Source: Verrucomicrobiia bacterium
GTDB lineage: Bacteria > Verrucomicrobiota > Verrucomicrobiia > Limisphaerales > JADLHS01
Length of the DNA stretch: 64,000 nt
Assembly (NCBI GenBank): GCA_011525685.1
Contig: WYBW01000181.1
Coordinates: 1-64,000 of the forward strand
Reading direction: 5' to 3'
Shown here: piece by piece, positions 1 through 64,000 of the stretch
Layout of the letters: each line of letters opens with the position of its first letter
Position numbering within the stretch: position 1 is the stretch's first letter
Program-made: the position numbers and the translations under genes
Notes under the pieces: model-generated
Told to the model about the DNA's origin: nothing
Seen by the model: only the letters and a program-made list of their open reading frames with translations
The model's database searches: none

Positions 1-428
1 AAAACCGTTATGTGGGCATGAAATCGCGCGGCGTGTATGAGACGCCCGGCGGTGCGATCCTGCACTTCGCGCATCGGCAGATGGAATCGCTCACGATGGA
101 CCGCGAAGTCATGCACCTGCGCGACTCGCTCATCCCGCGCTACGCGGAACTGGTCTATTACGGCTACTGGTATTCACCCGAACGGCTGGCGCTGCAATCG
201 CTGGTCGAGGAAAGCCAGAAGAACGTTACCGGCACCGTGCGCGTGAAACTCTACAAGGGAAACATCATGATCGCGGGCCGCAAGAGTCCGGTGAGCCTTT
301 ACAACCCGCACATCGCGACGATGGAAGCCGATCCAACCAAAGCTTACAACCAGGACGATGCCACCGGCTTCATCCGGCTCAACGCGCTGCGGTTGAAGGT
401 GGCGGCGAAGGTGCAGAGGAAGATGTGA
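1..428 (+). CDS. argG: Argininosuccinate synthase, C-terminal part (cut by window edge)
   Basis: The reading frame is already open at base 3 and ends with TGA at 426-428, so only about the last 141 residues are present. The text [17 protein letters not shown] followed by an [10 protein letters not shown]-type tail is characteristic of the C-terminal domain of argininosuccinate synthase. The enzyme condenses citrulline and aspartate using ATP in the cytosolic arginine pathway. The ATP pyrophosphatase N-terminal domain lies outside the window. The apparent GTG/ATG starts near 12-20 are internal codons, not starts. The next gene is convergent. Confidence 0.93.
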
Positions 429-489
429 ACTCACTGGCTGGCTTTTGCGGTTTGGAAAACCGGACGATGCCAGTGAGTTCCGCCAACCT

Positions 490-1836
490 TCACCTGGATT
501 CCACCCGGTAGAGATGCGTCCTGGTCCGGAGGTACAGTGCCTTGCCGTCCACCGCCGGCGAGGCCATGAAGCCGTCGGCCAGCGTGTTTCTGGCCAGCAC
601 CTCGAAGGTGCGCCCAGGCTTGAGCACCGTCACCACGCCTTCCTGACTGGGAAAGTACAGACGTCCGTCAGCGAAAACCGGTGATCCTGCGTACTTGCCG
701 CCGATGCGCTCGGTCCAGACTACTTTTCCGGTGTCAGCCTCGAGACAGGTCACAAAGCTTTCCTCCGCAGCCGTGTAGATCAGACCGTCTATCAGCAGTG
801 GCGAGGCGTATTTGCCGATGTGGGTGGCGAGCTTCCAGGCCACATGGGTATCGGTGACGTTGCCGAGACCATCAGGTCTGACCGCCCACATTTCCTTGGC
901 TCTCAGCCCGGTGACGATGTAAGCAAGTCCGTTCTCGTACAAGGGGCGCGGGGCACTGGACCAATCGTTGTATTCGACGCGCCAAAGTTCTTTGCCGGTG
1001 CGCGGTTCGTAACCATAGGACGCCTTGGCACCGACACTGATCAACTGCGGCTTCCCGCTCACGTTCGCGATCAGCGGCGTGCCGTGTGACTTGCGCAAGT
1101 CGCCGTCCCGCGCCATTGGCCCGGGCACGTGTTCATCATTCCACACCACCGAGCGATCCGTTTTCCACACCGTCTTCCCTGTCTGCTTGTCCAGTGCGAC
1201 GGTGTATTGCAGGTCGGCGCCGTCAAAGGTGAGAATCAACAGATTCTCGAACAACACCGGCGACGAGGAAGCGCCGCGGTAATGGCGGCACGGCAGGTCG
1301 TTGCGCTTCCAAAGCACCTTGCCCGTCTTGGTATCCAGACAGGCCGTACCGGCGCTGCCGAAGTGAACGTAAACCCGGCCCGGTTCAATGGCGGGTGAAG
1401 GGGTGGCGTAACAATTCATCGAAGCGCCGTTCCCCAGCGGCTCGGGGTCGTCGGTATGAAACACCTTTTCGTTGAAGAGAATTTTGCCGGTTTGCTTGTC
1501 CAGACCGATGGCGAAGTAATCATGACCTTCCACGGTGGCCGTGGTCAGCCAAACCTGGCCGCCCAAGATCACGGGAGTGGACCAGCCGCGATGCGGAATC
1601 TCCGTCTTCCATTTGATGTTGTTGGTTTCGCTCCAGTGCAATGGCAGGCCGGCGGGTGGATCACTTGGAAGATTCGCCCGTCCATCCCCCCATGGGCCGC
1701 GGAATTCCGGCCAGTCCGCGCGGGATACTGAAACGCTCCAAGCCATCAAAAGAGACAGTGCAAGTGTGTAAGCCAGCGCGGGCCGACGGCCGAGTGGTAT
1801 TCGGGAGATGCACGAAAAAGCTGTGCTGTGATTCAT
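490..1836 (-). CDS. Secreted PQQ-repeat beta-propeller protein (BamB-like fold)
   Basis: A 448-residue protein with a long N-terminal signal sequence (hydrophobic stretch around residues 20-38, then SRADWPEFRG). The mature part holds repeated blade motifs of the type LDKQTGKILF, LDTKTGKVLWKRN, LDKQTGKTVWKT, EPRTGKELW and LEADTGKVVWTERIGG, typical of pyrrolo-quinoline-quinone-like propellers. WPEFRGPxxxG near the mature N-terminus is common in planctomycete/verrucomicrobial members of this family. These proteins are usually periplasmic and of unknown ligand. There is no haem motif or clear dehydrogenase calcium/PQQ site, so an enzyme activity cannot be claimed. It appears monocistronic, with about 240 bp of non-coding DNA upstream. 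Confidence 0.85.
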   Translation of the reverse strand: MNHSTAFSCISRIPLGRRPALAYTLALSLLMAWSVSVSRADWPEFRGPWGDGRANLPSDPPAGLPLHWSETNNIKWKTEIPHRGWSTPVILGGQVWLTTATVEGHDYFAIGLDKQTGKILFNEKVFHTDDPEPLGNGASMNCYATPSPAIEPGRVYVHFGSAGTACLDTKTGKVLWKRNDLPCRHYRGASSSPVLFENLLILTFDGADLQYTVALDKQTGKTVWKTDRSVVWNDEHVPGPMARDGDLRKSHGTPLIANVSGKPQLISVGAKASYGYEPRTGKELWRVEYNDWSSAPRPLYENGLAYIVTGLRAKEMWAVRPDGLGNVTDTHVAWKLATHIGKYASPLLIDGLIYTAAEESFVTCLEADTGKVVWTERIGGKYAGSPVFADGRLYFPSQEGVVTVLKPGRTFEVLARNTLADGFMASPAVDGKALYLRTRTHLYRVESR

Positions 1837-2073
1837 ACTGGCAGGGTGGCAGCAACGCCGCAGTGAGTCAATCGCGAGCCGAATCGAGCTTGGGTGAGGG
1901 GAGCATCTGAACCTGTGGGCATGCGCACGGATTCACCTGAAGGCACCCATTTTACGAAGGTGCTCGTGTGATCCCGACCTCAATCAGTGCCAACGGCTCG
2001 CAGGGTTGCCCAGTACCGGCGAAGCTTCGGAACGAGAGAAACTTCTTTGGCGCAAAGTTTCTCGTCCGGTGAC

Positions 2074-3594
2074 TCAGCCGGTTAAAGCGGCGCGAGTGCG
2101 CTGGACCAATGAGTTGTCCGGCCCGCCCGAGCCGCGCAGATTGAAAACGCTGGCGGCTAGGAAGCGGTCGCGCCAGGGCGGCGAGATGTGCGCGTAATCT
2201 TCCAGGACCGCGGAACTGAATTTGTAGTCGTGGGAGTTGTTGCCCTTGAGGAACACCAGCCGGCGCGCAGCCTGGGTGAAATGTTCGGGCGATTGCTTTG
2301 CGCTGAGATAAGCCAGGACCTTGCGCGCGCCGCCCAGCCGGTCGCGGCTGATCTCGTCGAAAATCTCCGGCAACGTCGGAGGGGTGTCCGTGGGAATCTC
2401 CCCTGGGCTGAAATCATCAATCCGCAGTTCCTTTGCCGCATCCAAGTCGCCCCGAAAGAGCGGCAGAAACGCGGCGTTTTGCAAAAGCAACAGCCGCCGG
2501 GTTTCGTCACTCGCGCTTTGCTGAAAGGCGAAGTAAAGCGCATTTGTGGTCGTGACGGCATGGAGCGACACTATCCCCGGTCGGCGCATGAGCATTTCGC
2601 CGGCAGCACCGAACAGCGCGTCCCAAACGGATTGCGGCGCGATTTGGCGGTTCAGCAGTTCCACCACCTGGTCGCACGCCTCGTCGGCATTGGCCGTGCG
2701 TAGGGTGTCGAGCATCTGGCGGGTGGCGTCGCCGTCCGGCTTTCCATGCAGCCAGTCGCCGTGAATCGTCTTGACCAGACCGACGTTGCGTCGCCACGGA
2801 CGGTCGGCGGGCAAGTCGTTCTGGGCGGGGTTGGCGTCGCCACGGCGATCCAGCAGGCCGTAAGCGAGCGAGCGGAGCACCGGCTCGCAATGTTGCCAGC
2901 CGATGGCTTGCAACGTGCGCCAACTGTTGGCCACATAAATCGCCTTGTGTCCGATGTCGCGGAAGTCGCGCGCGCCGTAGCGGCAAAATATCTCGAAGAG
3001 TTCACTCGCGCCGGCGGTGCGGGACAGCGCCGTGATGGCCGCATCTGCCGCCGGTTCATCCCAGTTGTCCATCGCTTCGAGGAATGCCTGCCGGGCGCGG
3101 TGGGAAGGCGGCAGTTTCAATTCGCTGGCGGGCGACATGGTCCAATCGCCCTCCCGTTCGTCCTGCGCCTGAGAGGCTTTGAAGTAATCCAAGGCCCAGA
3201 AGATTGGCAGCTAGCGATCGGCTTCCGGCGACGCCATGCTGGCCAGGTGAGCGGAATTGACGACGAGCACGGCGTGGAATTTGAAGCCAACGGGGCGCGG
3301 TTGGATGTTGCGCACGCCCGCCAGCAACAGGGCCGCGAGCAACGGTTGGTAACCCAGGCCGGAGCGGATGCGCGCGCCGACTTCTTCCAGCAGGCGCTCG
3401 CGCGGGGTTTGCTCCAGCAGGCGGATCAGCGGTTCGAGTTCATCGGTGAAGCGGAGGCTCTGAGGGTCCAGCCTGGCCTCCTGCGCCGAAACCCGGGGCA
3501 GGCCGGAGAAAAACGCAAGTTCACCCCCGGCGACCACCGCGCCACTGGCCGCCGCGGCGCGGATGAATTGCCGGCGTGTGTGCAGGTTTGGCAT
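2074..3594 (-). pseudogene. Tat-exported protein of unknown function, interrupted by an in-frame TAG
   Basis: Read from ATG at 3594, the first 127 residues begin with a twin-arginine signal (MPNLHTRRQFIRAAAASG, then a hydrophobic run ending near RVSA). Translation meets TAG at 3213-3211, but the same frame stays open to 2074 for a further 378 residues. Around the stop the frame reads SPEADR-stop-LPIFWALDYFK. One base change (TGG to TAG) would restore a continuous 506-residue protein with Trp at that place. No better start exists for the second half; the first TTG after the stop is at 3192. Function unknown: mostly alpha-helical, HEAT-like in texture, with no catalytic motif seen. It could be a pseudogene, a recent nonsense allele or a sequencing error. 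Confidence 0.75.
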
Positions 3595-3892
3595 GGCTGT
3601 GCCTGAATATGGCGTCGAAGTCGCCAGCAGGCAAACGGTAAACGACCGGTAAACGAACGGCGCGGCCTCAACGCACGCCAGAAGCGGGAGAACGATCCCA
3701 CGATGGTCATCTTGCGCGATTGCGCGGCCGAGGTGGACCGGGACAAGGAAGCCGGTGAATACCCGGAGCAAGAGCTCAGTGACTTGGGCGAATTCGGATT
3801 AACGGCGATTGCTCGCATCATCCCTTGGCCGTGCATGCAGAAAGCGCTCGCTCGAGAATTGCCAACCCACCGAGCCGGGCTAAACTGCGGTC
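3595..3892. other. Divergent intergenic region
   Basis: About 300 bp between the minus-strand Tat protein gene and the plus-strand HAD-Nudix gene. It must carry both promoters. I see no convincing sigma-70 hexamer pair, repeat or RNA structure in it. Minus-strand codons upstream of 3594 are open to 3771 but their translation looks like non-coding sequence, so the ATG at 3594, directly before the Tat motif, is preferred. Confidence 0.4.
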
Positions 3893-4987
3893 GTGATTCG
3901 CAATATCATCTTCGACTGGTCGGGCACTCTTGTGGACGACCTGCCGGCGGTCTGGGAGGCGACCAATCACGTTCTGATACAGGCCGGTCGCCCGGCGATG
4001 ACGCTCGAGAAGTTTCGGGCCGAGTTCTGCCTGCCGTTCACCATTTTCTACAACAAGTTCGTCCCGCACGTCCCCCTACCGCAATTGGAGGAGTGGTTTC
4101 ATGGCCGGTTCCGGCAGTGTCAGGACTCGGTTGTGGCCTTGCCGCACGCGCGCGAGTTCCTGGAATTCTGCCGGGACCACAAGCTGCGGACCTTCCTGTT
4201 GAGCACGGTGGCCCGGGATCATTACGAGGTGCAACAGCGAACCAGCGGCTTCGGTGAATTCCTCGACAAGCCGTACCTCGGTGTCTGGGATAAACGCCAG
4301 AAGATCCACGAAATCCTGCGGGACAACCACCTACACGCGGAGGAGACGCTGTTCATTGGCGATATGCAGCACGACATCGAAACCGCGCGGCATGGCGGCA
4401 TCCATTCCTGCGCCGTGCTCACCGGTTACAATACGCTGGAGCAACTGCGCGCGGCGAAACCCGATGTGATTGTGGAACACCTCGGCGAGCTTCGCGAGAT
4501 TCTGATCCAGAACGGACTGCACCTCACTCCGCTGACGCGAGCCTTCGAGGAGACGCATCCGCCCGTGGTCACGGTGGGTGCGCTGGTTTTCAATGATGCC
4601 GGCGAGGTCTTGATGATTCGGACGCACAAGTGGTCGAACCTGTGGGGCATTCCCGGCGGAAAGATCAAGTGGGGCGAGCCGTCCGAAGCGGCTCTTCGCC
4701 GCGAGATCAAGGAGGAAGCCAATCTGGACCTTGCCGACGTGGAGTTCGTGCTGGTGCAGGATTGCATTCACTCGAAGGAGTTTTACCGCGACGCGCATTT
4801 TGTGCTGCTCAACTACACGGCGCGGGCGCCGGGGCGGCAAACGGTGATCCTCAACGAGGAAGCGCACGAATTTCGCTGGCTGGCTGTCGAGGCGGCCCGG
4901 GAGCTGCCGATCAACGCCCCGACCCGAAAATTGCTGGAGGCTGTCATCCAAAGGAACTCCGCCCATGTCGAAAATCAACATCATTGA
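3893..4987 (+). CDS. HAD-family phosphatase fused to a Nudix hydrolase
   Basis: A 364-residue two-domain protein with a GTG start. Residues 1-205 are HAD-like: motif I is D8-W-S10-G-T (second Asp replaced by Ser), motif II is near S104, and motif IV is GD157-MQHD161. Residues about 222-355 are Nudix, with a box starting at G256: E262, then R270-E271-I-K-E274-E275, and Asn277 where Gly is usual. The last 23 bases overlap folB, so the two are probably translated together. In folate synthesis a Nudix enzyme removes pyrophosphate from dihydroneopterin triphosphate, a phosphatase then removes the last phosphate, and FolB acts next. The fusion would supply both steps; this is inference from context. 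The changed motif I resembles phosphonatase-type DxAGT, so the HAD half may be unusual or not a standard phosphatase. Confidence 0.88.
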   Translation: MIRNIIFDWSGTLVDDLPAVWEATNHVLIQAGRPAMTLEKFRAEFCLPFTIFYNKFVPHVPLPQLEEWFHGRFRQCQDSVVALPHAREFLEFCRDHKLRTFLLSTVARDHYEVQQRTSGFGEFLDKPYLGVWDKRQKIHEILRDNHLHAEETLFIGDMQHDIETARHGGIHSCAVLTGYNTLEQLRAAKPDVIVEHLGELREILIQNGLHLTPLTRAFEETHPPVVTVGALVFNDAGEVLMIRTHKWSNLWGIPGGKIKWGEPSEAALRREIKEEANLDLADVEFVLVQDCIHSKEFYRDAHFVLLNYTARAPGRQTVILNEEAHEFRWLAVEAARELPINAPTRKLLEAVIQRNSAHVENQHH

Positions 4988-5315
4988 CCTGGAGGTTTTC
5001 TTTCACGTGGGGGTTCCAGACGAGGAACGCGCCCGCCCGCAACGTCTCCTGCTGGCGGTGGAGATGGACTTTGATTTCACCGCCGCCGCCGCCGCGGACA
5101 GCATCACCGGGACCATAGACTACTTCGCGGTTGCCCAGCGCCTGCACGGGCTTGGCGAAGGGCGGAGTTGGAAATTGATCGAAACCCTCGCCAGCGAGAT
5201 TGCGGACCTGGTGTTGAAGGAATTCAAACCCAACGGGGTCACGGTGGAAGTGAAAAAATTCCCCATTCCGCAGGCGCGATACGTGGCGGTGCGCGTGACC
5301 CGCCAACGAGGTTAG
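4965..5315 (+). CDS. folB: Dihydroneopterin aldolase
   Basis: A 116-residue protein, a normal length for FolB. It starts MSKINIIDLEVFFHVGVPDEE, matching the family N-terminus (I-x-L-x-L-x-x-x-HxGVxxEER). It ends with the usual V-x-V-x-K-x-x-I-P segment (VTVEVKKFPIPQARYVAVRV). FolB cleaves 7,8-dihydroneopterin to 6-hydroxymethyl-dihydropterin and glycolaldehyde in the cytosol. The motif Ile-Asp-Tyr (GTIDYFAVAQRL) fits the family position that helps form the pterin pocket. Its start lies inside the end of the HAD-Nudix gene in another frame. No other folate gene is visible in the window. Confidence 0.9.
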   Translation: MSKINIIDLEVFFHVGVPDEERARPQRLLLAVEMDFDFTAAAAADSITGTIDYFAVAQRLHGLGEGRSWKLIETLASEIADLVLKEFKPNGVTVEVKKFPIPQARYVAVRVTRQRG

Positions 5316-5318
5316 CGG

Positions 5319-5774
5319 TCAGATGGCCGGGGTGGGAAAACCGGTGATGTAAGTTTCCAACTGGTGAATCGTGGAACTCTGGGCGGAAATGATCCAGTTC
5401 ACCAAGTCGCCGATGGAAACCACCCCCACGATTTTTCCGCCCTCCAGCACGGGCAGATGCCGCACGCGATGCTCGGTCATCAGGCGCATACATTCATCCA
5501 CGGTGTGATCCGGCGTGACGTGGATGACCTGCCCCGAGAGCACGTCCCGCACGGGGGTGTCTTTGGACGAACGGCCTTTGAGGATGACTTTGCGCGAATA
5601 GTCCCGCTCGGTCACGATGCCAACCAGCTTGTCGCCCTGGGTGACGAGCAGGGCGCCTACATTCTTGTCGGCCATCAGTTGGATGGCTTCGAACACCGTG
5701 GTTTCCGGCGGCACGCTCCAGACCGCGCCGCCCTTTGTTCCCAGAATATCTCGAATGTGTCCGGTGTGATTCAT
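5319..5774 (-). CDS. CBS-domain pair protein
   Basis: A 151-residue protein consisting almost only of two CBS domains: about residues 10-70 (VWSVPPETTVFEAIQLM, GALLVTQGDKLVGIVTERDYSRKV) and 78-135 (VRDVLSGQVIHVTPDHTVDECMRLM, LPVLEGGKIVGVVSIGDLVNWII). Such stand-alone pairs bind adenosine nucleotides and act as sensors; the target is unknown. ATG at 5774 is chosen because GGAGGAG lies about 7 bases upstream on the minus strand. A longer in-frame reading up to 5975 runs into the MITE and looks non-coding. The gene is convergent with folB, only 3 bp apart. Confidence 0.88.
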   Translation of the reverse strand: MNHTGHIRDILGTKGGAVWSVPPETTVFEAIQLMADKNVGALLVTQGDKLVGIVTERDYSRKVILKGRSSKDTPVRDVLSGQVIHVTPDHTVDECMRLMTEHRVRHLPVLEGGKIVGVVSIGDLVNWIISAQSSTIHQLETYITGFPTPAI

Positions 5775-5967
5775 GGTAGCACTCCTCCGTCCTTGGCAGC
5801 ACGCCCGGGCCATGGGCGCCGGAGCGAACCGCGGGATCGGCCGTGATTCGGCTGGCAGGGCCTCATGGTGCTCAAGCGTTGCATCATTCCACCAATGGTA
5901 ACTGCCGCAGTGTAACACGAGAACTCCACGGCGGAACACAATTTTTTCCGCCCTTGATCCCTCGAAC

Positions 5968-6180
5968 GGGCGCATCTCAGTTTATTGCAGGCAGGCATTC
6001 CTGGCGGAGCGCAGGTTTCCCAACCTGCGGTATCGCCGACTTCCAGTCGGCGGGCCCAGGCACGGCGTGGCAGGCTAGGAATTCGCCGCGGTTGCGGATT
6101 GGAAATCCGCGACCCGGCAGACTGGAAGTCCGCGCTACGGCATCGCCTCGGCGCCCCCTGCAAGAAAATGAGATGCGCCC
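5968..6180 (+). mobile_element. 213-bp MITE, copy 1
   Basis: The ends are inverted repeats: GGGCGCATCTCA at 5968 and TGAGATGCGCCC ending at 6180, with similarity reaching about 24 bp inwards (TTGCAGG). The outer flanks are a perfect 8-bp duplication, CCTCGAAC at 5960-5967 and at 6181-6188. Inside are four short hairpins: GCAGGTT/AACCTGC at 6011-6028, GCCGACT/AGTCGGC at 6035-6051, GCGGATT/AATCCGC at 6094-6110, and GCAGACT/AGTCCGC near 6118-6134. No protein is encoded. A near-identical inverted copy of the same length lies at 8244-8456. The transposase that moved it is not in this window. Confidence 0.88.
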
Positions 6181-6266
6181 CCTCGAACCACAAGCGGTAT
6201 TAAGCCTTGCAGCAATGGAAACGCGGGAGTAAGAATGGCCTCACAGCACTCAATCCCTATCGCGTC

Positions 6267-7067
6267 ATGAAACCGGAACAAGCGATCCAACGCTTCCAGC
6301 GCCGAGGGTTTACCCTCATCGAGTTATTGGTCGTCATTGCCATCATTGCCATCCTGGCCGCGATGCTGTTGCCGGCGCTTTCCAAAGCCAAGGCCAAGGG
6401 GCAGCGTACGGCCTGCATGAACAACGCCCGCCAGGTCGGTCTGGCGATGCACATGTATGAAACCGATTACGGCCGGATTCCTGTCCCCGGAGGCACAGCC
6501 AGCCCCGCCAACGACACACCTTATTTCAACGACCGTTTCAACACCACGCTCAGTCCGTTGCGGGCCTTCGGCCCTTACGTGGGCGCGAAGGAGCCGGGGA
6601 CGATCATTCCGGTTTACAACTGTCCCTCCGTGAAACCCAACCCCAAGCCCGCTTACGCCGCCACGGCGACCAGTTCCACCTCCCTGCTGGTAAGCCACGT
6701 CGTGATGCTCAAAGGGCCGAGCAAGCTGGCGCGGCCGGCGCGCACCGTGGCGATCCAGGAAAATTTCTCGTTGATGCATGGCGTCTGGTATGAACCCGAG
6801 TCGGTGAGCGTCTCGGCGGATACCTTCACCCAATGGCACACTTGGACGGCGTCCAGCGCCAGCGAATGGAGCGGCACGCCAAGAGAGCACTTCAACCACA
6901 ACCACGAGCAGGGCGGCAACCTCATCTTTTCGGACGGCCACGCGGAATACAAGAAGAGCAGGCAAACCTCCAGCCTCGACTTCGGGTTGCTGGACAGCCG
7001 GATGCAAGACTCCCGTTGGGAACCCAACGAAACGCACTCCCGGGCCACCTACGTTTACGCCAAATGA
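6267..7067 (+). CDS. Prepilin-type protein with H-X9-DG C-terminal motif
   Basis: A 266-residue protein starting at ATG 6267. Its N-terminus is a class III (type IV pilin) signal: [20 protein letters not shown], with the cleavage Gly before Phe and the conserved Glu at mature position 5. After it come [28 protein letters not shown] and a long variable domain. Near the C-terminus [13 protein letters not shown] fits the H-X9-DG pattern of a family amplified in Verrucomicrobia and Planctomycetes. These proteins are probably processed by a PilD-like peptidase and exposed as pseudopilins; their roles are largely unknown. MITE copy 1 ends 87 bp upstream. It is probably cotranscribed with the lipoprotein gene 25 bp downstream. 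Confidence 0.88.
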
Positions 7068-7092
7068 TCAACCACTCTCGCTGCACCGCATC

Positions 7093-7464
7093 ATGAAACC
7101 GATTGTCACACGGATTTTCGCCTGCGCGGCACTGGCATCGCTGCTGGCCGGTTGCGGCAAGGGGCCGGCGGCTGACGCGGTCCAACCGCTGCAGGAATCG
7201 TTCGAGGCCGCCGAGCCCGAAGTCAAGACCGCCATCGAAACCGTCACAACCAGTTTGAAGGCCGGTCAGTATGAAGCCGCCACGCGGGCCTTGGCACCGG
7301 TGGTGACCCAGCGTCCCATGACCGACGCGCAACGGCAGGCTGTGGGGCTCGCGCTCAAACAAATCAATGATGCCGTTGCGGCCAACCCCGCGCTCGATAC
7401 GAAGGAGGCCTACGAAATGCGGGAGAGGATGTTCCGGGCGGTTCACAGCGGACCGAGATTCTGA
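7093..7464 (+). CDS. Small lipoprotein of unknown function
   Basis: A 123-residue protein with a clear lipoprotein signal: MKPIVTRIFACAALASLLAGCGKG, lipobox L-A-G-C with Cys21. The mature part is alanine- and glutamate-rich and predicted helical (VQPLQESFEAAEPEVKTAI, then ALKQINDAVAANPALDTKEA). It has no known catalytic motif. It lies between two prepilin-like genes, so it may belong to the same secretion or surface system, but nothing in the sequence proves it. Confidence 0.82.
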   Translation: MKPIVTRIFACAALASLLAGCGKGPAADAVQPLQESFEAAEPEVKTAIETVTTSLKAGQYEAATRALAPVVTQRPMTDAQRQAVGLALKQINDAVAANPALDTKEAYEMRERMFRAVHSGPRF

Positions 7465-7532
7465 CACCCTGCACACACGGCGGGCTTCAAGCATCCAAGC
7501 GTTGATGTCGCGCCGTCTCACTCAAATCCTGG

Positions 7533-8234
7533 ATGTCACCAACGGCCAAATCCTCGCAACGCGGCGGGTTCACCCTGATTGAGTTGCTGGTGGTCATTGC
7601 CATCATCGCGATTTTGGCGGCGATGTTGTTACCTGCCCTGGGCCGGGCCAAGGAAGCCGGCAAGCGGACGAGTTGCTTGAGCAACCTTCATCAGATGGGC
7701 ATCGCCCTGCTCATGTATGCGGATGATAACAACGGCCAGATTCCGCGCGGCAATCATCCCATCTGGTGGCAGTTGTTGACGCCCAACTTGGGCGGGCGTT
7801 CGACGAATGATTACCGCAGGGTGCGGATTTACACTTGTCCCAGTTACCCGGACAAACGCCAATTGATTTGTTACGTGGTCAACGCGTGGCGCTTTAGCAG
7901 CCCGCTGGACACCACCGGGTCGGAACATCTGGGCACCTCACAGTTGAGCCGGTTCCAACGTCCTTCCGACACGATCTATCTGGCCGATAATGAGCATGGC
8001 GCTTGGCGACCGATCATCACAGAACTGGGCAACATCGGCTCGGACAACCTGAACGATGTTTGGAGTCCGGAGCATCTGCCCTACGCACCGGGTGGAGTGC
8101 AGGTCCGCCCCAACCGGCGAGTGGCGCTGGCCCGCCACGGGCGCGGCCCAAACCTCTTGTTCTTCGACGGCCATGCCGAGTTCAAACGTGCCAGGCTGAT
8201 TACGGTGGATGATTGGCGCGAGCAGCGGCGGTGA
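7533..8234 (+). CDS. Prepilin-type protein with H-X9-DG C-terminal motif
   Basis: A 233-residue protein with the class III signal [20 protein letters not shown] followed by [38 protein letters not shown] short central domain contains [11 protein letters not shown]. The C-terminus has [13 protein letters not shown], again the H-X9-DG pattern. It is related to the gene at 6267 but not a close duplicate outside the signal. MITE copy 2 inserted directly after its stop codon: the left target duplicate begins at 8235, immediately after TGA. Confidence 0.87.
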
Positions 8235-8243
8235 GTCGCTGGG

Positions 8244-8456
8244 GGGCGCATCTCATTTTCTTGCAGGGGGCGCCGAGGCGATGCCGTAGCGCAGACTTCC
8301 AGTCTGCCGGGTCGCGGACTTCCAATCCGCAAACGCTGCGAATTCCTGGCCTGCCACGCCGTGCCTGGGCCCGCCGACTGGAAGTCGGCGATACCGCAGG
8401 TTGGGAAACCTGCGCTACGCCAGGAATGCCTGCCTGCAATAATCTGAGATGCGCCC
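8244..8456 (-). mobile_element. 213-bp MITE, copy 2 (inverted relative to copy 1)
   Basis: Same length and nearly the same sequence as 5968-6180 in opposite orientation. Ends are GGGCGCATCTCA at 8244 and GAGATGCGCCC ending at 8456. The flanks carry a perfect 9-bp duplication, GTCGCTGGG at 8235-8243 and 8457-8465. The hairpins GCAGACT/AGTCTGC and GCCGACT/AGTCGGC are perfect here. The target sequence differs from that of copy 1, so the two copies inserted independently. Confidence 0.88.
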
Positions 8457-8713
8457 GTCGCTGGGCCTGTTGGCCGATTCTCCGCCGCGTCCAAGCACTG
8501 CGACTCCACCAATCCCCCGCCGCCTACGGCGACTTGAGCCATTCTGACGAGCCGTCGTCACCGTCGGCTCGCTTGGAACGCTTTGCGCTATTGCAACTGT
8601 CTGAATTGAAGGCCGGCCCTTGACACGGGCGGGCAAACATGGAGGTTGTCCTACTTTGGGGCAGACCGACGTTCCGTGGTATATTCGCGGACAAAGATAC
8701 AAACGTGGCAAGT
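8457..8713 (+). promoter_or_regulatory. Upstream region of the metalloprotease gene
   Basis: About 250 bp between MITE copy 2 and the protease start. A TATATT box at 8680-8685 has a weak TTTGGG/TTGGGG box 18-19 bp upstream (8655-8661), and a TTGACA hexamer lies at 8620-8625 without a good -10 partner. These are only candidate promoter elements. No gene or RNA is recognised here. Confidence 0.3.
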
Positions 8714-11659
8714 ATGAGTCTTATATCCGGGCGAACCTCATGGCGCTGCTTTTCGTGCCTGACCGTGTTGACGGTGACAGCGACGGTGACCATGGCCCAG
8801 CCCAATGCGGCAAGGCCGCGGGAGTTTGCGCCTGGCGCGTTGGAGCGATTGGAGAACCTGCCAGCGGGACGATTCCGCGCGCAGCTTGACCGGCTTCCGC
8901 CCCTGGCCCGGCAACGGGCGCACGAATGGCTGCGAGGATTCCACTTCACCGAACTGGACCTCGAGACACTGCACACAGATGAGGAGGGCGCGATCTTTTA
9001 TGCCGATGTTTTCTCCACCGAAGCGGTCCCGGAACAAACCGAGCCGCCGGACGTGAGCGCCGCCGCCGTGCCGGTCAGTCCGTTTCCCGCGAGCCTCGTC
9101 TTTCACAGCCGGCCGGGAGCGCCCAACGTGCTGTATCTCAATTTCGCCGGAGAACAGGTCACCGGCACGGCCTGGAACAGTTCGCTGGGCCGGACGAATA
9201 TTCCCGCCCAGCCTTTCAGTTCGGACAGCGACTTCTCGACGTTCAGCGATTCGGAACAGGCGGCCATCAAGCGAATCTGGCAGCGTGTGGCCGAGGACTT
9301 TGCGCCGTTCAACATTGACGTGACCACGGAACGGCCCGCGACGTTCACCTCGCGCACGGCCCACGCCTTGATCACGCGCAACACCGACGCCAATGGCGAT
9401 CCGAATCCCTCCTCGTCCGCGGGCGGTGTGGCTTACGTGAACGTATTTGGCGGCAGCAGTTTTGCGAATTACCGACCGGCGTGGGTTTACAACAATAATC
9501 TGGGCAACTCCGAGGCCAACATCGCCGAGGCCACCTCGCACGAGATCGGCCACAATCTGGGCTTGAGCCACGACGGCAAGACGGACGGCTCCGCGTATTA
9601 CGGCGGGCATGGCAGCGGCGACATCTCCTGGGGGCCGCTCATGGGCACCGGTTACGGCCGCAACGTGAGCCAGTGGTGCAAAGGCGAGTATTATCTGGCC
9701 AACAACACGCAGGACGATCTGACGGTGATTGCCGGGAAGATTTCCTACCGCACCGACGATCACGGTGACACGCGGGCGTCCGCCACCCCGCTGGTGCTCA
9801 CCGGTGGCACCAACGTCGTCTCCACCACACCGGAAAACGATCCGACCAACGCCAACCCGGTCAACAAGGGGGTGCTCGAGCGCAACACGGACGCGGATGT
9901 GTTTTCCTTCATCACCGGCAACGGCGCGATGAGCCTGACTGTGAATCCGTGGATCATGCCCTCTGGCACGCGCGGCGGAAACCTCGATTTGCTGCTCGAA
10001 CTTTACAATGAAGCCGGCGCGCTGTTGCTGACGAACAATGTTTCGAGCCGGACGTATGCCAGCATCCAGACCAACTTGACCGAGGGGCTTTATTTCTTGT
10101 ACGTGCGCAACACGGGCGTCGGCGACCCGTTCAGTTCGACCCCCAGCGGCTACACCTCCTACGCGAGTCTCGGCCAGTATTTCATCAGTGGTTACGTGCG
10201 AGCTTCGGGCTATGTGGCGCCGCCCCAGGCCGAGTTGCAGATCACCGACATCAATCAGACCGGCACGGGTTCAAAACAATTCAGTGTGAGTTACACCAGC
10301 ATGTTGGCAATTGACGTCTCGACCCTCGACGGCAATGACATTCGCGTCACTGGTCCCAACGGTTACGACCGTTCAGCGCAATGGGTGTCGGTGGACATTC
10401 CCACGGACGGGACGCCTCGCGTGGCCACCTACGCTGTCAATCCGCCCTCGGGCAGCGAGTGGACGCACCATGATGCGGGCGTTTACACGGTCTGGTTGCG
10501 GACCAACCAGGTGAGTGACACGCAGGGCAGATGGGTGTCAGCTCAGGCGCTGGGCCAGTTCCAAGTGAACGTGCCGATGGTGGTGTTCCGCGACCGCCTC
10601 GACGTCAACGCCGGCTGGACGCTGCAACCGCAATGGCAATTCGGCATGCCCGCCTACTCGGGCAGCGGCCCGACCAGCGGCTTCACCGGCACGAACATCA
10701 TCGGCTACAATTTGAGCGGGAATTATGCGAACAATCTCGCCACCGTGTACGCGACTTCGCCGGTGATTGATTGCTCACAGGCCAACTCGCTCTCGCTGCG
10801 GTTTCAACGCTGGCTGCGCCTGCGCAACAACGACACGGCCTTGATTCAGGTTTCGACCAACAACACCGACTGGCTGACCGTCTGGTCCACCACACAGAGC
10901 GTGCAGGACAGTGCGTGGCAATTGGTCGAATACGCGTTGCCCAACGGGGTTGCCGGCAGTCCAACCGTACGCCTGCGTTGGGGGCTGGGATCCAACGCCA
11001 GTCAATCCGACATTGGCTGGAACACGGACGACATCGAAATCGTCGGTCAGCCGGGCGCTCCTCTCCCGCAATTCACCCTTGCCGCAACGGCCAACAACTC
11101 GGCGTGGGGCACGGTGAATCCCGCGCTGGGTAACTACTCCTTGGGCGACACGGTCCAGGTCACCGCCTCTCCCGCACTGTATTTTCGCTTCGCCCAATGG
11201 TCCGGCGACGCCAGCGGCACCAACAATCCGCTCACCGTGGTCCTGACCTCGAATGTGACCTTGCAGGCGGTCTTTGAGGAAATCTTGACCACCAACCACC
11301 CGACGCCGCTGTGGTGGCTGGCCGCGCATGGCTACCGTCAGAATTTCGAGACCGCGGTCCTGAACGTCGGCAGCAACGGCTTCGCCCTGTGGCAGTCCTA
11401 CATCGCCGGCCTGAATCCCAACGATCCCACGAGCCAACTGAAGTTGTCTGTCACCTCTGGCGAGGGTGAGAGCGTGATTCTGAATTGGAACGCCGTCACG
11501 GGACGGCTCTATACTGTCTGGTTTAGCACCAACGGACTGGAGTCATTTACACCGATCAATGGCGCCGCCGACTTGCCGGCCAGCATCACCGGCATCACCA
11601 ACGGTCCCATCAATGCCACACCCGCCACGTTCTACCGATTGGAAGTCCGGAAGCCCTGA
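8714..11659 (+). CDS. Secreted multidomain zinc metalloprotease (reprolysin-like)
   Basis: 981 residues from ATG 8714, which gives a proper signal peptide (MSLISGRTSWRCF then a hydrophobic core ending MAQ); the frame is open further upstream but that part looks non-coding. After a pro-region, the catalytic domain contains HEIGHNLGLSHDG, a HExxHxxGxxH zinc site with H276, E277, H280 and H286. A pre-peptidase C-terminal (PPC) type domain follows at about 360-500, then Ig-like and MAM-like beta domains around 500-780. An InlB-B-repeat-like segment lies at about 788-856 (VNPALGNYSLGDTVQVTASP). It is probably exported through Sec and released or surface-bound. No PEP-CTERM or type IX tail is seen. 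Substrate unknown. The exopolysaccharide export genes follow directly. Confidence 0.88.
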   Translation: MSLISGRTSWRCFSCLTVLTVTATVTMAQPNAARPREFAPGALERLENLPAGRFRAQLDRLPPLARQRAHEWLRGFHFTELDLETLHTDEEGAIFYADVFSTEAVPEQTEPPDVSAAAVPVSPFPASLVFHSRPGAPNVLYLNFAGEQVTGTAWNSSLGRTNIPAQPFSSDSDFSTFSDSEQAAIKRIWQRVAEDFAPFNIDVTTERPATFTSRTAHALITRNTDANGDPNPSSSAGGVAYVNVFGGSSFANYRPAWVYNNNLGNSEANIAEATSHEIGHNLGLSHDGKTDGSAYYGGHGSGDISWGPLMGTGYGRNVSQWCKGEYYLANNTQDDLTVIAGKISYRTDDHGDTRASATPLVLTGGTNVVSTTPENDPTNANPVNKGVLERNTDADVFSFITGNGAMSLTVNPWIMPSGTRGGNLDLLLELYNEAGALLLTNNVSSRTYASIQTNLTEGLYFLYVRNTGVGDPFSSTPSGYTSYASLGQYFISGYVRASGYVAPPQAELQITDINQTGTGSKQFSVSYTSMLAIDVSTLDGNDIRVTGPNGYDRSAQWVSVDIPTDGTPRVATYAVNPPSGSEWTHHDAGVYTVWLRTNQVSDTQGRWVSAQALGQFQVNVPMVVFRDRLDVNAGWTLQPQWQFGMPAYSGSGPTSGFTGTNIIGYNLSGNYANNLATVYATSPVIDCSQANSLSLRFQRWLRLRNNDTALIQVSTNNTDWLTVWSTTQSVQDSAWQLVEYALPNGVAGSPTVRLRWGLGSNASQSDIGWNTDDIEIVGQPGAPLPQFTLAATANNSAWGTVNPALGNYSLGDTVQVTASPALYFRFAQWSGDASGTNNPLTVVLTSNVTLQAVFEEILTTNHPTPLWWLAAHGYRQNFETAVLNVGSNGFALWQSYIAGLNPNDPTSQLKLSVTSGEGESVILNWNAVTGRLYTVWFSTNGLESFTPINGAADLPASITGITNGPINATPATFYRLEVRKP

Positions 11660-11665
11660 CCGGTC

Positions 11666-13171
11666 ATGTTTCCGCTCGCGAATCCGAAGCCAGAACCGAT
11701 GGCTCGGCGCTCAGGCGTCGGGCGGAGAAGCCCTTTGCCGGGCCTGGACCAGGAAACGTTTGCAATTGAAACGATCAGGAAAAACTTTCAAGCTCGCCGG
11801 CATGGATGTGCGAAGAGCGGATCAATCCTTGTCGTTTACAAACTGCCTGCCGGTAAGCCGGTCAACGTGGGCGAAGCGCGCGTAGCGCCCGCCGGTCTGC
11901 TGCCTGTGTCGCAACTCCACCACCGGCCTCTGCGCTTCACCGCCGCTTCCGCCAGTCGCGCGTTCGGTGTCACGATCATTCTGTGCGTGGCGAGCGCGGG
12001 CGCGCAGGAGGCCTTTCGCGCCTCGCTCGCCGGGCAGGACGCCGTCGAGGCCAAGAAGCGCGCCCTGACCAACCAGCGATTCAACGTGAAGTTGGGGCCG
12101 GTTTCGTTGCGCCTCCAGGCCGGTTTGACCTCGGAAGCCACCGATAACGTCCGTTACACGGCCAGCGACGAACAGGCCGATTTGAGCTTCCGTCCGCAAC
12201 TCAACACGCTTGCCGTCTGGCGCGCGACGGAAAAGAACACGCTCTCCCTCTCGCTGGGCGTGGGGTACGCCAAGTACATCAATGCCACCGAGTACGATGG
12301 CTTGTTCATCGCGCCGGGGTCGGATTTGTCGTTCGACGTCTATGTGCAGGATTTCGTCATCAATTTCCACGACCGGTTCTCCTTTTCGCAGGATGTAACC
12401 GGCGACCCGACGGTGAGCGGCATCGGCGGCCTGGACCGGTTTGAGAACACCGTGGGCGTGGGGGTGACGTGGGACCTGAACAAGATGCTGGTCACCGCCG
12501 GCTACGATTACTCGGTGTATGTGCCGACGGCGGACCTTTACTCGTACCAGAGCCGCGGCTCGCACCTGTTCAATGCCGGCAGCGCGCTGGTGATCAATCC
12601 CACCACGTTGGCCGGATTACAGGTGTTTGGCGGACTGACCGATTACGACGAGCCAATTTACAGCGACAACCAGCATGTCGGCGTGGGCGGGTTCGTCAGT
12701 TCTCAATTCAGCCAGTACAGCCGGTTGCGGGCTTCGGTGGGGTACGTGAATTATTTCTTCGACCCTTCGCTCAGTGCCCCCTTCAGCCAGACACTCGATG
12801 GCATCTATCTGGACGCTTCCTACAATCAACGCCTCAACGCTTACTTCAGCCATTCCATTTCGCTGGGGCGGCAACTCCAGGCTGGCTACTCGTCCGACGG
12901 GGTGGAGTTGATTTACTTTCGTCACGTAGGGGTCTGGCGGTTGTTCGCCAAGACCACCATGACCACCACGTTGTCCTACGAGTATTTCAAGGAGGACCGC
13001 CAGCAACCCGAAAAAGGCAACCGCTACGGCGCCGGCCTGGGCTTCTCCCGCCCGGTCACTCGCAAGCTGACCGGAAGCCTGCGCTACGCGTTTTACCTCA
13101 AAGATTCAGACGTGGATGCACGCGACTATACTCAGAATCGGCTTGTGCTGGATTTAATCTATCGCTTTTAA
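11666..13171 (+). CDS. Outer-membrane beta-barrel protein of the exopolysaccharide locus
   Basis: The frame gives 501 residues from ATG 11666. The first 80 codons look non-coding, and a hydrophobic signal (FGVTIILCVASAGAQ) sits near residue 105, so GTG 11906 may be the true start (421 residues). The mature part has many alternating amphipathic strands such as LSLSLGVGYAKYI, KMLVTAGYDYSVYV and YSRLRASVGYVNYFF. It ends with QNRLVLDLIYRF, a C-terminal Phe signature of outer-membrane barrels. It lies 12 bp before a Wza-like gene and probably helps glycan passage or anchors the export system; this role is inferred from context. Confidence 0.78.
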   Translation: MFPLANPKPEPMARRSGVGRRSPLPGLDQETFAIETIRKNFQARRHGCAKSGSILVVYKLPAGKPVNVGEARVAPAGLLPVSQLHHRPLRFTAASASRAFGVTIILCVASAGAQEAFRASLAGQDAVEAKKRALTNQRFNVKLGPVSLRLQAGLTSEATDNVRYTASDEQADLSFRPQLNTLAVWRATEKNTLSLSLGVGYAKYINATEYDGLFIAPGSDLSFDVYVQDFVINFHDRFSFSQDVTGDPTVSGIGGLDRFENTVGVGVTWDLNKMLVTAGYDYSVYVPTADLYSYQSRGSHLFNAGSALVINPTTLAGLQVFGGLTDYDEPIYSDNQHVGVGGFVSSQFSQYSRLRASVGYVNYFFDPSLSAPFSQTLDGIYLDASYNQRLNAYFSHSISLGRQLQAGYSSDGVELIYFRHVGVWRLFAKTTMTTTLSYEYFKEDRQQPEKGNRYGAGLGFSRPVTRKLTGSLRYAFYLKDSDVDARDYTQNRLVLDLIYRF

Positions 13172-13183
13172 TGTAAGTTCATA

Positions 13184-13909
13184 ATGAAGCGCACCATCGT
13201 TCATTTATTTGGCTGGCTGCTCGCCCTCGCGAGCGCCGGGCCTATCGCCCGGGCTGTGGGACAACCGGCGCGGGACGCGTCGGGTTTTCTACCGCCCGTT
13301 CCGGTGGTGGCGGCGGAGTCTCCCCAAGCCGCCGCAAGTGCTGACACCACAACTGTCGCGGCACGGACCACCCCCGGCTCGTACGTGCTGGATGACAAAC
13401 GCAAATTGCTGCCGGGCGACCGTGTGAGTTTTCAAATCCTCGAAGATCGCACCAACGCAATCCCCCTGCTGGTGGCGGAATCTTCCGAACTGGACATTCC
13501 GTACATCGGCCGCATCAGCGTGGCCGGCAAGACCTGCAAGGAACTCGCCAGCGAGGTGAAGATGCTGCTGGAACAGGATTACTATTACCAGGCCACCGTC
13601 ATCATTGGCTTGGACTCGCTGGCCAAGGTGCTGGGCAAGGTTTACGTGTGGGGACCGGTGCGCGCTCAGGGGCCGATTGACATTCCCGCCAACGAAACCT
13701 TCACCGCAGGCAAGGCGATCTTGCGCGCCGGCGGCTTCGGCGACTTTGCCAACAAGAAGGAAGTGAAAGTGGTCCGCAAAACACCCACGGGCAACGTGAC
13801 GCTCAAGGTCAACATGGTGGAAGTCCTGGAGAAGGGCAGAACCGACCAGGACATCCCGCTGGAACCCGAGGATTTCGTCATCGTGCCGCAACGGGCGGTC
13901 AATTGGTAA
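13184..13909 (+). CDS. Polysaccharide biosynthesis/export protein (Wza-like)
   Basis: A 241-residue protein with a signal peptide (residues 1-25). A polysaccharide-export domain begins at about residue 68: SYVLDDKRKLLPGDRVSFQIL, then LDIPYIGRISVAGKTCKELASEVKMLLEQDYYYQATVIIG. An SLBB-type domain follows (KVYVWGPVRAQGPIDIPA, ILRAGGFGDFANKKEVKVVR). It has no lipobox cysteine, unlike E. coli Wza, so it may pair with the separate barrel protein encoded upstream. It ends 7 bp before the chain-length/kinase gene, which supports one operon. Confidence 0.9.
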   Translation: MKRTIVHLFGWLLALASAGPIARAVGQPARDASGFLPPVPVVAAESPQAAASADTTTVAARTTPGSYVLDDKRKLLPGDRVSFQILEDRTNAIPLLVAESSELDIPYIGRISVAGKTCKELASEVKMLLEQDYYYQATVIIGLDSLAKVLGKVYVWGPVRAQGPIDIPANETFTAGKAILRAGGFGDFANKKEVKVVRKTPTGNVTLKVNMVEVLEKGRTDQDIPLEPEDFVIVPQRAVNW

Positions 13910-13916
13910 TCCCATC

Positions 13917-16004
13917 ATGACCGATTCCAACCCGACCATCTCACCGGATCGTTCGCTCCGCTCGGCGCGGTTCTTCAACCGGTTGCATCGTTACAAGAAC
14001 GTGGTGCGGCGGCTCTGGTGGGTCCTCCCGATCACCATCCTGCTTGCGCTGGGCGTGCAACTTTACCGGCTGTGGCAGGCCCCGCCGGCGTATGTCTCCC
14101 TGGGGCGCATGATCGTCAACATCAAGATTCAGATCCCCACCGGCTCGGTCTATACGGAGGAGTTGAGCAACTTCCTGGGCACGCAGGTGGCGCTGATGCG
14201 CAGCAGCACGGTGCAAAATCGTGCGATGGAACGAGTGCGCAGCCTGAAGCCCGACCTGGCACCGACGCCCGTGGAACTGCAAATCACGGTTTCGCCCAAG
14301 ACCACGATCTTCAACCTGCAAGCGGTCGGTCCGACCGAGGAGTTCACCCGCGCCTTTCTGGATGCCTGCATGGAGGAATACATCAACCTGAAGAAGGAGA
14401 TGCGGACATCCACGTCCGAGACGACTTTGGCGGGCATCACCGACCAGTTGATCTTGTTGGAGAAGGATCTGAGAAAAAACGAGGAGGAATTGATTCAATT
14501 CCAGGCCAGCAACAGCGTGGTGTTCCTGCAAGAACAGGACAAGAGCGGCGGCAGTTACCTCGTCCTGCTCAACCGCCAGCTCGCCGCCCTCCGCACCGAA
14601 AGCCAGTTGCTCAACATGCTGGACCTGGATCAGAACCTTGAGCGCCAGCAAAAGGGCGGGCTGATTTCGGCCACCGGCAATGGCGATCCCACTGATCGAA
14701 CCGTGAATTTCCTCCACTCGGACTATTTGAAGGCCAAACAGGAAATCCAGTTGCGCAAGGCCGAGTTACAGGAATGGTCTCAGTTCCTCCGTCCCAAACA
14801 TCCGCGCATGTTGGCGTTGACCGAGGAAATCTCCCGTCGCGAACGCTTGCTCGAGATCTTCCGTCAGCAAAGTCTGGAGCAGTTGGATAACCGCCGCAAC
14901 TCCATCAATCTGCAAATTCAAAACCTCGAGCGCGAAGTGGTGGAATGGGAAACGAAGGCCCTCGAGGTCAGCAAGAAGATGGCCGAGTACGAGCGCATCC
15001 GCGCCAACAAGCAGCGGTTACAGGGGCTTTATGACCGTTTGAGCGCCACCATGCAAACGCTCGGCGTGGACAAGGACATCAGCCCGGAAAGCGTCACCGT
15101 GCTGGAGCGCGCCACGCCCGCGCGAGAAGCACGACCCAGCGCCGCCAAGACGCTGACCATCGCGGGTCTGATTGGACTGTTGGTGGGCTTGGGCATCCTG
15201 CTGGCGGTGGACCGACTGGATGATCGGCCGACCTCCTACACCGAATTGCAGGAGGAATTCGACGAGCCGATCCTTGGCCAGATCCCGCTGGAAGCCACGC
15301 ACGGTCGCAATAACGGCAGCGGACTGCTTCAAGCGGACGATGAGCGCCACGCCTTCATGGAGGCCTATCGCAATCTGCGTTCCTCCCTGCTCTACATGGC
15401 CACGGAGGGGAAACGTCCCCGCACCATCCTGGTTACCAGCGCCGTGCCCGGCGACGGGAAATCCATGACGGCCTCCAACATGGCGATCACCATCGCGTTG
15501 GCGGGCTCGCGTGTGCTGATCGTGGACGCCGACTTGCGCAAGGGCTTGCTGCACCGAAGTTTTGGGCTCGCTTCGACACCGGGGCTGACGGAGATCCTGA
15601 CCGGGCAAGCCGAACCGGCGCAGGTCATTCAGCCGACCGCCACGCCGAATTTGTCCCTCCTCCCGCGCGGCAACACCTCGCGGAATCCCGGGGAGCTGTT
15701 CCTGAATCAAAAGACCGTGAACTTGCTGAAAGAGCTTGCCGGTCAATACGACTATGTGATCGTGGACACCGCGCCGGTGATGGCCGCGGACGATGTGGCC
15801 AGCCTCTCGCCCAATGTGGAAGGCGTCGTGTTCGTCGTGCGCGCCGCCTGCACCTCGGCGCGCGTGGCCCGGGCGGCGCTGGACGTGCTCTATCAACGCG
15901 AGGTCGAGGTCTTGGGCCTGGTCTTCAACGCGGTCGAGACGAATGCCTCCGACTACTACTACTACCGTTACAAGGATTACTATGCCGCGTCGCCGCGCGG
16001 CTGA
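13917..16004 (+). CDS. Polysaccharide co-polymerase with tyrosine autokinase domain (Wzc/BY-kinase)
   Basis: A 695-residue inner-membrane protein. A Wzz-like part holds TM1 near residues 36-52, a long periplasmic coiled-coil region (LILLEKDLRKNEEELIQF, NLQIQNLEREVVEWETK) and TM2 near 412-432. The cytosolic BY-kinase domain has Walker A VPGDGKS with K515, Walker A-prime VLIVDADLRKG with D537/D539, and Walker B YVIVDTAPVMAADD. It ends in a tyrosine cluster (DYYYYRYKDYYAASPRG), the usual autophosphorylation tail. Such proteins control chain length and export of capsule or exopolysaccharide. The kinase is fused to the co-polymerase as in Proteobacteria. Confidence 0.93.
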   Translation: MTDSNPTISPDRSLRSARFFNRLHRYKNVVRRLWWVLPITILLALGVQLYRLWQAPPAYVSLGRMIVNIKIQIPTGSVYTEELSNFLGTQVALMRSSTVQNRAMERVRSLKPDLAPTPVELQITVSPKTTIFNLQAVGPTEEFTRAFLDACMEEYINLKKEMRTSTSETTLAGITDQLILLEKDLRKNEEELIQFQASNSVVFLQEQDKSGGSYLVLLNRQLAALRTESQLLNMLDLDQNLERQQKGGLISATGNGDPTDRTVNFLHSDYLKAKQEIQLRKAELQEWSQFLRPKHPRMLALTEEISRRERLLEIFRQQSLEQLDNRRNSINLQIQNLEREVVEWETKALEVSKKMAEYERIRANKQRLQGLYDRLSATMQTLGVDKDISPESVTVLERATPAREARPSAAKTLTIAGLIGLLVGLGILLAVDRLDDRPTSYTELQEEFDEPILGQIPLEATHGRNNGSGLLQADDERHAFMEAYRNLRSSLLYMATEGKRPRTILVTSAVPGDGKSMTASNMAITIALAGSRVLIVDADLRKGLLHRSFGLASTPGLTEILTGQAEPAQVIQPTATPNLSLLPRGNTSRNPGELFLNQKTVNLLKELAGQYDYVIVDTAPVMAADDVASLSPNVEGVVFVVRAACTSARVARAALDVLYQREVEVLGLVFNAVETNASDYYYYRYKDYYAASPRG

Positions 16005-16051
16005 TCCAATTTGCCGAGTGGGGAACAACTTCTCCTTGCAGGCTTGACCCT

Positions 16052-16633
16052 ATGCCCGGCGCTGATTCCCGCGACGTCTCCGCCGCTCACCCCGCCGCAC
16101 CCTGCTGGTTTTGCCTCCGCTCTCAACCCAAACACGAGCATATCGCCGCCCGTCATGTGAGCCAGTTGCCAGGCGTGGAGACTTTCCTGCCCCGCATCCG
16201 CTTCCGTCGCACTCGCCGCCAGGGGCCAGTTTGGGTGACTGAAGCCTTGTTTCCCAATTACCTGTTTGCCCGGTTCAACTGGCAGACGCAAGTACGCGTG
16301 GTGCGGCACGCTCCCGGGGTCAGCGACGTGGTCCACTTCGGCCCGCGCTGGCCCACCGTGCCCGACGAACTGATGAACGAATTGCGCGCCTGCTTTGGTG
16401 AAACTTCGGTGCATGTCGTCGGCGAGGACTTTGCGCCGGGCGACGAGGTGAAAATCAGCGGTGGCGCATTCCATGGACTGGCTGGCGTGGTCGCCCGGGT
16501 CATGCCCGCGCGTGAACGTGTGGCCGTGCTGTTGGATTTCCTTGGTCGCCAGACCGCTGTAGAACTGCCGGTCGCCGCCGTGATCAGGGAAGGTGAAGTC
16601 CGCGTTCAGTCCGCTGACCGTCAACCTCCCTGA
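16052..16633 (+). CDS. NusG-family transcription elongation factor (RfaH/UpdY/LoaP type)
   Basis: A 193-residue protein. The N-terminal NGN domain has WFCLRSQPKHEHIAARHV, EALFPNYLFARFN and VRHAPGVSDVVHFG. The C-terminal KOW domain has FAPGDEVKISGGAFHGLAGVVARV. It lies 47 bp after the Wzc-like gene rather than in a secE-nusG-rplK cluster, so it is a specialised NusG paralogue. Such paralogues keep RNA polymerase going through long polysaccharide operons. Its target and any ops-like element cannot be seen here. Convergent with the next gene, 30 bp apart. Confidence 0.9.
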   Translation: MPGADSRDVSAAHPAAPCWFCLRSQPKHEHIAARHVSQLPGVETFLPRIRFRRTRRQGPVWVTEALFPNYLFARFNWQTQVRVVRHAPGVSDVVHFGPRWPTVPDELMNELRACFGETSVHVVGEDFAPGDEVKISGGAFHGLAGVVARVMPARERVAVLLDFLGRQTAVELPVAAVIREGEVRVQSADRQPP

Positions 16634-16663
16634 GCGGCATTCCGCCCAGCCGCCGCTTCGACC

Positions 16664-18190
16664 TCAGCCACCCGCGCGCTTCGGCGCCACGCTCGCCTCC
16701 GGCAAGGCCGCCCCATTGGCCGGTGGCGGTGATGACCGAGAGAGGGAAGCGGTTGAGGAAGGAGCAGACCCCAGGCGCAGGACTGCCTTGTGCCAGGCCT
16801 CGGCGGCAATCTCCGACAAATGATCGAATAACCGGGTGGGCATCGCCCCGGAATTGGCAATGATCTCCAAGGTCATCGGTTCAACCGCCCGGATGTGATG
16901 CACGTGACGAAGTTTCTCCACTTGAGGAGCGGGTTGCCCCGGATGCTGCCAGGCGAGCTCCCCGGCATTCGAGGTCAGACGGGCGCGCGCAAAGTCCAGC
17001 TTCCGGAGCAGGAAGCCAAACTCGTCCCACAGAGCCTCGACGGAATCGCAACGTTCCGCCTCCAACTCCAGCCAGCGGCTCAAGGCCAGCGCGTACTGGC
17101 TCTCGTTGCGCATCTCCAGGGAATTGCCGAGCACCCGGCCCAGCGAAAACCACGCGCGGCTGAACTCGAACGCGCGCGCCGAGATGATGAACGTCAGGCA
17201 CAGAAACCCAAACAGAATCGGCAGCCACCGCCCTTGCGACCATAACACGCCGAGCGACATCAGGAGGAACACCAGCGAAATTCCGTAAAAGATCAGCACG
17301 GCCTGCGTGTGCGAAAAGCCGGTGGCCAGCAGCCGGTGATGCAGATGATTTTTATCGGGTCGAAAAATCGGCAGCCCCTTCAACCCCCGCCGCAGGATTG
17401 CCAGCACCACGTCTGCGATGGGCAGGGCCAGCGCGAACAGCGGCGCAATCAGCATCGCGACCACCGTGCCCTTCTGCGAATTCTCGATCGTCAGGATGCC
17501 GATCAGAAAACCGATCAGGTACGCCCCGCCGTCACCGAGATAAATCTTCGCCGGCGGAAAGTTGAAATATAGAAATCCCAGCAACGCGCCGGCCATGCCC
17601 GCCGAGAGACACATCGGCAGATTCCCGGCGCCAATGCTCGCATACGTCAGCAGCACCATCATCATCAATCCCACGCCCGCTGCCAGGCCATCTATCCCGT
17701 CTATGAGGTTGATGAGATTGGTCATCGCCACGATCCAGAACACGGTTGCGAGAATGCCCCAATAACCCAGCGAATAAACCTCACCGGTAAACGGATTCTT
17801 GAACGAGGAAATCTGGCTGCCCGCGGCATACACCAGCAGTGCCACCAGCACCTGCCCGGCCAGTTTGCGCCGCGCTCCCAACGGGCGGCAATCATCCCAA
17901 AAACCGACCAGGAACATGGCCAGCGTGGCGAGGGCCAGCATCAGACCGGAAACCGAAAAAGCCGCAGTTCCCTGGACCACCACCGCGACCACGGCCACGA
18001 CCAGCAGCGAAACCGCGAGCGCCAGGCCGCCGAAACGCGGCACCGGTGTGACATGAGTCTGATGGAACATCCGCGCCGCCTCCACCCCGCTTCCCGCCAG
18101 CGCCTTTCGGCGAATCAGCGGAATCAGCGCAAGGGTGGGCAACAAGCCCAACAAACCAAACAAAATTGCCATTTCGATTTCCATGACCAA
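16664..18190 (-). CDS. WecA/MraY-family undecaprenyl-phosphate sugar-1-phosphate transferase
   Basis: A 508-residue polytopic membrane protein. It has all family motifs: the DD pair (FWDDCRPLG, D99/D100), TNLINLIDGIDGLAAG (D164, D167), IYLGDGGAYLIGF (D220) and the sugar-selectivity motif DKNHLHHRLLATGFSHTQ (H282, H284, H285). It transfers a sugar-1-phosphate, probably GlcNAc-like, to undecaprenyl phosphate on the inner side of the membrane and so starts glycan synthesis. After the last membrane segment near residue 340 there is an extra soluble tail of about 168 residues, not found in plain WecA. It faces the EPS genes on the other strand. Confidence 0.9.
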   Translation of the reverse strand: MVMEIEMAILFGLLGLLPTLALIPLIRRKALAGSGVEAARMFHQTHVTPVPRFGGLALAVSLLVVAVVAVVVQGTAAFSVSGLMLALATLAMFLVGFWDDCRPLGARRKLAGQVLVALLVYAAGSQISSFKNPFTGEVYSLGYWGILATVFWIVAMTNLINLIDGIDGLAAGVGLMMMVLLTYASIGAGNLPMCLSAGMAGALLGFLYFNFPPAKIYLGDGGAYLIGFLIGILTIENSQKGTVVAMLIAPLFALALPIADVVLAILRRGLKGLPIFRPDKNHLHHRLLATGFSHTQAVLIFYGISLVFLLMSLGVLWSQGRWLPILFGFLCLTFIISARAFEFSRAWFSLGRVLGNSLEMRNESQYALALSRWLELEAERCDSVEALWDEFGFLLRKLDFARARLTSNAGELAWQHPGQPAPQVEKLRHVHHIRAVEPMTLEIIANSGAMPTRLFDHLSEIAAEAWHKAVLRLGSAPSSTASLSRSSPPPANGAALPEASVAPKRAGG

Positions 18191-18427
18191 GCCCGTTTCC
18201 AGGGCGAGAGTGCTCGAGATTAGAATCAGGAACCGTGCCGCTTCTCCCCGATGTTCCCGCCTCGCCTGTCATTACAGGGGCCGCTGCCGTGCTGCGCAAG
18301 TGGTTTCTCATCACGGCTTCGGCGTCATCGGCGGCGTCACCGGCACAACCCCTGCGCGGCTGCCTGTCTCCATCTCGGCGCCGATTGCTGTCCAGATTCT
18401 TGGCGGTCGCCGCGAGGTGCAGCGCGG
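18191..18427. other. Intergenic region between two minus-strand genes
   Basis: 237 bp upstream of the WecA-like gene and downstream of the topoisomerase gene. It probably holds the WecA-like promoter. I see no clear terminator with a T-run, no repeat of the families found elsewhere and no RNA gene. Confidence 0.3.
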
Positions 18428-20569
18428 CTACACGAACACGATTTCCGTCGTCGTCGCCTTCTCATCCCAGCCGCGGGTCGGCTCCGTCGTCACCGAGGAA
18501 ACGTCCTTGATCGAAATCATCCGCCCGCGCGTCTTCGGGCTTTTCACCTCGATCTGCTTTGGATCGCACGTCTGCTGGTTGATCTTCTGGTGCGGCGCGG
18601 GCTTGTAGCGAATGTAGAGAATCTTCGGCGTGTCCGGCGCGAAAAAGAGGATGCGCGACTTCTCCGGAATGCACAGATAGGCCTTGTTGAGAATGGTCCC
18701 GCCGAACTTGAAGCGTTTCAGATAACTTGCCTTGCGATCCGTATAGGCGCAGGTGAACACCCGCTCGCGATCCGGCAGGCCGCAATAAAACAGCTCCGGC
18801 CCGACGAACAATTTTTCCGGCAGCTCCGTGACCTTGTACGTGCCGTCCTTGAACACCAGCAACACCTTGTCGAACTTCGTACACTCGGTTTTGAATTCTT
18901 CGCCGTTCACTTTGTAGCCCACGTAGCCGCTCTCGCGGTCGTACGCGACCTTGAACGCCTTGAACGCCACGGCCTTCACGTCCACCTCTTCGTGCCGGCT
19001 CGACTTGGTTGTGAGCCGCGGGTACTGCGGACCATATTTCTCCAGCAAACCTTCAAGATGCCCGATGACGTACTTTGTGAGATGCTTGAGGTGCTTTCGT
19101 GTCTCGGCCAGGTCGGCCTTCACCTTTTCCATTTGCTCGCGATGCTGGGCGATGTCGAACAGTGAAATGCGCCGGATGCGCACCTGCAACAGCCGCTCCA
19201 CGTCCGGGTCGGTCAGTTCACGCACCATCTGCTTGCGGAAGGGCTTGAACCCGTCATGGACCGCCCGGGTCACCGCCTCCGCGGTCTTGCACTTCTCTAT
19301 CAACTTGTAGATGCGTTCCTCGATGAAGATGCGCTCCAGCGTCCGGAAATGCAGTTCGTCCTGGAGCTTCTGCTCCTTGAGTTCGAGCTCGCGCTTCAGT
19401 GTCTCCACCAACTGCGCGGTGTTCTCGCGCAACACCTCGCTCACGGTCAGTTCCACGGGGCGGTTGTCCTTGATGACCACGATGCGGCTGGCAATCGTCA
19501 CCTCGCAATCCGTGAACGCGTACAGCGCGTCCATCAACTTCTCCGGTTCCACGCCGGACGGACACTTGATCTCAATCTCCACGTTTTCCGAGGTGAAGTC
19601 GTGGATGGACTTCACCTTGAGCTTGCCCTTCTCCACCGCGGCCTCGATGGATGCCGTGAGCGACTCGGTCGTGGTGCCCGGGGGAAGTTCGGTGATGACC
19701 ACCGCCGATTCGTCGCGCGTCTTGATGCGGGCGCGCACCTTCACACTGCCCTTGCCGTCCTGATAGTCGCGCGCGTCCATCAGCCCGCCGGTCGGGAAGT
19801 CCGGCAGACACTTGAACGGCTGCTTCTTGAGGATGGCGATCTGAGCTTCGAGCAGTTCGGGAAAATTGTGGGGAAGAATCCGCGCGCTCAACCCCACCGC
19901 GATGCCCTCCGTGCCCAGCATGAGCGTCAATGGCAATTTGCTGGGCAGCGTGACCGGTTCCCGGTTGCGCCCGTCGTAACTGGGGACAAACTCCGTGATC
20001 TCATCGTTGAACAGTTCCGTGCGCGCCAGTTCGGTGAGCCGGCACTCGATGTAGCGCGGCGCCGCCGGCGGATCGCCGGTGAAGATGTTCCCGAAGTTTC
20101 CCTGCCCCTCGATCAAATAACGCTTGTTCGCCAGCACCACGAGCGCGTCGCCGATCGAGGCGTCGCCATGCGGGTGATACTGCATCGTATGCCCGACGAC
20201 GTTGGCGACCTTGATGAAGCGGCCGTCGTCCTTCTCGTGCAACGCCCACAGGATGCGCCGTTGCACCGGCTTCAGGCCGTCGGCGAGATTCGGAATCGCG
20301 CGGTCGCGGATGACGTAACTGGCGTAATCCAGAAACCCGCGGTCCACGCGCGTGTGCAGACCCGCTGCGACTTTCGTAGGATCAAACGGGCGATGCGCCA
20401 CGGCCTCCACCTGCTCGGCCACGATGTGTTGCTCGCCATTCCCGCTGGCGTCGCGCTTCAATCTGGCGCGCTGTCCTTCGGCAGGCTTGGGCAAGACCGG
20501 CTCAGGCTTTGGCCCATCCATCGGCAACTCCGGTTGATTGGAATCTTTGTTTCGCTTTACTGCGCTCAT
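18428..20569 (-). CDS. DNA topoisomerase IV / gyrase subunit A
   Basis: A 713-residue type IIA topoisomerase subunit. The breakage-reunion domain has FLDYASYVIRDRAIPNLADG, LKPVQRRILWAL, HPHGDASIGDALV and the catalytic tyrosine Y173 in PRYIECRL. A coiled-coil region around residues 390-500 and a shorter C-terminal domain follow. No GyrA-box (QRRGGKG) is visible, which favours a ParC-like decatenase over a supercoiling GyrA. The roughly 65-residue N-terminal extension, rich in Pro, Glu and Lys, is unusual. The partner ATPase subunit (ParE/GyrB) is not next to it in this window. An AT-poor upstream region of 330 bp contains a MITE-like repeat. Confidence 0.9.
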   Translation of the reverse strand: MSAVKRNKDSNQPELPMDGPKPEPVLPKPAEGQRARLKRDASGNGEQHIVAEQVEAVAHRPFDPTKVAAGLHTRVDRGFLDYASYVIRDRAIPNLADGLKPVQRRILWALHEKDDGRFIKVANVVGHTMQYHPHGDASIGDALVVLANKRYLIEGQGNFGNIFTGDPPAAPRYIECRLTELARTELFNDEITEFVPSYDGRNREPVTLPSKLPLTLMLGTEGIAVGLSARILPHNFPELLEAQIAILKKQPFKCLPDFPTGGLMDARDYQDGKGSVKVRARIKTRDESAVVITELPPGTTTESLTASIEAAVEKGKLKVKSIHDFTSENVEIEIKCPSGVEPEKLMDALYAFTDCEVTIASRIVVIKDNRPVELTVSEVLRENTAQLVETLKRELELKEQKLQDELHFRTLERIFIEERIYKLIEKCKTAEAVTRAVHDGFKPFRKQMVRELTDPDVERLLQVRIRRISLFDIAQHREQMEKVKADLAETRKHLKHLTKYVIGHLEGLLEKYGPQYPRLTTKSSRHEEVDVKAVAFKAFKVAYDRESGYVGYKVNGEEFKTECTKFDKVLLVFKDGTYKVTELPEKLFVGPELFYCGLPDRERVFTCAYTDRKASYLKRFKFGGTILNKAYLCIPEKSRILFFAPDTPKILYIRYKPAPHQKINQQTCDPKQIEVKSPKTRGRMISIKDVSSVTTEPTRGWDEKATTTEIVFV

Positions 20570-20673
20570 GTAACGCGCGCATTAAGCCAGAAGTGTGCGG
20601 CGCGTAGCAAGACTTCGACACTCGGAGAATCGTCAAAACTGCCGGCCGTTGCCGCGTGGCGGACCAATCCATT

Positions 20674-20830
20674 TGGAGCGCGACGACTTGTCACCGCTTT
20701 TTCCGCTTTGGCGACTTGTCGCCCAAAGCAGAGCCGCGTCCAGCGGTTCGCAGAGAGAAGTTGGATGTGTGCCCTGCATTTGACGGCGACAAGTCGCCTG
20801 CCAATAGCGCGGACAAGTCCGCACACTCCA
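20674..20830. mobile_element. MITE-like hairpin repeat in the upstream region of the topoisomerase gene
   Basis: This 157-bp stretch fills the middle of the 330-bp gap between acpS and the topoisomerase gene. Imperfect terminal inverted repeats, 15 of 19 bp, start TGGAG at 20674 and end CTCCA at 20830. Inside are palindromes built on GACTTGTC: GGCGAC-tt-GTCGCC at 20710-20723, GGCGAC-aa-GTCGCC at 20785-20798 and GCGGAC-aa-GTCCGC at 20809-20822. No target duplication could be recognised and nothing is encoded. It is a different family from the 213-bp MITE. Confidence 0.6.
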
Positions 20831-20899
20831 GAGCGGCTGCGGTCGAGTGGTTCGGCGCTCTCCGCGAGAACCTCCGCGTCCTCGGCGTTAGAGACGGCG

Positions 20900-21283
20900 T
20901 TAATCAGCGCTCTCCAGCACCGCTACTGCCGCCGCATAATTCTGCGTGTGGCTGAGACTGATGAGCACGGCGCGTCCGCCGCGCGCTTCCAACAGTTTCT
21001 GCCCGCTGCCGTGCAGCACCACGTAAGGTTCGCCACTGTCTCTGCGGCGCACCTCCATGTCCTGCCAGCCCAGTTGCGCACCGATGCCCGTCCCGAAGGC
21101 TTTGGAGATGGCCTCCTTCGCCGAGAAACGCACGGCAATGAATGGCGCGGGCGCCTTGTGCGAGAGGCAATACGCCAGTTCATCCGGATGCAGTATCCGC
21201 TTTACGAACCGCTCGCCAAACTTTTCAAACGACGCCGCAATCCGCGCCACTTCGATGATGTCAATGCCGACGCCGAGGATCAT
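20900..21283 (-). CDS. acpS: Holo-[acyl-carrier-protein] synthase
   Basis: A 127-residue protein, typical for AcpS. It starts MILGVGIDIIEVARIAASFEKFGERFVKRIL, including the catalytic Asp of GxD, and continues with the second signature FSAKEAISKAFGTGIG. The C-terminal block is VLISLSHTQNYAAAVAVLE. It moves 4-phosphopantetheine from CoA to apo-ACP in the cytosol. The start is ATG 21283; the same frame stays open upstream only because it runs through GC-rich repeats. pdxJ lies upstream on the same strand, the order also seen in Proteobacteria, but here 388 bp of repeats separate them. Confidence 0.92.
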   Translation of the reverse strand: MILGVGIDIIEVARIAASFEKFGERFVKRILHPDELAYCLSHKAPAPFIAVRFSAKEAISKAFGTGIGAQLGWQDMEVRRRDSGEPYVVLHGSGQKLLEARGGRAVLISLSHTQNYAAAVAVLESAD

Positions 21284-21671
21284 GAGTCTTCGTGCATTCC
21301 GATTTGCCCGTAAGTACCTTGAGTTAGCTCCAACTCCCTTGTCCTCCCAAGCTGGCGAGCCATTCTCCCTCTCCCAGCGGGAGAGGGTTGGGGTGAGGGA
21401 GAAAGTATCCCCAGGTCCAGCGGTGCCACCATCGCCTTCACCCTCACCCTGACCCTCTCCCTGAGGGAGAGGGAACAGCCACGTATGACTCCATGACAAA
21501 CTCGACGCATTTGAAATGTCGGCAGTCTGACGACGATTCTCCCTCTCCCAGCGGGAGAGGGTTGGGGTGAGGGAGGACGTGAAGCAAAGCCGATTTGCCC
21601 GTTCCTCCTGTGGGTGGTCACCGCCTCCTGCCAACTCCAGGACTGGTGAATGAGTTTCCCACCTCCAAACC
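21284..21671. repeat. CCCTCTCCC/GGGAGAGGG hairpin repeats between pdxJ and acpS
   Basis: The 388-bp gap holds three perfect 9-bp-stem hairpins: 21367-21387 (loop agc), 21453-21473 (loop tga) and 21541-21561 (loop agc). The first and third sit in an identical 40-bp unit (21362-21401 and 21536-21575), each followed by TTGGGGTGAGGG. The middle one is the related unit in opposite orientation. Open frames through these repeats give low-complexity peptides and are not genes. The repeats may affect readthrough from pdxJ into acpS. Confidence 0.8.
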
Positions 21672-22412
21672 TCATGCCGAGTACCCCTCCATCAACCGCA
21701 GCATATCCTTCACCGCGTCGCCCAAGCCGGTGAACACCGCCCGGCTGATGATGCTATGGCCGATGTTCAATTCCACAAGATGCGGCACGCGATGCAGCGC
21801 CGGCAGATTCTCGTAGTTCAGTCCATGCCCGGCGTTGACCTTGATGCCCAGTCCGTGCGCCTGTTTGGCGGCCGCGATCAGACGGTCCAGTTCCTCTTCC
21901 CGCAGTTCCCGGTCGGCGAAGTGCTCGGCGTAGGCGCCGGTGTGCAATTCGATGAACTGGGTGCCGACGTAGGAAGCGGCCTCGATCTGCGTTGGCGTGG
22001 GCGTGATGAACAGGCTGACCTCAATGCCGGCGTCGTTCATGCGCTTGCGCGTCTCGGTCAGCGCCCGCTCGTTTGACACCACGTCCAGGCCGCCCTCGGT
22101 CGTAACTTCCGTCCGCCGCTCCGGCACCAGACACACGATGTCCGGCTTCAGTTTCAGGGCGATCTCGACGATTTCCGGCACGTTGGCCATCTCCAGGTTG
22201 AGACGCGTCTTGACGGCTTCGCGCAACGCCCACACGTCACGATCCAGAATGTGGCGGCGATCCTCGCGCAAGTGCGCCGTGATACCGTGCGCGCCAGCCG
22301 TTTCACACATTCTCGCCGCCTCGACCGGATCAGGTTCGCCGTGGCTGCGTCCGCGGTATCGCGCCTCGCGCAGCGTGGCCACGTGATCAATGTTGACGCC
22401 CAGCTTCAGCAT
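21672..22412 (-). CDS. pdxJ: Pyridoxine 5-phosphate synthase
   Basis: 246 residues from ATG 22412 (MLKLGVNIDHVATLREARYRG, the classic PdxJ N-terminus). Other family blocks are GAHGITAHLREDRRHI, NLEMAN, CLVPERRTEVTTEGGLDV and the C-terminal NAGHGLNYEN and ELNIGHSIISRAVFTGL. It joins 3-amino-1-hydroxyacetone phosphate with deoxyxylulose phosphate to give pyridoxine 5-phosphate (DXP-dependent vitamin B6 pathway, cytosol). The frame extends 12 codons upstream to 22448, but the family start is at 22412. Confidence 0.94.
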   Translation of the reverse strand: MLKLGVNIDHVATLREARYRGRSHGEPDPVEAARMCETAGAHGITAHLREDRRHILDRDVWALREAVKTRLNLEMANVPEIVEIALKLKPDIVCLVPERRTEVTTEGGLDVVSNERALTETRKRMNDAGIEVSLFITPTPTQIEAASYVGTQFIELHTGAYAEHFADRELREEELDRLIAAAKQAHGLGIKVNAGHGLNYENLPALHRVPHLVELNIGHSIISRAVFTGLGDAVKDMLRLMEGYSA

Positions 22413-22534
22413 GTGGATTGGAGTTGATGCACGAATCCTCTCTGCCAAAAGCGCGGGACGGCGGCAAATGAAATCACTATGCCGAGACGGTTTTCCAGTT
22501 GCGCCCTCCGCCTGAACCCTGCTTGCTATGCGCC

Positions 22535-22993
22535 GTGTCCAGACTGCGCCTGTTCTTGAAATACTGGCTGCCCATCGTGTTGTGGTTTGCCCTGATCTTC
22601 ATTGCTTCCAGCGACACGCAATCCTCGCAGCGATCCTCGCGCATCATTGGTCCGCTGCTGCGCTGGTTGTTTCCGGAAATGGCGGAGGAAACCATCGGGC
22701 TGGTGGTCCTGTTTGTCCGCAAGTGTGCCCATCTGACCGTCTTTGGCGTTCTGGCACTGCTGTTCTGGCGCGCGTTCCGCAAGCCGGTGCGAGGCGACAC
22801 CCGCCCTTGGTCCTGGTCGGAAGCGCGCAACTCGCTGATCGGCGTCTTCGTTTACGCCATCACCGATGAAGTGCATCAGGCGTTCGTGCCCGCGCGGCAA
22901 GGCTCGGCGCTGGACGTCGTGATTGACACGCTTGGCGGCGCGGCGGCCCTCCTGGCGCTTTGGGCCTGCGGTCGTTGGCGGAAAAGGTGGTGA
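22535..22993 (+). CDS. VanZ-like membrane protein
   Basis: About 152 residues if started at GTG 22535 (VSRLRLFLKYWLPIVLWFALIFIASS); the frame is open to 22499. Hydrophobic segments lie near residues 8-26, 62-78, 97-112 and 128-145. The family pattern is visible: a Ser/Asp-rich first loop, RKCAHLTVFGVLALLFWRA, then AITDEVHQAFVPARQGSALDVVIDTLGG. VanZ-like proteins are small membrane proteins of unclear biochemical role. The name comes from a teicoplanin-resistance gene and implies no resistance here. It lies about 70 bp upstream of comEC. Confidence 0.85.
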   Translation: MSRLRLFLKYWLPIVLWFALIFIASSDTQSSQRSSRIIGPLLRWLFPEMAEETIGLVVLFVRKCAHLTVFGVLALLFWRAFRKPVRGDTRPWSWSEARNSLIGVFVYAITDEVHQAFVPARQGSALDVVIDTLGGAAALLALWACGRWRKRW

Positions 22994-23064
22994 AACCGAA
23001 TCGCGCTTGTGCCCGATTCCCGGCGTGACTTGATTTGCGCCGCTTGCTACAAAGCGCCACCTTC

Positions 23065-25521
23065 ATGAAGCGCCCGCTGGTCGCAGTGGCATTGTGCTAT
23101 GCCGCCGGATTGCTCCTCGCCGAGGCTTTCCAGCCGCCGCTGGTTGTCTTGTTTTCCAGCGCTTTCACTTTGCTGTTCCTCTGCGTCGCGTGGTCGCGCG
23201 CGCGTCCGTGGCTGTTGTGGCCGCTGCTGGCTGCCGTTGGTTGGACCAATCTGGTCAGTCGCACCGCCGTGGTGTCCCCGCATGATCTACGTGAAGTCAT
23301 GGGCAATTCGGCCGCCATTGTCACCGTGCGCGGCATTCTGGCCGAGACGCCCGATCTTCGGATCTTTGTGCGCGACGAACAGGAGGCGTTTCGCTCGCTG
23401 GCCCGGGTGAATGTGTTCAGCGTGAAACATGGCGATGACTGGCAACCGGCAACCGGCCGCATCGTGGTCACTACTCTGGGCGAACTCCCCGGCCAATTCT
23501 TCGCGGGACAGCGCGTTGAAATCACTGGCGTGCTCGCGCCGCCGCCTTTGCCCATCGCGCCGGGATTGTTCAACTACCGCGCGCATCTGGCCCGACAGGA
23601 GATTCATTATCAGCTCAAGGCCGGGTCAACCAATGACTGGCAGTTGATTGAACCCGCGATGGACAAGGCTCCGTTCACGGACCGGTTTCTGACGTGGGCA
23701 CGCAGCACCCTGGCGCGCGGTCTGCCTGTCGAGGATGAAGCGCTGCGGTTGCGCTGGGCCATGACCTTGGGTTGGAAGACCGCGCTGACAGGCGAAATCA
23801 GCGAGCCATTCATGCGCTCCGGCACGATGCACATCTTCGCCATCAGCGGACTGCACATCGCGCTCATTGCGGGAATTCTCGTCAGCCTGCTCCGCGTGAT
23901 GCAGGTGTCGCGCGCCTGGTGTGGAATCATCGTCATTCCGCTGCTGTGGTTCTACGCCGCGGCGACCGGCTGGCAATCCTCGGCCATTCGCGCCACGATC
24001 ATGATGAGCATCATCGTCGGCGGTTGGGCGCTGCGCCGGCCCAGTGATTTGCTTAACTCCCTGGCCGCCGCGGCGCTGATCATCCTGCTCTGGGAACCGC
24101 AACAACTCTTCCAAGCCAGCTTCCAGCTCTCGTTCTTCGTGGTCCTCAGCATTGCGGTGTTTCTGCCGCCGCTGGAGAAAGTCCGCGATCGCGTGCTGCA
24201 AATTGACCCGCTGCTGCCGGTGGAACTGCTCCCGCGCTGGCAGCGCGCGGTGCGGGCCGGTGCTCGAGTCGGGTTGACCTCATTCGTCACGTCACTGGCC
24301 GCCTGGTTGGGTTCGTTGCCGCTGACCGCTTACTACTTCCACCTGTTCAGTCCAGTGACACTGCTGGCAAATCTGCTCATTGTCCCGCTGGCCGGCCTCG
24401 CCTTGATGAGCAATCTGGGCAGCCTGATCTGCGGCGGCTGGCTGCCGTGGCTAACGGAGTTGTTCAACCACAGCGGCTGGTTCTGGATGTCCGCGATGGT
24501 GCGGAGCAGCCATGTCGCCACCGAACTGCCGGGGGCGTATCGTTATGTGCCGTCGCCGGCCATCGTGACGTGTCTGCTATATTACGCACTGCTGATTGGC
24601 TTGATGAGCGGCTGGTTGCTGGCGCCAGGCCGTCGTGCGTGGGCAGCACTCGGACTGACCCTTGTCTGTTTCGCTTATCTCGGGCGCTGGCAAGCGACTC
24701 GCTCGACCGTCGAGCTAACCATCCTGCCGCTCGGCGGCGGCCACAGTGTCCTTGTCAATGCGGCGGGCCGCAACCAGGACTGGCTCATTGATTGCGGCAA
24801 CACCAACAGCGTCGAGTTCCTCCTCAAGCCCTTTCTCCGCGCGCAGGGTGTGAACCAGGTGGCGCGACTGGCGCTCACGCACGGCGACCTTCGGCATGTG
24901 GGCGGCGCTGAAGCGGTCATGACCGAGTTTGGCGTGCGGGAACTCCTGACCAGTTCCGTCCGCTTCCGCTCCCCGGTCTATCGCCGCATCGTCGCCACGG
25001 TCATGAGCAGCTCACGCCGACACACCGAAATCAATCGCGGTGATGAAATCGGGCCGTGGACGGTGTTGCATCCGGCGGCGGACGACAACTTTTCGCAAGC
25101 CGACGACGGCGCGCTGGTGCTGCTGGGTGAGTTTCATGGCACAAGGATCTTGTTGCTGTCGGATCTCGGGCGGAGAGGCCAGGAAGTTTTGCTTAATCGC
25201 TCGAATGATGTGCGCGCCGACCTCGTGGTCACGGGTTTGCCTGTGCAAACCGAGCCGGTTGCCGATGCCCTCCTCGAAGCGATTCAACCCAAAGTCATCA
25301 TCGTGGCCGATTCGGAATTCCCGGCGACGGAACGCGCCAGGCCGGCATTGCGGGAACGGCTTGAGGGTCATGGAGTGCCAGTGATTTATGCGCGCCAGGA
25401 GGGGGCGGTTACGATCCGGGTTCGTTCTGAGGCGTGGCACCTCCAGACCTCGACTGGCAAAGGCATCACTGTTCAGGGCTCGACCGCCACCCGCACAGAA
25501 TCACCGAAACCCTCCAACTGA
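23065..25521 (+). CDS. comEC: ComEC/Rec2-family competence protein
   Basis: 818 residues from ATG 23065. The N-terminus has two hydrophobic helices and an OB-like domain (DUF4131; VTVRGILAETPDL, VEITGVLAPPP). The membrane competence domain contains the hallmark FAISGLHIALIAGI, then many transmembrane segments up to about residue 550. The C-terminal metallo-beta-lactamase domain reads ILPLGGGHSVLVNA and LALTHGDLRHVGGAEAV. The usual HxDxDH zinc site is degenerate here (HGDLRH, Arg where Asp is expected), so nuclease activity may be altered. ComEC carries single-stranded DNA across the inner membrane during natural transformation. The last 49 bases overlap the convergent alcohol dehydrogenase gene. 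Confidence 0.9.
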   Translation: MKRPLVAVALCYAAGLLLAEAFQPPLVVLFSSAFTLLFLCVAWSRARPWLLWPLLAAVGWTNLVSRTAVVSPHDLREVMGNSAAIVTVRGILAETPDLRIFVRDEQEAFRSLARVNVFSVKHGDDWQPATGRIVVTTLGELPGQFFAGQRVEITGVLAPPPLPIAPGLFNYRAHLARQEIHYQLKAGSTNDWQLIEPAMDKAPFTDRFLTWARSTLARGLPVEDEALRLRWAMTLGWKTALTGEISEPFMRSGTMHIFAISGLHIALIAGILVSLLRVMQVSRAWCGIIVIPLLWFYAAATGWQSSAIRATIMMSIIVGGWALRRPSDLLNSLAAAALIILLWEPQQLFQASFQLSFFVVLSIAVFLPPLEKVRDRVLQIDPLLPVELLPRWQRAVRAGARVGLTSFVTSLAAWLGSLPLTAYYFHLFSPVTLLANLLIVPLAGLALMSNLGSLICGGWLPWLTELFNHSGWFWMSAMVRSSHVATELPGAYRYVPSPAIVTCLLYYALLIGLMSGWLLAPGRRAWAALGLTLVCFAYLGRWQATRSTVELTILPLGGGHSVLVNAAGRNQDWLIDCGNTNSVEFLLKPFLRAQGVNQVARLALTHGDLRHVGGAEAVMTEFGVRELLTSSVRFRSPVYRRIVATVMSSSRRHTEINRGDEIGPWTVLHPAADDNFSQADDGALVLLGEFHGTRILLLSDLGRRGQEVLLNRSNDVRADLVVTGLPVQTEPVADALLEAIQPKVIIVADSEFPATERARPALRERLEGHGVPVIYARQEGAVTIRVRSEAWHLQTSTGKGITVQGSTATRTESPKPSN

Positions 25522-26501
25522 TCCAACGTTTGATTGATCGCGACCGCGTCCAATCCAACGGTGCGCGAAACCACGTTTGACAAATCCAGCTTCCGCTTTG
25601 CCGCCAAGTCCAGCAGCAACGGAACTTCCCGGGCCAGATGGTCGGATACGCCGATGATTTCGGCTTCCTTGTTGATGACTTCGTGATACGGCGCGACCGG
25701 GAAGGATTGTTCCGTGATGCCCACCAGCGCGGCGCGGCCCTTGATGGCCAGCGAGCGCACGGCCTGCTGCATCGTGAGTGGCAGGCCGATGAGTTCCAAC
25801 GCGACATCCACACCCCTGCCGTGCGTCAATTCCAGAATCGCGGCCACGGGATCGGCGTCCATGGCGTTGACCGGGACGGCCCCGAACCGTGCAGCCAGCT
25901 CAAGTTTGCGCGGGTTGATGTCCACAGCGAACACCGCACCTGCGCCCATCGCTTGCGCCAGTTGAATCGCCGATTGGCCGAGGCCGCCCGCGCCGAACAG
26001 GGCCACGGATTCGCCCGGGCGCAGCCGCGCTTTGTGTAACGCGTGCAGCGACGTGGCGGACGAACACATCATGATCGCGCCCTGTTGAAACGGAATCTCG
26101 GGAGGCAGCTTGAACACACTCCGCGCCGGCATGAGGATGAATTCGGCAAAACCGCCGTCGCGATATTTGCCGATCATCTGGCCGGTGGGACAGAATTGCT
26201 CCTCGCCCTGAAGGCAGAAGCCACATCCGCCGCACGTGGCCAGGTAATGGAGGCACACGCGGTCGCCAAGCTTCAGGCGCTTGACGTCGCGGCCGGTTTC
26301 CTCGATCACGCCGGCGACTTCATGGCCGAGGGTCATAGGCAGGGGATGCACGCGCGATTTGCCGGCGCGATAGTGCGCGTCCGAGTGACAGATGCCCGCG
26401 GCCTTCACCCGCACGAGCACATCGGTCGGGCCGGGTGTGGGCAGCGGCACATCGTGGAGTTCGAGCGGACGTCCGGGCTGAACGAGACGAACGGCTTTCA
26501 C
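25473..26501 (-). CDS. Zinc-dependent alcohol dehydrogenase (MDR family)
   Basis: A 342-residue medium-chain dehydrogenase. The catalytic zinc ligands are in [12 protein letters not shown] (C38) and [12 protein letters not shown], and the structural zinc cysteines in [19 protein letters not shown]. The NAD(P)-binding Rossmann motif is [17 protein letters not shown]. It is a cytosolic alcohol/aldehyde oxidoreductase of unknown substrate. ATG 26501 overlaps the stop of the prepilin-like gene by 4 bp (ATGA), so it is the last gene of a four-gene minus-strand operon otherwise coding for exported proteins. Confidence 0.9.
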
Positions 26502-27304
26502 GGCTCGGCGTCAGCCCGCTCGAAGGCTTGCAGAATTTTGTCGAAGGATTGGCGCACCTGGCTGTAGTCTGTCACGTCCACGGTGAAGCGATTGTCCCGG
26601 TTGGGCCGCGCGGAGGCGTGCCCATCGGCGAAGAGGATCGTGGCGGATTTTTGCCGGTGATGAGTTCGGGGTTTCACATTGAAGGAGGCGAGGTCTTCGG
26701 GACAAAGGAACAAGGTGTCCATGACCAGGGCGCGAATGGGCAGGCCGTTGCGGTTCAGGCCGAGGTTGTCGAGGCGGAGATTGGGCGTCAGGTCGCCGCT
26801 GCCGGCGGAATCGAACAGGTTGGTGTTGCCGCCGTGACGGTAATAGTAACTGCCTTGGGACTGAGTGAAGCCGACTTTGGCCAGTTCCGCCTCGGTATCG
26901 AGCGGTTGATCCGAGCTGGGACAGAACAGCACCCGCGGTTGGGCGGACAGGTGATGCTGGAGCATCAAACCCAGACCCACCGGGGCGCCGTTTTGCAACG
27001 AGAGCAGGCTCGTCGGAGCGCCGGTCGAAGGATAAAAGTTTGCCGGACTGGTGAAGGGCGGCGCCTTGGGCCCGTAAGGAATCCGGCCATCATGATCCTG
27101 GACGTAAATCTGAAGTCCCAAGGCGATCTGCCGGGCATTGGAGATGCAGACGGTGCGCCGCCCTTTTTCGCGGGCGGAGGCCATCGCCGGTAACAGCAAC
27201 GCCGCGAGGATCGCGATGATGGCGATCACCACGAGCAGTTCCGTCAGGGTGAACGCCTGAGAGCCGCCGGATAAGTGGCGCGGGTTTGCCGGTCGGTGGT
27301 TCAT
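26498..27304 (-). CDS. Prepilin-type N-terminal domain protein
   Basis: A 268-residue protein with the class III signal [19 protein letters not shown], with Ala before Phe instead of the usual Gly and Thr-Glu at positions 4-5 of the mature protein. It continues [42 protein letters not shown] and ends with a DG segment ([16 protein letters not shown]). The expected His is 10 rather than 9 residues before DG. The Ala at the processing site may slow or block PilD-type cleavage (inference). It is located 10 bp after the tagless PEP-CTERM-like paralogue and overlaps the dehydrogenase gene by 4 bp. Confidence 0.87.
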
Positions 27305-27313
27305 GGTGCGGGC

Positions 27314-28249
27314 CTATGGCAATTGCCGGGCCTGGTAGAAACGCTGGTCGAAGTTCGTGTCCGTGTCAACAAACGGTGTGATGCCCGTTTCGTTGCGCAG
27401 TGTGGCCAGCCGCGTCCATTCGGAAAGGGGCAAGGCGGCGTTGGTGGAGGTGAGAATTTCAAATTCCGCGCCCACTTCTCCCAGCAGCTCAAAGCGCAGC
27501 GCCTCCGCCGTCCGGACCGGGTTCAGCAAGGCCGGTCCTTCCAGCAGACGGACATTGTCCAAGTCCCAGTAACCGCCCTGCAGATTGGTGCTGACGGTGG
27601 AGAGGAACAGGATGCCAATGTGCTGACCGACCCAAGGATCGTTGGAGCGCACCGTCCGGGCATTCACGACACAATCCACAAAGCGGGTGTTGTTGCTGAA
27701 GACGCCGGTCAGGTTGGTCACCGTGGTGGCGGCCACGGTGACCCGGTTGCTGGCCGCGTCACGGTAATACAAACCGAGTTCGAGGGTCGCTCCCTGTTGC
27801 ATGGCTCCGCCGGTCGCGATGACACCGACGGTAAGGTGGTAGGACTTGCCGGCTTCAAATCGCGCGTCGAACGCGTGGCTGGGTTCGGGATCGTCCTGGT
27901 CCACCGAGTCGTAGTCTTGGAACAAGCCCGCTTCCGGCACGGCGAAGAGCCAGACGGCTTGGTTGCCATCACAGTTGACAATGAAATCCGGGCTGGTCGG
28001 AGGCGAGTTCTTGAACGCGCCAGTGAGCTGGGTCCAGAGGAAGCCGCCGGTCTCCTCATACCAATCGGGCTTGGGCGTTTTTTGCCACGAGTCTATGGCG
28101 ATGCTGACAAATGTCGTCGTTGGCAACTCAAAGGAGTGATTGGGAACGAAGATCGAACTGCCCCACAGGAACTCTCCGGTCGCAACCAGGGCCGCAGCGG
28201 CCGCCATTCGCAGGTTTGAGAAGCGGGAGTTGCAACCGGGAAAGTTCAT
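27314..28249 (-). CDS. Exported paralogue of the PEP-CTERM protein, without the sorting tag
   Basis: 311 residues from ATG 28249, with a signal segment (MRMAAAAALVATGEFLWGSS region). The body matches the upstream neighbour block by block: PNHSFELP, DSWQKTPKPDWYEETGGFLWTQLTG, CDGNQAVWLFAVPEAGLFQD, LGLYYRDAASNRVTVA, SNDPWVGQHIGILF and GGYWDLDNVRL. The PEP-CTERM tail of that neighbour is replaced by about 65 residues (FEILTSTNAALPLSEWTRLATL, DTNFDQRFYQARQLP), a C-terminal module also found in other verrucomicrobial secreted proteins. The start overlaps the upstream stop (ATGA). Function unknown. Confidence 0.82.
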   Translation of the reverse strand: MNFPGCNSRFSNLRMAAAAALVATGEFLWGSSIFVPNHSFELPTTTFVSIAIDSWQKTPKPDWYEETGGFLWTQLTGAFKNSPPTSPDFIVNCDGNQAVWLFAVPEAGLFQDYDSVDQDDPEPSHAFDARFEAGKSYHLTVGVIATGGAMQQGATLELGLYYRDAASNRVTVAATTVTNLTGVFSNNTRFVDCVVNARTVRSNDPWVGQHIGILFLSTVSTNLQGGYWDLDNVRLLEGPALLNPVRTAEALRFELLGEVGAEFEILTSTNAALPLSEWTRLATLRNETGITPFVDTDTNFDQRFYQARQLP

Positions 28250-29058
28250 GACTGGCGGTGACGCCATCCCGCGAACAACAATCCGCCGAAGCCCAGCGCC
28301 AACAGGCTGAACACGCCTGGCTCGGGAACGACCGCCGTCAACCGGACATTGTCAATATCCCAGTAACCTTGACCCGTGCCCAGGACGGATTCGATGCGCA
28401 GGCCGATGTTCTGTCCGGCCCAGGGATCGCTGGCCTGCACGAAGGGAGTCGTTACCGAGTAATCAATCAGGTTGAACGGTCCGGCGGGGTCGAAGGTGGT
28501 GGTGTTGAACACAATCGTGGTGGGGGTGCCGATCGTGACCAGGTCGGCGCCGTCCCGGTAGAACAGACTCAGTTGCAAGCTGGAGAAATCCTCGACCATT
28601 TGTTTGCCGAAAACCCTCAACGTGAACTGGTACGCGTAGCCGACCTCGTAGGTCGCGTTCAAACCGCCAACGGTGCTGTTCCAGTCCAGCGACTGGTTGT
28701 CCTGGAACAGACCAGCCTGCGGGAGAGACAACACGTAGGCGGCCTGGTTTCCATCCAGATTCAAATAACGATTCGGATCGCCGATGGGCGGGTTGATGAA
28801 CAGGCCGACCGTTTGATCCCAAGTCAACTGGGGGCTGTCGGTGAAGTAATCCGGCTTGGGCGGTTTTTGCCAGTTGTCCACCCGGAAATCCACGGGAAAG
28901 GGGAAGGGGTTGACGATTTGGGACTCGAAGGAAGGGTTGGCAACCGAAATGGGCTGGGCCGGCAGCGGGGTAATCCAGCACGCGAGCAATAAAACGCCGG
29001 CGGCCACCAAGCCGCGGAGCGGGTTCAGGCTTGAGCTGCTCATTTCAGAATACTTCAT
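28246..29058 (-). CDS. PEP-CTERM sorting domain protein
   Basis: 270 residues from ATG 29058 (a second ATG at 29043 is possible); the frame is open to 29454 but that part crosses a repeat. It has an N-terminal signal (LRGLVAAGVLLLACWITPLPAQ). The C-terminus is a textbook exosortase tag: V-P-E-P (residues 244-247), a hydrophobic helix GVFSLLALGFGGLLFAG, then W-R-H-R. The middle is a beta-rich domain with ANPSFESQ, NWQKPPKPDYF, LDGNQAAYVLSLPQAGLFQD and GYWDIDNVRL. PEP-CTERM proteins are processed by exosortase and often associate with EPS; no exosortase gene is seen in this window. It is the first gene of the operon. Confidence 0.87.
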   Translation of the reverse strand: MKYSEMSSSSLNPLRGLVAAGVLLLACWITPLPAQPISVANPSFESQIVNPFPFPVDFRVDNWQKPPKPDYFTDSPQLTWDQTVGLFINPPIGDPNRYLNLDGNQAAYVLSLPQAGLFQDNQSLDWNSTVGGLNATYEVGYAYQFTLRVFGKQMVEDFSSLQLSLFYRDGADLVTIGTPTTIVFNTTTFDPAGPFNLIDYSVTTPFVQASDPWAGQNIGLRIESVLGTGQGYWDIDNVRLTAVVPEPGVFSLLALGFGGLLFAGWRHRQS

Positions 29059-29460
29059 AGACACAGTTCGGATAACGGTTTGACTTTGACAAAACAAACT
29101 GCCTCGCAGCACGACGCGTCTTTCGACGAGCCGGAATGAGAAGCAATCTGCCTGATATGGACGCAAATTCAACCCTGTTATTCGAGGTTTGAAACCGCCG
29201 GCCCATGACCGCCCAAGGCCATTCGATTCAACCACATGAGCGGTTGAGTGAAAGTCCGAAACCCGAAATCCGAGGATGGTAAGAATTCCGAAATTCAAAT
29301 TGCTTGCCCGTCCACACGTGCCCTTGCTGTTCGGATTTCGGGTTTCGGACTTCGACCAAAGCCAACAGCCTGTGTCCGACCATAAAGCAGCCCGGGAGGC
29401 TGCGTAGGTCAGGACCCACAAAGACGTTCTCAAATCATTGTCCAAAAAGCCCAAGTTGCC
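29059..29460. repeat. Intergenic region with a perfect 22-bp inverted repeat
   Basis: The 402-bp gap lies between two minus-strand genes. It holds a perfect inverted repeat with arms 29252-29273 and 29331-29352. Each arm is built from the CCGAAA(C/T)CCGAA type of sequence, and the arms are separated by 57 bp. The rest shows no gene. The promoter of the PEP-CTERM operon should lie between about 29060 and 29150, but no convincing hexamer pair could be fixed. No T-run follows the repeat, so it is not a classic terminator. Confidence 0.7.
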
Positions 29461-30078
29461 TCAGCGGTAAATGTCCACCAGGAAAATGGTCGCCACAGTC
29501 TTGCCCGTATTCAGAATGGCGTGAGGGACATCCGCGCGGTAACTGGCGGAGTCGCCCGGCGCAAGATCCTCCGCGTCGCCACCGGATTCCACCCGCACCT
29601 GTCCGCTCTCCACGGTGAGGAACTCGCGCGTGCCGGCAAAGTGCGGCGCGCTGCGCAACGCACCTCCGGCCTGTAGCTGAACTTCATAGAACTCCACGTC
29701 CTTTTCCAGATTGAGCGGGGAAAGAGTCCGTATGCGGCAGTGTTTGTCCGAGCGATAATGATAGGCCCGGTCGTCGGCCCGAATGACCGTGACCGAACTT
29801 GTTACTCCGGGCGTTTCCACAAGGTCACCCAGGCTCATGCTGAAAGCGCGGGCGATGCGCTGGGTGACCGCCAAAGTGGGATTGGCCTGCTCCCGCTCGA
29901 TCTGGCTCAACATCGAACGGCTCACGCCGCTGGCGGCCGCCAGGGCTTCCAGCGACCAATCCCGCTCGGCCCGGAGTTGTTTGACCCGCGCGCCCAGATG
30001 ACGGTTGATGGGTTCGACCGCTTCCGCGGCGGGAGCGGATTCTCCGGACTGCGCCGGTTTCGTGGCTTTCATAAGCAT
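29461..30078 (-). CDS. XRE-family regulator with C-terminal cupin domain
   Basis: About 205 residues (ATG 30078 or 30072). The helix-turn-helix at about residues 30-85 reads LGARVKQLRAERDWSLEALAAASGVSRSMLSQIEREQANPT, typical of the XRE/HipB fold. A cupin domain at about 115-205 includes EFYEVQLQAGGALRSAPH, EFLTVESGQVRVE and LAPGDSASYRADVPHAILN. Such HTH-cupin proteins sense small metabolites and usually repress neighbouring catabolic genes. It is divergent from tdh-kbl with 172 bp between, which holds two inverted repeats. A role in sensing threonine, glycine or a related amine is inference. Confidence 0.9.
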   Translation of the reverse strand: MLMKATKPAQSGESAPAAEAVEPINRHLGARVKQLRAERDWSLEALAAASGVSRSMLSQIEREQANPTLAVTQRIARAFSMSLGDLVETPGVTSSVTVIRADDRAYHYRSDKHCRIRTLSPLNLEKDVEFYEVQLQAGGALRSAPHFAGTREFLTVESGQVRVESGGDAEDLAPGDSASYRADVPHAILNTGKTVATIFLVDIYR

Positions 30079-30107
30079 TGTTCGCTATACAGGAAAATTG
30101 TCTTGCA

Positions 30108-30129
30108 TAGTGGAATCCCGATTCTACTA
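30108..30129. promoter_or_regulatory. Candidate operator 1 in the regulator/tdh divergent region
   Basis: Inverted repeat TAGTGGAAT-cccg-ATTCTACTA (9-bp arms, one mismatch). It lies 30 bp upstream of the XRE-cupin start and about 120 bp upstream of tdh. Its symmetry and position suit a homodimeric HTH regulator. Confidence 0.5.
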
Positions 30130-30137
30130 TACCGCAA

Positions 30138-30172
30138 GCTGATTCCAGCATCTTGGAAATCATGGAATCAGC
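30138..30172. promoter_or_regulatory. Candidate operator 2 in the regulator/tdh divergent region
   Basis: Perfect 10-bp inverted repeat GCTGATTCCA ... TGGAATCAGC (30138-30147 and 30163-30172) with a 15-bp centre. It shares the GGAAT/ATTCC core with operator 1, so both may bind the same regulator cooperatively. It could alternatively form a hairpin in the tdh leader. Confidence 0.5.
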
Positions 30173-30250
30173 GGGCCACTTTGGCAACCCCTTTGCCGCG
30201 CGGATTTCACCCACGGCGGCGGGACGGGGCGAAATGGAAAGTGAAACAAA

Positions 30251-31282
30251 ATGAAGGCACTCGTCAAAAAGCACGCCACGCCGGGAATCTGGCTGGAGGA
30301 GGTTCCCGAACCCACCATCGGCATCAACGACGTGTTGATCCGGGTGGACCGCACCGGCATTTGCGGCACGGACCTCCATATCTACAAGTGGGATGAATGG
30401 GCGCAAAAAACCATTCCGGTGCCCATGGTCGTCGGCCATGAGTTCGTTGGCGAAATCGTCGAGGTCGGCGCGAACGTGGTGGATTTCCGGCCCGGCGACA
30501 TCGTCAGTGGCGAGGGCCACGTGGTTTGCGGCCGCTGCCGCAATTGCATGGCCGGCCGGAGGCATCTGTGTGCCGACACCAAGGGCATTGGGGTGAACCG
30601 CCCCGGGGCCTTTGCCGAGTACCTGTCGCTGCCAATGACGAATGTCTGGCATCACGCGCCGGGCATTGATCCGGACGTGGCTTCCATTTTTGATCCCTTT
30701 GGCAACGCCGTGCATACGGCCTTGTCGTTTTCCGTGCTGGGGGAGGACGTGTTGATCACCGGCGCCGGACCGATTGGCATCATGGCGGTGGCCATCGCCA
30801 AACACGCTGGGGCGAGATTCGTGGTCATCACGGACGTGAACGATTTCCGGCTGGATTTGGCGCGGCAGATGGGCGCGACGCGGGTCGTGAACGTCGCGAA
30901 GAACGGCGATCTGAAGAAAACCCAGCAGGAACTCGGCATGTCCGAGGGATTCGACGTTGGTCTGGAAATGTCCGGCAGCGCCCAGGCCTTGGGGACTATG
31001 GTGGACAACATGGCTCACGGCGGCAAAATCGCCCTGCTCGGCATCCCACCCCAGAGCCTTTCGATTGATTGGAACAAGGTGATCTTCAACATGCTCACGT
31101 TGAAGGGCATTTATGGTCGTGAAATGTATGAAACCTGGTACAAGATGACCGTCATGCTGCAAAGCGGACTCGACATCAAACCGGTCATCACGCACCGCTA
31201 CCATTATTCGGAGTTTGAGAAGGGCTTCGAAGTCATGAAATCCGGCATGTCCGGCAAGGTGATCTTGAACTGGAAAAACTGA
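30251..31282 (+). CDS. tdh: L-threonine 3-dehydrogenase
   Basis: A 343-residue zinc-dependent dehydrogenase. The N-terminus [21 protein letters not shown] and [23 protein letters not shown] are specific to Tdh. C38, H63 and E64 bind catalytic zinc; C93, C96, C99 and C107 bind structural zinc; GAGPIG is the NAD site. It oxidises L-threonine to 2-amino-3-ketobutyrate in the cytosol, which Kbl then cleaves. kbl follows two genes later. A GGAAAG-like ribosome site precedes the ATG. Its stop overlaps the start of the DUF3472 gene. Confidence 0.94.
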
Positions 31283-32562
31283 TGCATACCAAAGGTTGCC
31301 AACGACTCTTTGCTGCGGCGGTCGTCGTGGCGCTGGCCGAGTGGTCCGTTGCCGCCGAACTTCGCGTGCCGGCTTTCACCGCGTATCTCGAACCAAACGC
31401 CGAGGGTGCGCGCGTGTCGCAACGCAGCGGCGTGACCCGCTGGAACGATCCCGGCATCAAAGTAGTCTGGTTCGGTGAATTCAAGCGGGCCGGCGAGCTC
31501 ACCGCGCGACTGGTGCTCAAGCTGCCGGCCGATGCGGAGTCGAAACTCAGATTGACCGTGGACGGCCAGTCGCGCGAGACGAGCGTGAGTGGTGACGGGG
31601 ATTCACCGGTCATCGCCGACTTTGGCACGTTCCACCTCAAGGAAACCGGCTATCACCGCTTCACGCTCGAATCCTTGAACGACCGCGGCAGACCGTTTGG
31701 CGATCTCGAGGCGCTGTGGCTGGACGGGCCCGCGCTGGCTGACGCGCATTTCAACCTCAAGGAGCGCCGCAACGCCGCCTCGGTGCATTTGTTTTATCCC
31801 GTTCCGAAGGAGACAGACGTGGCGGCGTTCTATTGTGAGGTGACGGCGGTGGACGACCCGGTCGCGACATTTTACATGGCGTGCGGCTGGCATCGCGGTT
31901 ACTTCGGCATGCAGGTCAACAGTCTCACGGAGCGGCGGATCATCTTCAGCGTCTGGGACAGCGGCAACGAGGCGGTGGATCGCAACCAAGTCGCCGACGA
32001 GAACCGCGTCCGACTCATGGGCAAAGGCGAGGGCGTTTACACCGGCGACTTCGGCAACGAAGGCACCGGCGGCCACAGCCACCTGAAATACCTGTGGAAA
32101 ACCGGCGAGACCCAAAAGTTCATCGTCACCGCGCAGCCGACCAACCAGACCTTCACCAGCTTTTCCGGTTACTATTTTCATCCGGACAAACGGGAATGGA
32201 TGCTGATCTCTTCCTGGCAAGCGCCGAAGGAGGGCGGCTGGCTGCGCGGCCTGCACAGCTTCAGCGAAAACTTCTGGGGCAGCACCGGTCACCTGCGACG
32301 CAAGGCCCTTTTCGGCAACCAATGGATTCGCACGCCGGACGGGGATTGGCGGGAGCTGACCACCGCCGGTTTCAGTCACGACCCTACCGGACGGCAGGAT
32401 CGCCTTGATCGTTTCATGGGTGTCGAGGATGGAAGATTCTTTCTCAGCCACGGGGGGTTCGTGCCGGGCTTCACCAAGTATGGGGAACAATTCTCACGCC
32501 CGCCGCTTGGCCGGTCGCCGGAAATTCCGCCCGAGCTCCTCAACCACCCACCCAAGCCATGA
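31282..32562 (+). CDS. Exported DUF3472/DUF5077-type protein
   Basis: A 426-residue protein with a signal peptide (residues 1-24, ending SVAAEL). The first part ([18 protein letters not shown], then [22 protein letters not shown]) resembles DUF5077. The second half is the DUF3472 type, with [35 protein letters not shown] and [10 protein letters not shown], and later [22 protein letters not shown]-like text ([16 protein letters not shown]). It is probably periplasmic or surface-exposed and beta-sandwich rich; function unknown. It starts on the tdh stop (TGATG) and overlaps kbl by 4 bp, so it lies inside the threonine operon though it is exported and they are cytosolic. Confidence 0.85.
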
Positions 32563-33749
32563 ACCGTTTGTTCAGTGAACACCTGCGGAAACAACTGGCG
32601 GACATCCAGGCCGCCGGCCTTTACAAATCCGAGCGCGTCATCACCACCCCGCAGAATTCGCGCGTGCGCGTGGCCGGCGGCGAACCGGTGCTCAACCTGT
32701 GCGCCAACAATTACCTCGGCCTGGCTCAACATCCCGAGGTGCGCGAGGCCGCGCGGGCCGGGCTCGAACAATGGGGTTACGGCCTGGCCAGCGTGCGGTT
32801 CATCTGCGGCACTCAGGCGCAGCACAAGGAACTGGAACACCAGCTCACCGGGTTCCTCGGCACGGAAGACACCATCCTCTATTCGTCCTGTTTCGACGCC
32901 AACGGCGGCTTGTTTGAAACGCTGCTTGGACCGGAAGACGCGATCATCTCCGACGAACTGAACCACGCCTCGATCATTGACGGCATCCGCCTTTGCAAAG
33001 CGCAGCGCTACCGTTACAAGAACAACGATCTGGCCGACCTGGAGGTCAAACTCCAGGAGGCTGACGCGAAGAAGGCCCGCTTCAAAATGATCGCCACGGA
33101 TGGCGTGTTCTCCATGGACGGCTACGTGGCGAACCTGCCCGGCATCTGCGACCTCGCGGAAAAATACGACGCGCTGGTGATGGTGGACGATTCACATGCG
33201 GTCGGCTTCATGGGCCGGCATGGTCGCGGCACGCATGAGCACTGTGGCGTGATGACCCGCGTGGACATTTTGACCGGCACGATGGGCAAGGCGCTGGGCG
33301 GCGCCAGCGGCGGTTACACCAGCGGACGCAGGGAAATTATCGAGTTCCTGCGCCAGCGGTCCCGGCCCTACCTTTTTTCAAACACGCTTGCTCCGAGCAT
33401 CGTGGCCGGTACCTTGAAATCATTGGAGATACTGACGCGCTCCACCGAGTTGCGCGACCGGCTCGAAGCCAACACCCGTTACTTCCGGGAAGGCATGACC
33501 CGGGCCGGCTTCAACCTTTTGTCGGGTGAACACCCCATCGTGCCCATCATGTTCGGCGACGCGGCGCTGGCGGTGAAGTTCGCCAACCAGATGCTGGAGA
33601 AGGGGGTTTATGTGATCGCCTTCAGCTACCCGGTGGTGCCGCAGGGCAAGGCCCGCATCCGGACGCAGATTTCCGCCGCGCACACCCGGGAAGACCTGGC
33701 CTTTGCCATCGAGAAATTCATGGAGGTAAAACGCGAACTGGCAATTTGA
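32559..33749 (+). CDS. kbl: 2-amino-3-ketobutyrate CoA ligase (glycine C-acetyltransferase)
   Basis: A 396-residue alpha-oxoamine synthase. It has [48 protein letters not shown] and the PLP site [15 protein letters not shown] with K244. It cleaves 2-amino-3-ketobutyrate with CoA to glycine and acetyl-CoA, completing the threonine route begun by Tdh. Length and motifs match the family throughout. Translation is probably coupled to the preceding gene (ATGA overlap). Confidence 0.95.
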
Positions 33750-33766
33750 TTGGGGGGTGTTGGCCC

Positions 33767-33791
33767 GGGGCGGTTCAACGCAACCCGCCCC
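33767..33791. other. GC-rich hairpin downstream of kbl
   Basis: A 7-bp perfect stem, GGGGCGG at 33767-33773 and CCGCCCC at 33785-33791, with an 11-base loop. No T-run follows on the plus strand, so it is at best a weak or factor-assisted end of the tdh-kbl transcript. Confidence 0.35.
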
Positions 33792-33802
33792 AAAATCTGG
33801 GG

Positions 33803-33845
33803 TTGACAGCTCGCGCTTTGATTGTATTTTCTGAATAAACAGAAA
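33803..33845 (+). promoter_or_regulatory. Promoter and palindromic operator of the GbsR-like gene
   Basis: TTGACA at 33803-33808 and TATTTT at 33825-33830, 16 bp apart, form a good sigma-70-like promoter 25 bp before the gene start. Overlapping the -10 box is a perfect palindrome, TTTCTG-aataaa-CAGAAA (33828-33845), ending 10 bp before the ATG. A repressor bound there would block transcription, so autoregulation by the encoded protein is likely (inference). Confidence 0.6.
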
Positions 33846-33855
33846 TGCACGAAAC

Positions 33856-34392
33856 ATGCCCAAGTTGAGTCCAGTTCAACAACAGTTCATCCTGCACTGG
33901 GGTGAGATGGGCACCCGCTGGGGCATCAACCGCACCGTGGCGCAAATCCACGCCCTCCTTTATCTCTCGCCCAAGCCGCTCAACGCGGAAGACATCGCCG
34001 ACACCCTCGACGTGGCCCGGTCCAACGTGAGCAACAGCCTCAAGGAATTGCAGGCGTGGGGCATTGTGAGGCTGGTGCATGTGCTGGGCGACAAGCGGGA
34101 TCATTTCGAGAGCATGAAAGACGTATGGGAAATGTTCCGCGTGGTCCTCGACGAGCGCAAGAAGCGGGAAATTGACCCCACGATAGCCATGTTGCGAGAG
34201 TGCGTGGCCCAGGCGGAAAAGGACAAGGAAACCGACGAATACACCGAGCAGAAGCTCCGTGAACTCGCGGATTTTTTCGCGATGACCTCGGCGTGGTACG
34301 CCCAAATCCGCCAGTGGCCCACCAGTGCATTGACGAAGTTCGTGAAAGCCGGCGATAAAGTCCGCAAGCTGCTGGGCATGGGGGAGGAATGA
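33856..34392 (+). CDS. GbsR/MarR-family transcriptional regulator
   Basis: A 178-residue winged-helix protein of the GbsR type: FILHWGEMGTRWGINRTVAQIHALLYLSPKPLNAEDIADTLDVARSNVSNSLKELQAWGIVRLVHVLGDKRDHFES. The recognition helix is about residues 52-68 (RSNVSNSLKELQAWG). The C-terminal half is helical and probably dimerises. GbsR proteins control osmoprotectant or drug-response genes in other bacteria; the ligand here is unknown. It is followed after 33 bp by a DCC-family gene and a truncated epimerase gene, likely one operon. Confidence 0.9.
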   Translation: MPKLSPVQQQFILHWGEMGTRWGINRTVAQIHALLYLSPKPLNAEDIADTLDVARSNVSNSLKELQAWGIVRLVHVLGDKRDHFESMKDVWEMFRVVLDERKKREIDPTIAMLRECVAQAEKDKETDEYTEQKLRELADFFAMTSAWYAQIRQWPTSALTKFVKAGDKVRKLLGMGEE

Positions 34393-34425
34393 ACCAGGAG
34401 GAAATTTTTTTGAAACACAATTTCT

Positions 34426-34860
34426 GTGGATACTGACATTACAGATAATGCGACACGAAAGGGCTGGATATTCTTCGATGCCACCTGTGCGCTCTGCGTG
34501 CGCGGCCGTTGGTGCGTGGGCCGGCTGTTTGAAGCGCGCGGCTTCGTGTGGACGCCACTGCAAACGCCCGGGGCGGCTGCCCGACTCGGATTGAGCGAAG
34601 CCGCGTTGCACGAGGAGATGCAACTGCAACTTGCGGACGGCCGGGTGCTGGCCGGGGTTGACGCATGGGCCTGGCTGTTGCGAACCGTGTGGTGGTTGTG
34701 GCCGGTGGGCGCGCTGCTTGCAGCGCCGGGTTTTCGCGGACTCAGCCGGACTTTTTATCGTTGGATTGCCCGCAATCGTTACTGCTTTGCCGGGCGCTGT
34801 CGTGGGAAAGCGTGTTCCACTGCCAGGCATCGGCACTCCGCTTTCTTTGAAATGCCATGA
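34426..34860 (+). CDS. DCC-family (DUF393) thiol oxidoreductase-like protein
   Basis: A 144-residue protein, GTG start. It has the family signature IFFDATCALCVRG with D18, C21 and C24 (DxxCxxC), then the usual pattern of a Leu/Pro-rich middle (VWTPLQTPGAA), a central VDAWAWLLRTVWWLWPVGALLAAPG and C-terminal YRWIARNRYCF. The family is predicted to have a thioredoxin-like fold; activity is not well established. Its stop overlaps the following epimerase remnant by 4 bp. A weaker TTTCTGT/ACAGATA inverted repeat spans its start region. Confidence 0.82.
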   Translation: MDTDITDNATRKGWIFFDATCALCVRGRWCVGRLFEARGFVWTPLQTPGAAARLGLSEAALHEEMQLQLADGRVLAGVDAWAWLLRTVWWLWPVGALLAAPGFRGLSRTFYRWIARNRYCFAGRCRGKACSTARHRHSAFFEMP

Positions 34861-35195
34861 ACACGAGACTCATCATCCTTGCCGGTGGCTCTGGCGTCCT
34901 GGGTCAGGCTATCGCCAAGCACTTCCAGCCCTCCGGATGTGACGTCGTAATCTTGACCCGCACGCCGAAACCGAGGGCAGATGGAGTGCGGGAGACGGCT
35001 TGGGATGGAGAAACGCTCGGTGACTGGGCACGGGAACTCGAAGGCGCAGATGCTGTGATCAATCTGGCCGGCCGTTCGGTGGATTGCCGTTATCATGCCC
35101 GCAACCGCCGGATCATACTTGAATCGCGCCTCAAGCCGACGCGCGTTGTTGGCGTGGCGATCAGCCAGTGCAAGCACCCTCCGTGCGCGAAGTGA
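34857..35195 (+). pseudogene. Truncated TIGR01777-type NAD-dependent epimerase (N-terminal third)
   Basis: 112 residues: LIILAGGSGVLGQAIAKHF (Rossmann GGSGxLG), then DGETLGDWARELEGADAVINLAGRSVDCRYHARNRRIILESRLKPTRVVGVAI. These are the first blocks of the roughly 300-residue TIGR01777 epimerase/sulfurtransferase-associated family. The frame then ends at CKHPPCAK-stop, and no continuation is found in any frame before the waaA gene. The remaining two thirds, with the active-site YxxxK region, are missing. It is most likely a remnant after a deletion. Confidence 0.8.
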
Positions 35196-35282
35196 AGATC
35201 GCGCAACAATCGCGCAACATTTGCTTTGCGCCCGGGACGGGTTTGGGGAAGACTTCACCCAGACTTGGGATTAACACCCGCC

Positions 35283-36611
35283 GTGCGGACCCTTTACAAC
35301 ATTTTGTTCATCATCTGCTTCGTGGTGACGATGCCGTATTACTTCATGCGGATGTCGCGGCGAGGCAACTGGATGGACGGATTTCTCCAGCGGTTTGGCA
35401 TTTACGACACCAAACTCAAGCAGGCTCTCACGAATCGTCAGGTCATCTGGCTGCACGCCGTCAGCGTGGGCGAGGTGAATCTTTGCACCCAGCTCATCCG
35501 CGCCCTGGAACCGCGCCTGCCCAACGCCAAACTCGTCGTTTCCACCACCACCACCACCGGCATGGGGGAGTTGAAGAAGAAGCTGCCGAACCACATCAGC
35601 AAGATTTACTACCCGATTGACCGGAAGAAATACGTCGCCCGGGCGCTGGCCTCGATCAAGCCGGGCGCCATCGTCCTGGTGGAGGCGGAAATCTGGCCCA
35701 ACTTCATCTGGCGGGCGCGCAACCTCCGCATCCCGCTGTTCCTTGTCAACGCCCGCCTGTCCGAGCGGTCCTATCGGGGTTACAAAAGATTTGGCTTCCT
35801 GTTCCGCCGGTTGTTTGCCGCGTTTGCCGGGGTGGGCGCACAAAGCGAAACTGACGCCGCGCGGTTGCGTGAACTGGGGTGCCGCCCCGAGGCCATCCAG
35901 GTGGTCGGAAGTTTGAAGTTCGACGCGGCCAAACTCGACGAGCGCCGGCTGTTGGACGTGCCCGCGATGTTGCGGCAGTTGGGCGTCAAGCCTGGAGTGC
36001 CCGTGTTGGTTGCCGGCAGCACGCACGCCGGTGAGGAGGCGCTGCTGGCGGAGATCTTCCCGCGTTTGCGACAACGCTTTCCCGACCTCTTTCTGGTGCT
36101 GGTGCCGCGACACTTCGAGCGCAGCCGCGAGGTGGGGCGCGAACTGAGCGAGCGCGGCCTGCGCTTTGCCTACCGAAGCGAGATTACCGCCCATACCCAG
36201 CGAGCGGCGGGCGAGGTGGAATGTCTGCTGGTCAACACCACCGGTGAGTTGAGGTTTTTCTACGAGCATGCCACGGTGATTTTCGTGGGAAAGAGCCTCA
36301 CCGCCGAAGGCGGGCAGAATCCCATCGAGCCGGGCGCGCTGGGCAAGGCAATGGTGTTCGGTCCAAACATGCAGAACTTCGCCGAGGTGGCGGCGAATTT
36401 TGTGGCCCAGGACGGAGCCGTTCAGGTGCGCGATGCCGCTGAACTCGAGGCCGCATTGGCGCAATTGCTGGCCGACGAGGCGCGCCGGGAGCAACTCGGT
36501 CGCAACGCCCTCAAAGTTGTTCGCCAGAACCTGGGCGCCATCGAACGTACCGTGGACATGATCGTGCAGAGCCTCGATCGTGAGGAATTCTACGTCGCAC
36601 CGCACGACTGA
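35283..36611 (+). CDS. waaA: 3-deoxy-D-manno-octulosonic acid (Kdo) transferase
   Basis: About 442 residues from GTG 35283; the frame is open to 35226, but the first 19 codons lack family resemblance. An N-terminal membrane anchor (LYNILFIICFVVTMPYYFMRM) precedes the GT30 domain: VIWLHAVSVGEVN (catalytic Glu region), VVSTTTTTGM, KIYYPIDRKKYVARAL, IVLVEAEIWPNFIW, NARLSERSYRGY. The C-terminal half has VLVAGSTHAGEEALL and VGKSLTAEGGQNPIEPGALGKAM. It transfers Kdo from CMP-Kdo to the lipid A precursor at the cytosolic face, so this organism makes LPS. Confidence 0.93.
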   Translation: MRTLYNILFIICFVVTMPYYFMRMSRRGNWMDGFLQRFGIYDTKLKQALTNRQVIWLHAVSVGEVNLCTQLIRALEPRLPNAKLVVSTTTTTGMGELKKKLPNHISKIYYPIDRKKYVARALASIKPGAIVLVEAEIWPNFIWRARNLRIPLFLVNARLSERSYRGYKRFGFLFRRLFAAFAGVGAQSETDAARLRELGCRPEAIQVVGSLKFDAAKLDERRLLDVPAMLRQLGVKPGVPVLVAGSTHAGEEALLAEIFPRLRQRFPDLFLVLVPRHFERSREVGRELSERGLRFAYRSEITAHTQRAAGEVECLLVNTTGELRFFYEHATVIFVGKSLTAEGGQNPIEPGALGKAMVFGPNMQNFAEVAANFVAQDGAVQVRDAAELEAALAQLLADEARREQLGRNALKVVRQNLGAIERTVDMIVQSLDREEFYVAPHD

Positions 36612-36634
36612 GCGGCCGCGACGCGCCCGAACGA

Positions 36635-37723
36635 TCAACTGAGAATCCGGCGGCCTTCGTCGAGGAAGATGCCCTTGAAATTCATCTCGAGCGCCTGCGG
36701 ATTGCTCGCCTTGGCCAGCGCTTCCTTTTCCGTCACCTTGCCCTCTTTGACGAGATTGAAGAGCGCCTGATTGAAGTTGATCATCCCGTCGTCTCCGCCG
36801 GTTTCGATGGCTGCCGGCAGTTTATCCAGCCGGTTCTCCTCCATCAGCTTCTTGACGGTGGGAGTGTTGATCATGATCTCCAGGGCCGGGGTCATGGCCC
36901 CCGCGATGGTGGGCACCATGCGCTGGCAGATGACCGCCTGCAAGGTGCCCGCCAGTTGCCGCCGGATCTGCTCGCGCTCGTTGGCATCGAAGAAGTCCAG
37001 GATGCGGCTGACCGACTGTGCCGCGTTGGTGGTGTGCAATGTCGAGAGCACCAGGTGTCCCGTGTCCGCCGCGCTCATCGCCGCGCTGAAACTGATGTCA
37101 TCGCGCATTTCCCCGATCATGATGATGTCCGGGTCCTGGCGCAGGATATGCACCAACGCGGCGTGGAAGGAAAGCGTGTCCAGACCCACCTCCCGCTGCT
37201 CGATCACGGATTGGTTGTCCTCGAACACGTACTCAATGGGGTCTTCCAGCGTGATGATGTGCTTTTTGTAATTGGCGTTGATGTGCTCGATCATTGCCGC
37301 CAGCGTCGTGGACTTGCCGCAACCGGTCGAGCCGCACACCAGCACGATGCCGCGGGGCGATTCGGCAATGCGTTTGACCTGATCCAGCAGGCCCAGTTCC
37401 TGAAAGCTGGGCACATGCGTCTTGACGTAACGCATGGCCAGGCACCACTGACCGCGTTGCTGAAACAGATTGGTGCGGAAGCGGCCGATGCCCGGCACGA
37501 AATAGGAAAAATCAATCTCCCGGTCGTCATCGCGCCGCTTGCGCAAGTGCAACGGCGTGATTTGCTCCACGACCTTGTTCATCCACTCCTCGGTGGGGAA
37601 GGGGCACTCGATGGCGATGAGTTCGCGATTGATGCGGTAAACTACCGGCGTGCCGATCTTCAGATGAACATCCGACGCGCCACCGTCCACCGCGGTCTTC
37701 AAGATCTTGTTGAACAATTCCAT
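36635..37723 (-). CDS. pilT: Type IV pilus retraction ATPase
   Basis: A 362-residue GspE/PilT-type hexameric ATPase. Near the start is SDVHLKIGTPVVYRINREL. Walker A is GSTGCGKSTT (131-140), the Asp box TLEDPIEYVFEDN, Walker B PDIIMIGEMRD, and the His box HLVLSTLHTTNAAQSVSRILDFF. The PilT-specific end includes VICQRMVPTIAGAMTPALEIMINTP. It drives pilus retraction for twitching motility and DNA uptake, which agrees with comEC elsewhere in the window. The GTP/ATP motor is cytosolic. A terminator for the upstream gene lies about 85 bp before its start. Confidence 0.94.
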   Translation of the reverse strand: MELFNKILKTAVDGGASDVHLKIGTPVVYRINRELIAIECPFPTEEWMNKVVEQITPLHLRKRRDDDREIDFSYFVPGIGRFRTNLFQQRGQWCLAMRYVKTHVPSFQELGLLDQVKRIAESPRGIVLVCGSTGCGKSTTLAAMIEHINANYKKHIITLEDPIEYVFEDNQSVIEQREVGLDTLSFHAALVHILRQDPDIIMIGEMRDDISFSAAMSAADTGHLVLSTLHTTNAAQSVSRILDFFDANEREQIRRQLAGTLQAVICQRMVPTIAGAMTPALEIMINTPTVKKLMEENRLDKLPAAIETGGDDGMINFNQALFNLVKEGKVTEKEALAKASNPQALEMNFKGIFLDEGRRILS

Positions 37724-37808
37724 GCGCGGAGGCTAACAAGACCCCGGCAACGGCCAAAGCGGAAATCTTGCGCGGGCATTGCCATCCGGGAGCGCGGAGC
37801 AGGAACGG

Positions 37809-37836
37809 AAAAAGCCGGCCCAGGATCGGGGCCGGC
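37809..37836 (-). terminator. Rho-independent terminator after the PilZ gene
   Basis: Read on the minus strand: stem GCCGGCCC paired with GGGCCGGC (37836-37829 and 37821-37814), a 7-base loop, then TTTTT (complement of 37813-37809). It begins 35 bp after the PilZ stop and lies before pilT, so the two are probably separate transcripts. Confidence 0.85.
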
Positions 37837-37870
37837 CGGTCAAAGACTTGATCGCCCCCGCGACCTTAAC

Positions 37871-38200
37871 TCAATTCAACGGCGGACGCGCCATCAGGCT
37901 CAAGCGCGCTTCGGCCTGTTTGGAGAGGCCGGTGAAAACCATCGAGACGTGATAACCCGTGTGCTTGCTGCCCGAGCAATCCACCACCACGCCCGTGCAA
38001 TGCACGCGGCCGCCGTCGTGTGGTGATTGCAGGCTCACGGTCATTTCCACCCAGCGGGCAAAGCCGATTTCGCTGCGAAATTCGATGCCGTTCTTGTGGA
38101 TGACCACTGCGTCGGGGGAGAGAGTCAGGCGGGCTTGCCGCGCTTCGACTGTGACGTTTTGTTGTAAAGAACCGATGCTACCCAGTTTTCTCGCACTCAT
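37871..38200 (-). CDS. PilZ-domain-like protein
   Basis: A 109-residue protein of PilZ-like make-up: VEMTVSLQSPHDGGRVHCTGVVVDCSGSKHTGYHVSMVFTGLSKQAEARL. The two-part c-di-GMP motif (RxxxR and DxSxxG) is incomplete; there is DCSGSKHTG but no clear upstream RxxxR. Binding of c-di-GMP is therefore uncertain. It lies directly upstream of pilT, which fits a part in surface motility, but the terminator between them argues against tight coexpression. Confidence 0.7.
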   Translation of the reverse strand: MSARKLGSIGSLQQNVTVEARQARLTLSPDAVVIHKNGIEFRSEIGFARWVEMTVSLQSPHDGGRVHCTGVVVDCSGSKHTGYHVSMVFTGLSKQAEARLSLMARPPLN

Positions 38201-38341
38201 AAATCCGCCAGTAGCCTAACACAGCGCGGCGGATCGTCAAACTTGGTTTTGTGCCGGTGACGGCCAGAGGTCCTGCTAATTCGCACGATTTGGCTGGTGA
38301 ATTCGCGACTCGTCAGTACCTTTCCCGGGCATAGGTCCGTT

Positions 38342-39109
38342 ATGAAACACACCTTCCAAGCCGTAATCGCCGCCCTCACTTTCCTTCTGTCTGCCATCTT
38401 GCCCGGACAAGCCCAACTGCCCAGCTTCAATCTGGGCGGCGGCGGCTCCCTGGGCGCGGACTTTGCCACCATGGCCAGGCTTTTTGGCCCTCACACCGGC
38501 TTCACCGCCCGATCCGAGGTCCGGATGTTCGACAAGGACCAGAAGGAATCCCTCAGCGCGACCATGAATTTCGCCTTTCTCGAAAATAAAACCCGCATCG
38601 AGATTGACGCCGCCCGGATGAAGAACAAGGACCTGCCGCCGGGGATTGCTGACCAGCTCAAACAGATGGGCCTCGACCAGGTCGTCATGCTGATCCGGCC
38701 CGACCGTCAGTCCATCTATGTGGTTTACCCGAGATTGGAAGCCTGCCTCACCGTGCCGCTTCCCAAAGCCGCCGCCGGTGAGCCCAGGTTGCAAAGACGA
38801 TCCGCTGGCAAAGAGACCCTCGACGGCCATGCCTGTGCCAAGAGCGATGTCACCCTCACTTCCCCGAATGGCGTGAAGGAGGAACTCACGGTCTGGTTCG
38901 CAACCGACTTGAAAGACTTCCCCGTCCAGGTCCTGATCAAGCAAGGCGATGGAACGGTCATCAACCGTTACAAAGACATCAAGCTGACCCGGCCGGAGAG
39001 CGGCCGGTTTGACCTGCCCGCGGGCTTCAAGGAATACAGCGACCCCCAGTCCTTCATGGCCGCCGTCACCGCCAAAGTCCTGGCCGGTGGTCTGCCGGAG
39101 GCAAAATAG
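38342..39109 (+). CDS. Exported DUF4412/LolA-like protein
   Basis: 255 residues from ATG 38342 (MKHTFQAVIAALTFLLSAILPGQAQ signal). The mature protein begins LPSFNLGGGGSLGADFATMARLFGPHTGFTARSEVRM. It then runs through beta-rich text (MNFAFLENKTRIEIDAARM, QVVMLIRPDRQSIYVVYPR, ELTVWFATDLKDFPVQVLIKQGDGTVINRYKDI) typical of DUF4412-like folds related to LolA/LolB. It may bind a lipid or other hydrophobic ligand in the periplasm; this is inference from fold type. It is monocistronic as far as visible, followed 89 bp later by the ribonuclease gene. Confidence 0.75.
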   Translation: MKHTFQAVIAALTFLLSAILPGQAQLPSFNLGGGGSLGADFATMARLFGPHTGFTARSEVRMFDKDQKESLSATMNFAFLENKTRIEIDAARMKNKDLPPGIADQLKQMGLDQVVMLIRPDRQSIYVVYPRLEACLTVPLPKAAAGEPRLQRRSAGKETLDGHACAKSDVTLTSPNGVKEELTVWFATDLKDFPVQVLIKQGDGTVINRYKDIKLTRPESGRFDLPAGFKEYSDPQSFMAAVTAKVLAGGLPEAK

Positions 39110-39198
39110 GCCGCGTACACGAAACCGGCGAACCGCTCCGTTGTGCGTCCGCCGGTGACGGCACGATTGGGCTTTCGACACTCACCACTTGTTTAGCC

Positions 39199-40575
39199 AT
39201 GCGCATCATCAACCTGAACCCGGACACCGACATCGGCGCCAGTGCGTGGTTCGTGGAACTCGAAGGCCATCGCCTGTTGCTGGACTCGGGAATGCACCCC
39301 AAACGCGATGGGCGCGCGGGTCTGCCGTTGTTTGGCGCCGTCAAGGACGAGGACCTTGATGCCATTGCCATTTCGCATTGCCACCATGACCATGTGGGTA
39401 CGCTGCCCGTCGCGCTGCGGTATTTCCCCAAAGCGCATGTGCTGATGTCCGAGCTGAGTTATTTCCTCGTGGAACGCGTCCTTCACAACTCGGTCAACGT
39501 CATGGTTCGTCAGCGGGACGAATTGGGCATCCGGGAATACCCCCTCTACTCGCATCATGAACTGGATGAGCTCGCGCCGATTTTCCAAGGCTTCCGCTAC
39601 AACCGCGAAGTCGAATGGGCAGCTCACCAAAAGACGCGCGCGGGCTTTCCCTCACCCACGCTCGAGTTTTACGATGCCGGTCACACCCTCGGCTCGGCGG
39701 GCATCATGGTGCGCGGGAGGAAGGAAACCCTCTTCTATACTGGCGACGTCTGCTTTCATGATCAAACCATCCTGCGCGCGGCTCGCTTCGAGGATGTGAG
39801 GGCGGACGTGCTCATCATGGAAACCACCCGCGGCAACCGGGTCGTGCCCAAGGGTTTCTCGCGCGAGTCGGAAGTTGAACGCCTCGCCGCCGCCATCCAG
39901 CGCGCGCTCAAGCGGAAAGGCAGCGTGCTCATCCCCTCGTTCGCGCTGGGGCGCACCCAGGAGATCCTCGCCCTGCTCGCCCTGCTCATGCGCGCCGGCA
40001 AGCTCAGGCCACAGCCCGTTTACATCGGCGGACTCGGCCGTGTCTTCACCGAAATCTACGACCTCGAAGCGCACCGCGCCCACCGGCAGCACACCAATCT
40101 CCAACTCCACGAAGCCTTGAACCTCATCGTGCTGGATCAGGGCCAGGCGGAAAAGATGAAGCTGACCGGCGGACATCTTTTCGTCCTGACGGCCGGCATG
40201 ATGAGTGAAAACACCGCCGCCCATGATCTGGCCGTCCGCATGATGGGGGATGAACGCCAGTCCATCTTTTTCGTCGGCTACGCTGATCCCGACACCCCCG
40301 GCGGCCGGCTGAAAGCGGCCAAGCCCGGTGAGGAATTCATCTTCAGCGCCGGCGCCGGGCGTGTGACCCGCCGCTGCGATGTCCAGGAATTCGACCTCAC
40401 CGCCCACGCCAACCGCGAGGAACTCTTGGACTTCGTGAGCCGGGTTTCCCCGCGGGTGATACTGTTGGGCCACGGCAACGAAGACTCCCGCCGCTGGTTC
40501 GAGGAACAAATCCGCGCCCGCCATCCCAAAATCAAGATCATCCAGCCACAGCCGGGCAAATCCGTGGAAGGATAA
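39199..40575 (+). CDS. Beta-CASP metallo-beta-lactamase ribonuclease (CPSF/YSH1 type)
   Basis: A 458-residue protein. Metallo-beta-lactamase motifs: SHCHHDHVG (H60, H62, D64, H65), then GHTLGSAGIMV and FYTGDVCF. The beta-CASP part has RKGSVLIPSFALGRTQEIL and a late His in FDLTAHANREELLDFV, followed by VILLGHGNEDSRRWFEEQI. These proteins cut RNA with two zinc ions and resemble eukaryotic CPSF-73. Bacterial members often act in RNA maturation. Substrate unknown. No KH domain is present. Confidence 0.88.
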   Translation: MRIINLNPDTDIGASAWFVELEGHRLLLDSGMHPKRDGRAGLPLFGAVKDEDLDAIAISHCHHDHVGTLPVALRYFPKAHVLMSELSYFLVERVLHNSVNVMVRQRDELGIREYPLYSHHELDELAPIFQGFRYNREVEWAAHQKTRAGFPSPTLEFYDAGHTLGSAGIMVRGRKETLFYTGDVCFHDQTILRAARFEDVRADVLIMETTRGNRVVPKGFSRESEVERLAAAIQRALKRKGSVLIPSFALGRTQEILALLALLMRAGKLRPQPVYIGGLGRVFTEIYDLEAHRAHRQHTNLQLHEALNLIVLDQGQAEKMKLTGGHLFVLTAGMMSENTAAHDLAVRMMGDERQSIFFVGYADPDTPGGRLKAAKPGEEFIFSAGAGRVTRRCDVQEFDLTAHANREELLDFVSRVSPRVILLGHGNEDSRRWFEEQIRARHPKIKIIQPQPGKSVEG

Positions 40576-40664
40576 CCCAAGCCTTGGACAAAGACTGTCC
40601 GACCTTCGAAAAGAAAGCATTTTGTTTCTTTGTCTGGCGTCGGCGGCGTGGTTAAAAGGATTCC

Positions 40665-43600
40665 GTGCAAGCGCGCTTCCTTCTCGGCCCCGCCGGCAGC
40701 GGGAAAACTTTCCGCTGCCTGGCGGAGATCTGCGCTGACCTGATCGCATCGCCCGAGGGACCGCCGTCAGTTTTGCTCGCCCCCAAGCAGGCCACCTTTC
40801 AACTCGAACGGCAGTTGCTGGCCGACCCTGCTCTTCAAGGCTACACGCGCTTGAACATTCTCTCCTTTGAACGGCTGGCGCAATTCGTTCTCGATGCGCT
40901 GGGCGTCACCCCGCCGGAGGCCATGAGCGAGGAGGGACGCGTCATGGTGCTGCGCGCGTTGTTGATTCAGCGGCAGGGCGAGTTGAAAGTATTCCGTGCC
41001 TCGGCCCGGCTCACCGGTTTTGCCCAGGAACTCAGCCTGCTGCTCCGCGAATTCCAACGCCATCACCTGACCCCATCGCGCCTTGAAAAGCTGGCCGGAG
41101 CTTCTGTCTCCTCGCCGCGGCTCACCGACAAGCTGCACGACCTCGCCCTGCTGCTGCGCGCCTACGGCGACTGGCTCAAGCAGCACGGGGTTCAGGACGC
41201 GAATCACCTGCTGGACGTGGCAACCGAAGCGCTGCGCGACGAGGCAAGAAAGGAAACCGCTGGGTTGAAAATCTCCGGCTTCTGGCTGGATGGCTTCGCG
41301 GAAATGACCCCGCAGGAACTCGATCTACTGGCGGCGCTGATGCCGTTCTGTGAGCGGGCAACGCTGGCGTTCTGTCTCGATCCCGAGCGCGCGGAAGACA
41401 CGTCCTGGCTCTCGACTTGGTCCGTCGTGGGCCAGACTTTTTCCAAGTGCCGCGCGCGGTTGGAATCGCTGCCGAGCGTTGAAGTTGTTACTGAAGTCTT
41501 GAAGCGGGTCGCGGCCAAGAGCCGCTTTGCCGGCAATCCCTCGTTGGGCCACCTGGAACGCCAGTGGGATCGTCCATTCACGCCTCACACCCCATGCCTC
41601 ACGCCTCACGGCATCCAGCTGGTGGCTTGCGCCAACCCGGAGGCCGAGGCCGTGTTCGCCGCGCGCGAGATTCTGCGCTTCGTCCGCACGGGCCATCGCT
41701 TCCGGGATTGTGCGGTGATCGTGCGTTCTCTGGAAACCTGCCACGCCACGCTGGCCAGAGTGTTTCAGCGTTTCGGTCTGCCATTCTTCCTCGACCGGCG
41801 TGAGTCGGTTTCCCACCACCCGCTGGCGGAACTCACACGCTTCGCCGTGCGCACGGTGGCCTTCGGCTGGCGGCACGACGACTGGTTCGGCGCGCTCAAG
41901 AGCGGGCTTGTCCCGAGTCCCGAGCACGACCTGGACTGGCTGGAGAACGTGGCGCTTCAATTCGGCTGGCAGGGCAATTTCTGGCGGCAGCCGATCACGA
42001 TGCCAGCGAACGAGTCGCTGGCCGAACGCGCCGAGCGGTTGCGCCAGCGGATCGTCCCGCCTTTCGCCGACCTGGCGCAACAGGCCGCCGCGCCGCTCAC
42101 CGGGCCGCAACTCGCCGAAGCGATGCGCAAGCTGTGGAGTCAGCTTCGCGTCGAGCAAGCCCTCGAGCACTGGAACGAAACCGCCGGGTCGGAGGTTCAT
42201 TCCACAGTGTGGGAACAGATGAACGATTGGCTGGAGAACCTGGCGCTGGCCTTTGCCCGCGAGTCGTTGTCCCTGCGCGACTGGCTGCCGATTCTCGAAG
42301 CCGGGTTGGCCAACCTAACCATCGGCGTCGTGCCGCCCGCCTTGGATCAGGTCTTGATCGGCGCGATTGACCGTTCCCGCAATCCGGACTTGAAGCTCGC
42401 GCTCGTGCTCGGCATGAACGAAGGCGTCTTCCCCGCGCCACCCGCGGCGGGCACGCTGCTCACGGACACCGACCGCCGGGTGCTGGAGAGCGAAAATGTT
42501 TATCTTGGTCCGACACAACTTCAACGTCTCGGTCACGAGCGCTATTTTGGTTACATCGCCTGCACCCGCGCCAGCGAACGGCTTGTGCTCACGCACGCCA
42601 CGCACAATCTGGATGGCCAGCCCTTGAACCCGTCGCCGTTGCTGGGGCACATCCGGCGAATCAGCGGAGTGGTGGAGGAAAAGTTCAGCGGGGTCGGGGA
42701 TTGGCGGGAAGCCGAACACCTCCGCGAGTTGGAAGCGCCGGTCCTGCGCGCTCTGGCCGTGCCCCTTGGCCCCGCTTCGTCGGCCGGTGAAGGCGAAGGT
42801 GGTCGAGGACCGGGCGAAGAGGTGGTGACGCCGCTTCGCCAACTCGGCGAGTTGCCCGCGTTTGTGCCGCTGGTGCAAAAGTGGCGTGACTTCACGGCTG
42901 CAGCCGAGGTACAGCGTCTGTCAGCGCCCGTCGCCGGCCGACTTTACGGCCAGGGACTGCAAACTTCCGTCAGCGGCCTCGAGGATTTCGCCGCGTGCCC
43001 GTTCAAGTATTTCGCCGCGCGCGGGTTGCGGCTCGAGGAGCGCAAGGAGTTTCGGTTTGATGCGCGCGACCAGGGCAGCTTCCAGCACGAAGTCTTGCGC
43101 CAGTTCCACGAGCGGGTCCGGGCCACGGGCCGTTTGTGGCGACACCTGGGCGTGGTGGAGGCGCGGGTGATGGTCACCAACCTCGCCTACGATTTGCTGG
43201 CGCAATTCGAGCACGGGAAGTTCGAGGCCGACGGCGCCGCGCGGTTCATGGGCGGCGTGCTGATTGAGCGACTGGGCGACCTGGTGGAAGCGTTGATCGA
43301 GTGGATGGGGCAATACGAGTTCGACCCGGCGCTCGCCGAGCTTGGCTTCGGGCTGGAAGCGGAAGGCCTGCCCGCTTGGCGGCTGGAACTGCCGGAGGGA
43401 CGGTCACTATGTCTCCGCGGACGCATTGACCGGGTGGACTTGCACCGGGCCGATGACGACACCGCGCTGGCCGTGGTGATGGATTACAAGTCCAGCGCGC
43501 GGAAATTGAACCCCACGAAGCTGCATCACGGGCTGGAGTTGCAACTGCTTTCCTACCTCGGGGTCTTGCGGCATCTGAGCGAGCCGGAGAAATTCTTTGG

Positions 43601-44057
43601 CGCCAAGAAGGTGTCGCCGGTCGGCGTGTTTTATGTGCCCCTCAACGGCGGAGCCGCGTCGTCTGCCTCGACGAGGTCGGAGGTTGTGGGTTCCGACGCG
43701 GTGGAACGACGGGCGACCTACCAGCACAGCGGTCGTTTCCTGGCGGACGTCTTGCCTCTGCTCGACACGCGCGGCGCGTCCAAGGGCGACCAGTTCAGGT
43801 ATGCCCGCAAAAGGGACGGCAGCCTGGCCACCCGCGGCAATGAAGCCCTGCCGCGAACCGAGTTCGAGAGTCTCTGCGAGAAGATTGAGGACCATCTGCG
43901 TGACCATGGCCGGCGCATTTTCGCCGGAGAGGCGGCGGTGTCGCCGTTCCGCATCGGCCAGGAGACGGCGTGTGAGCGCTGTGATTTCCGCGCGGTCTGC
44001 CGTTTTGATCCGTGGACGCAACCTTACCGAAGCCTGCGGCTGCCCAAGACCCCATGA
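40665..44057 (+). CDS. addB: AddB-type helicase-nuclease subunit (PD-(D/E)XK, Fe-S)
   Basis: An 1130-residue protein, GTG start. Walker A is at the N-terminus (LLGPAGSGKTF, K14). The middle is a UvrD-like helicase-related region (LALVLGMNEGVFPAPPAAGTLLTD, GYIACTRASERLVLTHA). The C-terminal nuclease has LELPEGRSLCLRGRIDRVDL and VVMDYKSS. Four cysteines, C778 (ACPFKYF) and C1103, C1106, C1112 (ACERCDFRAVCRF), match the AddB iron-sulfur staple. Together with AddA it resects double-strand breaks for RecA. Around residues 703-722 a GEGEGGRGPGEE segment looks like translated intergenic repeat. Overlaps addA by 4 bp. Confidence 0.9.
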   Translation: MQARFLLGPAGSGKTFRCLAEICADLIASPEGPPSVLLAPKQATFQLERQLLADPALQGYTRLNILSFERLAQFVLDALGVTPPEAMSEEGRVMVLRALLIQRQGELKVFRASARLTGFAQELSLLLREFQRHHLTPSRLEKLAGASVSSPRLTDKLHDLALLLRAYGDWLKQHGVQDANHLLDVATEALRDEARKETAGLKISGFWLDGFAEMTPQELDLLAALMPFCERATLAFCLDPERAEDTSWLSTWSVVGQTFSKCRARLESLPSVEVVTEVLKRVAAKSRFAGNPSLGHLERQWDRPFTPHTPCLTPHGIQLVACANPEAEAVFAAREILRFVRTGHRFRDCAVIVRSLETCHATLARVFQRFGLPFFLDRRESVSHHPLAELTRFAVRTVAFGWRHDDWFGALKSGLVPSPEHDLDWLENVALQFGWQGNFWRQPITMPANESLAERAERLRQRIVPPFADLAQQAAAPLTGPQLAEAMRKLWSQLRVEQALEHWNETAGSEVHSTVWEQMNDWLENLALAFARESLSLRDWLPILEAGLANLTIGVVPPALDQVLIGAIDRSRNPDLKLALVLGMNEGVFPAPPAAGTLLTDTDRRVLESENVYLGPTQLQRLGHERYFGYIACTRASERLVLTHATHNLDGQPLNPSPLLGHIRRISGVVEEKFSGVGDWREAEHLRELEAPVLRALAVPLGPASSAGEGEGGRGPGEEVVTPLRQLGELPAFVPLVQKWRDFTAAAEVQRLSAPVAGRLYGQGLQTSVSGLEDFAACPFKYFAARGLRLEERKEFRFDARDQGSFQHEVLRQFHERVRATGRLWRHLGVVEARVMVTNLAYDLLAQFEHGKFEADGAARFMGGVLIERLGDLVEALIEWMGQYEFDPALAELGFGLEAEGLPAWRLELPEGRSLCLRGRIDRVDLHRADDDTALAVVMDYKSSARKLNPTKLHHGLELQLLSYLGVLRHLSEPEKFFGAKKVSPVGVFYVPLNGGAASSASTRSEVVGSDAVERRATYQHSGRFLADVLPLLDTRGASKGDQFRYARKRDGSLATRGNEALPRTEFESLCEKIEDHLRDHGRRIFAGEAAVSPFRIGQETACERCDFRAVCRFDPWTQPYRSLRLPKTP

Positions 44058-47000
44058 GCGATTTCACTCCGCAACAACAGGCTGCCATCACCGGACGCGG
44101 CAATCTGCTCGTGGTCGCCGGCGCGGGCACGGGCAAAACGCATACACTGGTGTCGAGGTGTCTGCGCTTCGTGGTCGAGGAACGCGTCTCATTCGAGAAC
44201 CTCTTGATGGTGACGTTTACCGAGGCCGCCGCGGCGGAGATGCGGGCGCGGATGCGGGAGGAATTGCAGCGGTTGCGGGCCGGCGACCCTGCGAACGAGC
44301 ACCTGGCGCAACAACTCGCTTTGCTCGACACGGCCCGCATCAGCACGCTGCACAGTTTCTGCCTGCAACTGGCGCGGGAACATTTCCACGAACTGGGGCT
44401 GGACCCGCAGTTCAGCGTGCTGGACGAAGCGCAGACCCGCCCGCTCGCCCGTCAGGCGCTGGACGAGCTGATGGAGGAATATTACACGCGCGAAGATGCC
44501 GCGGCGCAGGCCGTTCAGGCGCTGGTGCGCACCGTCGGGCAGGGAGGGGACGACCGCATCCGCAAGCTGATTCTGAAACTCCACAGGCATTCGCAATCCC
44601 TGGCCAATCCGGCGGGCTGGCTGGACGAGCAACAAGGGCGCTTTGAAAAGTCCGAGCCGGAGGAATGGCGGCAATGGTTTCTGGAGGGTGTGGCCGAGTG
44701 GCGCGAGGAGTTCCTTGACTCCATCGCTTCCTTCTCGGGCCAGGCGCCGGCCGCGCGGCTTTGTCACGAGGCACTCCGCCAGTGCCCCTCGTCACCTCAA
44801 CTCAGCGATGCCATCGCAGTCTTGCGGGCGGTTCAAGCTGCTGATCAATCCCACAACTGGCCGCGTGGCACGAAAGGGAAGGTGCGCGAGCCGCTCGAGG
44901 ACTTCTTCGAGGGTGCGACGTTTCTTGCGTCGTTGTTGCCGGACGAGCCGGGGAAAGATCCGCTGGCGCAAGACTGGGATTGGGCGCGGCCGCACCTGCT
45001 GGCGCTCCTGGCGCTGACGCGCGAGTTCACGGCGCGCTTCACCGCCGCCAAGCGCGAAGTGGCGGGGGTGGATTTTGCCGACCTCGAGCAATGCGCCCTG
45101 CGCCTGCTGCGCGAGCCGGCCATTGCCGGCGAATGGCGCGCGCGGTTGAGCCAGATTTTCGTGGATGAGTATCAAGACATCAATGCCGCCCAGGACGCCA
45201 TTCTCACCGCGCTGAGTCGAAGCGGCGAGGACGCCAACCGATTCATGGTGGGAGACGTGAAGCAGAGCATCTATCGCTTCCGGCTCGCGAATCCAAAAAT
45301 CTTTGGCACTTACGATGCACGCTGGTCGCGACCAGATGCCGATGGTCGGCGCGTTCCGCTGACGGAAAACTTCCGCAGCCACCAGGCATTGTTGGAGTTC
45401 GTGAACCCATTCTTCGCCGCCTTGATGCGACCGGAAGTCGGCGGCGTGACTTACGAGGCGTTGGAATTTGGCGCGCCGGACAAGCGGAGTGAACTGGCGG
45501 TGAATGCCGGGGACGCTCCGCGAGTGGAGTTTCATCTTATCGCCAGAGCCGGGGAAGAGAACGACGCCGACTCTCAAGAGGGCGAGGCGGAGGCAGGAAA
45601 AGTTGGGCCCGATCTGCTGGCGACCGAGCGTGAGGCGCGGCTGGTGGCGCGGCTGCTGCGCGAGTTGAAGCTGGGCGGCCAACAGGTCTGGGACAGGCAG
45701 CAAAAGGCTTTTCGCGCGGTCAAGTGGAGTGACATGGCGGTCTTGTTGCGATCCCCGTCAGGCCGGGCGGAAGCGTTCGCGATGGAATTCAGCCGGGCCG
45801 GCGTGCCTTTGATGGCGGGCCGCGACGGATTCTTCGAGAGCCTTGAAGTGTCCGATTTGTTGAACCTGCTGCGGTTGCTGGACAATCCATTGCAGGACGT
45901 GCCCCTGGCGGCGGTGTTGCGCTCGCCGCTGGTGGGGTTGTCCGTTGACGAGTTGGCGGAAATTCGCGCCAGCAATTCCGCGAAACCGTTCTGGACGGCG
46001 ATGGCCCGATGGCGGGAGGACGTGTTGCGTGGCGCGTGTTCCACCAAAGGTTCAGCGCCGCAACCGAATGGCCTCCCCCTCGTGGGGGAGGGAGAGAACG
46101 CCGCAAGCCAGACGCAAACCGGCTCATCCGCTCTTTTCCGCAAGGTGGATTTGTTTGTCACCCAGTTCAACCAGTGGCGGGAGCTCATCCGCCAAACTTC
46201 GCTTTCGCATTGCCTGGAGACGGCGCTCGCGGAGACGCATTTTGAGGCCATGCTGCTGGCGGGCGCGCGTGGTGAGGAGCGCCTGCGCAACGTGCGGCGT
46301 CTGCTCGATCTGGCGCGGCAGTTCGATCCGTATCAGCGCCAGGGTTTGTATCGCTTCCTGCGGTTCGTCGAGGCGCAGGAGGAGGAGGAGCTGGATCTGC
46401 AACCTGCGCCGGCGCCGGCCGGGGACGCGGTGCAACTGATGAGCGTTCACAGAAGCAAGGGGTTGGAGTTTCCCGTGGTGGTGCTGGCGTGTCTGGGCAC
46501 GCGCTTCAACGAGCGTGACCTGAACGAATCGGTGCTGTTGAGTGAACGTCACGGGCTTTGCCCGAAAATAACGCCACCGGAACCGCCGGGAAGCTATGCC
46601 AGTCTGCCGTATTGGTTGGCCCGGCGCCGCGAACGGCTCGAGCTGCGCGGCGAGGAATTGCGGCTGCTGTACGTGGCCATGACGCGGGCGCGCGACCGGC
46701 TGATCCTCACTGGAACTTCGAATCGCAAGACGGGCAACGTGCGCTGGCCGGGCAACGCGCCGCAACCCATCAGCACCGCGGAGCTGGCGAGTGCGCGGAG
46801 CCAGTTGGACTGGTTTTTGCAGTGGCTGCCGCGGGCAACGGCCGAGGCCGACTGGCCGGACGAACTGCGCGGCCGAAACGGCCTTCTGAGTTGGCGACTC
46901 TACGATGAAAATGACGCGGTGTTCGCCGAGGAAGCGCCAGCCGCAACCTCGAAGGGGACGCCAGCCGGCCAAGGCGACCAGGACCTTCCGCGGTTGATCG

Positions 47001-47728
47001 AGCATTTGAAGGACCGGCTGGCGTGGACATATCCCTTCACGCCCGCGGCGCAAACCGTGGCCAAGAGTTCGGTCTCGGCGATTCGTCGCCGGGCCGTCGG
47101 GGACGAGGAGGAGGAAGCGCGGCGAATGTTTGAAGCGCGGACCATGCGCGTGATGAAGCGGATGAAACATGCGGCCGAAACTGGCAAGCTCTCCGCCATT
47201 GAACGCGGCAGCGCCCACCATCTCTTTCTGCAATTCATGGATTTATACCACACTTTCAGCGTGGGTGATTTGAAAGCTCAAGCGGAGACATTGGTGCGGA
47301 CAGGCCGGATGAAGCCGGAGGAAGTGGCGGCGCTGGATTGGGCAGCGATGATCGCTTTCTGGCAGTCCGATCTGGGCGGGCGCATCCGGGCCGAGGTCGG
47401 CGGGGTGCGGCGTGAACAGGCGTTCACCGCGCGGTTCACGCCAGCGGAACTGGCCGCCGTTACGGGCGAGGATTCAACCGGTTTGCGGGAGGAATTCGTG
47501 GTGGTGCAAGGCGTGGCCGATCTCGTGGTGTTGCGTCCGCACGAGCTTTGGCTGGTGGATTTCAAGACGGATGAAATCAACGCCGAAGCAGTGCCGGCCA
47601 GGGCGAAGCACTACGAGCCGCAGTTGAGGCTTTACCGGTTGTCTCTGGAACGGATTTACGGAAGGCGGGTGACGGAAGCCTGGTTGCACTTTTTGTCACC
47701 GCGCATGACGGTTCGGGCAGGGGAGTGA
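44054..47728 (+). CDS. addA: AddA-type helicase-nuclease subunit (UvrD-like)
   Basis: 1224 residues from ATG 44054 (MSDFTPQQQAAITGRG), overlapping the addB stop. Superfamily 1 motifs: VVAGAGTGKTHTL with K28, VTFTEAAAAEMRARM, ISTLHSFCLQLAREHF, IFVDEYQDINAAQ, GDVKQSIYRFRLANP, LMSVHRSKGLEFPVVVLA and LRLLYVAMTRARDRLIL. The C-terminal PD-(D/E)XK nuclease has QGVADLVVLRPHELWLVDFKTD near residue 1170. AddA carries the motor and one nuclease. Residues about 665-690 (PNGLPLVGEGENAASQ) come from a small hairpin repeat inserted in frame (46072-46091). Confidence 0.92.
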   Translation: MSDFTPQQQAAITGRGNLLVVAGAGTGKTHTLVSRCLRFVVEERVSFENLLMVTFTEAAAAEMRARMREELQRLRAGDPANEHLAQQLALLDTARISTLHSFCLQLAREHFHELGLDPQFSVLDEAQTRPLARQALDELMEEYYTREDAAAQAVQALVRTVGQGGDDRIRKLILKLHRHSQSLANPAGWLDEQQGRFEKSEPEEWRQWFLEGVAEWREEFLDSIASFSGQAPAARLCHEALRQCPSSPQLSDAIAVLRAVQAADQSHNWPRGTKGKVREPLEDFFEGATFLASLLPDEPGKDPLAQDWDWARPHLLALLALTREFTARFTAAKREVAGVDFADLEQCALRLLREPAIAGEWRARLSQIFVDEYQDINAAQDAILTALSRSGEDANRFMVGDVKQSIYRFRLANPKIFGTYDARWSRPDADGRRVPLTENFRSHQALLEFVNPFFAALMRPEVGGVTYEALEFGAPDKRSELAVNAGDAPRVEFHLIARAGEENDADSQEGEAEAGKVGPDLLATEREARLVARLLRELKLGGQQVWDRQQKAFRAVKWSDMAVLLRSPSGRAEAFAMEFSRAGVPLMAGRDGFFESLEVSDLLNLLRLLDNPLQDVPLAAVLRSPLVGLSVDELAEIRASNSAKPFWTAMARWREDVLRGACSTKGSAPQPNGLPLVGEGENAASQTQTGSSALFRKVDLFVTQFNQWRELIRQTSLSHCLETALAETHFEAMLLAGARGEERLRNVRRLLDLARQFDPYQRQGLYRFLRFVEAQEEEELDLQPAPAPAGDAVQLMSVHRSKGLEFPVVVLACLGTRFNERDLNESVLLSERHGLCPKITPPEPPGSYASLPYWLARRRERLELRGEELRLLYVAMTRARDRLILTGTSNRKTGNVRWPGNAPQPISTAELASARSQLDWFLQWLPRATAEADWPDELRGRNGLLSWRLYDENDAVFAEEAPAATSKGTPAGQGDQDLPRLIEHLKDRLAWTYPFTPAAQTVAKSSVSAIRRRAVGDEEEEARRMFEARTMRVMKRMKHAAETGKLSAIERGSAHHLFLQFMDLYHTFSVGDLKAQAETLVRTGRMKPEEVAALDWAAMIAFWQSDLGGRIRAEVGGVRREQAFTARFTPAELAAVTGEDSTGLREEFVVVQGVADLVVLRPHELWLVDFKTDEINAEAVPARAKHYEPQLRLYRLSLERIYGRRVTEAWLHFLSPRMTVRAGE
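46072..46091 (+). repeat. Hairpin repeat inside addA
   Basis: Perfect 8-bp stem CCTCCCCC-tcgt-GGGGGAGG within the coding region, translated as GLPLVGEG. It resembles the intergenic CCCTCTCCC hairpins at 21.3 kb and keeps the frame. Confidence 0.6.
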
Positions 47729-47732
47729 AATG

Positions 47733-47832
47733 CCCAAGGACCATAGGACCCAAATACCCAAGGGGTGATTGCCCTGATCGAGGTGGGTGATTCCATGGGA
47801 ACTTGGGTATTTGGGTGTTTGGATCCTTTGGG
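47733..47832. repeat. Inverted repeat between addA and the GrpE-like gene
   Basis: Arms 47733-47762 and 47802-47832 share a perfect 14-bp core (CCCAAATACCCAAG at 47749-47762, complement at 47802-47815) plus imperfect outer parts (CCCAAGGA / TCCTTTGGG). The spacer is 39 bp. It lies between convergent genes and may act as a bidirectional transcript end, although there is no T-run. Confidence 0.7.
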
Positions 47833-47906
47833 TTGCCGGATGGGCCGGCAATTCAGGTCCCCAATCCCAATTGGGACGCCGCCAAAAATCGAAGCGGTTC
47901 TCGGCC

Positions 47907-48779
47907 TCACGCCGTCGCGTCGGCCTTGGATTCGAGCGGCAACTGGCTTTGATTGGTATCCGGTGCGGGAGATTCTCCCTCGCTCTTTTCTGGCGCGCCG
48001 TTGGCCTCCGCGCGGACCAGAATCGGCCGGATGAATCTTCCTTGGAAAGTGTAGCCGGTGGCGAGCGTTTCGGCCACGACGGCGCCCTCGGGTGGCGTCT
48101 TGCCTTCGGCGAGTTGGTGGCGTTTGCCATCGAAAGGCTCATCCGGGCTGGCGACCAGAGGCACCAAGCCCACCCGGCGCGCCGCGTCGCGACAGGCGTT
48201 TTGGAACTGGGTGAGCTGGCCGATCAAACTGGTCTGGCCTGAGCGTTCAGCGGCATGGTAGAGCGCATAGACGTGGTCCAGCGTATGCACCAGCACGTTC
48301 AACCAATCCCCTTCCGCGCGCTTCAGTTTCTCGACTTCGAGGCGGAGGTTGGTTTTCTCGCCCTGGTTGAGCTTCTCCATGAACTCGCTGAAATCGCGGA
48401 CCTCGGCGGCCATGCGTTCGGAGATTTCCCGCGCAAGGGCGGCGGTTTTGTCCGCCTGATCCTGAGCCGATTGCCAGTGATTGGTGGCGCTGCTGATCTG
48501 AGCCGCCACGGTTTCAAGCTTCTGAATCTTCTCGGTGACGGATTCCAGTGTGCTGGCCTCGATCCGCTTGAGCAGGGCGCGATATTCCAGCAGGTAGGGC
48601 ATGATCCCGAATGCGGCCCCCAGAATTACGCACACTCCGCAGGCGGTGATTTCCCAACGGCCCAGCGGGTATTTGCTCTCCCAATAGATGAAAAACGCCA
48701 TTCCCAGAAGGAAAGCGTCGCCCAGAAAAAACGGCCACTTCGGCATCCGGAGTTCCAATCGGTCGCGCATCGCGTTCAT
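47907..48779 (-). CDS. Membrane-anchored GrpE-like protein
   Basis: A 290-residue protein. Two hydrophobic helices lie at about residues 15-33 and 44-62 (WPFFLGDAFLLGMAFFIYW and ITACGVCVILGAAFGIM). A long coiled coil follows at about 66-160. The C-terminal part looks like a GrpE head: NVLVHTLDHVYALYHAAE, FQNACRDAARRVGLVPLVASPDEPFDGKRHQLAEGK and AVVAETLATGYTFQGRFIRPILVRA, matching the GrpE end pattern (GTVVE-x5-GY-x7-RPA-x-V). GrpE is the nucleotide exchange factor of DnaK and is normally soluble and about 200 residues. The membrane anchor is unusual; no dnaK or dnaJ is nearby. Confidence 0.75.
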   Translation of the reverse strand: MNAMRDRLELRMPKWPFFLGDAFLLGMAFFIYWESKYPLGRWEITACGVCVILGAAFGIMPYLLEYRALLKRIEASTLESVTEKIQKLETVAAQISSATNHWQSAQDQADKTAALAREISERMAAEVRDFSEFMEKLNQGEKTNLRLEVEKLKRAEGDWLNVLVHTLDHVYALYHAAERSGQTSLIGQLTQFQNACRDAARRVGLVPLVASPDEPFDGKRHQLAEGKTPPEGAVVAETLATGYTFQGRFIRPILVRAEANGAPEKSEGESPAPDTNQSQLPLESKADATA

Positions 48780-48857
48780 TCATAAGGAATTCGTTTCTCC
48801 AGTTCAAGCAGATGCGCCGGGCGAAAAAGCGAGCCGGACGTGCGAATCGCCGCTTCC

Positions 48858-50000
48858 TCACGCGGACCTGCGGCGCAACAATTCTTCGTAGAACTTTTCG
48901 ACGCCCGAAACGTGGCGTTCCAGCGAGAAATCCTCCCTGGCCCGCGCAGCGGCGGTGTCGCCCATTCTCTTACGCAAGGCCTGATCGGCGGCCAAGGTGA
49001 GAATCCTCTGCGCAAGTTCCTGCGGATTGTCGTTGAAAAGAAACCCGCTTTGGCCGTCATCAATGAACTCCGGCAACATGCCGGTTTTGTTGGCGATCAC
49101 CGGAATGCCCATCGCCAGGGCTTCGCGCATGGCGCGGGCCGTGCCGTCCGAGCCAGCGATCATGAACACAAAAATGTCCATGCTGGCCAGGCCATCGAGA
49201 TAGCGATCAGTCAGGTAGCCGGCCAGCACGACGTTCTGAGCCAGGCCCATCTCGTGAATCGGGCGGAGGATGGTTTCCTCCATCTGACTGCTGCGGCCGA
49301 CGAGCATGGCCTTGACCCGGGGATTCTGTTTGAGCACGAGTCGCATGGCCTCGAAAAACGTTTCCATCTTGCGGTACTTCTGAAAGCGGGCAACGACACC
49401 CACGACGACGTCTGAATCGGTGAAGCCCAACTCGGCGCGGAAGGCGCGATTGCCGGCGCCCGGATGAAATGTCGTGGTGTCGAGCGCCGGATTGATGCGA
49501 GCGATGCGGTCGGCGCTGATGCCGAAATCCTGGATCAACTTCGCCTGCGCCTGCTCCGAGAAGGTGAGGACGCCGTCCGAGAGTTTCCGCAGGAGCAGCC
49601 GGCTGAGAGGGTTGGGCTTGAAGGAGTCCCGCTGGTGATCGGTGCGCACCACCAGTGCTCGTGTGCCCGACCAGCGCGCGGCCAGCGCACCGAGAATGTG
49701 ATCGTGCGAGAGGTTGGTATTGATGATTTGGAAGTTCTCCTGCCGGATGAACCGCTTGAGCTGGAAGACGTCCACCGGGTTGTCAGTCAATGAAAAGTGG
49801 TGGTTGAGCCGGAATTGATCCGTACCCTTGACGCCGGTTGCCGCGACCAGAGCCGCAACGCTTTTCGGGGCGGCAAGGGGCGGCTTGCGATAGGCGAGGG
49901 TGACGTCATGTCCCCGGCTTTGAAGTTGTCCGCACAGTGTCACCACGGGCTCAGAGGGCCCCGTCAATTTCCAGTCGCTGAGGAGGTGAAGAATTTTCAA
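48858..50000 (-). CDS. Glycosyltransferase family 4
   Basis: A 380-residue GT-B protein. The N-terminal MKILHLLSDWKLTGPSEPVVTLCGQLQSRGHDVTLAY is the acceptor-side Rossmann fold. The donor half has VVVGVVARFQKYRKMETFFEAM, AMLVGRSSQ, NVVLAGYLTDRYLDGLASMDIFVFM and the GT4 E-x7-E motif region DGTARAMREALAMGIPVIANKTGMLPEFIDDG. It probably adds a sugar to the LPS core or another envelope glycan at the cytosolic face. The kinase gene lies 27 bp upstream on the same strand. Confidence 0.9.
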   Translation of the reverse strand: MKILHLLSDWKLTGPSEPVVTLCGQLQSRGHDVTLAYRKPPLAAPKSVAALVAATGVKGTDQFRLNHHFSLTDNPVDVFQLKRFIRQENFQIINTNLSHDHILGALAARWSGTRALVVRTDHQRDSFKPNPLSRLLLRKLSDGVLTFSEQAQAKLIQDFGISADRIARINPALDTTTFHPGAGNRAFRAELGFTDSDVVVGVVARFQKYRKMETFFEAMRLVLKQNPRVKAMLVGRSSQMEETILRPIHEMGLAQNVVLAGYLTDRYLDGLASMDIFVFMIAGSDGTARAMREALAMGIPVIANKTGMLPEFIDDGQSGFLFNDNPQELAQRILTLAADQALRKRMGDTAAARAREDFSLERHVSGVEKFYEELLRRRSA

Positions 50001-50027
50001 AGCTGCCTTGGTTGTTGCCGCTCAAGC

Positions 50028-51590
50028 TCAAGCCCGGACTTGGGCGATTTGCCGCCACCAGTGTCGCCAGTCGCCGCAGCGCCGCCTCCGGCAGTAGGCT
50101 TTCAGGAAGCGGGCAAAGTCGGAGCGGTTGCTCCGGCGATTTCGCTCGGCCGCCTGCGCCAGACGGGCGAGGTCGGCTGCCGCCTGCGCATCTTTGACGC
50201 GCCGGACGTAATGGATTCCGTCCAAATCCACGAAGCTGGGGCTGCCGCCCCCATCGAAAAGGATGTTGCCTTCCTTCAAGTCCCGGTGCGTGAAGCCGGC
50301 ATCGTGAAGCCGGGCAATCAACCGGGCGAGTGATTGAATCGCGCGGCGCTTGTCGCCCCTCCACTCGAACAAGCCCGTCGCTTGGGGAATTTCCTCCATG
50401 AGCAGGTAACTGCGCAGCGGGATGCCGCAACACTTTTGTTCCGCAAAAGCCTGCACACGGGCGGTCGGAATCCCGGCCAGTTCAAGATGCATCGCGCGGA
50501 AAAAGCACCGGCGGGCCTTCGAGCCACGGACGAGGTCTTTGAAAAGGTTGCGCCATTTCCGGAAGTTGTAGCGTTTCAACACCAGGCCGTCTTGCGCGCT
50601 GACGGCAGAACTGCGACTCGGTTTCAGCACTCGTCCGCGCGTCAGGAATTCGTCCGGCGAATCCATGATCGCCTTGGCGGGTGCATTCACCAATGACTGC
50701 CGCACCCACCAACGCAAACCGCAGTGTGACTCAATGACCAATTCGTCCAGTCGCTGTCCGCCTTGCCGGACCCAGGGTTTGGGCAGGAGTTCCCGGCGAA
50801 GTTCACGCGGTGACAGTTGTGGAGTCCGTGCCCGGCAATACTCCACCAGAAACCAATGATGCTCGCGAATGGTGACGGGGTTGCGCGCGAGGGCGTGGCG
50901 CAAGTCCGCCAACGCCTCCGACAAGGAAACACGCTCGCAGGGCTGAACACCGTCGAGATCAATCAACACCATTTCCGCACGGGACGGCGAACGGAGGCGG
51001 ATCATGAAATTGGTGCGGACGGGATCGGCGTGGGTGTAATCGGCGTTGTGCAGCGCAGCCAACATCCGGGCAAACGCGCGGAAGACGGGCACGCGGTAGT
51101 CTCCGTCCAGAGTCAGACGTTCATGATCATACCACGAACGAAAACCGGTCACTTCCTCCATGATCAGACAGGTGGCGGCAAGATGCAGGCCGAACCGCTT
51201 TTCGCCGGCTGCCAAGTGTCGGGCGGTAGCGATGCCCACTCGCTCCAGTTCGCGGGCCAGCCTGAACGCGCGGCGCGCACGCGAAGGACGAAACCAGTCC
51301 TTTACGTAGTGCCGGACACCGCGGGGCGTGGAGTACTTGATAATCAGGGGACAGGGATGCTCGCGGAGTTGAATCCGTGAAACACGTGTGCTCGGGCTGG
51401 GGGGAATGCGTTCAATGATTTCTGCCGGCGGCAGCAGCAGTTTCTCCGGAGAAGCCAGCCACGCCCTGAATTCAGAGCCGGTCCACCGCGGTTCTACTTC
51501 CCACCGCCACGAGCCAATTGAGAAGCAATCGCCGACTTCGGTCAACGGCTTGTCCGCCGGCTGGAAGATCGGTGAATTGGCGGGTGGCAT
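50028..51590 (-). CDS. Tandem-domain WaaP/Kdo-kinase-like protein
   Basis: A 520-residue protein made of two fused kinase-like domains of the lipopolysaccharide-kinase type. Domain 1 (about 75-265): Lys85 in PLIIKYSTPRG, MEEVTGF, then HADPVRTNF (H187, D189, N194) and LIDLDG (D211). Domain 2 (about 330-515): Lys339 in LVLKRYNFRKWRN, LLMEEIPQATGLF, HRDLKEGNILF (H435, D437, N442) and VDLDGIHYV (D455). Both keep the key catalytic residues, so both may be active. WaaP-type kinases phosphorylate heptose or Kdo of the LPS core. It is transcribed with a methyltransferase and a GT4 gene. Confidence 0.88.
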   Translation of the reverse strand: MPPANSPIFQPADKPLTEVGDCFSIGSWRWEVEPRWTGSEFRAWLASPEKLLLPPAEIIERIPPSPSTRVSRIQLREHPCPLIIKYSTPRGVRHYVKDWFRPSRARRAFRLARELERVGIATARHLAAGEKRFGLHLAATCLIMEEVTGFRSWYDHERLTLDGDYRVPVFRAFARMLAALHNADYTHADPVRTNFMIRLRSPSRAEMVLIDLDGVQPCERVSLSEALADLRHALARNPVTIREHHWFLVEYCRARTPQLSPRELRRELLPKPWVRQGGQRLDELVIESHCGLRWWVRQSLVNAPAKAIMDSPDEFLTRGRVLKPSRSSAVSAQDGLVLKRYNFRKWRNLFKDLVRGSKARRCFFRAMHLELAGIPTARVQAFAEQKCCGIPLRSYLLMEEIPQATGLFEWRGDKRRAIQSLARLIARLHDAGFTHRDLKEGNILFDGGGSPSFVDLDGIHYVRRVKDAQAAADLARLAQAAERNRRSNRSDFARFLKAYCRRRRCGDWRHWWRQIAQVRA

Positions 51591-51659
51591 GCTTGTTGAT
51601 TCAGTTCTCGGTTACCATTGGACGGCAATGGAATTCAGCCCGCAATGCCGGTCAGCCGT

Positions 51660-52478
51660 TCAGGGCTTTTGATAGAGCGAGCGATGGCGCAATTCCCGGT
51701 AGCCGAGCTCTTTCAAACGCCGGCGGACTGGCGCGAGGTTGAGCGACACATGCAGGTAATCAGGATCGTGATTCTCAAGGTTGGCAAACAGGAATCCACC
51801 CGGCTGGAGGACGGCGTCAAATGCCTCCAGATACGCAAGCGGTTCGTGCAGGTGCTCGAATACTTCGCTGGCGATCAGCAGGCTGCACGATGGCAACGAC
51901 GGGATCGGTTGTTCGGCCGTGCAGGAGGCGAATCTGGCCGGCAAGCCTTGTTGCTGGCAGAACCATTTCAGAAAGTCCAAGCGGAACGTGGGGATGTCTG
52001 CCAGAAAGAGTTGGGGCGAGCGGCCCAGCGTCTTGAGATACATCGCAAGCGTGATCGGGATTTGCGCCATGCCGCAGCCGAAGTCGAGAATGAGCGGCTT
52101 GTCCTTGTCAAAGAGCGGCTGGAGTTCCGGCAGATAGCCGGGCCACTCCGGAACGCGAATGCTCAACTGGCGCAAGCCATGCAGGCGGGCGTGCATTTGA
52201 TAGGCCTCGAACACCTCCGTGGGATCGTGGCTGCAAAAAACTTGATGGATGTGTTGGGTCAAATCGCAGAAGAGCCGAAAGGAGTTTCCCGAGTGGCCGC
52301 CTCGCAGGGCGGCCCAAGAATCCTCGAAGCGGCGGCGGCTCTCTTCCTGCGTGAGGCCGAGGCGCTGACCATTCCATTCGCAAAACGCCTGTTGCCAGCG
52401 GTTGAGCGACTTCGGCGCGGCTCCGCGGATGAATTTGTGTTCAAAGAATCCACGCCAGGCCTTAGAGAGCTTGCTCAT
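51660..52478 (-). CDS. Class I SAM-dependent methyltransferase
   Basis: A 272-residue protein. The SAM-binding motif is LILDFGCGMAQIPITLAMYL, followed by LFLADIPTFRLDFLKW, LLIASEVFEHLHEPLAYLEAF and LQPGGFLFANLENH. An N-terminal extension of about 125 residues (SKAWRGFFEHKFIRGAAPKSLNRW onwards) precedes it. It probably modifies a glycan or lipid of the neighbouring glycosyltransferase and kinase pathway; substrate unknown. Divergent from the acetyltransferase gene. Confidence 0.87.
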   Translation of the reverse strand: MSKLSKAWRGFFEHKFIRGAAPKSLNRWQQAFCEWNGQRLGLTQEESRRRFEDSWAALRGGHSGNSFRLFCDLTQHIHQVFCSHDPTEVFEAYQMHARLHGLRQLSIRVPEWPGYLPELQPLFDKDKPLILDFGCGMAQIPITLAMYLKTLGRSPQLFLADIPTFRLDFLKWFCQQQGLPARFASCTAEQPIPSLPSCSLLIASEVFEHLHEPLAYLEAFDAVLQPGGFLFANLENHDPDYLHVSLNLAPVRRRLKELGYRELRHRSLYQKP

Positions 52479-52692
52479 CTCACGTCAAAATCGCCCGGAA
52501 TACTGCCTTAACTCAAGTTTGTTTTCCGCCACACCGCCGCAACCGTCTTCAGAATTGCTAAGCCCAGGTTGGAAATCAGGAAATTTCCGGTTGGGCGTCC
52601 GCCCACGCGCTTCCTCCGCAACAATCGCGCAAGCCGCCTGGCCGCTGCGAGCGAATGCCAAACCGGGATTGCGAGGCTGACCGTTTGCTCCC

Positions 52693-53274
52693 ATGATGGT
52701 CGCGGTCATGGCGCCTAAACACCTGATGCGCGGTTTATGGGTTCGCTTGCGGTTCCTCGGCCGGCCGATCCACGTGGATTGGCTGGCACGAGTTTGGACG
52801 CGGAGCACCATCCGCATCGTGGGTGGCGGCTCAGTCAGCATCGGGCCGGGCAGTCAGATTCATGACTACGTGATGTTGATGACTTACGGCGGAGACATCC
52901 GCGTGGGCGCGCGCTGCACCGTAAATCCGTTCTGTGTGCTCTACGGACATGGTGGTCTTACCGTCGGCAACGATGTGCGGATCGCCGCACACTGCGTTTT
53001 CATTCCGGCGAATCACCAATTCGACGACGTGAACAAACCAATCTGGCAGCAGGCTGAATCCCGGCTTGGCATTGTGGTCGAGGACGACGTTTGGATCGGC
53101 GCCGGTGTGCGCGTAATGGATGGTGTTCGTATCGGCCGCGGCTCGGTCATCGGTGCCGGAGCGGTGGTCACCAAGTCCATACCACCGGGCTCTGTGGCGG
53201 CGGGTGTGCCGGCGCGCGTCATCGGGCAACGGGGCAAGGTGCAGAGCAGTTCCGTCGCTGATGCCGTGAAATGA
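52693..53274 (+). CDS. Hexapeptide-repeat acyltransferase
   Basis: A 193-residue left-handed beta-helix protein. Hexapeptide turns are visible as RIVGGGSVSIGPGSQI, IRVGARCTVNPFCVLYG, LTVGNDVRIAAHCVFIPANHQF, IVVEDDVWIGAGVRVMDGVRIGRGSVIGAGAVVTKSIPPGSVAAGVPARVIG. The His in PANHQF is the usual catalytic position of such O-acetyltransferases. It probably acetylates a sugar of a surface glycan. The end overlaps the next glycosyltransferase gene by 4 bp. Confidence 0.9.
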   Translation: MMVAVMAPKHLMRGLWVRLRFLGRPIHVDWLARVWTRSTIRIVGGGSVSIGPGSQIHDYVMLMTYGGDIRVGARCTVNPFCVLYGHGGLTVGNDVRIAAHCVFIPANHQFDDVNKPIWQQAESRLGIVVEDDVWIGAGVRVMDGVRIGRGSVIGAGAVVTKSIPPGSVAAGVPARVIGQRGKVQSSSVADAVK

Positions 53275-54440
53275 CAACCGCCAGGCAATGGCGAATATTC
53301 CCTGTTTTGTCTCAAGTGCGATTCGGCATCATTAAAAACAATTTCCTCGCATCTGGCGGCGGCTCGGAACGCTACACCAACGGCCTGATCGCCCAATTGC
53401 TGGCACGAGGGCATCAAGTCCACGTGCTCGCCGCGCGGTGGGATTCCGGGGCGGACGAGAGCGGAGTTTCGCTGTTCCGCGTGCCAGTGATACCAGGACC
53501 GTCCTTTGTGCGGACCTGGTCCTTTGCGTTAAACTGCCGGCGCGCCGTCGAGCGGGCCGATTGCGATCTGGTATTGAGCATCGAACGCACGATCCGGCAG
53601 GACATTTGCCGCGCGGGCGGCGGCTGCCATCGTGAGTGGTTGATCCAGCGGCGGTGTCATCGCAGGGGGGTGGGGCGGGAACTGTTTTGGCTGAATCCAC
53701 TGCATTGGGTGCTGTTGTGGATCGAAAAGCAGTCGTATTCGCCACGGAACACCCGCGTCATCATTGCCAATTCGCATCGGGGCAAGGAGGAAATTATCCG
53801 GCATTACGCATTCCCGGCGGAACGGATTCACGTGATTCACAACGGTACGGACTGTGATCGCTTCAAGCCGGCTGGCCCGCGACCGGCGGGGGGCGAGGTC
53901 GTGTTGCTATTCGCGGGATCGGGCTTCGAGCGCAAGGGTCTGGAGTTTGCGGTTCGCGCACTGGTGCGGCTGCCGCCTTGGGTCCGGCTGGAGGTGGCGG
54001 GCAAGGGGAAGCCCTCGAGGTATCAGCGATTGGCCGCAGAACTTGGCGTGGAGGAGCGGTTGCGGTTTCTGGGCACTGCAGGACGCATGGAGGAAGTTTA
54101 CAACCGCAGCGACATTCTGGTGCATCCGGCCATTTATGAGCCGTTCAGCAACACCTGTCTGGAGGCGATGGCCTGCGGACTGCCAGTGGTCACTTCGCGG
54201 ATCAACGGCGCGTCCGAAATCGTCCGGCCTGGCGAGAACGGGCAGGTGGTGGAAGACCCGGCGGACATTCCTGCGCTCGCCGCAGCCATCGAGTTCTTCC
54301 TTGACCCCGCCGTTCGTGCCAGGGCCGGGGTGTCGGCCCGGCAGACGGCTGAATCGCTGCCGATGTCGCTCAACGTGGAGAAGACACTCGCCGTCATTGA
54401 ACGGCTGAAAGCGAGTCCGGGTATTACAAGCCAGCCCTGA
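53271..54440 (+). CDS. Glycosyltransferase family 4 (WaaG-like)
   Basis: A 389-residue GT-B protein. The N-terminal part has GIIKNNFLASGGGSERYTNGLIAQLLARGHQVHVLAARW. The middle has DLVLSIERTIRQDICRAGGGCHREW and RVIIANSHRGKEEIIRHY, which resemble LPS core glucosyltransferase WaaG. The donor half has VLLFAGSGFERKGLEFAVRAL and the motif YEPFSNTCLEAMACGLPVVTSR. ATG 53271 overlaps the acetyltransferase stop; a GTG at 53317 is an alternative start. It is probably an outer or inner core glycosyltransferase. Confidence 0.9.
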   Translation: MTTARQWRIFPVLSQVRFGIIKNNFLASGGGSERYTNGLIAQLLARGHQVHVLAARWDSGADESGVSLFRVPVIPGPSFVRTWSFALNCRRAVERADCDLVLSIERTIRQDICRAGGGCHREWLIQRRCHRRGVGRELFWLNPLHWVLLWIEKQSYSPRNTRVIIANSHRGKEEIIRHYAFPAERIHVIHNGTDCDRFKPAGPRPAGGEVVLLFAGSGFERKGLEFAVRALVRLPPWVRLEVAGKGKPSRYQRLAAELGVEERLRFLGTAGRMEEVYNRSDILVHPAIYEPFSNTCLEAMACGLPVVTSRINGASEIVRPGENGQVVEDPADIPALAAAIEFFLDPAVRARAGVSARQTAESLPMSLNVEKTLAVIERLKASPGITSQP

Positions 54441-54494
54441 ACTGCCTGCTTGTCGCCAGCTTGGACGACCGCGTAAAGAATGACGGATTTGTAA

Positions 54495-56651
54495 TTGTGG
54501 AGTCACCGTGGTCGTCATGTTTGGAGTCCAACCTTTCAGCCTATAGTGTATAAACTTCCTGCGGCGCAAACGACCAACCCCACATCGGATGGGGATCAAA
54601 CCAAACCTGACAGGGCTGAGACTCCTGCCGGAAACTCATTCCTCGCGGCAGTCGCCAAAGCGCTAATCCCCGCCCTGTGGTTCTGGCTGGCCTGGGTCGT
54701 GATGTTCCAATTGCTGCGGGTGTTGTTGATCGTGGCGACATGGTCGCATCACGGTGACGCCACCTGGTGGCTCGTGGGGCAAGCGGTCGTGCGCGGATTG
54801 CGCTTTGATGCGGCCATCGCCGCCTGGCTGACGTTGCCCTTTGGCTTATGGCGAATCTGGCGGGACTCACCGCGACGCTGGGAACGCCGGTTGGCGTTTG
54901 GCTTGTTTGGTTTGTTGTCGTTGGCGGGAATATTTGCCCTGATTGCGGAGGTGGAGTTTTACAAGGAATTCCAAATGCGCCTCGGACCGCTGGCCTACGA
55001 GTACTTCAGCACCAAGGCGGAGCACAACGTCATCGTCCTTGGCATGGTGTGGCACGGCTATCCCGTGGTGCGCTGGACGCTCGTTTGTCTGGTGGTGTGG
55101 GCGGTGTTCTTCTGGGTGCAGCGGCAACAGTTTCAACCTCGACCCATCGGCGCGGGACTGTTGGGACGCGCCAGTGCGACGGTGATGCTGATTGCCACGT
55201 CGGTCATTTGCATCCGGGGCGGGTTTCAAAGCACACCCCTGCGCTGGGGGGACGCCTACTTCTCCGGTAACACCTACGCCAACCAGATGGCGGGAAATGG
55301 ACTGTGGAGTTTGATGGATGCGATGCGCAGTTCCTCGTCGGGCTTGAAGTCGGCCCGGCAGTGGAAACGGCGCATGCCCCTGGAGGAGGCGACCCGGCTC
55401 GTCCGGGAAATCGTTTTGCTGCCGGGGGAGAAATTGATCGAACCGGACAAATATCCACTACTTCGGGTATCGCCTCCGAACGACGCGCTGGTCAAGCGTC
55501 CGCGCAACGTGGTGCTGGTGCTCATGGAGAGTTTCACCGCCCGGTTCAACGGCGCCGTGGGCGCGCAATTCGGCGCGACGCCCCATTTTGACGCGCTCGC
55601 GCGCGAAGGGATTTTGTTCGACCGTGCGTTCTCCGTCAGCACGCACACAGCCCAGGGTGTGTTTGCGACGTTGTGCTCGTTTCCCAATCTCCCTGACTAC
55701 GACCGGCCGGCCAAAGGCTCGGCTGGCGAACAGCCGTTCAGGACGTTGCCGCGAATTTTCAGCGAGAATGGGTTTGAAACCCTGTTTCTCTACAACGGCC
55801 TCTTCTCCTGGGACAACAAGGAGGGATTCTACCGGCACCAAGGCGTGCAACGGTTCATCGGGCGGGATGATTTCAAGAATCCGACCTTCGTGGACAAGGA
55901 CTGGGGGCCGTGCGACTTCGACGTTTTCAATCGCGCGGTCGAGGAGTTTTCCGATCTGGCAGCCAAGAAGAAGCGGTTCTTTGGCATCATCCTGACGTTG
56001 TCGAATCACGCGCCCTTCGACCTGCCCAAAGTTGAGGGCTTGGAGACCATCACGAGCGGCGGTGATCAAAACAAACGGATCAACGGTGTGCATTATGCGG
56101 ATTGGGCTTTGGGACAGTTTATGGGTTCAGCGCGCAAGCAGGAATGGTTCGACGACACCTTGTTTGTCTTTGTCGGTGATCACGGCTTTGGCATTCCGCC
56201 GAGCCTGACGGAAGTGGACCTGTTGCACATGCATGTGCCCCTGTTGTTTTACGGGCCGGCCTTGTTTGGCGGCAAACACGAGGTGCGCCACCAGACCGTG
56301 GGACATCTGGATATTCTGCCCAGCATTGTGGGTTTGGTGGGGCTGGACACCCCGCACCAAGCTTTCGGGCGCGACGTGTTCCGGCTGAGAGCCGACGATC
56401 CCGGCTACGCTTACGTGAAGCGCGTGGGCGAGCCGATGCCGGGCTGGATCGAGGGCAACGAGATTTTGGTGGGTGGTGTCGGAGCGCAGGGACGACATTA
56501 CCGGCTCGACTTGGGATTTCCTCCCGGTGTGTCGGAAGAACTGGGGCAGAGAGAGCCGGAGAGCAGGGATAAACTCTCCCGCCATCAGGAGGCCTTTATC
56601 GTCGCCGGACTGCACACGCTGGAACGCCGGCTCGCGTCTGCGAAGCGCTGA
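54495..56651 (+). CDS. LtaS-type membrane sulfatase-superfamily phosphotransferase
   Basis: Up to 718 residues (TTG 54495; GTG 54547 also possible). Five hydrophobic segments occupy about residues 45-245. The extracytoplasmic alkaline-phosphatase-like domain has NVVLVLMESFTARFNG (metal Glu), the nucleophile region FSVSTHTAQGVFATLCS (Thr385), FGIILTLSNHAPFD and VFVGDHGFG. LTA synthases move glycerol phosphate; Gram-negative relatives transfer glycerol-phosphate or phosphoethanolamine to glycans and lipids. In this LPS-type locus it probably decorates an envelope glycan on the periplasmic side. Convergent with the sensor kinase gene, 8 bp apart. Confidence 0.88.
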   Translation: MWSHRGRHVWSPTFQPIVYKLPAAQTTNPTSDGDQTKPDRAETPAGNSFLAAVAKALIPALWFWLAWVVMFQLLRVLLIVATWSHHGDATWWLVGQAVVRGLRFDAAIAAWLTLPFGLWRIWRDSPRRWERRLAFGLFGLLSLAGIFALIAEVEFYKEFQMRLGPLAYEYFSTKAEHNVIVLGMVWHGYPVVRWTLVCLVVWAVFFWVQRQQFQPRPIGAGLLGRASATVMLIATSVICIRGGFQSTPLRWGDAYFSGNTYANQMAGNGLWSLMDAMRSSSSGLKSARQWKRRMPLEEATRLVREIVLLPGEKLIEPDKYPLLRVSPPNDALVKRPRNVVLVLMESFTARFNGAVGAQFGATPHFDALAREGILFDRAFSVSTHTAQGVFATLCSFPNLPDYDRPAKGSAGEQPFRTLPRIFSENGFETLFLYNGLFSWDNKEGFYRHQGVQRFIGRDDFKNPTFVDKDWGPCDFDVFNRAVEEFSDLAAKKKRFFGIILTLSNHAPFDLPKVEGLETITSGGDQNKRINGVHYADWALGQFMGSARKQEWFDDTLFVFVGDHGFGIPPSLTEVDLLHMHVPLLFYGPALFGGKHEVRHQTVGHLDILPSIVGLVGLDTPHQAFGRDVFRLRADDPGYAYVKRVGEPMPGWIEGNEILVGGVGAQGRHYRLDLGFPPGVSEELGQREPESRDKLSRHQEAFIVAGLHTLERRLASAKR

Positions 56652-56659
56652 GGTCAATT

Positions 56660-57709
56660 TCAATCCCCTTGGAGCGGCAACCTGACACTCACGGTGGTGA
56701 GTGCCCCTGGCTCGGAGGAAATCTGGATCTCCCCGCCGTGCGCATTGACAATCCACTGCGCGATGCTCAGACCCAGCCCACTGCCTTCGACCTGCTGGTT
56801 GTGAGACGAATCGCCGCGACGGAATCGCTCGAACAGGTGCGGCAACAGCGCGGCCGGAATCCCCGGACCGGTGTTGGTGATGGTGAACTCGGCCGTGTCA
56901 CCGTTGCGCTTCAGCGCAAACGCCACCCGTCCTTGGGGGCGATTGTATTTGATGGCGTTGTCCGTGAGGTTCAGCAACAACTGCCGGAGCCGATGGCGGT
57001 CTCCGCGCACCACCACCGCCTCGCAAACGTCGAGCGTCACGGCAATCTGCCCGGACTGCGCGAGGATTTGCGCGTCGGCAAAACTGTCCCGCACCAGTTC
57101 ATCCAACGGCAGCGGCGCCTGCACGAGGTTCAGCTTGCCCGCGTCCGCTTTGGCAAGCAGGGTCAGTCCATCCACGATCTTGGTCAGCCGTTGAATCTCA
57201 TCGAGCTGACTGCCGTAAGCCTCGCGCTGCGCCGGCGTCGTGGCCGGGTCGTTCATCGCAGTTTCGATCTCACCGTGCAACACCGCCAGCGGCGTCTTGA
57301 GCTCGTGCGAGGCACTCAGGGTGAAGTCGCGGATGCCGCGGAAGGAATGGTCGAGCCGGGTCATCATGGCGTTGAAGACCTCGGTGAGCCGGTCGAGTTC
57401 ATCGCCGCTGCCGGATCGGGGCAATCGCTCGGAGAGATTGTGGATGTTGATGCGCTCGGCCTTCTCGGTGAGGGTCGTGATGGGGAGGAGCGAGCGCCGG
57501 AGCAGCCACCAGGCACCAAAGCCCAGCAGCGAAAGCGGAATCGCCGAGCGCAGGACGATTTCGCCCAATCGCCACCAGAGGGGCTCGTTGGCACCCTCCG
57601 GTGTATCCACCTCCGCGACCAGTTCGTAATAGGACATCCCCACAACGACCACCATCGCCGCCGTCAGCAAGGCGGCAAACCACCAACCGAGCCGGGTGCG
57701 AATCGTCAT
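56660..57709 (-). CDS. Sensor histidine kinase
   Basis: A 349-residue membrane kinase. TM1 is about residues 9-28, a short periplasmic loop of about 25 residues follows, and TM2 is about 53-70. A HAMP linker comes next (TEKAERINIHNLSERLP), then HisKA with phospho-acceptor H135 (FTLSASHELKTPLAVL) and HATPase boxes NLTDNAIKYN, ITNTGPGIP and GSGLGLSIAQWIVNAHGGEI. The small loop suggests it senses through the membrane or a partner. ATG overlaps the response regulator stop by 4 bp. Confidence 0.93.
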   Translation of the reverse strand: MTIRTRLGWWFAALLTAAMVVVVGMSYYELVAEVDTPEGANEPLWWRLGEIVLRSAIPLSLLGFGAWWLLRRSLLPITTLTEKAERINIHNLSERLPRSGSGDELDRLTEVFNAMMTRLDHSFRGIRDFTLSASHELKTPLAVLHGEIETAMNDPATTPAQREAYGSQLDEIQRLTKIVDGLTLLAKADAGKLNLVQAPLPLDELVRDSFADAQILAQSGQIAVTLDVCEAVVVRGDRHRLRQLLLNLTDNAIKYNRPQGRVAFALKRNGDTAEFTITNTGPGIPAALLPHLFERFRRGDSSHNQQVEGSGLGLSIAQWIVNAHGGEIQISSEPGALTTVSVRLPLQGD

Positions 57710-58380
57710 GGCGATTCCTTCATCACGTAGCCCACCCCACGCACCGTATGCAGAAGCTTGGAGTCCGTTTCGCGCTCGAGCTTCTCCCGCAGACGCATGA
57801 CGTAAACGTCCACGAGGTTGGTGCCGGGGTCAAAGTCGTAGTCCCAGACCTTTTCCACGATGGCCATGCGGCTGCAGACCCGTCCCCGTGAGCGCAGCAG
57901 GAACTCCAGCAAACGATACTCGCGCGGCGCGAGGTCAATGACGCGGTCACCGCGTTTCACGATCCGGGTGATGGTATCCACCGTCAGGTCGCCGAGTCGC
58001 AAAAGGACTGGTTGGCTTTCGCCGGCCCGCCGGCCCAAGGCCCGCACCCGGGCGATCAGTTCGGCGAGCACGAAAGGTTTGGGCAGGTAATCATCCGCCC
58101 CGGCGTTCAATCCTTCGACCCGCTCACCCACGTCCCCGCGCGCGGTCAACAGCAACACCGGGGTCGGGATGCTGCGTTCCCGCAACTGACGCAGTACGCT
58201 CAGACCATCGCGCCCGGGCAACATGATGTCGAGAATGATGACATCGAACACCGTGGCCGAGGTCGCCGCGAGCGCGTCGTCGCCACTTGCCACCACGTCG
58301 GCGGAGAAGCCCTCCGCCTGGAGGGCCTTCCGGACAAACGAAGCCATCTTTTTCTCGTCTTCGACGATCAATACTCGCAT
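57706..58380 (-). CDS. OmpR-family response regulator
   Basis: A 224-residue regulator. The receiver domain has the acidic pocket EDE near residues 7-9, phospho-acceptor D51 (DVIILDIMLPGRDG), T/S in LLTARG and K in YLPKPF. The winged-helix DNA-binding domain has LAPREYRLLEFLLRSRGRVCSRMAIVEKVWDYDFDPGTNLVDVYVMRLREKLE. It forms a two-component system with the overlapping kinase gene. A perfect palindrome lies about 70-95 bp upstream of its start. Confidence 0.94.
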   Translation of the reverse strand: MRVLIVEDEKKMASFVRKALQAEGFSADVVASGDDALAATSATVFDVIILDIMLPGRDGLSVLRQLRERSIPTPVLLLTARGDVGERVEGLNAGADDYLPKPFVLAELIARVRALGRRAGESQPVLLRLGDLTVDTITRIVKRGDRVIDLAPREYRLLEFLLRSRGRVCSRMAIVEKVWDYDFDPGTNLVDVYVMRLREKLERETDSKLLHTVRGVGYVMKESP

Positions 58381-58451
58381 AAGTCAACCACCGACTTTCA
58401 AGCAACGGCGAGACCATTGTCAATGCCTTCACTCCTCTGCCCGCGATCCGG

Positions 58452-58475
58452 CAAAATGACAGGATTGTCATTTTG
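58452..58475. promoter_or_regulatory. Palindrome upstream of the two-component system
   Basis: CAAAATGACA-ggat-TGTCATTTTG, a perfect 10-bp inverted repeat. It lies between the divergent response-regulator gene (start 58380) and the ICMT-like gene (start about 58545). A further GTCAT occurs at 58489-58493. It may be the binding site of the regulator or of another dimeric repressor controlling both genes. Confidence 0.55.
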
Positions 58476-58544
58476 GCATCACCTCAGCGTCATCCGGCTG
58501 GGGCAGTTTTAGGAATAATGTGATGGCCGATTGCCACTTGACCA

Positions 58545-59276
58545 ATGCAAACTACGGGAACGACAACTGAACCAGCCTGGTGGCAATTCCGACCTGAGTC
58601 CATGACATCTAAAACAACTTCTGACGGAGACTCGAAAGATTCCGGGGCGCTGCTCCAGCCAGCCGCCATTCGCCGGGTGGGTATTTTCCGCCATCGGGGT
58701 CTGGTTGGAGCACTGCTGATGACCCCGATTGTGTTGGTGGTTCTCACCAGCCCGCCGTTGGTCAGGGAGGACGCCATCAGCGGCCAGGTGTTGAACATTT
58801 TCGGCTGGTTGTCTTTTCTCGCCTACGCGGGCATCCGGATCTGGGCGACGCTGTTCATTGGGGGACGCAAGAATGACGTGTTGCAGGTGGACGGGCCGTA
58901 TTCGGTCTGCCGCAATCCGCTCTACGTCGGCAGCATGTGTTTCGCGCTTTCCATTGCGTTCTTCCTCAAGAGTCTGACCTTTGGCGCCGCGCTCTTGGTG
59001 GCGTTTTTCTATTACTGGCGGTTCGTGGTGCCGGCCGAGGAAAAGTTTCTGGAGAGCCGCTTCGGCGAGGTGTTCCGCGATTATTGCCGCCGGACGCCCC
59101 GCTTCTGGCCGCGGTTGAGTGCCTATCACTCCCCGCGGTCCGTGGCAGTGGACATGAAGTTTTTGCGGATCGAGGCCAGACGGCTGGCGCGCGGAGTCAT
59201 CGCACCAGTGATACTTTTGGTGGTCATGAGACTCCGCGGCGAGTCGTGGTGGCCGGAGTGGTTTCAATTCCCGTGA
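58545..59276 (+). CDS. Isoprenylcysteine methyltransferase (ICMT)-like membrane protein
   Basis: Up to 243 residues (ATG 58545; ATG 58602 gives 224 and may be the real start). Membrane segments lie near GLVGALLMTPIVLVVLTSPP, IFGWLSFLAYAGIRIWATLF and SIAFFLKSLTFGAALLVAFFYYW. The family SAM-binding signature is GPYSVCRNPLYVGSM and EEKFLESRFGEVFRDYCRRTPRFWP. Bacterial ICMT-like enzymes methylate lipids, quinones or small molecules, not isoprenylated proteins; the substrate is unknown. It is divergent from the two-component genes with a shared palindrome. Confidence 0.82.
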   Translation: MQTTGTTTEPAWWQFRPESMTSKTTSDGDSKDSGALLQPAAIRRVGIFRHRGLVGALLMTPIVLVVLTSPPLVREDAISGQVLNIFGWLSFLAYAGIRIWATLFIGGRKNDVLQVDGPYSVCRNPLYVGSMCFALSIAFFLKSLTFGAALLVAFFYYWRFVVPAEEKFLESRFGEVFRDYCRRTPRFWPRLSAYHSPRSVAVDMKFLRIEARRLARGVIAPVILLVVMRLRGESWWPEWFQFP

Positions 59277-59413
59277 TTCAGTGAGGCAACCGCAGCCGAA
59301 TCAGAGAACTGTCACGGGAAGTTTGACGGAACGGCCGACTGGACGCGCGGGTTCTCCGCGGCAACCGGTGGCGATCAATTCAGACCGACTTGGGGGGATT
59401 TCGGGAGTCCTGA

Positions 59414-61207
59414 TTGAACAAGATTGATTCTACGGCGGTTCCGCCATTATCCGGAACGGACCGGTCTGACAAAGCCAGTTGGCGCCTTGCCGCAATGTTG
59501 ATCGTGCTGGCATTGCTGGCGGCTTTTCTGATTCGCGCGACCGGGTATCCGCGGTTCACCCGGCACGATGCGCGGGTGGGCGCTTATGTCTTGGACGCCG
59601 TGCAGAATGGCAACTGGATCGTCCAGAAGGATTCCACGGGCGAGATTGCATCGAAACCGCCCTTGCTGACCTGGTGCGCAGCGGCTGTCACCTTGGTGGT
59701 TGGCCGCGCCAGCCATTTCGCGCTTCATGTCCCGGCCGCGATTTCGCTTTGCGCAACCGCTTTGGTTCTCCTGGCGGCCGGGCGGAAATGGTGGGGATGG
59801 CGCGCCGGTTTTTTCGCCGCGTTCGCCTATTGCGTTTCACCGGCAGGCTGCAGCCAGTTGGCAACGGCGCGATACGATGGGGTGCTGGCGCTCCTGTCAA
59901 TCCTGGCCGCGCTGGCGGCCTTCCGCGCTTGGATACGGGGATCGGGCTGGACCTGGTTCTGGCTGGCGGCTGCCGTCGGCACGCTGGCCAAAGGCCCCCT
60001 GGCGGTCATTTTGGGCGCGGCGGGCTTGCTGGCGGTCCTTTGGGAAAGGCGCTCCGGTTTGCCCCTGCCGCTCCGCGGAAATCACTTTGCCGGATTGCTG
60101 GTGTTCCTCGTGCTCACTGGAAGCTGGTTCGCGCTGGCTTACGGACAGTTGGGGCAGCCGCTCATTGATAAAATGATCGGACGCGAGCTCGTGGGACATG
60201 CGGTGGGCCAGGCGGATGGCTTTTCGCCTTGGGAGGCATTCTTGCCGCCGCTGGATTTCTTGGTGACCTTTGCGCCGTGGAGTTTGCTGTCTCTGGTTGC
60301 GTTCTGGCGGGTTTGGAAACGACCGGACGCCGATGCCACTCTTCGCCGCTTCGAGCGGTTCCTGGCCTGCGCATTTGTTGCGGGTCTGATTGTCTTCTGC
60401 TGTGCCGGTCATCATCGCGGCCGGTTGATCGTGCCATTGATTCCTTTTGCGGCGCTCCTGGCCGGGCGCGAACTGGCGGACCTCACCCTGCCTTGGAGCC
60501 GGCGTCGGATCTTCCAAAGCGCGACTGCACTGATCGGCATTTACCTGGTGGGGGTCGTCGTCCATGCGCATTTCCTGCTGGGGCAGAGCCAGGCGGTGCA
60601 GGAGTCGCTGGCCGCGCGGCAGGCGGCGCGGTTGATCGCGGAACGTCTCGGCGCGGACGCGCCGGTGACTTACGTGGACAGCCCGTTTGCGGTCCAATTC
60701 TTTTTGGGCCACGTTCGTCCGACCGTTTCGATTGAGCGCGCCGCAGAGTTGTTACGCGGCGAGGACGCCGCCTGGGTTGCGATCTGTGACTTTGCGAAGC
60801 TGGAAGCGGCGCTAGGCCCGAACGAGGGCATCTTGCGCGAGGTCTTGAGGTGGCCGGAAACCGGCGAGCCGTGGATCCGGGTGGTGGGGAATCATCCGTG
60901 GCCCTCGATTCATGAGCCTGTGGTGATGTTGCTGGGGCCGCTCCGGATCGAGTCACAAGATTTTGAACTGGCGCGCCCGCGAATGCCGTACCGGGGGGAA
61001 GTGGAGTTGAGCTTTCGTGGCAATGCTGCCCAGGGAAGTCTGAAAGTCGAAAACCAGGGCGACACCGAGCAGGTGCTCAAGGTCCGGGTGTTCGACGAGG
61101 CCTCGCCGAAGACGGCGGCGGAACTTGGATGTCGTCTGGCGCCGGGAGCTACTTGGGAGTTGCCGAGGATTCGATCAAGCCGCGATTTGATGACTCAGGC
61201 CAAATGA
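59414..61207 (+). CDS. ArnT/PMT-like glycosyltransferase family 39
   Basis: A 597-residue polytopic protein, TTG start. The first membrane helix is LAAMLIVLALLAAFLIRATG. The next periplasmic loop contains YPRFTRHDARVGAYVLDAVQNGNWIVQ, where the Asp in RHDAR is at the usual catalytic position of GT39. A dozen hydrophobic segments follow up to about residue 395, then a soluble C-terminal domain of about 200 residues. Such enzymes move a sugar from undecaprenyl phosphate to lipid A or proteins on the periplasmic side. The next gene, a DPM-type GT2, would make the lipid-linked donor. Confidence 0.87.
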   Translation: MNKIDSTAVPPLSGTDRSDKASWRLAAMLIVLALLAAFLIRATGYPRFTRHDARVGAYVLDAVQNGNWIVQKDSTGEIASKPPLLTWCAAAVTLVVGRASHFALHVPAAISLCATALVLLAAGRKWWGWRAGFFAAFAYCVSPAGCSQLATARYDGVLALLSILAALAAFRAWIRGSGWTWFWLAAAVGTLAKGPLAVILGAAGLLAVLWERRSGLPLPLRGNHFAGLLVFLVLTGSWFALAYGQLGQPLIDKMIGRELVGHAVGQADGFSPWEAFLPPLDFLVTFAPWSLLSLVAFWRVWKRPDADATLRRFERFLACAFVAGLIVFCCAGHHRGRLIVPLIPFAALLAGRELADLTLPWSRRRIFQSATALIGIYLVGVVVHAHFLLGQSQAVQESLAARQAARLIAERLGADAPVTYVDSPFAVQFFLGHVRPTVSIERAAELLRGEDAAWVAICDFAKLEAALGPNEGILREVLRWPETGEPWIRVVGNHPWPSIHEPVVMLLGPLRIESQDFELARPRMPYRGEVELSFRGNAAQGSLKVENQGDTEQVLKVRVFDEASPKTAAELGCRLAPGATWELPRIRSSRDLMTQAK

Positions 61208-61995
61208 ACGTTGCCCGCCAAAACACACGTGCTGCTTTAGAGCACGGCCAGACCAGTTCTGGCACTTCTCGGTTGGTGACCCCTGCAAGCGCACCCGTCG
61301 CCCGGACTTTTTCCGTGGTGGTCCCATTCTACAATGAAGCGGAGAACGTCCGCTTTGTGCTGGAAGAACTGCGCGCCGTGCTTCCTGATTCGGAAATCAT
61401 TGCCGTGGATGACGGCAGCTCGGACGCGACGTGGCAGCAAATGCTGCAAGTCCCGGGAATCCGCCGGCTTCATTTTGAGCGCAACGTGGGGCAAAGCGCC
61501 GCGATCTATCACGGACTGCGCGCCTGCACCGGGGACGTGTGCGGTTTGATGGACGGCGATGGCCAGAATGATCCGTTCAACTTTCGATTGTTGCTGGCGG
61601 AATTCAACAAGGGCCAGGCTGACGTGGTCTGCGGTTATCGCGCCAATCGCCACGATACTTGGAATCGCAAGGCGGCCTCCCGGGTCGCCAACCGGATTCG
61701 CCGGTTCTTCCTGAATGACGGCGTGCGTGACACGGGTTGCTCGCAAAAAGTGTTCCGGCGCGAGGCGGTTGAATTGTTGGTGCCGTTCCGGGGCATGCAC
61801 CGGTATTTGCCCGCCATGTTCAAGCAGGCGGGCCTGCGCGTGGTGGAACTGCCCGTGCATCATCGCACGCGCCGGGCCGGCGCATCCAAGTACGACAATT
61901 GGTCGCGGGCGGTGGCGGGAATCTACGATCTCATCGGCGTCGCCTGGCTGCTGAGCCGCAAGCTGCCGCTTGTTCGCATGGAGGAGAAAAAATGA
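61204..61995 (+). CDS. Dolichyl/undecaprenyl-phosphate sugar synthase-like GT2
   Basis: 263 residues from ATG 61204, overlapping the GT39 gene by 4 bp. GT2 blocks: FSVVVPFYNEAENVRFVLEEL, IIAVDDGSSDATW, RNVGQSAAIYHGLRACTGDVCGLMDGDGQNDP (DxD), RANRHDTWNRKAASRVANRIRRFFL and DTGCSQKVFRREA. It lacks the C-terminal membrane pair of ArnC. It probably loads a sugar from a nucleotide donor on undecaprenyl phosphate for the neighbouring ArnT-like enzyme. It ends with an ATGA overlap to the LAB_N gene. Confidence 0.9.
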   Translation: MNVARQNTRAALEHGQTSSGTSRLVTPASAPVARTFSVVVPFYNEAENVRFVLEELRAVLPDSEIIAVDDGSSDATWQQMLQVPGIRRLHFERNVGQSAAIYHGLRACTGDVCGLMDGDGQNDPFNFRLLLAEFNKGQADVVCGYRANRHDTWNRKAASRVANRIRRFFLNDGVRDTGCSQKVFRREAVELLVPFRGMHRYLPAMFKQAGLRVVELPVHHRTRRAGASKYDNWSRAVAGIYDLIGVAWLLSRKLPLVRMEEKK

Positions 61996-62333
61996 ATACT
62001 GCCTTGTTTCAATTCAAATTGTTAAGTCACGTTTGTACGGTCACACCGTGGAAACTGATTGGCTACACCGGCGTCCTGCTCTTTGCCGGCCGCTGGCTGG
62101 TGCAGGTGATTGCCTCGCATCGCGTGCGCCGTTCGCACCTGCCCCGGCTGTTCTGGTACATGTCGCTCAGCGGCAGCGTGCTGCTGCTGAGTTACTTTAC
62201 CTTCAGCGACAAGAACGATTCAGTCGGGATTCTTTCCAATCTTTTTCCGGCGACCATTGCCGCCTACAATCTGTTTCTGGAACGACGCCGTTTTCGGGCT
62301 GAGCCGAATGTGGATAGCCCGGTTCGAGGCTGA
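61992..62333 (+). CDS. Lipid A biosynthesis N-terminal domain (LAB_N) protein
   Basis: A 113-residue protein with three hydrophobic segments: WKLIGYTGVLLFAGRWLVQVIA, LPRLFWYMSLSGSVLLLSYFTF and GILSNLFPATIAAYNLFLE. The text FWYMSLSGSVLLLSYF is the LAB_N hallmark. Elsewhere this domain is fused to LpxB or encoded beside DPM-type GT2 and ArnT-like genes, as here. It may help lipid-linked sugar handling or flipping; direct evidence of function is lacking. It is the last gene of the three-gene unit. Confidence 0.85.
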   Translation: MNTALFQFKLLSHVCTVTPWKLIGYTGVLLFAGRWLVQVIASHRVRRSHLPRLFWYMSLSGSVLLLSYFTFSDKNDSVGILSNLFPATIAAYNLFLERRRFRAEPNVDSPVRG

Positions 62334-62371
62334 CCTCATCCGGGTGCGAGTGTCCCCAGCACCCGGGTGAC

Positions 62372-63277
62372 TCAAGTGCGATCTGGCTCGCGAGGCAGGA
62401 ACTCCTGCAGCCGCTTCATGACGCGCGCCTTGCGTTGAGCGGAGATGCGTCTGCCTTCGAACGAGCGCCGCAGTGCCCCCACCCACCCGCCGCCGTGCGT
62501 GGCTTCGGCCAGGGATTTTTCCAACAACGCCCGGTTCGCGTAGCCAGCCACCAAGGTTTGGAGGAGTTGATCCGCCACGGACTGGTCGGCGCGCACCAGC
62601 GAGCAGGCAATCCCGGACAATTCCCGGGCCACCGCTCTGATCACCGGGTAGCCCGGCCGGTAGCCATGTTCCAGATCGAAGGCAAGGAGGCGCTCGCCCT
62701 GCGCAAAGAAGTGTTTGATGTGTCCATGCTCGTGAACCAGGAGCGGTTCGTTCAACTCCACCGCGCGCGTGTGACGGCGGCTCAACGTTTGTGCCAGCGC
62801 TTCGACCAGAGTGAGCCTGGTGTCCAACGTTCGCTGACGATCCGACAGCACCTCCCACAGGACTGGCCCGGCACAATACTCGAACCAGAGCGCCGGCAGG
62901 GGGAGGTCTGCGGGGATTGGCCGTTCGACACGCCGCACAACCGGCAACCCTTCGCGCGTCCAGAGGTCAACGCCCAGTTTCTCGGTCGCTTGACGAGTGG
63001 CAGCCGTGGCGCCGCGCTTTCCTTCGAGATGCCGTTCGGAGAAGTCCTTCAACAACTCGTTCAAGGCTGAACGCCGGGTGCGATAGACCTTCAGGACGAC
63101 AGGCGGTTGCTCCTTGCGAAAAACGTATAACACATTGCCCGTGCCACCGCGGCCTCCAGCCTGGAGGATTTCGGCACCCATCGGTGTTGGCGGCAGGTCT
63201 TGCTTCATTTGTGGCAGGATCAGCGCGCTGCCAGATTTCGCGGGTTGAAGCCCTCGCTCCGGGAACGCGACATTCAT
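62372..63277 (-). CDS. LPS-kinase-like protein with altered catalytic motif
   Basis: A 301-residue protein with a protein-kinase-like layout: a glycine-rich segment (LQAGGRGGTGNVLYVF), a Lys (K63 in VVLKVYRTRRS), then LLVHEHGHIKHFF at 181-191 and LLAFDLEHGYRPG (D201). The catalytic loop of the neighbour reads HENGDGKH; here the equivalent Asp is His186 (HEHGHIKH). It keeps the metal-binding Asp but probably not the catalytic base. It may be an inactive or unusual kinase of LPS or lipid. A basic C-terminal tail (RRSFEGRRISAQRKARVMKRL) could bind membranes. Convergent with the LAB_N gene. Confidence 0.72.
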   Translation of the reverse strand: MNVAFPERGLQPAKSGSALILPQMKQDLPPTPMGAEILQAGGRGGTGNVLYVFRKEQPPVVLKVYRTRRSALNELLKDFSERHLEGKRGATAATRQATEKLGVDLWTREGLPVVRRVERPIPADLPLPALWFEYCAGPVLWEVLSDRQRTLDTRLTLVEALAQTLSRRHTRAVELNEPLLVHEHGHIKHFFAQGERLLAFDLEHGYRPGYPVIRAVARELSGIACSLVRADQSVADQLLQTLVAGYANRALLEKSLAEATHGGGWVGALRRSFEGRRISAQRKARVMKRLQEFLPREPDRT

Positions 63278-63315
63278 GGCGCTTCACGGTCGCAGCTCAA
63301 GCGACGCCGTTGCAC

Positions 63316-64000
63316 TCACGCGCCAGTGCGTTGCCTTTCCAGTTCTTCGCGGATCATGCGCGCAATACTGTATTTGCTGGAAGGTTTTTTCGCCTTGGCC
63401 TTGAACGTCCGGTCGCAGGCCCGGCCAAAACGATGCAGCCAGTTCGGATGCCGCCAGAAGTAATCGTGCGCCGCCAGCAGGCGTTCCTTGACCGGATAGT
63501 GGCGCACGGTCTCCTTGATCAATCGCTCCTGAATTTCCGGCGGCGTGCTCTTCCTCAAGAACCACAGATACTGGATGATCTCATGGGAAATGTGCTCCGC
63601 CACCCGGCGGCGACTGCGGAAGGTCATCTCGAAATCAAACCACAGAAAGCTCCCGTCCTCCAGGAGCATGACGTGTTTGCCATCACCGTTCTCATGCACG
63701 AGCCGCGGTTCGCGCTCGCGGATGGCGATGTCATGCCGGCGGCTCCATTCGGGCAACCACCTGCGATAGAGAGCAAATCGCGCCTCGGCCGACTTGGATT
63801 GGTCATTGAGCCAGTTGATCAGCTTGGGCGCTTCCACGTACTCGAACAGCATGTAACCGCCCTCCGGACATCCGGGCGCTTCCACCCGGACTTCGGGATA
63901 AGTGTCGAAGACCCGGAAACCGTGCTTTCGCCACAAGGCCATGCACTCAGCCTCCATGCGCAACCGCGTCTTGGGCATGTAGGATGTTTGTCCCGCCAGG
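63316..64000 (-). CDS. LPS-kinase-like protein (start beyond window edge)
   Basis: The minus-strand frame stays open from 63316 to the right edge: LAGQTSY precedes the apparent ATG at 63978, so the 5-prime end is missing. The visible 227 residues hold YMLFEYVEAPKLINWL (hinge), LVHENGDGKHVMLLEDG with probable catalytic Asp, and FLWFDFEMTF with the metal Asp. A helical C-terminal domain ends KAKKPSSKYSIARMIREELERQRTGA. It belongs to the same family as the next gene 38 bp downstream and probably phosphorylates an LPS or core sugar (inference). Confidence 0.75.
   Translation of the reverse strand, partial: LAGQTSYMPKTRLRMEAECMALWRKHGFRVFDTYPEVRVEAPGCPEGGYMLFEYVEAPKLINWLNDQSKSAEARFALYRRWLPEWSRRHDIAIREREPRLVHENGDGKHVMLLEDGSFLWFDFEMTFRSRRRVAEHISHEIIQYLWFLRKSTPPEIQERLIKETVRHYPVKERLLAAHDYFWRHPNWLHRFGRACDRTFKAKAKKPSSKYSIARMIREELERQRTGA

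Follow-up and report, generated by a model that had tools for sequence, protein, structure and literature searches.

A HAD-Nudix fusion protein encoded upstream of folB in Verrucomicrobiota is a predicted enzyme for the two dephosphorylation steps of folate synthesis

In the 64,000-nucleotide stretch of DNA analysed here (the window), the gene at 3893..4987 encodes a fusion of a HAD and a Nudix domain. We predict that its product is bifunctional and acts in the pterin branch of folate synthesis, where it carries out the two-step dephosphorylation of dihydroneopterin triphosphate ahead of dihydroneopterin aldolase (FolB), and we put the probability of this reading at about 0.6. The HAD domain is the firmer assignment of the two and is quite probably a dihydroneopterin monophosphate phosphatase. 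The Nudix domain is the weaker half; it seems somewhat likely to be a dihydroneopterin triphosphate pyrophosphatase that is non-orthologous to NudB. FolE2, accompanied by FolE in this genome, would supply 7,8-dihydroneopterin triphosphate, the Nudix domain would remove pyrophosphate from it to leave the monophosphate, the HAD domain would take off the last phosphate via an aspartyl-phosphate on Asp8, and the resulting dihydroneopterin would be cleaved by FolB, translated from the overlapping downstream gene. The domains, their intact catalytic residues, the conserved coupling to folB and the repeated fusion to FolB are direct observations. From the genomic context we infer the substrates of the two domains and the order of the steps, and catalysis on neopterin phosphates by the window protein is a prediction.

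The fusion gene lies on the forward strand and codes for 364 amino acids from a GTG start, which is backed by homologues that likewise open with M-I-R-N in the alignment. Its annotation draws on Pfam, NCBIfam, 80 homologous loci, the alignment and an AlphaFold model, the last showing two confident domains (mean pLDDT 88, pTM 0.63). The downstream folB (4965..5315, forward strand, ATG start, 116 aa) matches PF02152 with an E-value of 1e-25 and reaches 84.3 bits against the equivalog cut-off of 72.15 bits of NCBIfam TIGR00525, which places it in the FolB family; it is the sole FolB match of the profile search in its own genome. The 23-bp overlap of the two genes, already noticed in the earlier note, is present in the sequence at 4965..4987 of the forward strand, and AAAGGA is located ~9 nt upstream of the folB ATG. 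Genes for a PQQ-type propeller, an unassigned protein and a CBS protein surround the pair on the opposite strand, so that the pair looks like a two-gene operon. The genome comprises 6.7 Mb in 199 contigs and has its nearest relatives among Limisphaerales, Pedosphaera and 'subdivision 3' bins.

The presence of a HAD and a Nudix domain in one protein was borne out by Pfam. The HAD domain with its C1 cap spans residues 1-206 (3893..4510, forward strand, as are all features of the protein given below) and contains a HAD_2 match at residues 5-175 with an E-value of 1e-15. It adopts the C1-cap phosphatase fold and has structural matches to HAD phosphatases with Z up to 23.4. Motif I reads DWSGT (residues 8-12, 3914..3928) with Asp8 as the nucleophile, motif II is represented by Ser104 (4202..4204), motif III by Lys134 (4292..4294) and motif IV by GDMQHD (residues 156-161, 4358..4375). 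In an alignment of 143 HAD domains of every architecture, Asp8, Trp9, Gly11, Thr12, Lys134, Gly156, Asp157, Met158 and Asp161 never vary, and Ser or Thr occupies position 104 throughout. With the nucleophilic Asp, the Ser/Thr of motif II, the Lys of motif III, the acidic pair of motif IV and the Rossmann fold all in place, the domain belongs to the HAD superfamily.

The same family lacks the DxD form of motif I with its second Asp, the general acid/base. The replacement of this residue by Ser10 had been read correctly from the window before, and we can add that position 10 is Ser in 141 of the 143 homologues and Cys in the other two; Ser is a hallmark of the family and no oddity of the window copy. 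Other HAD families replace the second Asp as well, with Ala in phosphonatase, Tyr in dehalogenases, Thr in P-type ATPases and Ser in HDHD2/LHPP, so activity with Ser10 is conceivable. An additional invariant residue, Asp16, may help catalysis. We considered two known identities for the domain and rejected both. As a phosphoglycolate phosphatase (TIGR01449) it scores 53.2 bits against a cut-off of 180. Phosphonoacetaldehyde hydrolase (PhnX) was suggested by the DW(A/S)GT motif; in the alignment the cap region has no invariant Lys, and the PhnX-like model gives 23 of 219 bits.

The Nudix domain covers residues 222-350 (4556..4942), with a Pfam match at residues 225-349 (PF00293, E-value 2e-22, 80 bits against a cut-off of 21). 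Its Nudix box, G-x5-E-x7-RE-U-x-EE-x-N-U, is located at residues 256-278 (4658..4726) and retains the catalytic Glu and everything else except the last canonical Gly, which is replaced by Asn; the domain is thereby a member of the Nudix hydrolase superfamily. Across an alignment of 99 Nudix domains the catalytic Glu and Arg of the box are invariant, and the family carries a long conserved signature (RTHKWSxLWGIPGGK, QDCIxSxEFYR and HFxLLNY). Against the NudB model NF006961 the domain reaches 26.8 bits for a cut-off of 103, which places it outside the NudB equivalog. The five other Nudix domains in the same genome all fall below this cut-off, the best with 29.7 of 103 bits. Locus L131 (genome G189, C4:26091-26486) has a stand-alone Nudix domain similar to the window's Nudix family (E-value 3e-32); this genome belongs to another class, and neither HAD nor FolB is encoded near the domain. 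The fold, motifs and residues of both domains leave the substrate unfixed, and its assignment comes from context.

Regarding the pathway, FolE (PF01227) was detected in 2 of 53 genomes, FolE2 (PF02649) in 52 and FolK in all 53. FolE was therefore discarded as a pathway marker, being absent from 51 of the genomes and replaced by FolE2. The presence of FolE2 implies that dihydroneopterin triphosphate is made by an enzyme of this type, with FolB and FolK acting downstream, and the gap left by annotation between FolE2 and FolB/FolK comprises the two dephosphorylation steps and no others. In this genome and its order, the PTPS proteins that were read are of the QueD type with a CxxxHGH motif and lack the Glu in or with the Cys motif that marks PTPS-III, so a PTPS-III shortcut past FolB is no answer. 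The window's genome has both FolE and FolE2, unlike nearly all of its relatives. A FolP of ~280 aa was not found in it; the candidates were a frame as long as MetH and a pterin-binding protein that is partial, which may reflect an assembly gap. These folate genes and frames involve contigs C8, C124, C61 and C170.

The scan of genomes recovered 194 relatives, nearly all labelled Verrucomicrobia in the best 80 taken for comparison of loci. In 72 of these 80, folB follows the HAD-Nudix gene on the 3′ side, nearly always immediately. Among the remaining eight, two have no room left on the contig, one (L057) retains a folB fragment only and five have no folB. We then used an order-wide sample of 146 genomes, in which the HAD, mostly fused to Nudix, occurs in 131, FolB in 129 and both in 125. 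The folB lies 3′ on the same contig and strand in 119 of these 125 genomes, within 400 bp in 118, and the median gap between the domain matches in the 119 is 43 bp; in the other six the two genes are on different contigs. The possibility, raised in the earlier note, that homologues would rarely be found near folate genes is thus contradicted, and an arrangement that recurs this often does not arise by chance. Other neighbours vary, the commonest family being present in 10 of the 33 loci that extend 3.5 kb to either side and the next in 5, which argues that the pair itself and not the region is kept.

Presence of HAD and FolB agrees in 136 of the 146 genomes (Fisher p 1e-9), but this statistic deserves little weight as independent proof, as it is largely explained by linkage and incomplete assemblies. 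Adjacent genes are jointly lost at contig gaps, which confounds their co-absence within the order, and in the Akkermansia-like genus the two are fused, so their co-loss there is a single event. Moreover, every case comes from one class of one phylum, and the adjacency is in part simply inherited. In Methylacidiphilum-like genomes the HAD adjoins a LOG-family gene, with FolB located elsewhere in the genome. The phylum-wide search found FolB without this HAD in most other Verrucomicrobiota, several of which have folP and folK beside folB. Four such loci (L186, L187, L188 and L189) form a compact folP-folB-folK operon with no HAD or Nudix gene. No alternative phosphatase was seen beside folB in 20 loci of Verrucomicrobiota without this HAD, nine of which had no gene calls.

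The phylum-wide search also showed that the HAD exists without the Nudix domain, and in most of these loci folB comes directly after it. In 22 loci of two genera, mostly Akkermansia-like, HAD and FolB form one uninterrupted reading frame, and in three genomes of the window's own order (L132, L133 and L134) HAD, Nudix and FolB are all encoded in a single frame, with each domain above its Pfam cut-off; the genome of L134 is a single contig. The HAD residues D8, T12, S/T104, K134, D157 and D161 are kept across all architectures. On a tree of HAD domains from 90 loci, in which many forks are weak, parsimony requires fusion to FolB to change 5 times and the presence of Nudix about 12 times. The safe statement is that at least two separate fusions to FolB took place, because the HAD-FolB and HAD-Nudix-FolB forms are found in different orders. 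When enzymes that catalyse consecutive steps are fused, this strongly indicates that they share a pathway, and the role of the HAD half as the phosphatase ahead of FolB, predicted from genomic context, is well supported.

The main genus with HAD-FolB encodes many GH20 hexosaminidases in five genomes. One of these enzymes shares ~95 % identity with PDB 8PXU and a second one matches 7CBN, both from Akkermansia muciniphila. Based on these matches we regard the genus as Akkermansia, and this gut genus is probably among the carriers of the fusion. Two Akkermansia-like genomes, G113 and G196, have neither the HAD nor FolB. The complete genome G113 retains FolE2, FolK and FolP, and none of the readings discussed here covers it. 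We looked for a PTPS-III bypass in both, but the PTPS read from G113 is of the QueD type (C-x3-HGH) and that of G196 scores alike. No remnant of HAD-FolB was recovered from either genome, just ordinary HADs at about 24 % identity.

The proposal that both dephosphorylation steps are encoded beside FolB therefore holds in its genomic part, given the adjacency, the HAD-FolB and triple fusions and the presence of FolE2 and FolK. Context speaks well for the HAD half and less surely for the Nudix half, since the Nudix domain is often absent from HAD genes beside or fused to folB: no two-domain HAD-FolB fusion has it, and about 14 HAD genes in the window's own order lack it. There, either another Nudix serves or the Nudix domain has a different job. 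It is on these genomes, including all Akkermansia-like ones with the fusion, and on the repeated change of Nudix presence on the tree that an alternative can be built in which only the HAD, as dihydroneopterin monophosphate phosphatase, takes part in folate synthesis, another Nudix performs the triphosphate step and the fused one acts elsewhere, e.g. in the cleaning of damaged nucleotides. We regard this as unlikely, given how strongly the Nudix active-site residues and the long family signature are conserved and given that the domain is kept between HAD and FolB in the three triple fusions.

The protein could also guard the pathway by dephosphorylating pterin phosphates that are oxidised, epimerised (dihydromonapterin) or in overflow, and Nudix and HAD domains fused to other B vitamin genes have indeed proved to be damage-control or missing-step enzymes (table in PMC4921024). 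Such a role seems improbable here, as the genome must dephosphorylate dihydroneopterin triphosphate and its five other Nudix domains all stay below the NudB cut-off. Very improbable in our view is a FolB that, in this lineage, cleaves dihydroneopterin monophosphate and leaves glycolaldehyde phosphate or phosphoglycolate to the HAD. Phosphoglycolate-phosphatase-like HADs are among the closest solved folds and the partial NCBIfam matches fall in the same group, but the scores are far below the phosphoglycolate-type cut-offs (53 of 180 bits), and FolB enzymes use the unphosphorylated substrate. We give equally little credence to an unrelated substrate, with the HAD-Nudix gene and folB sharing an operon through descent only. 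The restriction of all cases to one class and the separate location of HAD and folB in Methylacidiphilum-like genomes would fit; the varying neighbours beyond the pair, its spread over many families and its fusion on more than one occasion speak against it.

The folds and the pathway are known, and the architecture is new. A comparative study of folate genes described the Nudix enzyme FolQ in few bacteria and the HD-type FolQ2 in others, leaving the last phosphate of dihydroneopterin monophosphate to a non-specific phosphatase (PMC1971073). A 2026 review still shows this phosphatase as unidentified (PMC13259868), and a survey of fused metabolic enzymes includes HAD fusions in the thiamin pathway but does not mention FolB (PMC4921024). 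In the open-access literature we found no paper naming a HAD for the dihydroneopterin monophosphate step, and the HAD described here is probably a new enzyme family for it. The window Nudix shares fold and box with FolQ/NudB and lies beside a folate gene as FolQ does in Lactococcus (PMC1971073), but by score it is no orthologue, it is fused behind a HAD, and its canonical box Gly is replaced. The HAD shares the fold and motifs II-IV with C1-cap subfamily I (the phosphoglycolate phosphatase and beta-phosphoglucomutase group), whereas it has Ser for the second Asp, about 10-21 % identity to solved chains and scores far under the family cut-offs. The Clostridium FolQ2 is likewise an alternative phosphohydrolase put at the same step as the Nudix enzyme by gene clustering (PMC1971073), although it belongs to the HDIG superfamily and has an unrelated fold. 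Eukaryotic FolB-FolK-FolP fusions also join FolB to neighbouring pathway steps (PMC4224340), whereas in HAD-FolB and HAD-Nudix-FolB the partners are upstream dephosphorylation enzymes. The HAD phosphatases found via thiamin gene fusions, as far as they are outlined in the survey that cites them (reference 96 in PMC4921024), similarly fill a missing B-vitamin phosphatase step, for another vitamin and from another HAD family.

At slightly better than even odds, a dedicated dihydroneopterin monophosphate phosphatase exists in the form of a DxS-type HAD, HAD-Nudix-FolB joins three consecutive steps in one polypeptide in some Verrucomicrobiota, and Akkermansia makes folate via HAD-FolB. A step long ascribed to non-specific phosphatases would then have an enzyme of its own, and the Nudix step is without an assigned enzyme in most bacteria. 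Metabolic models of Verrucomicrobiota, among them probably those of the gut genus Akkermansia, would have two gaps closed, and a defined enzyme would be available for pterin engineering. A HAD family fused to FolB makes the open phosphatase question directly testable with one protein.

Elsewhere in the window, we noticed a 217-nt inverted repeat (5966-6182 and 8242-8458) with 97 % complementarity between its copies. It flanks two prepilin-like ORFs (6207-7067 and 7533-8234) and a small ORF, and looks like a dispersed repeat element.
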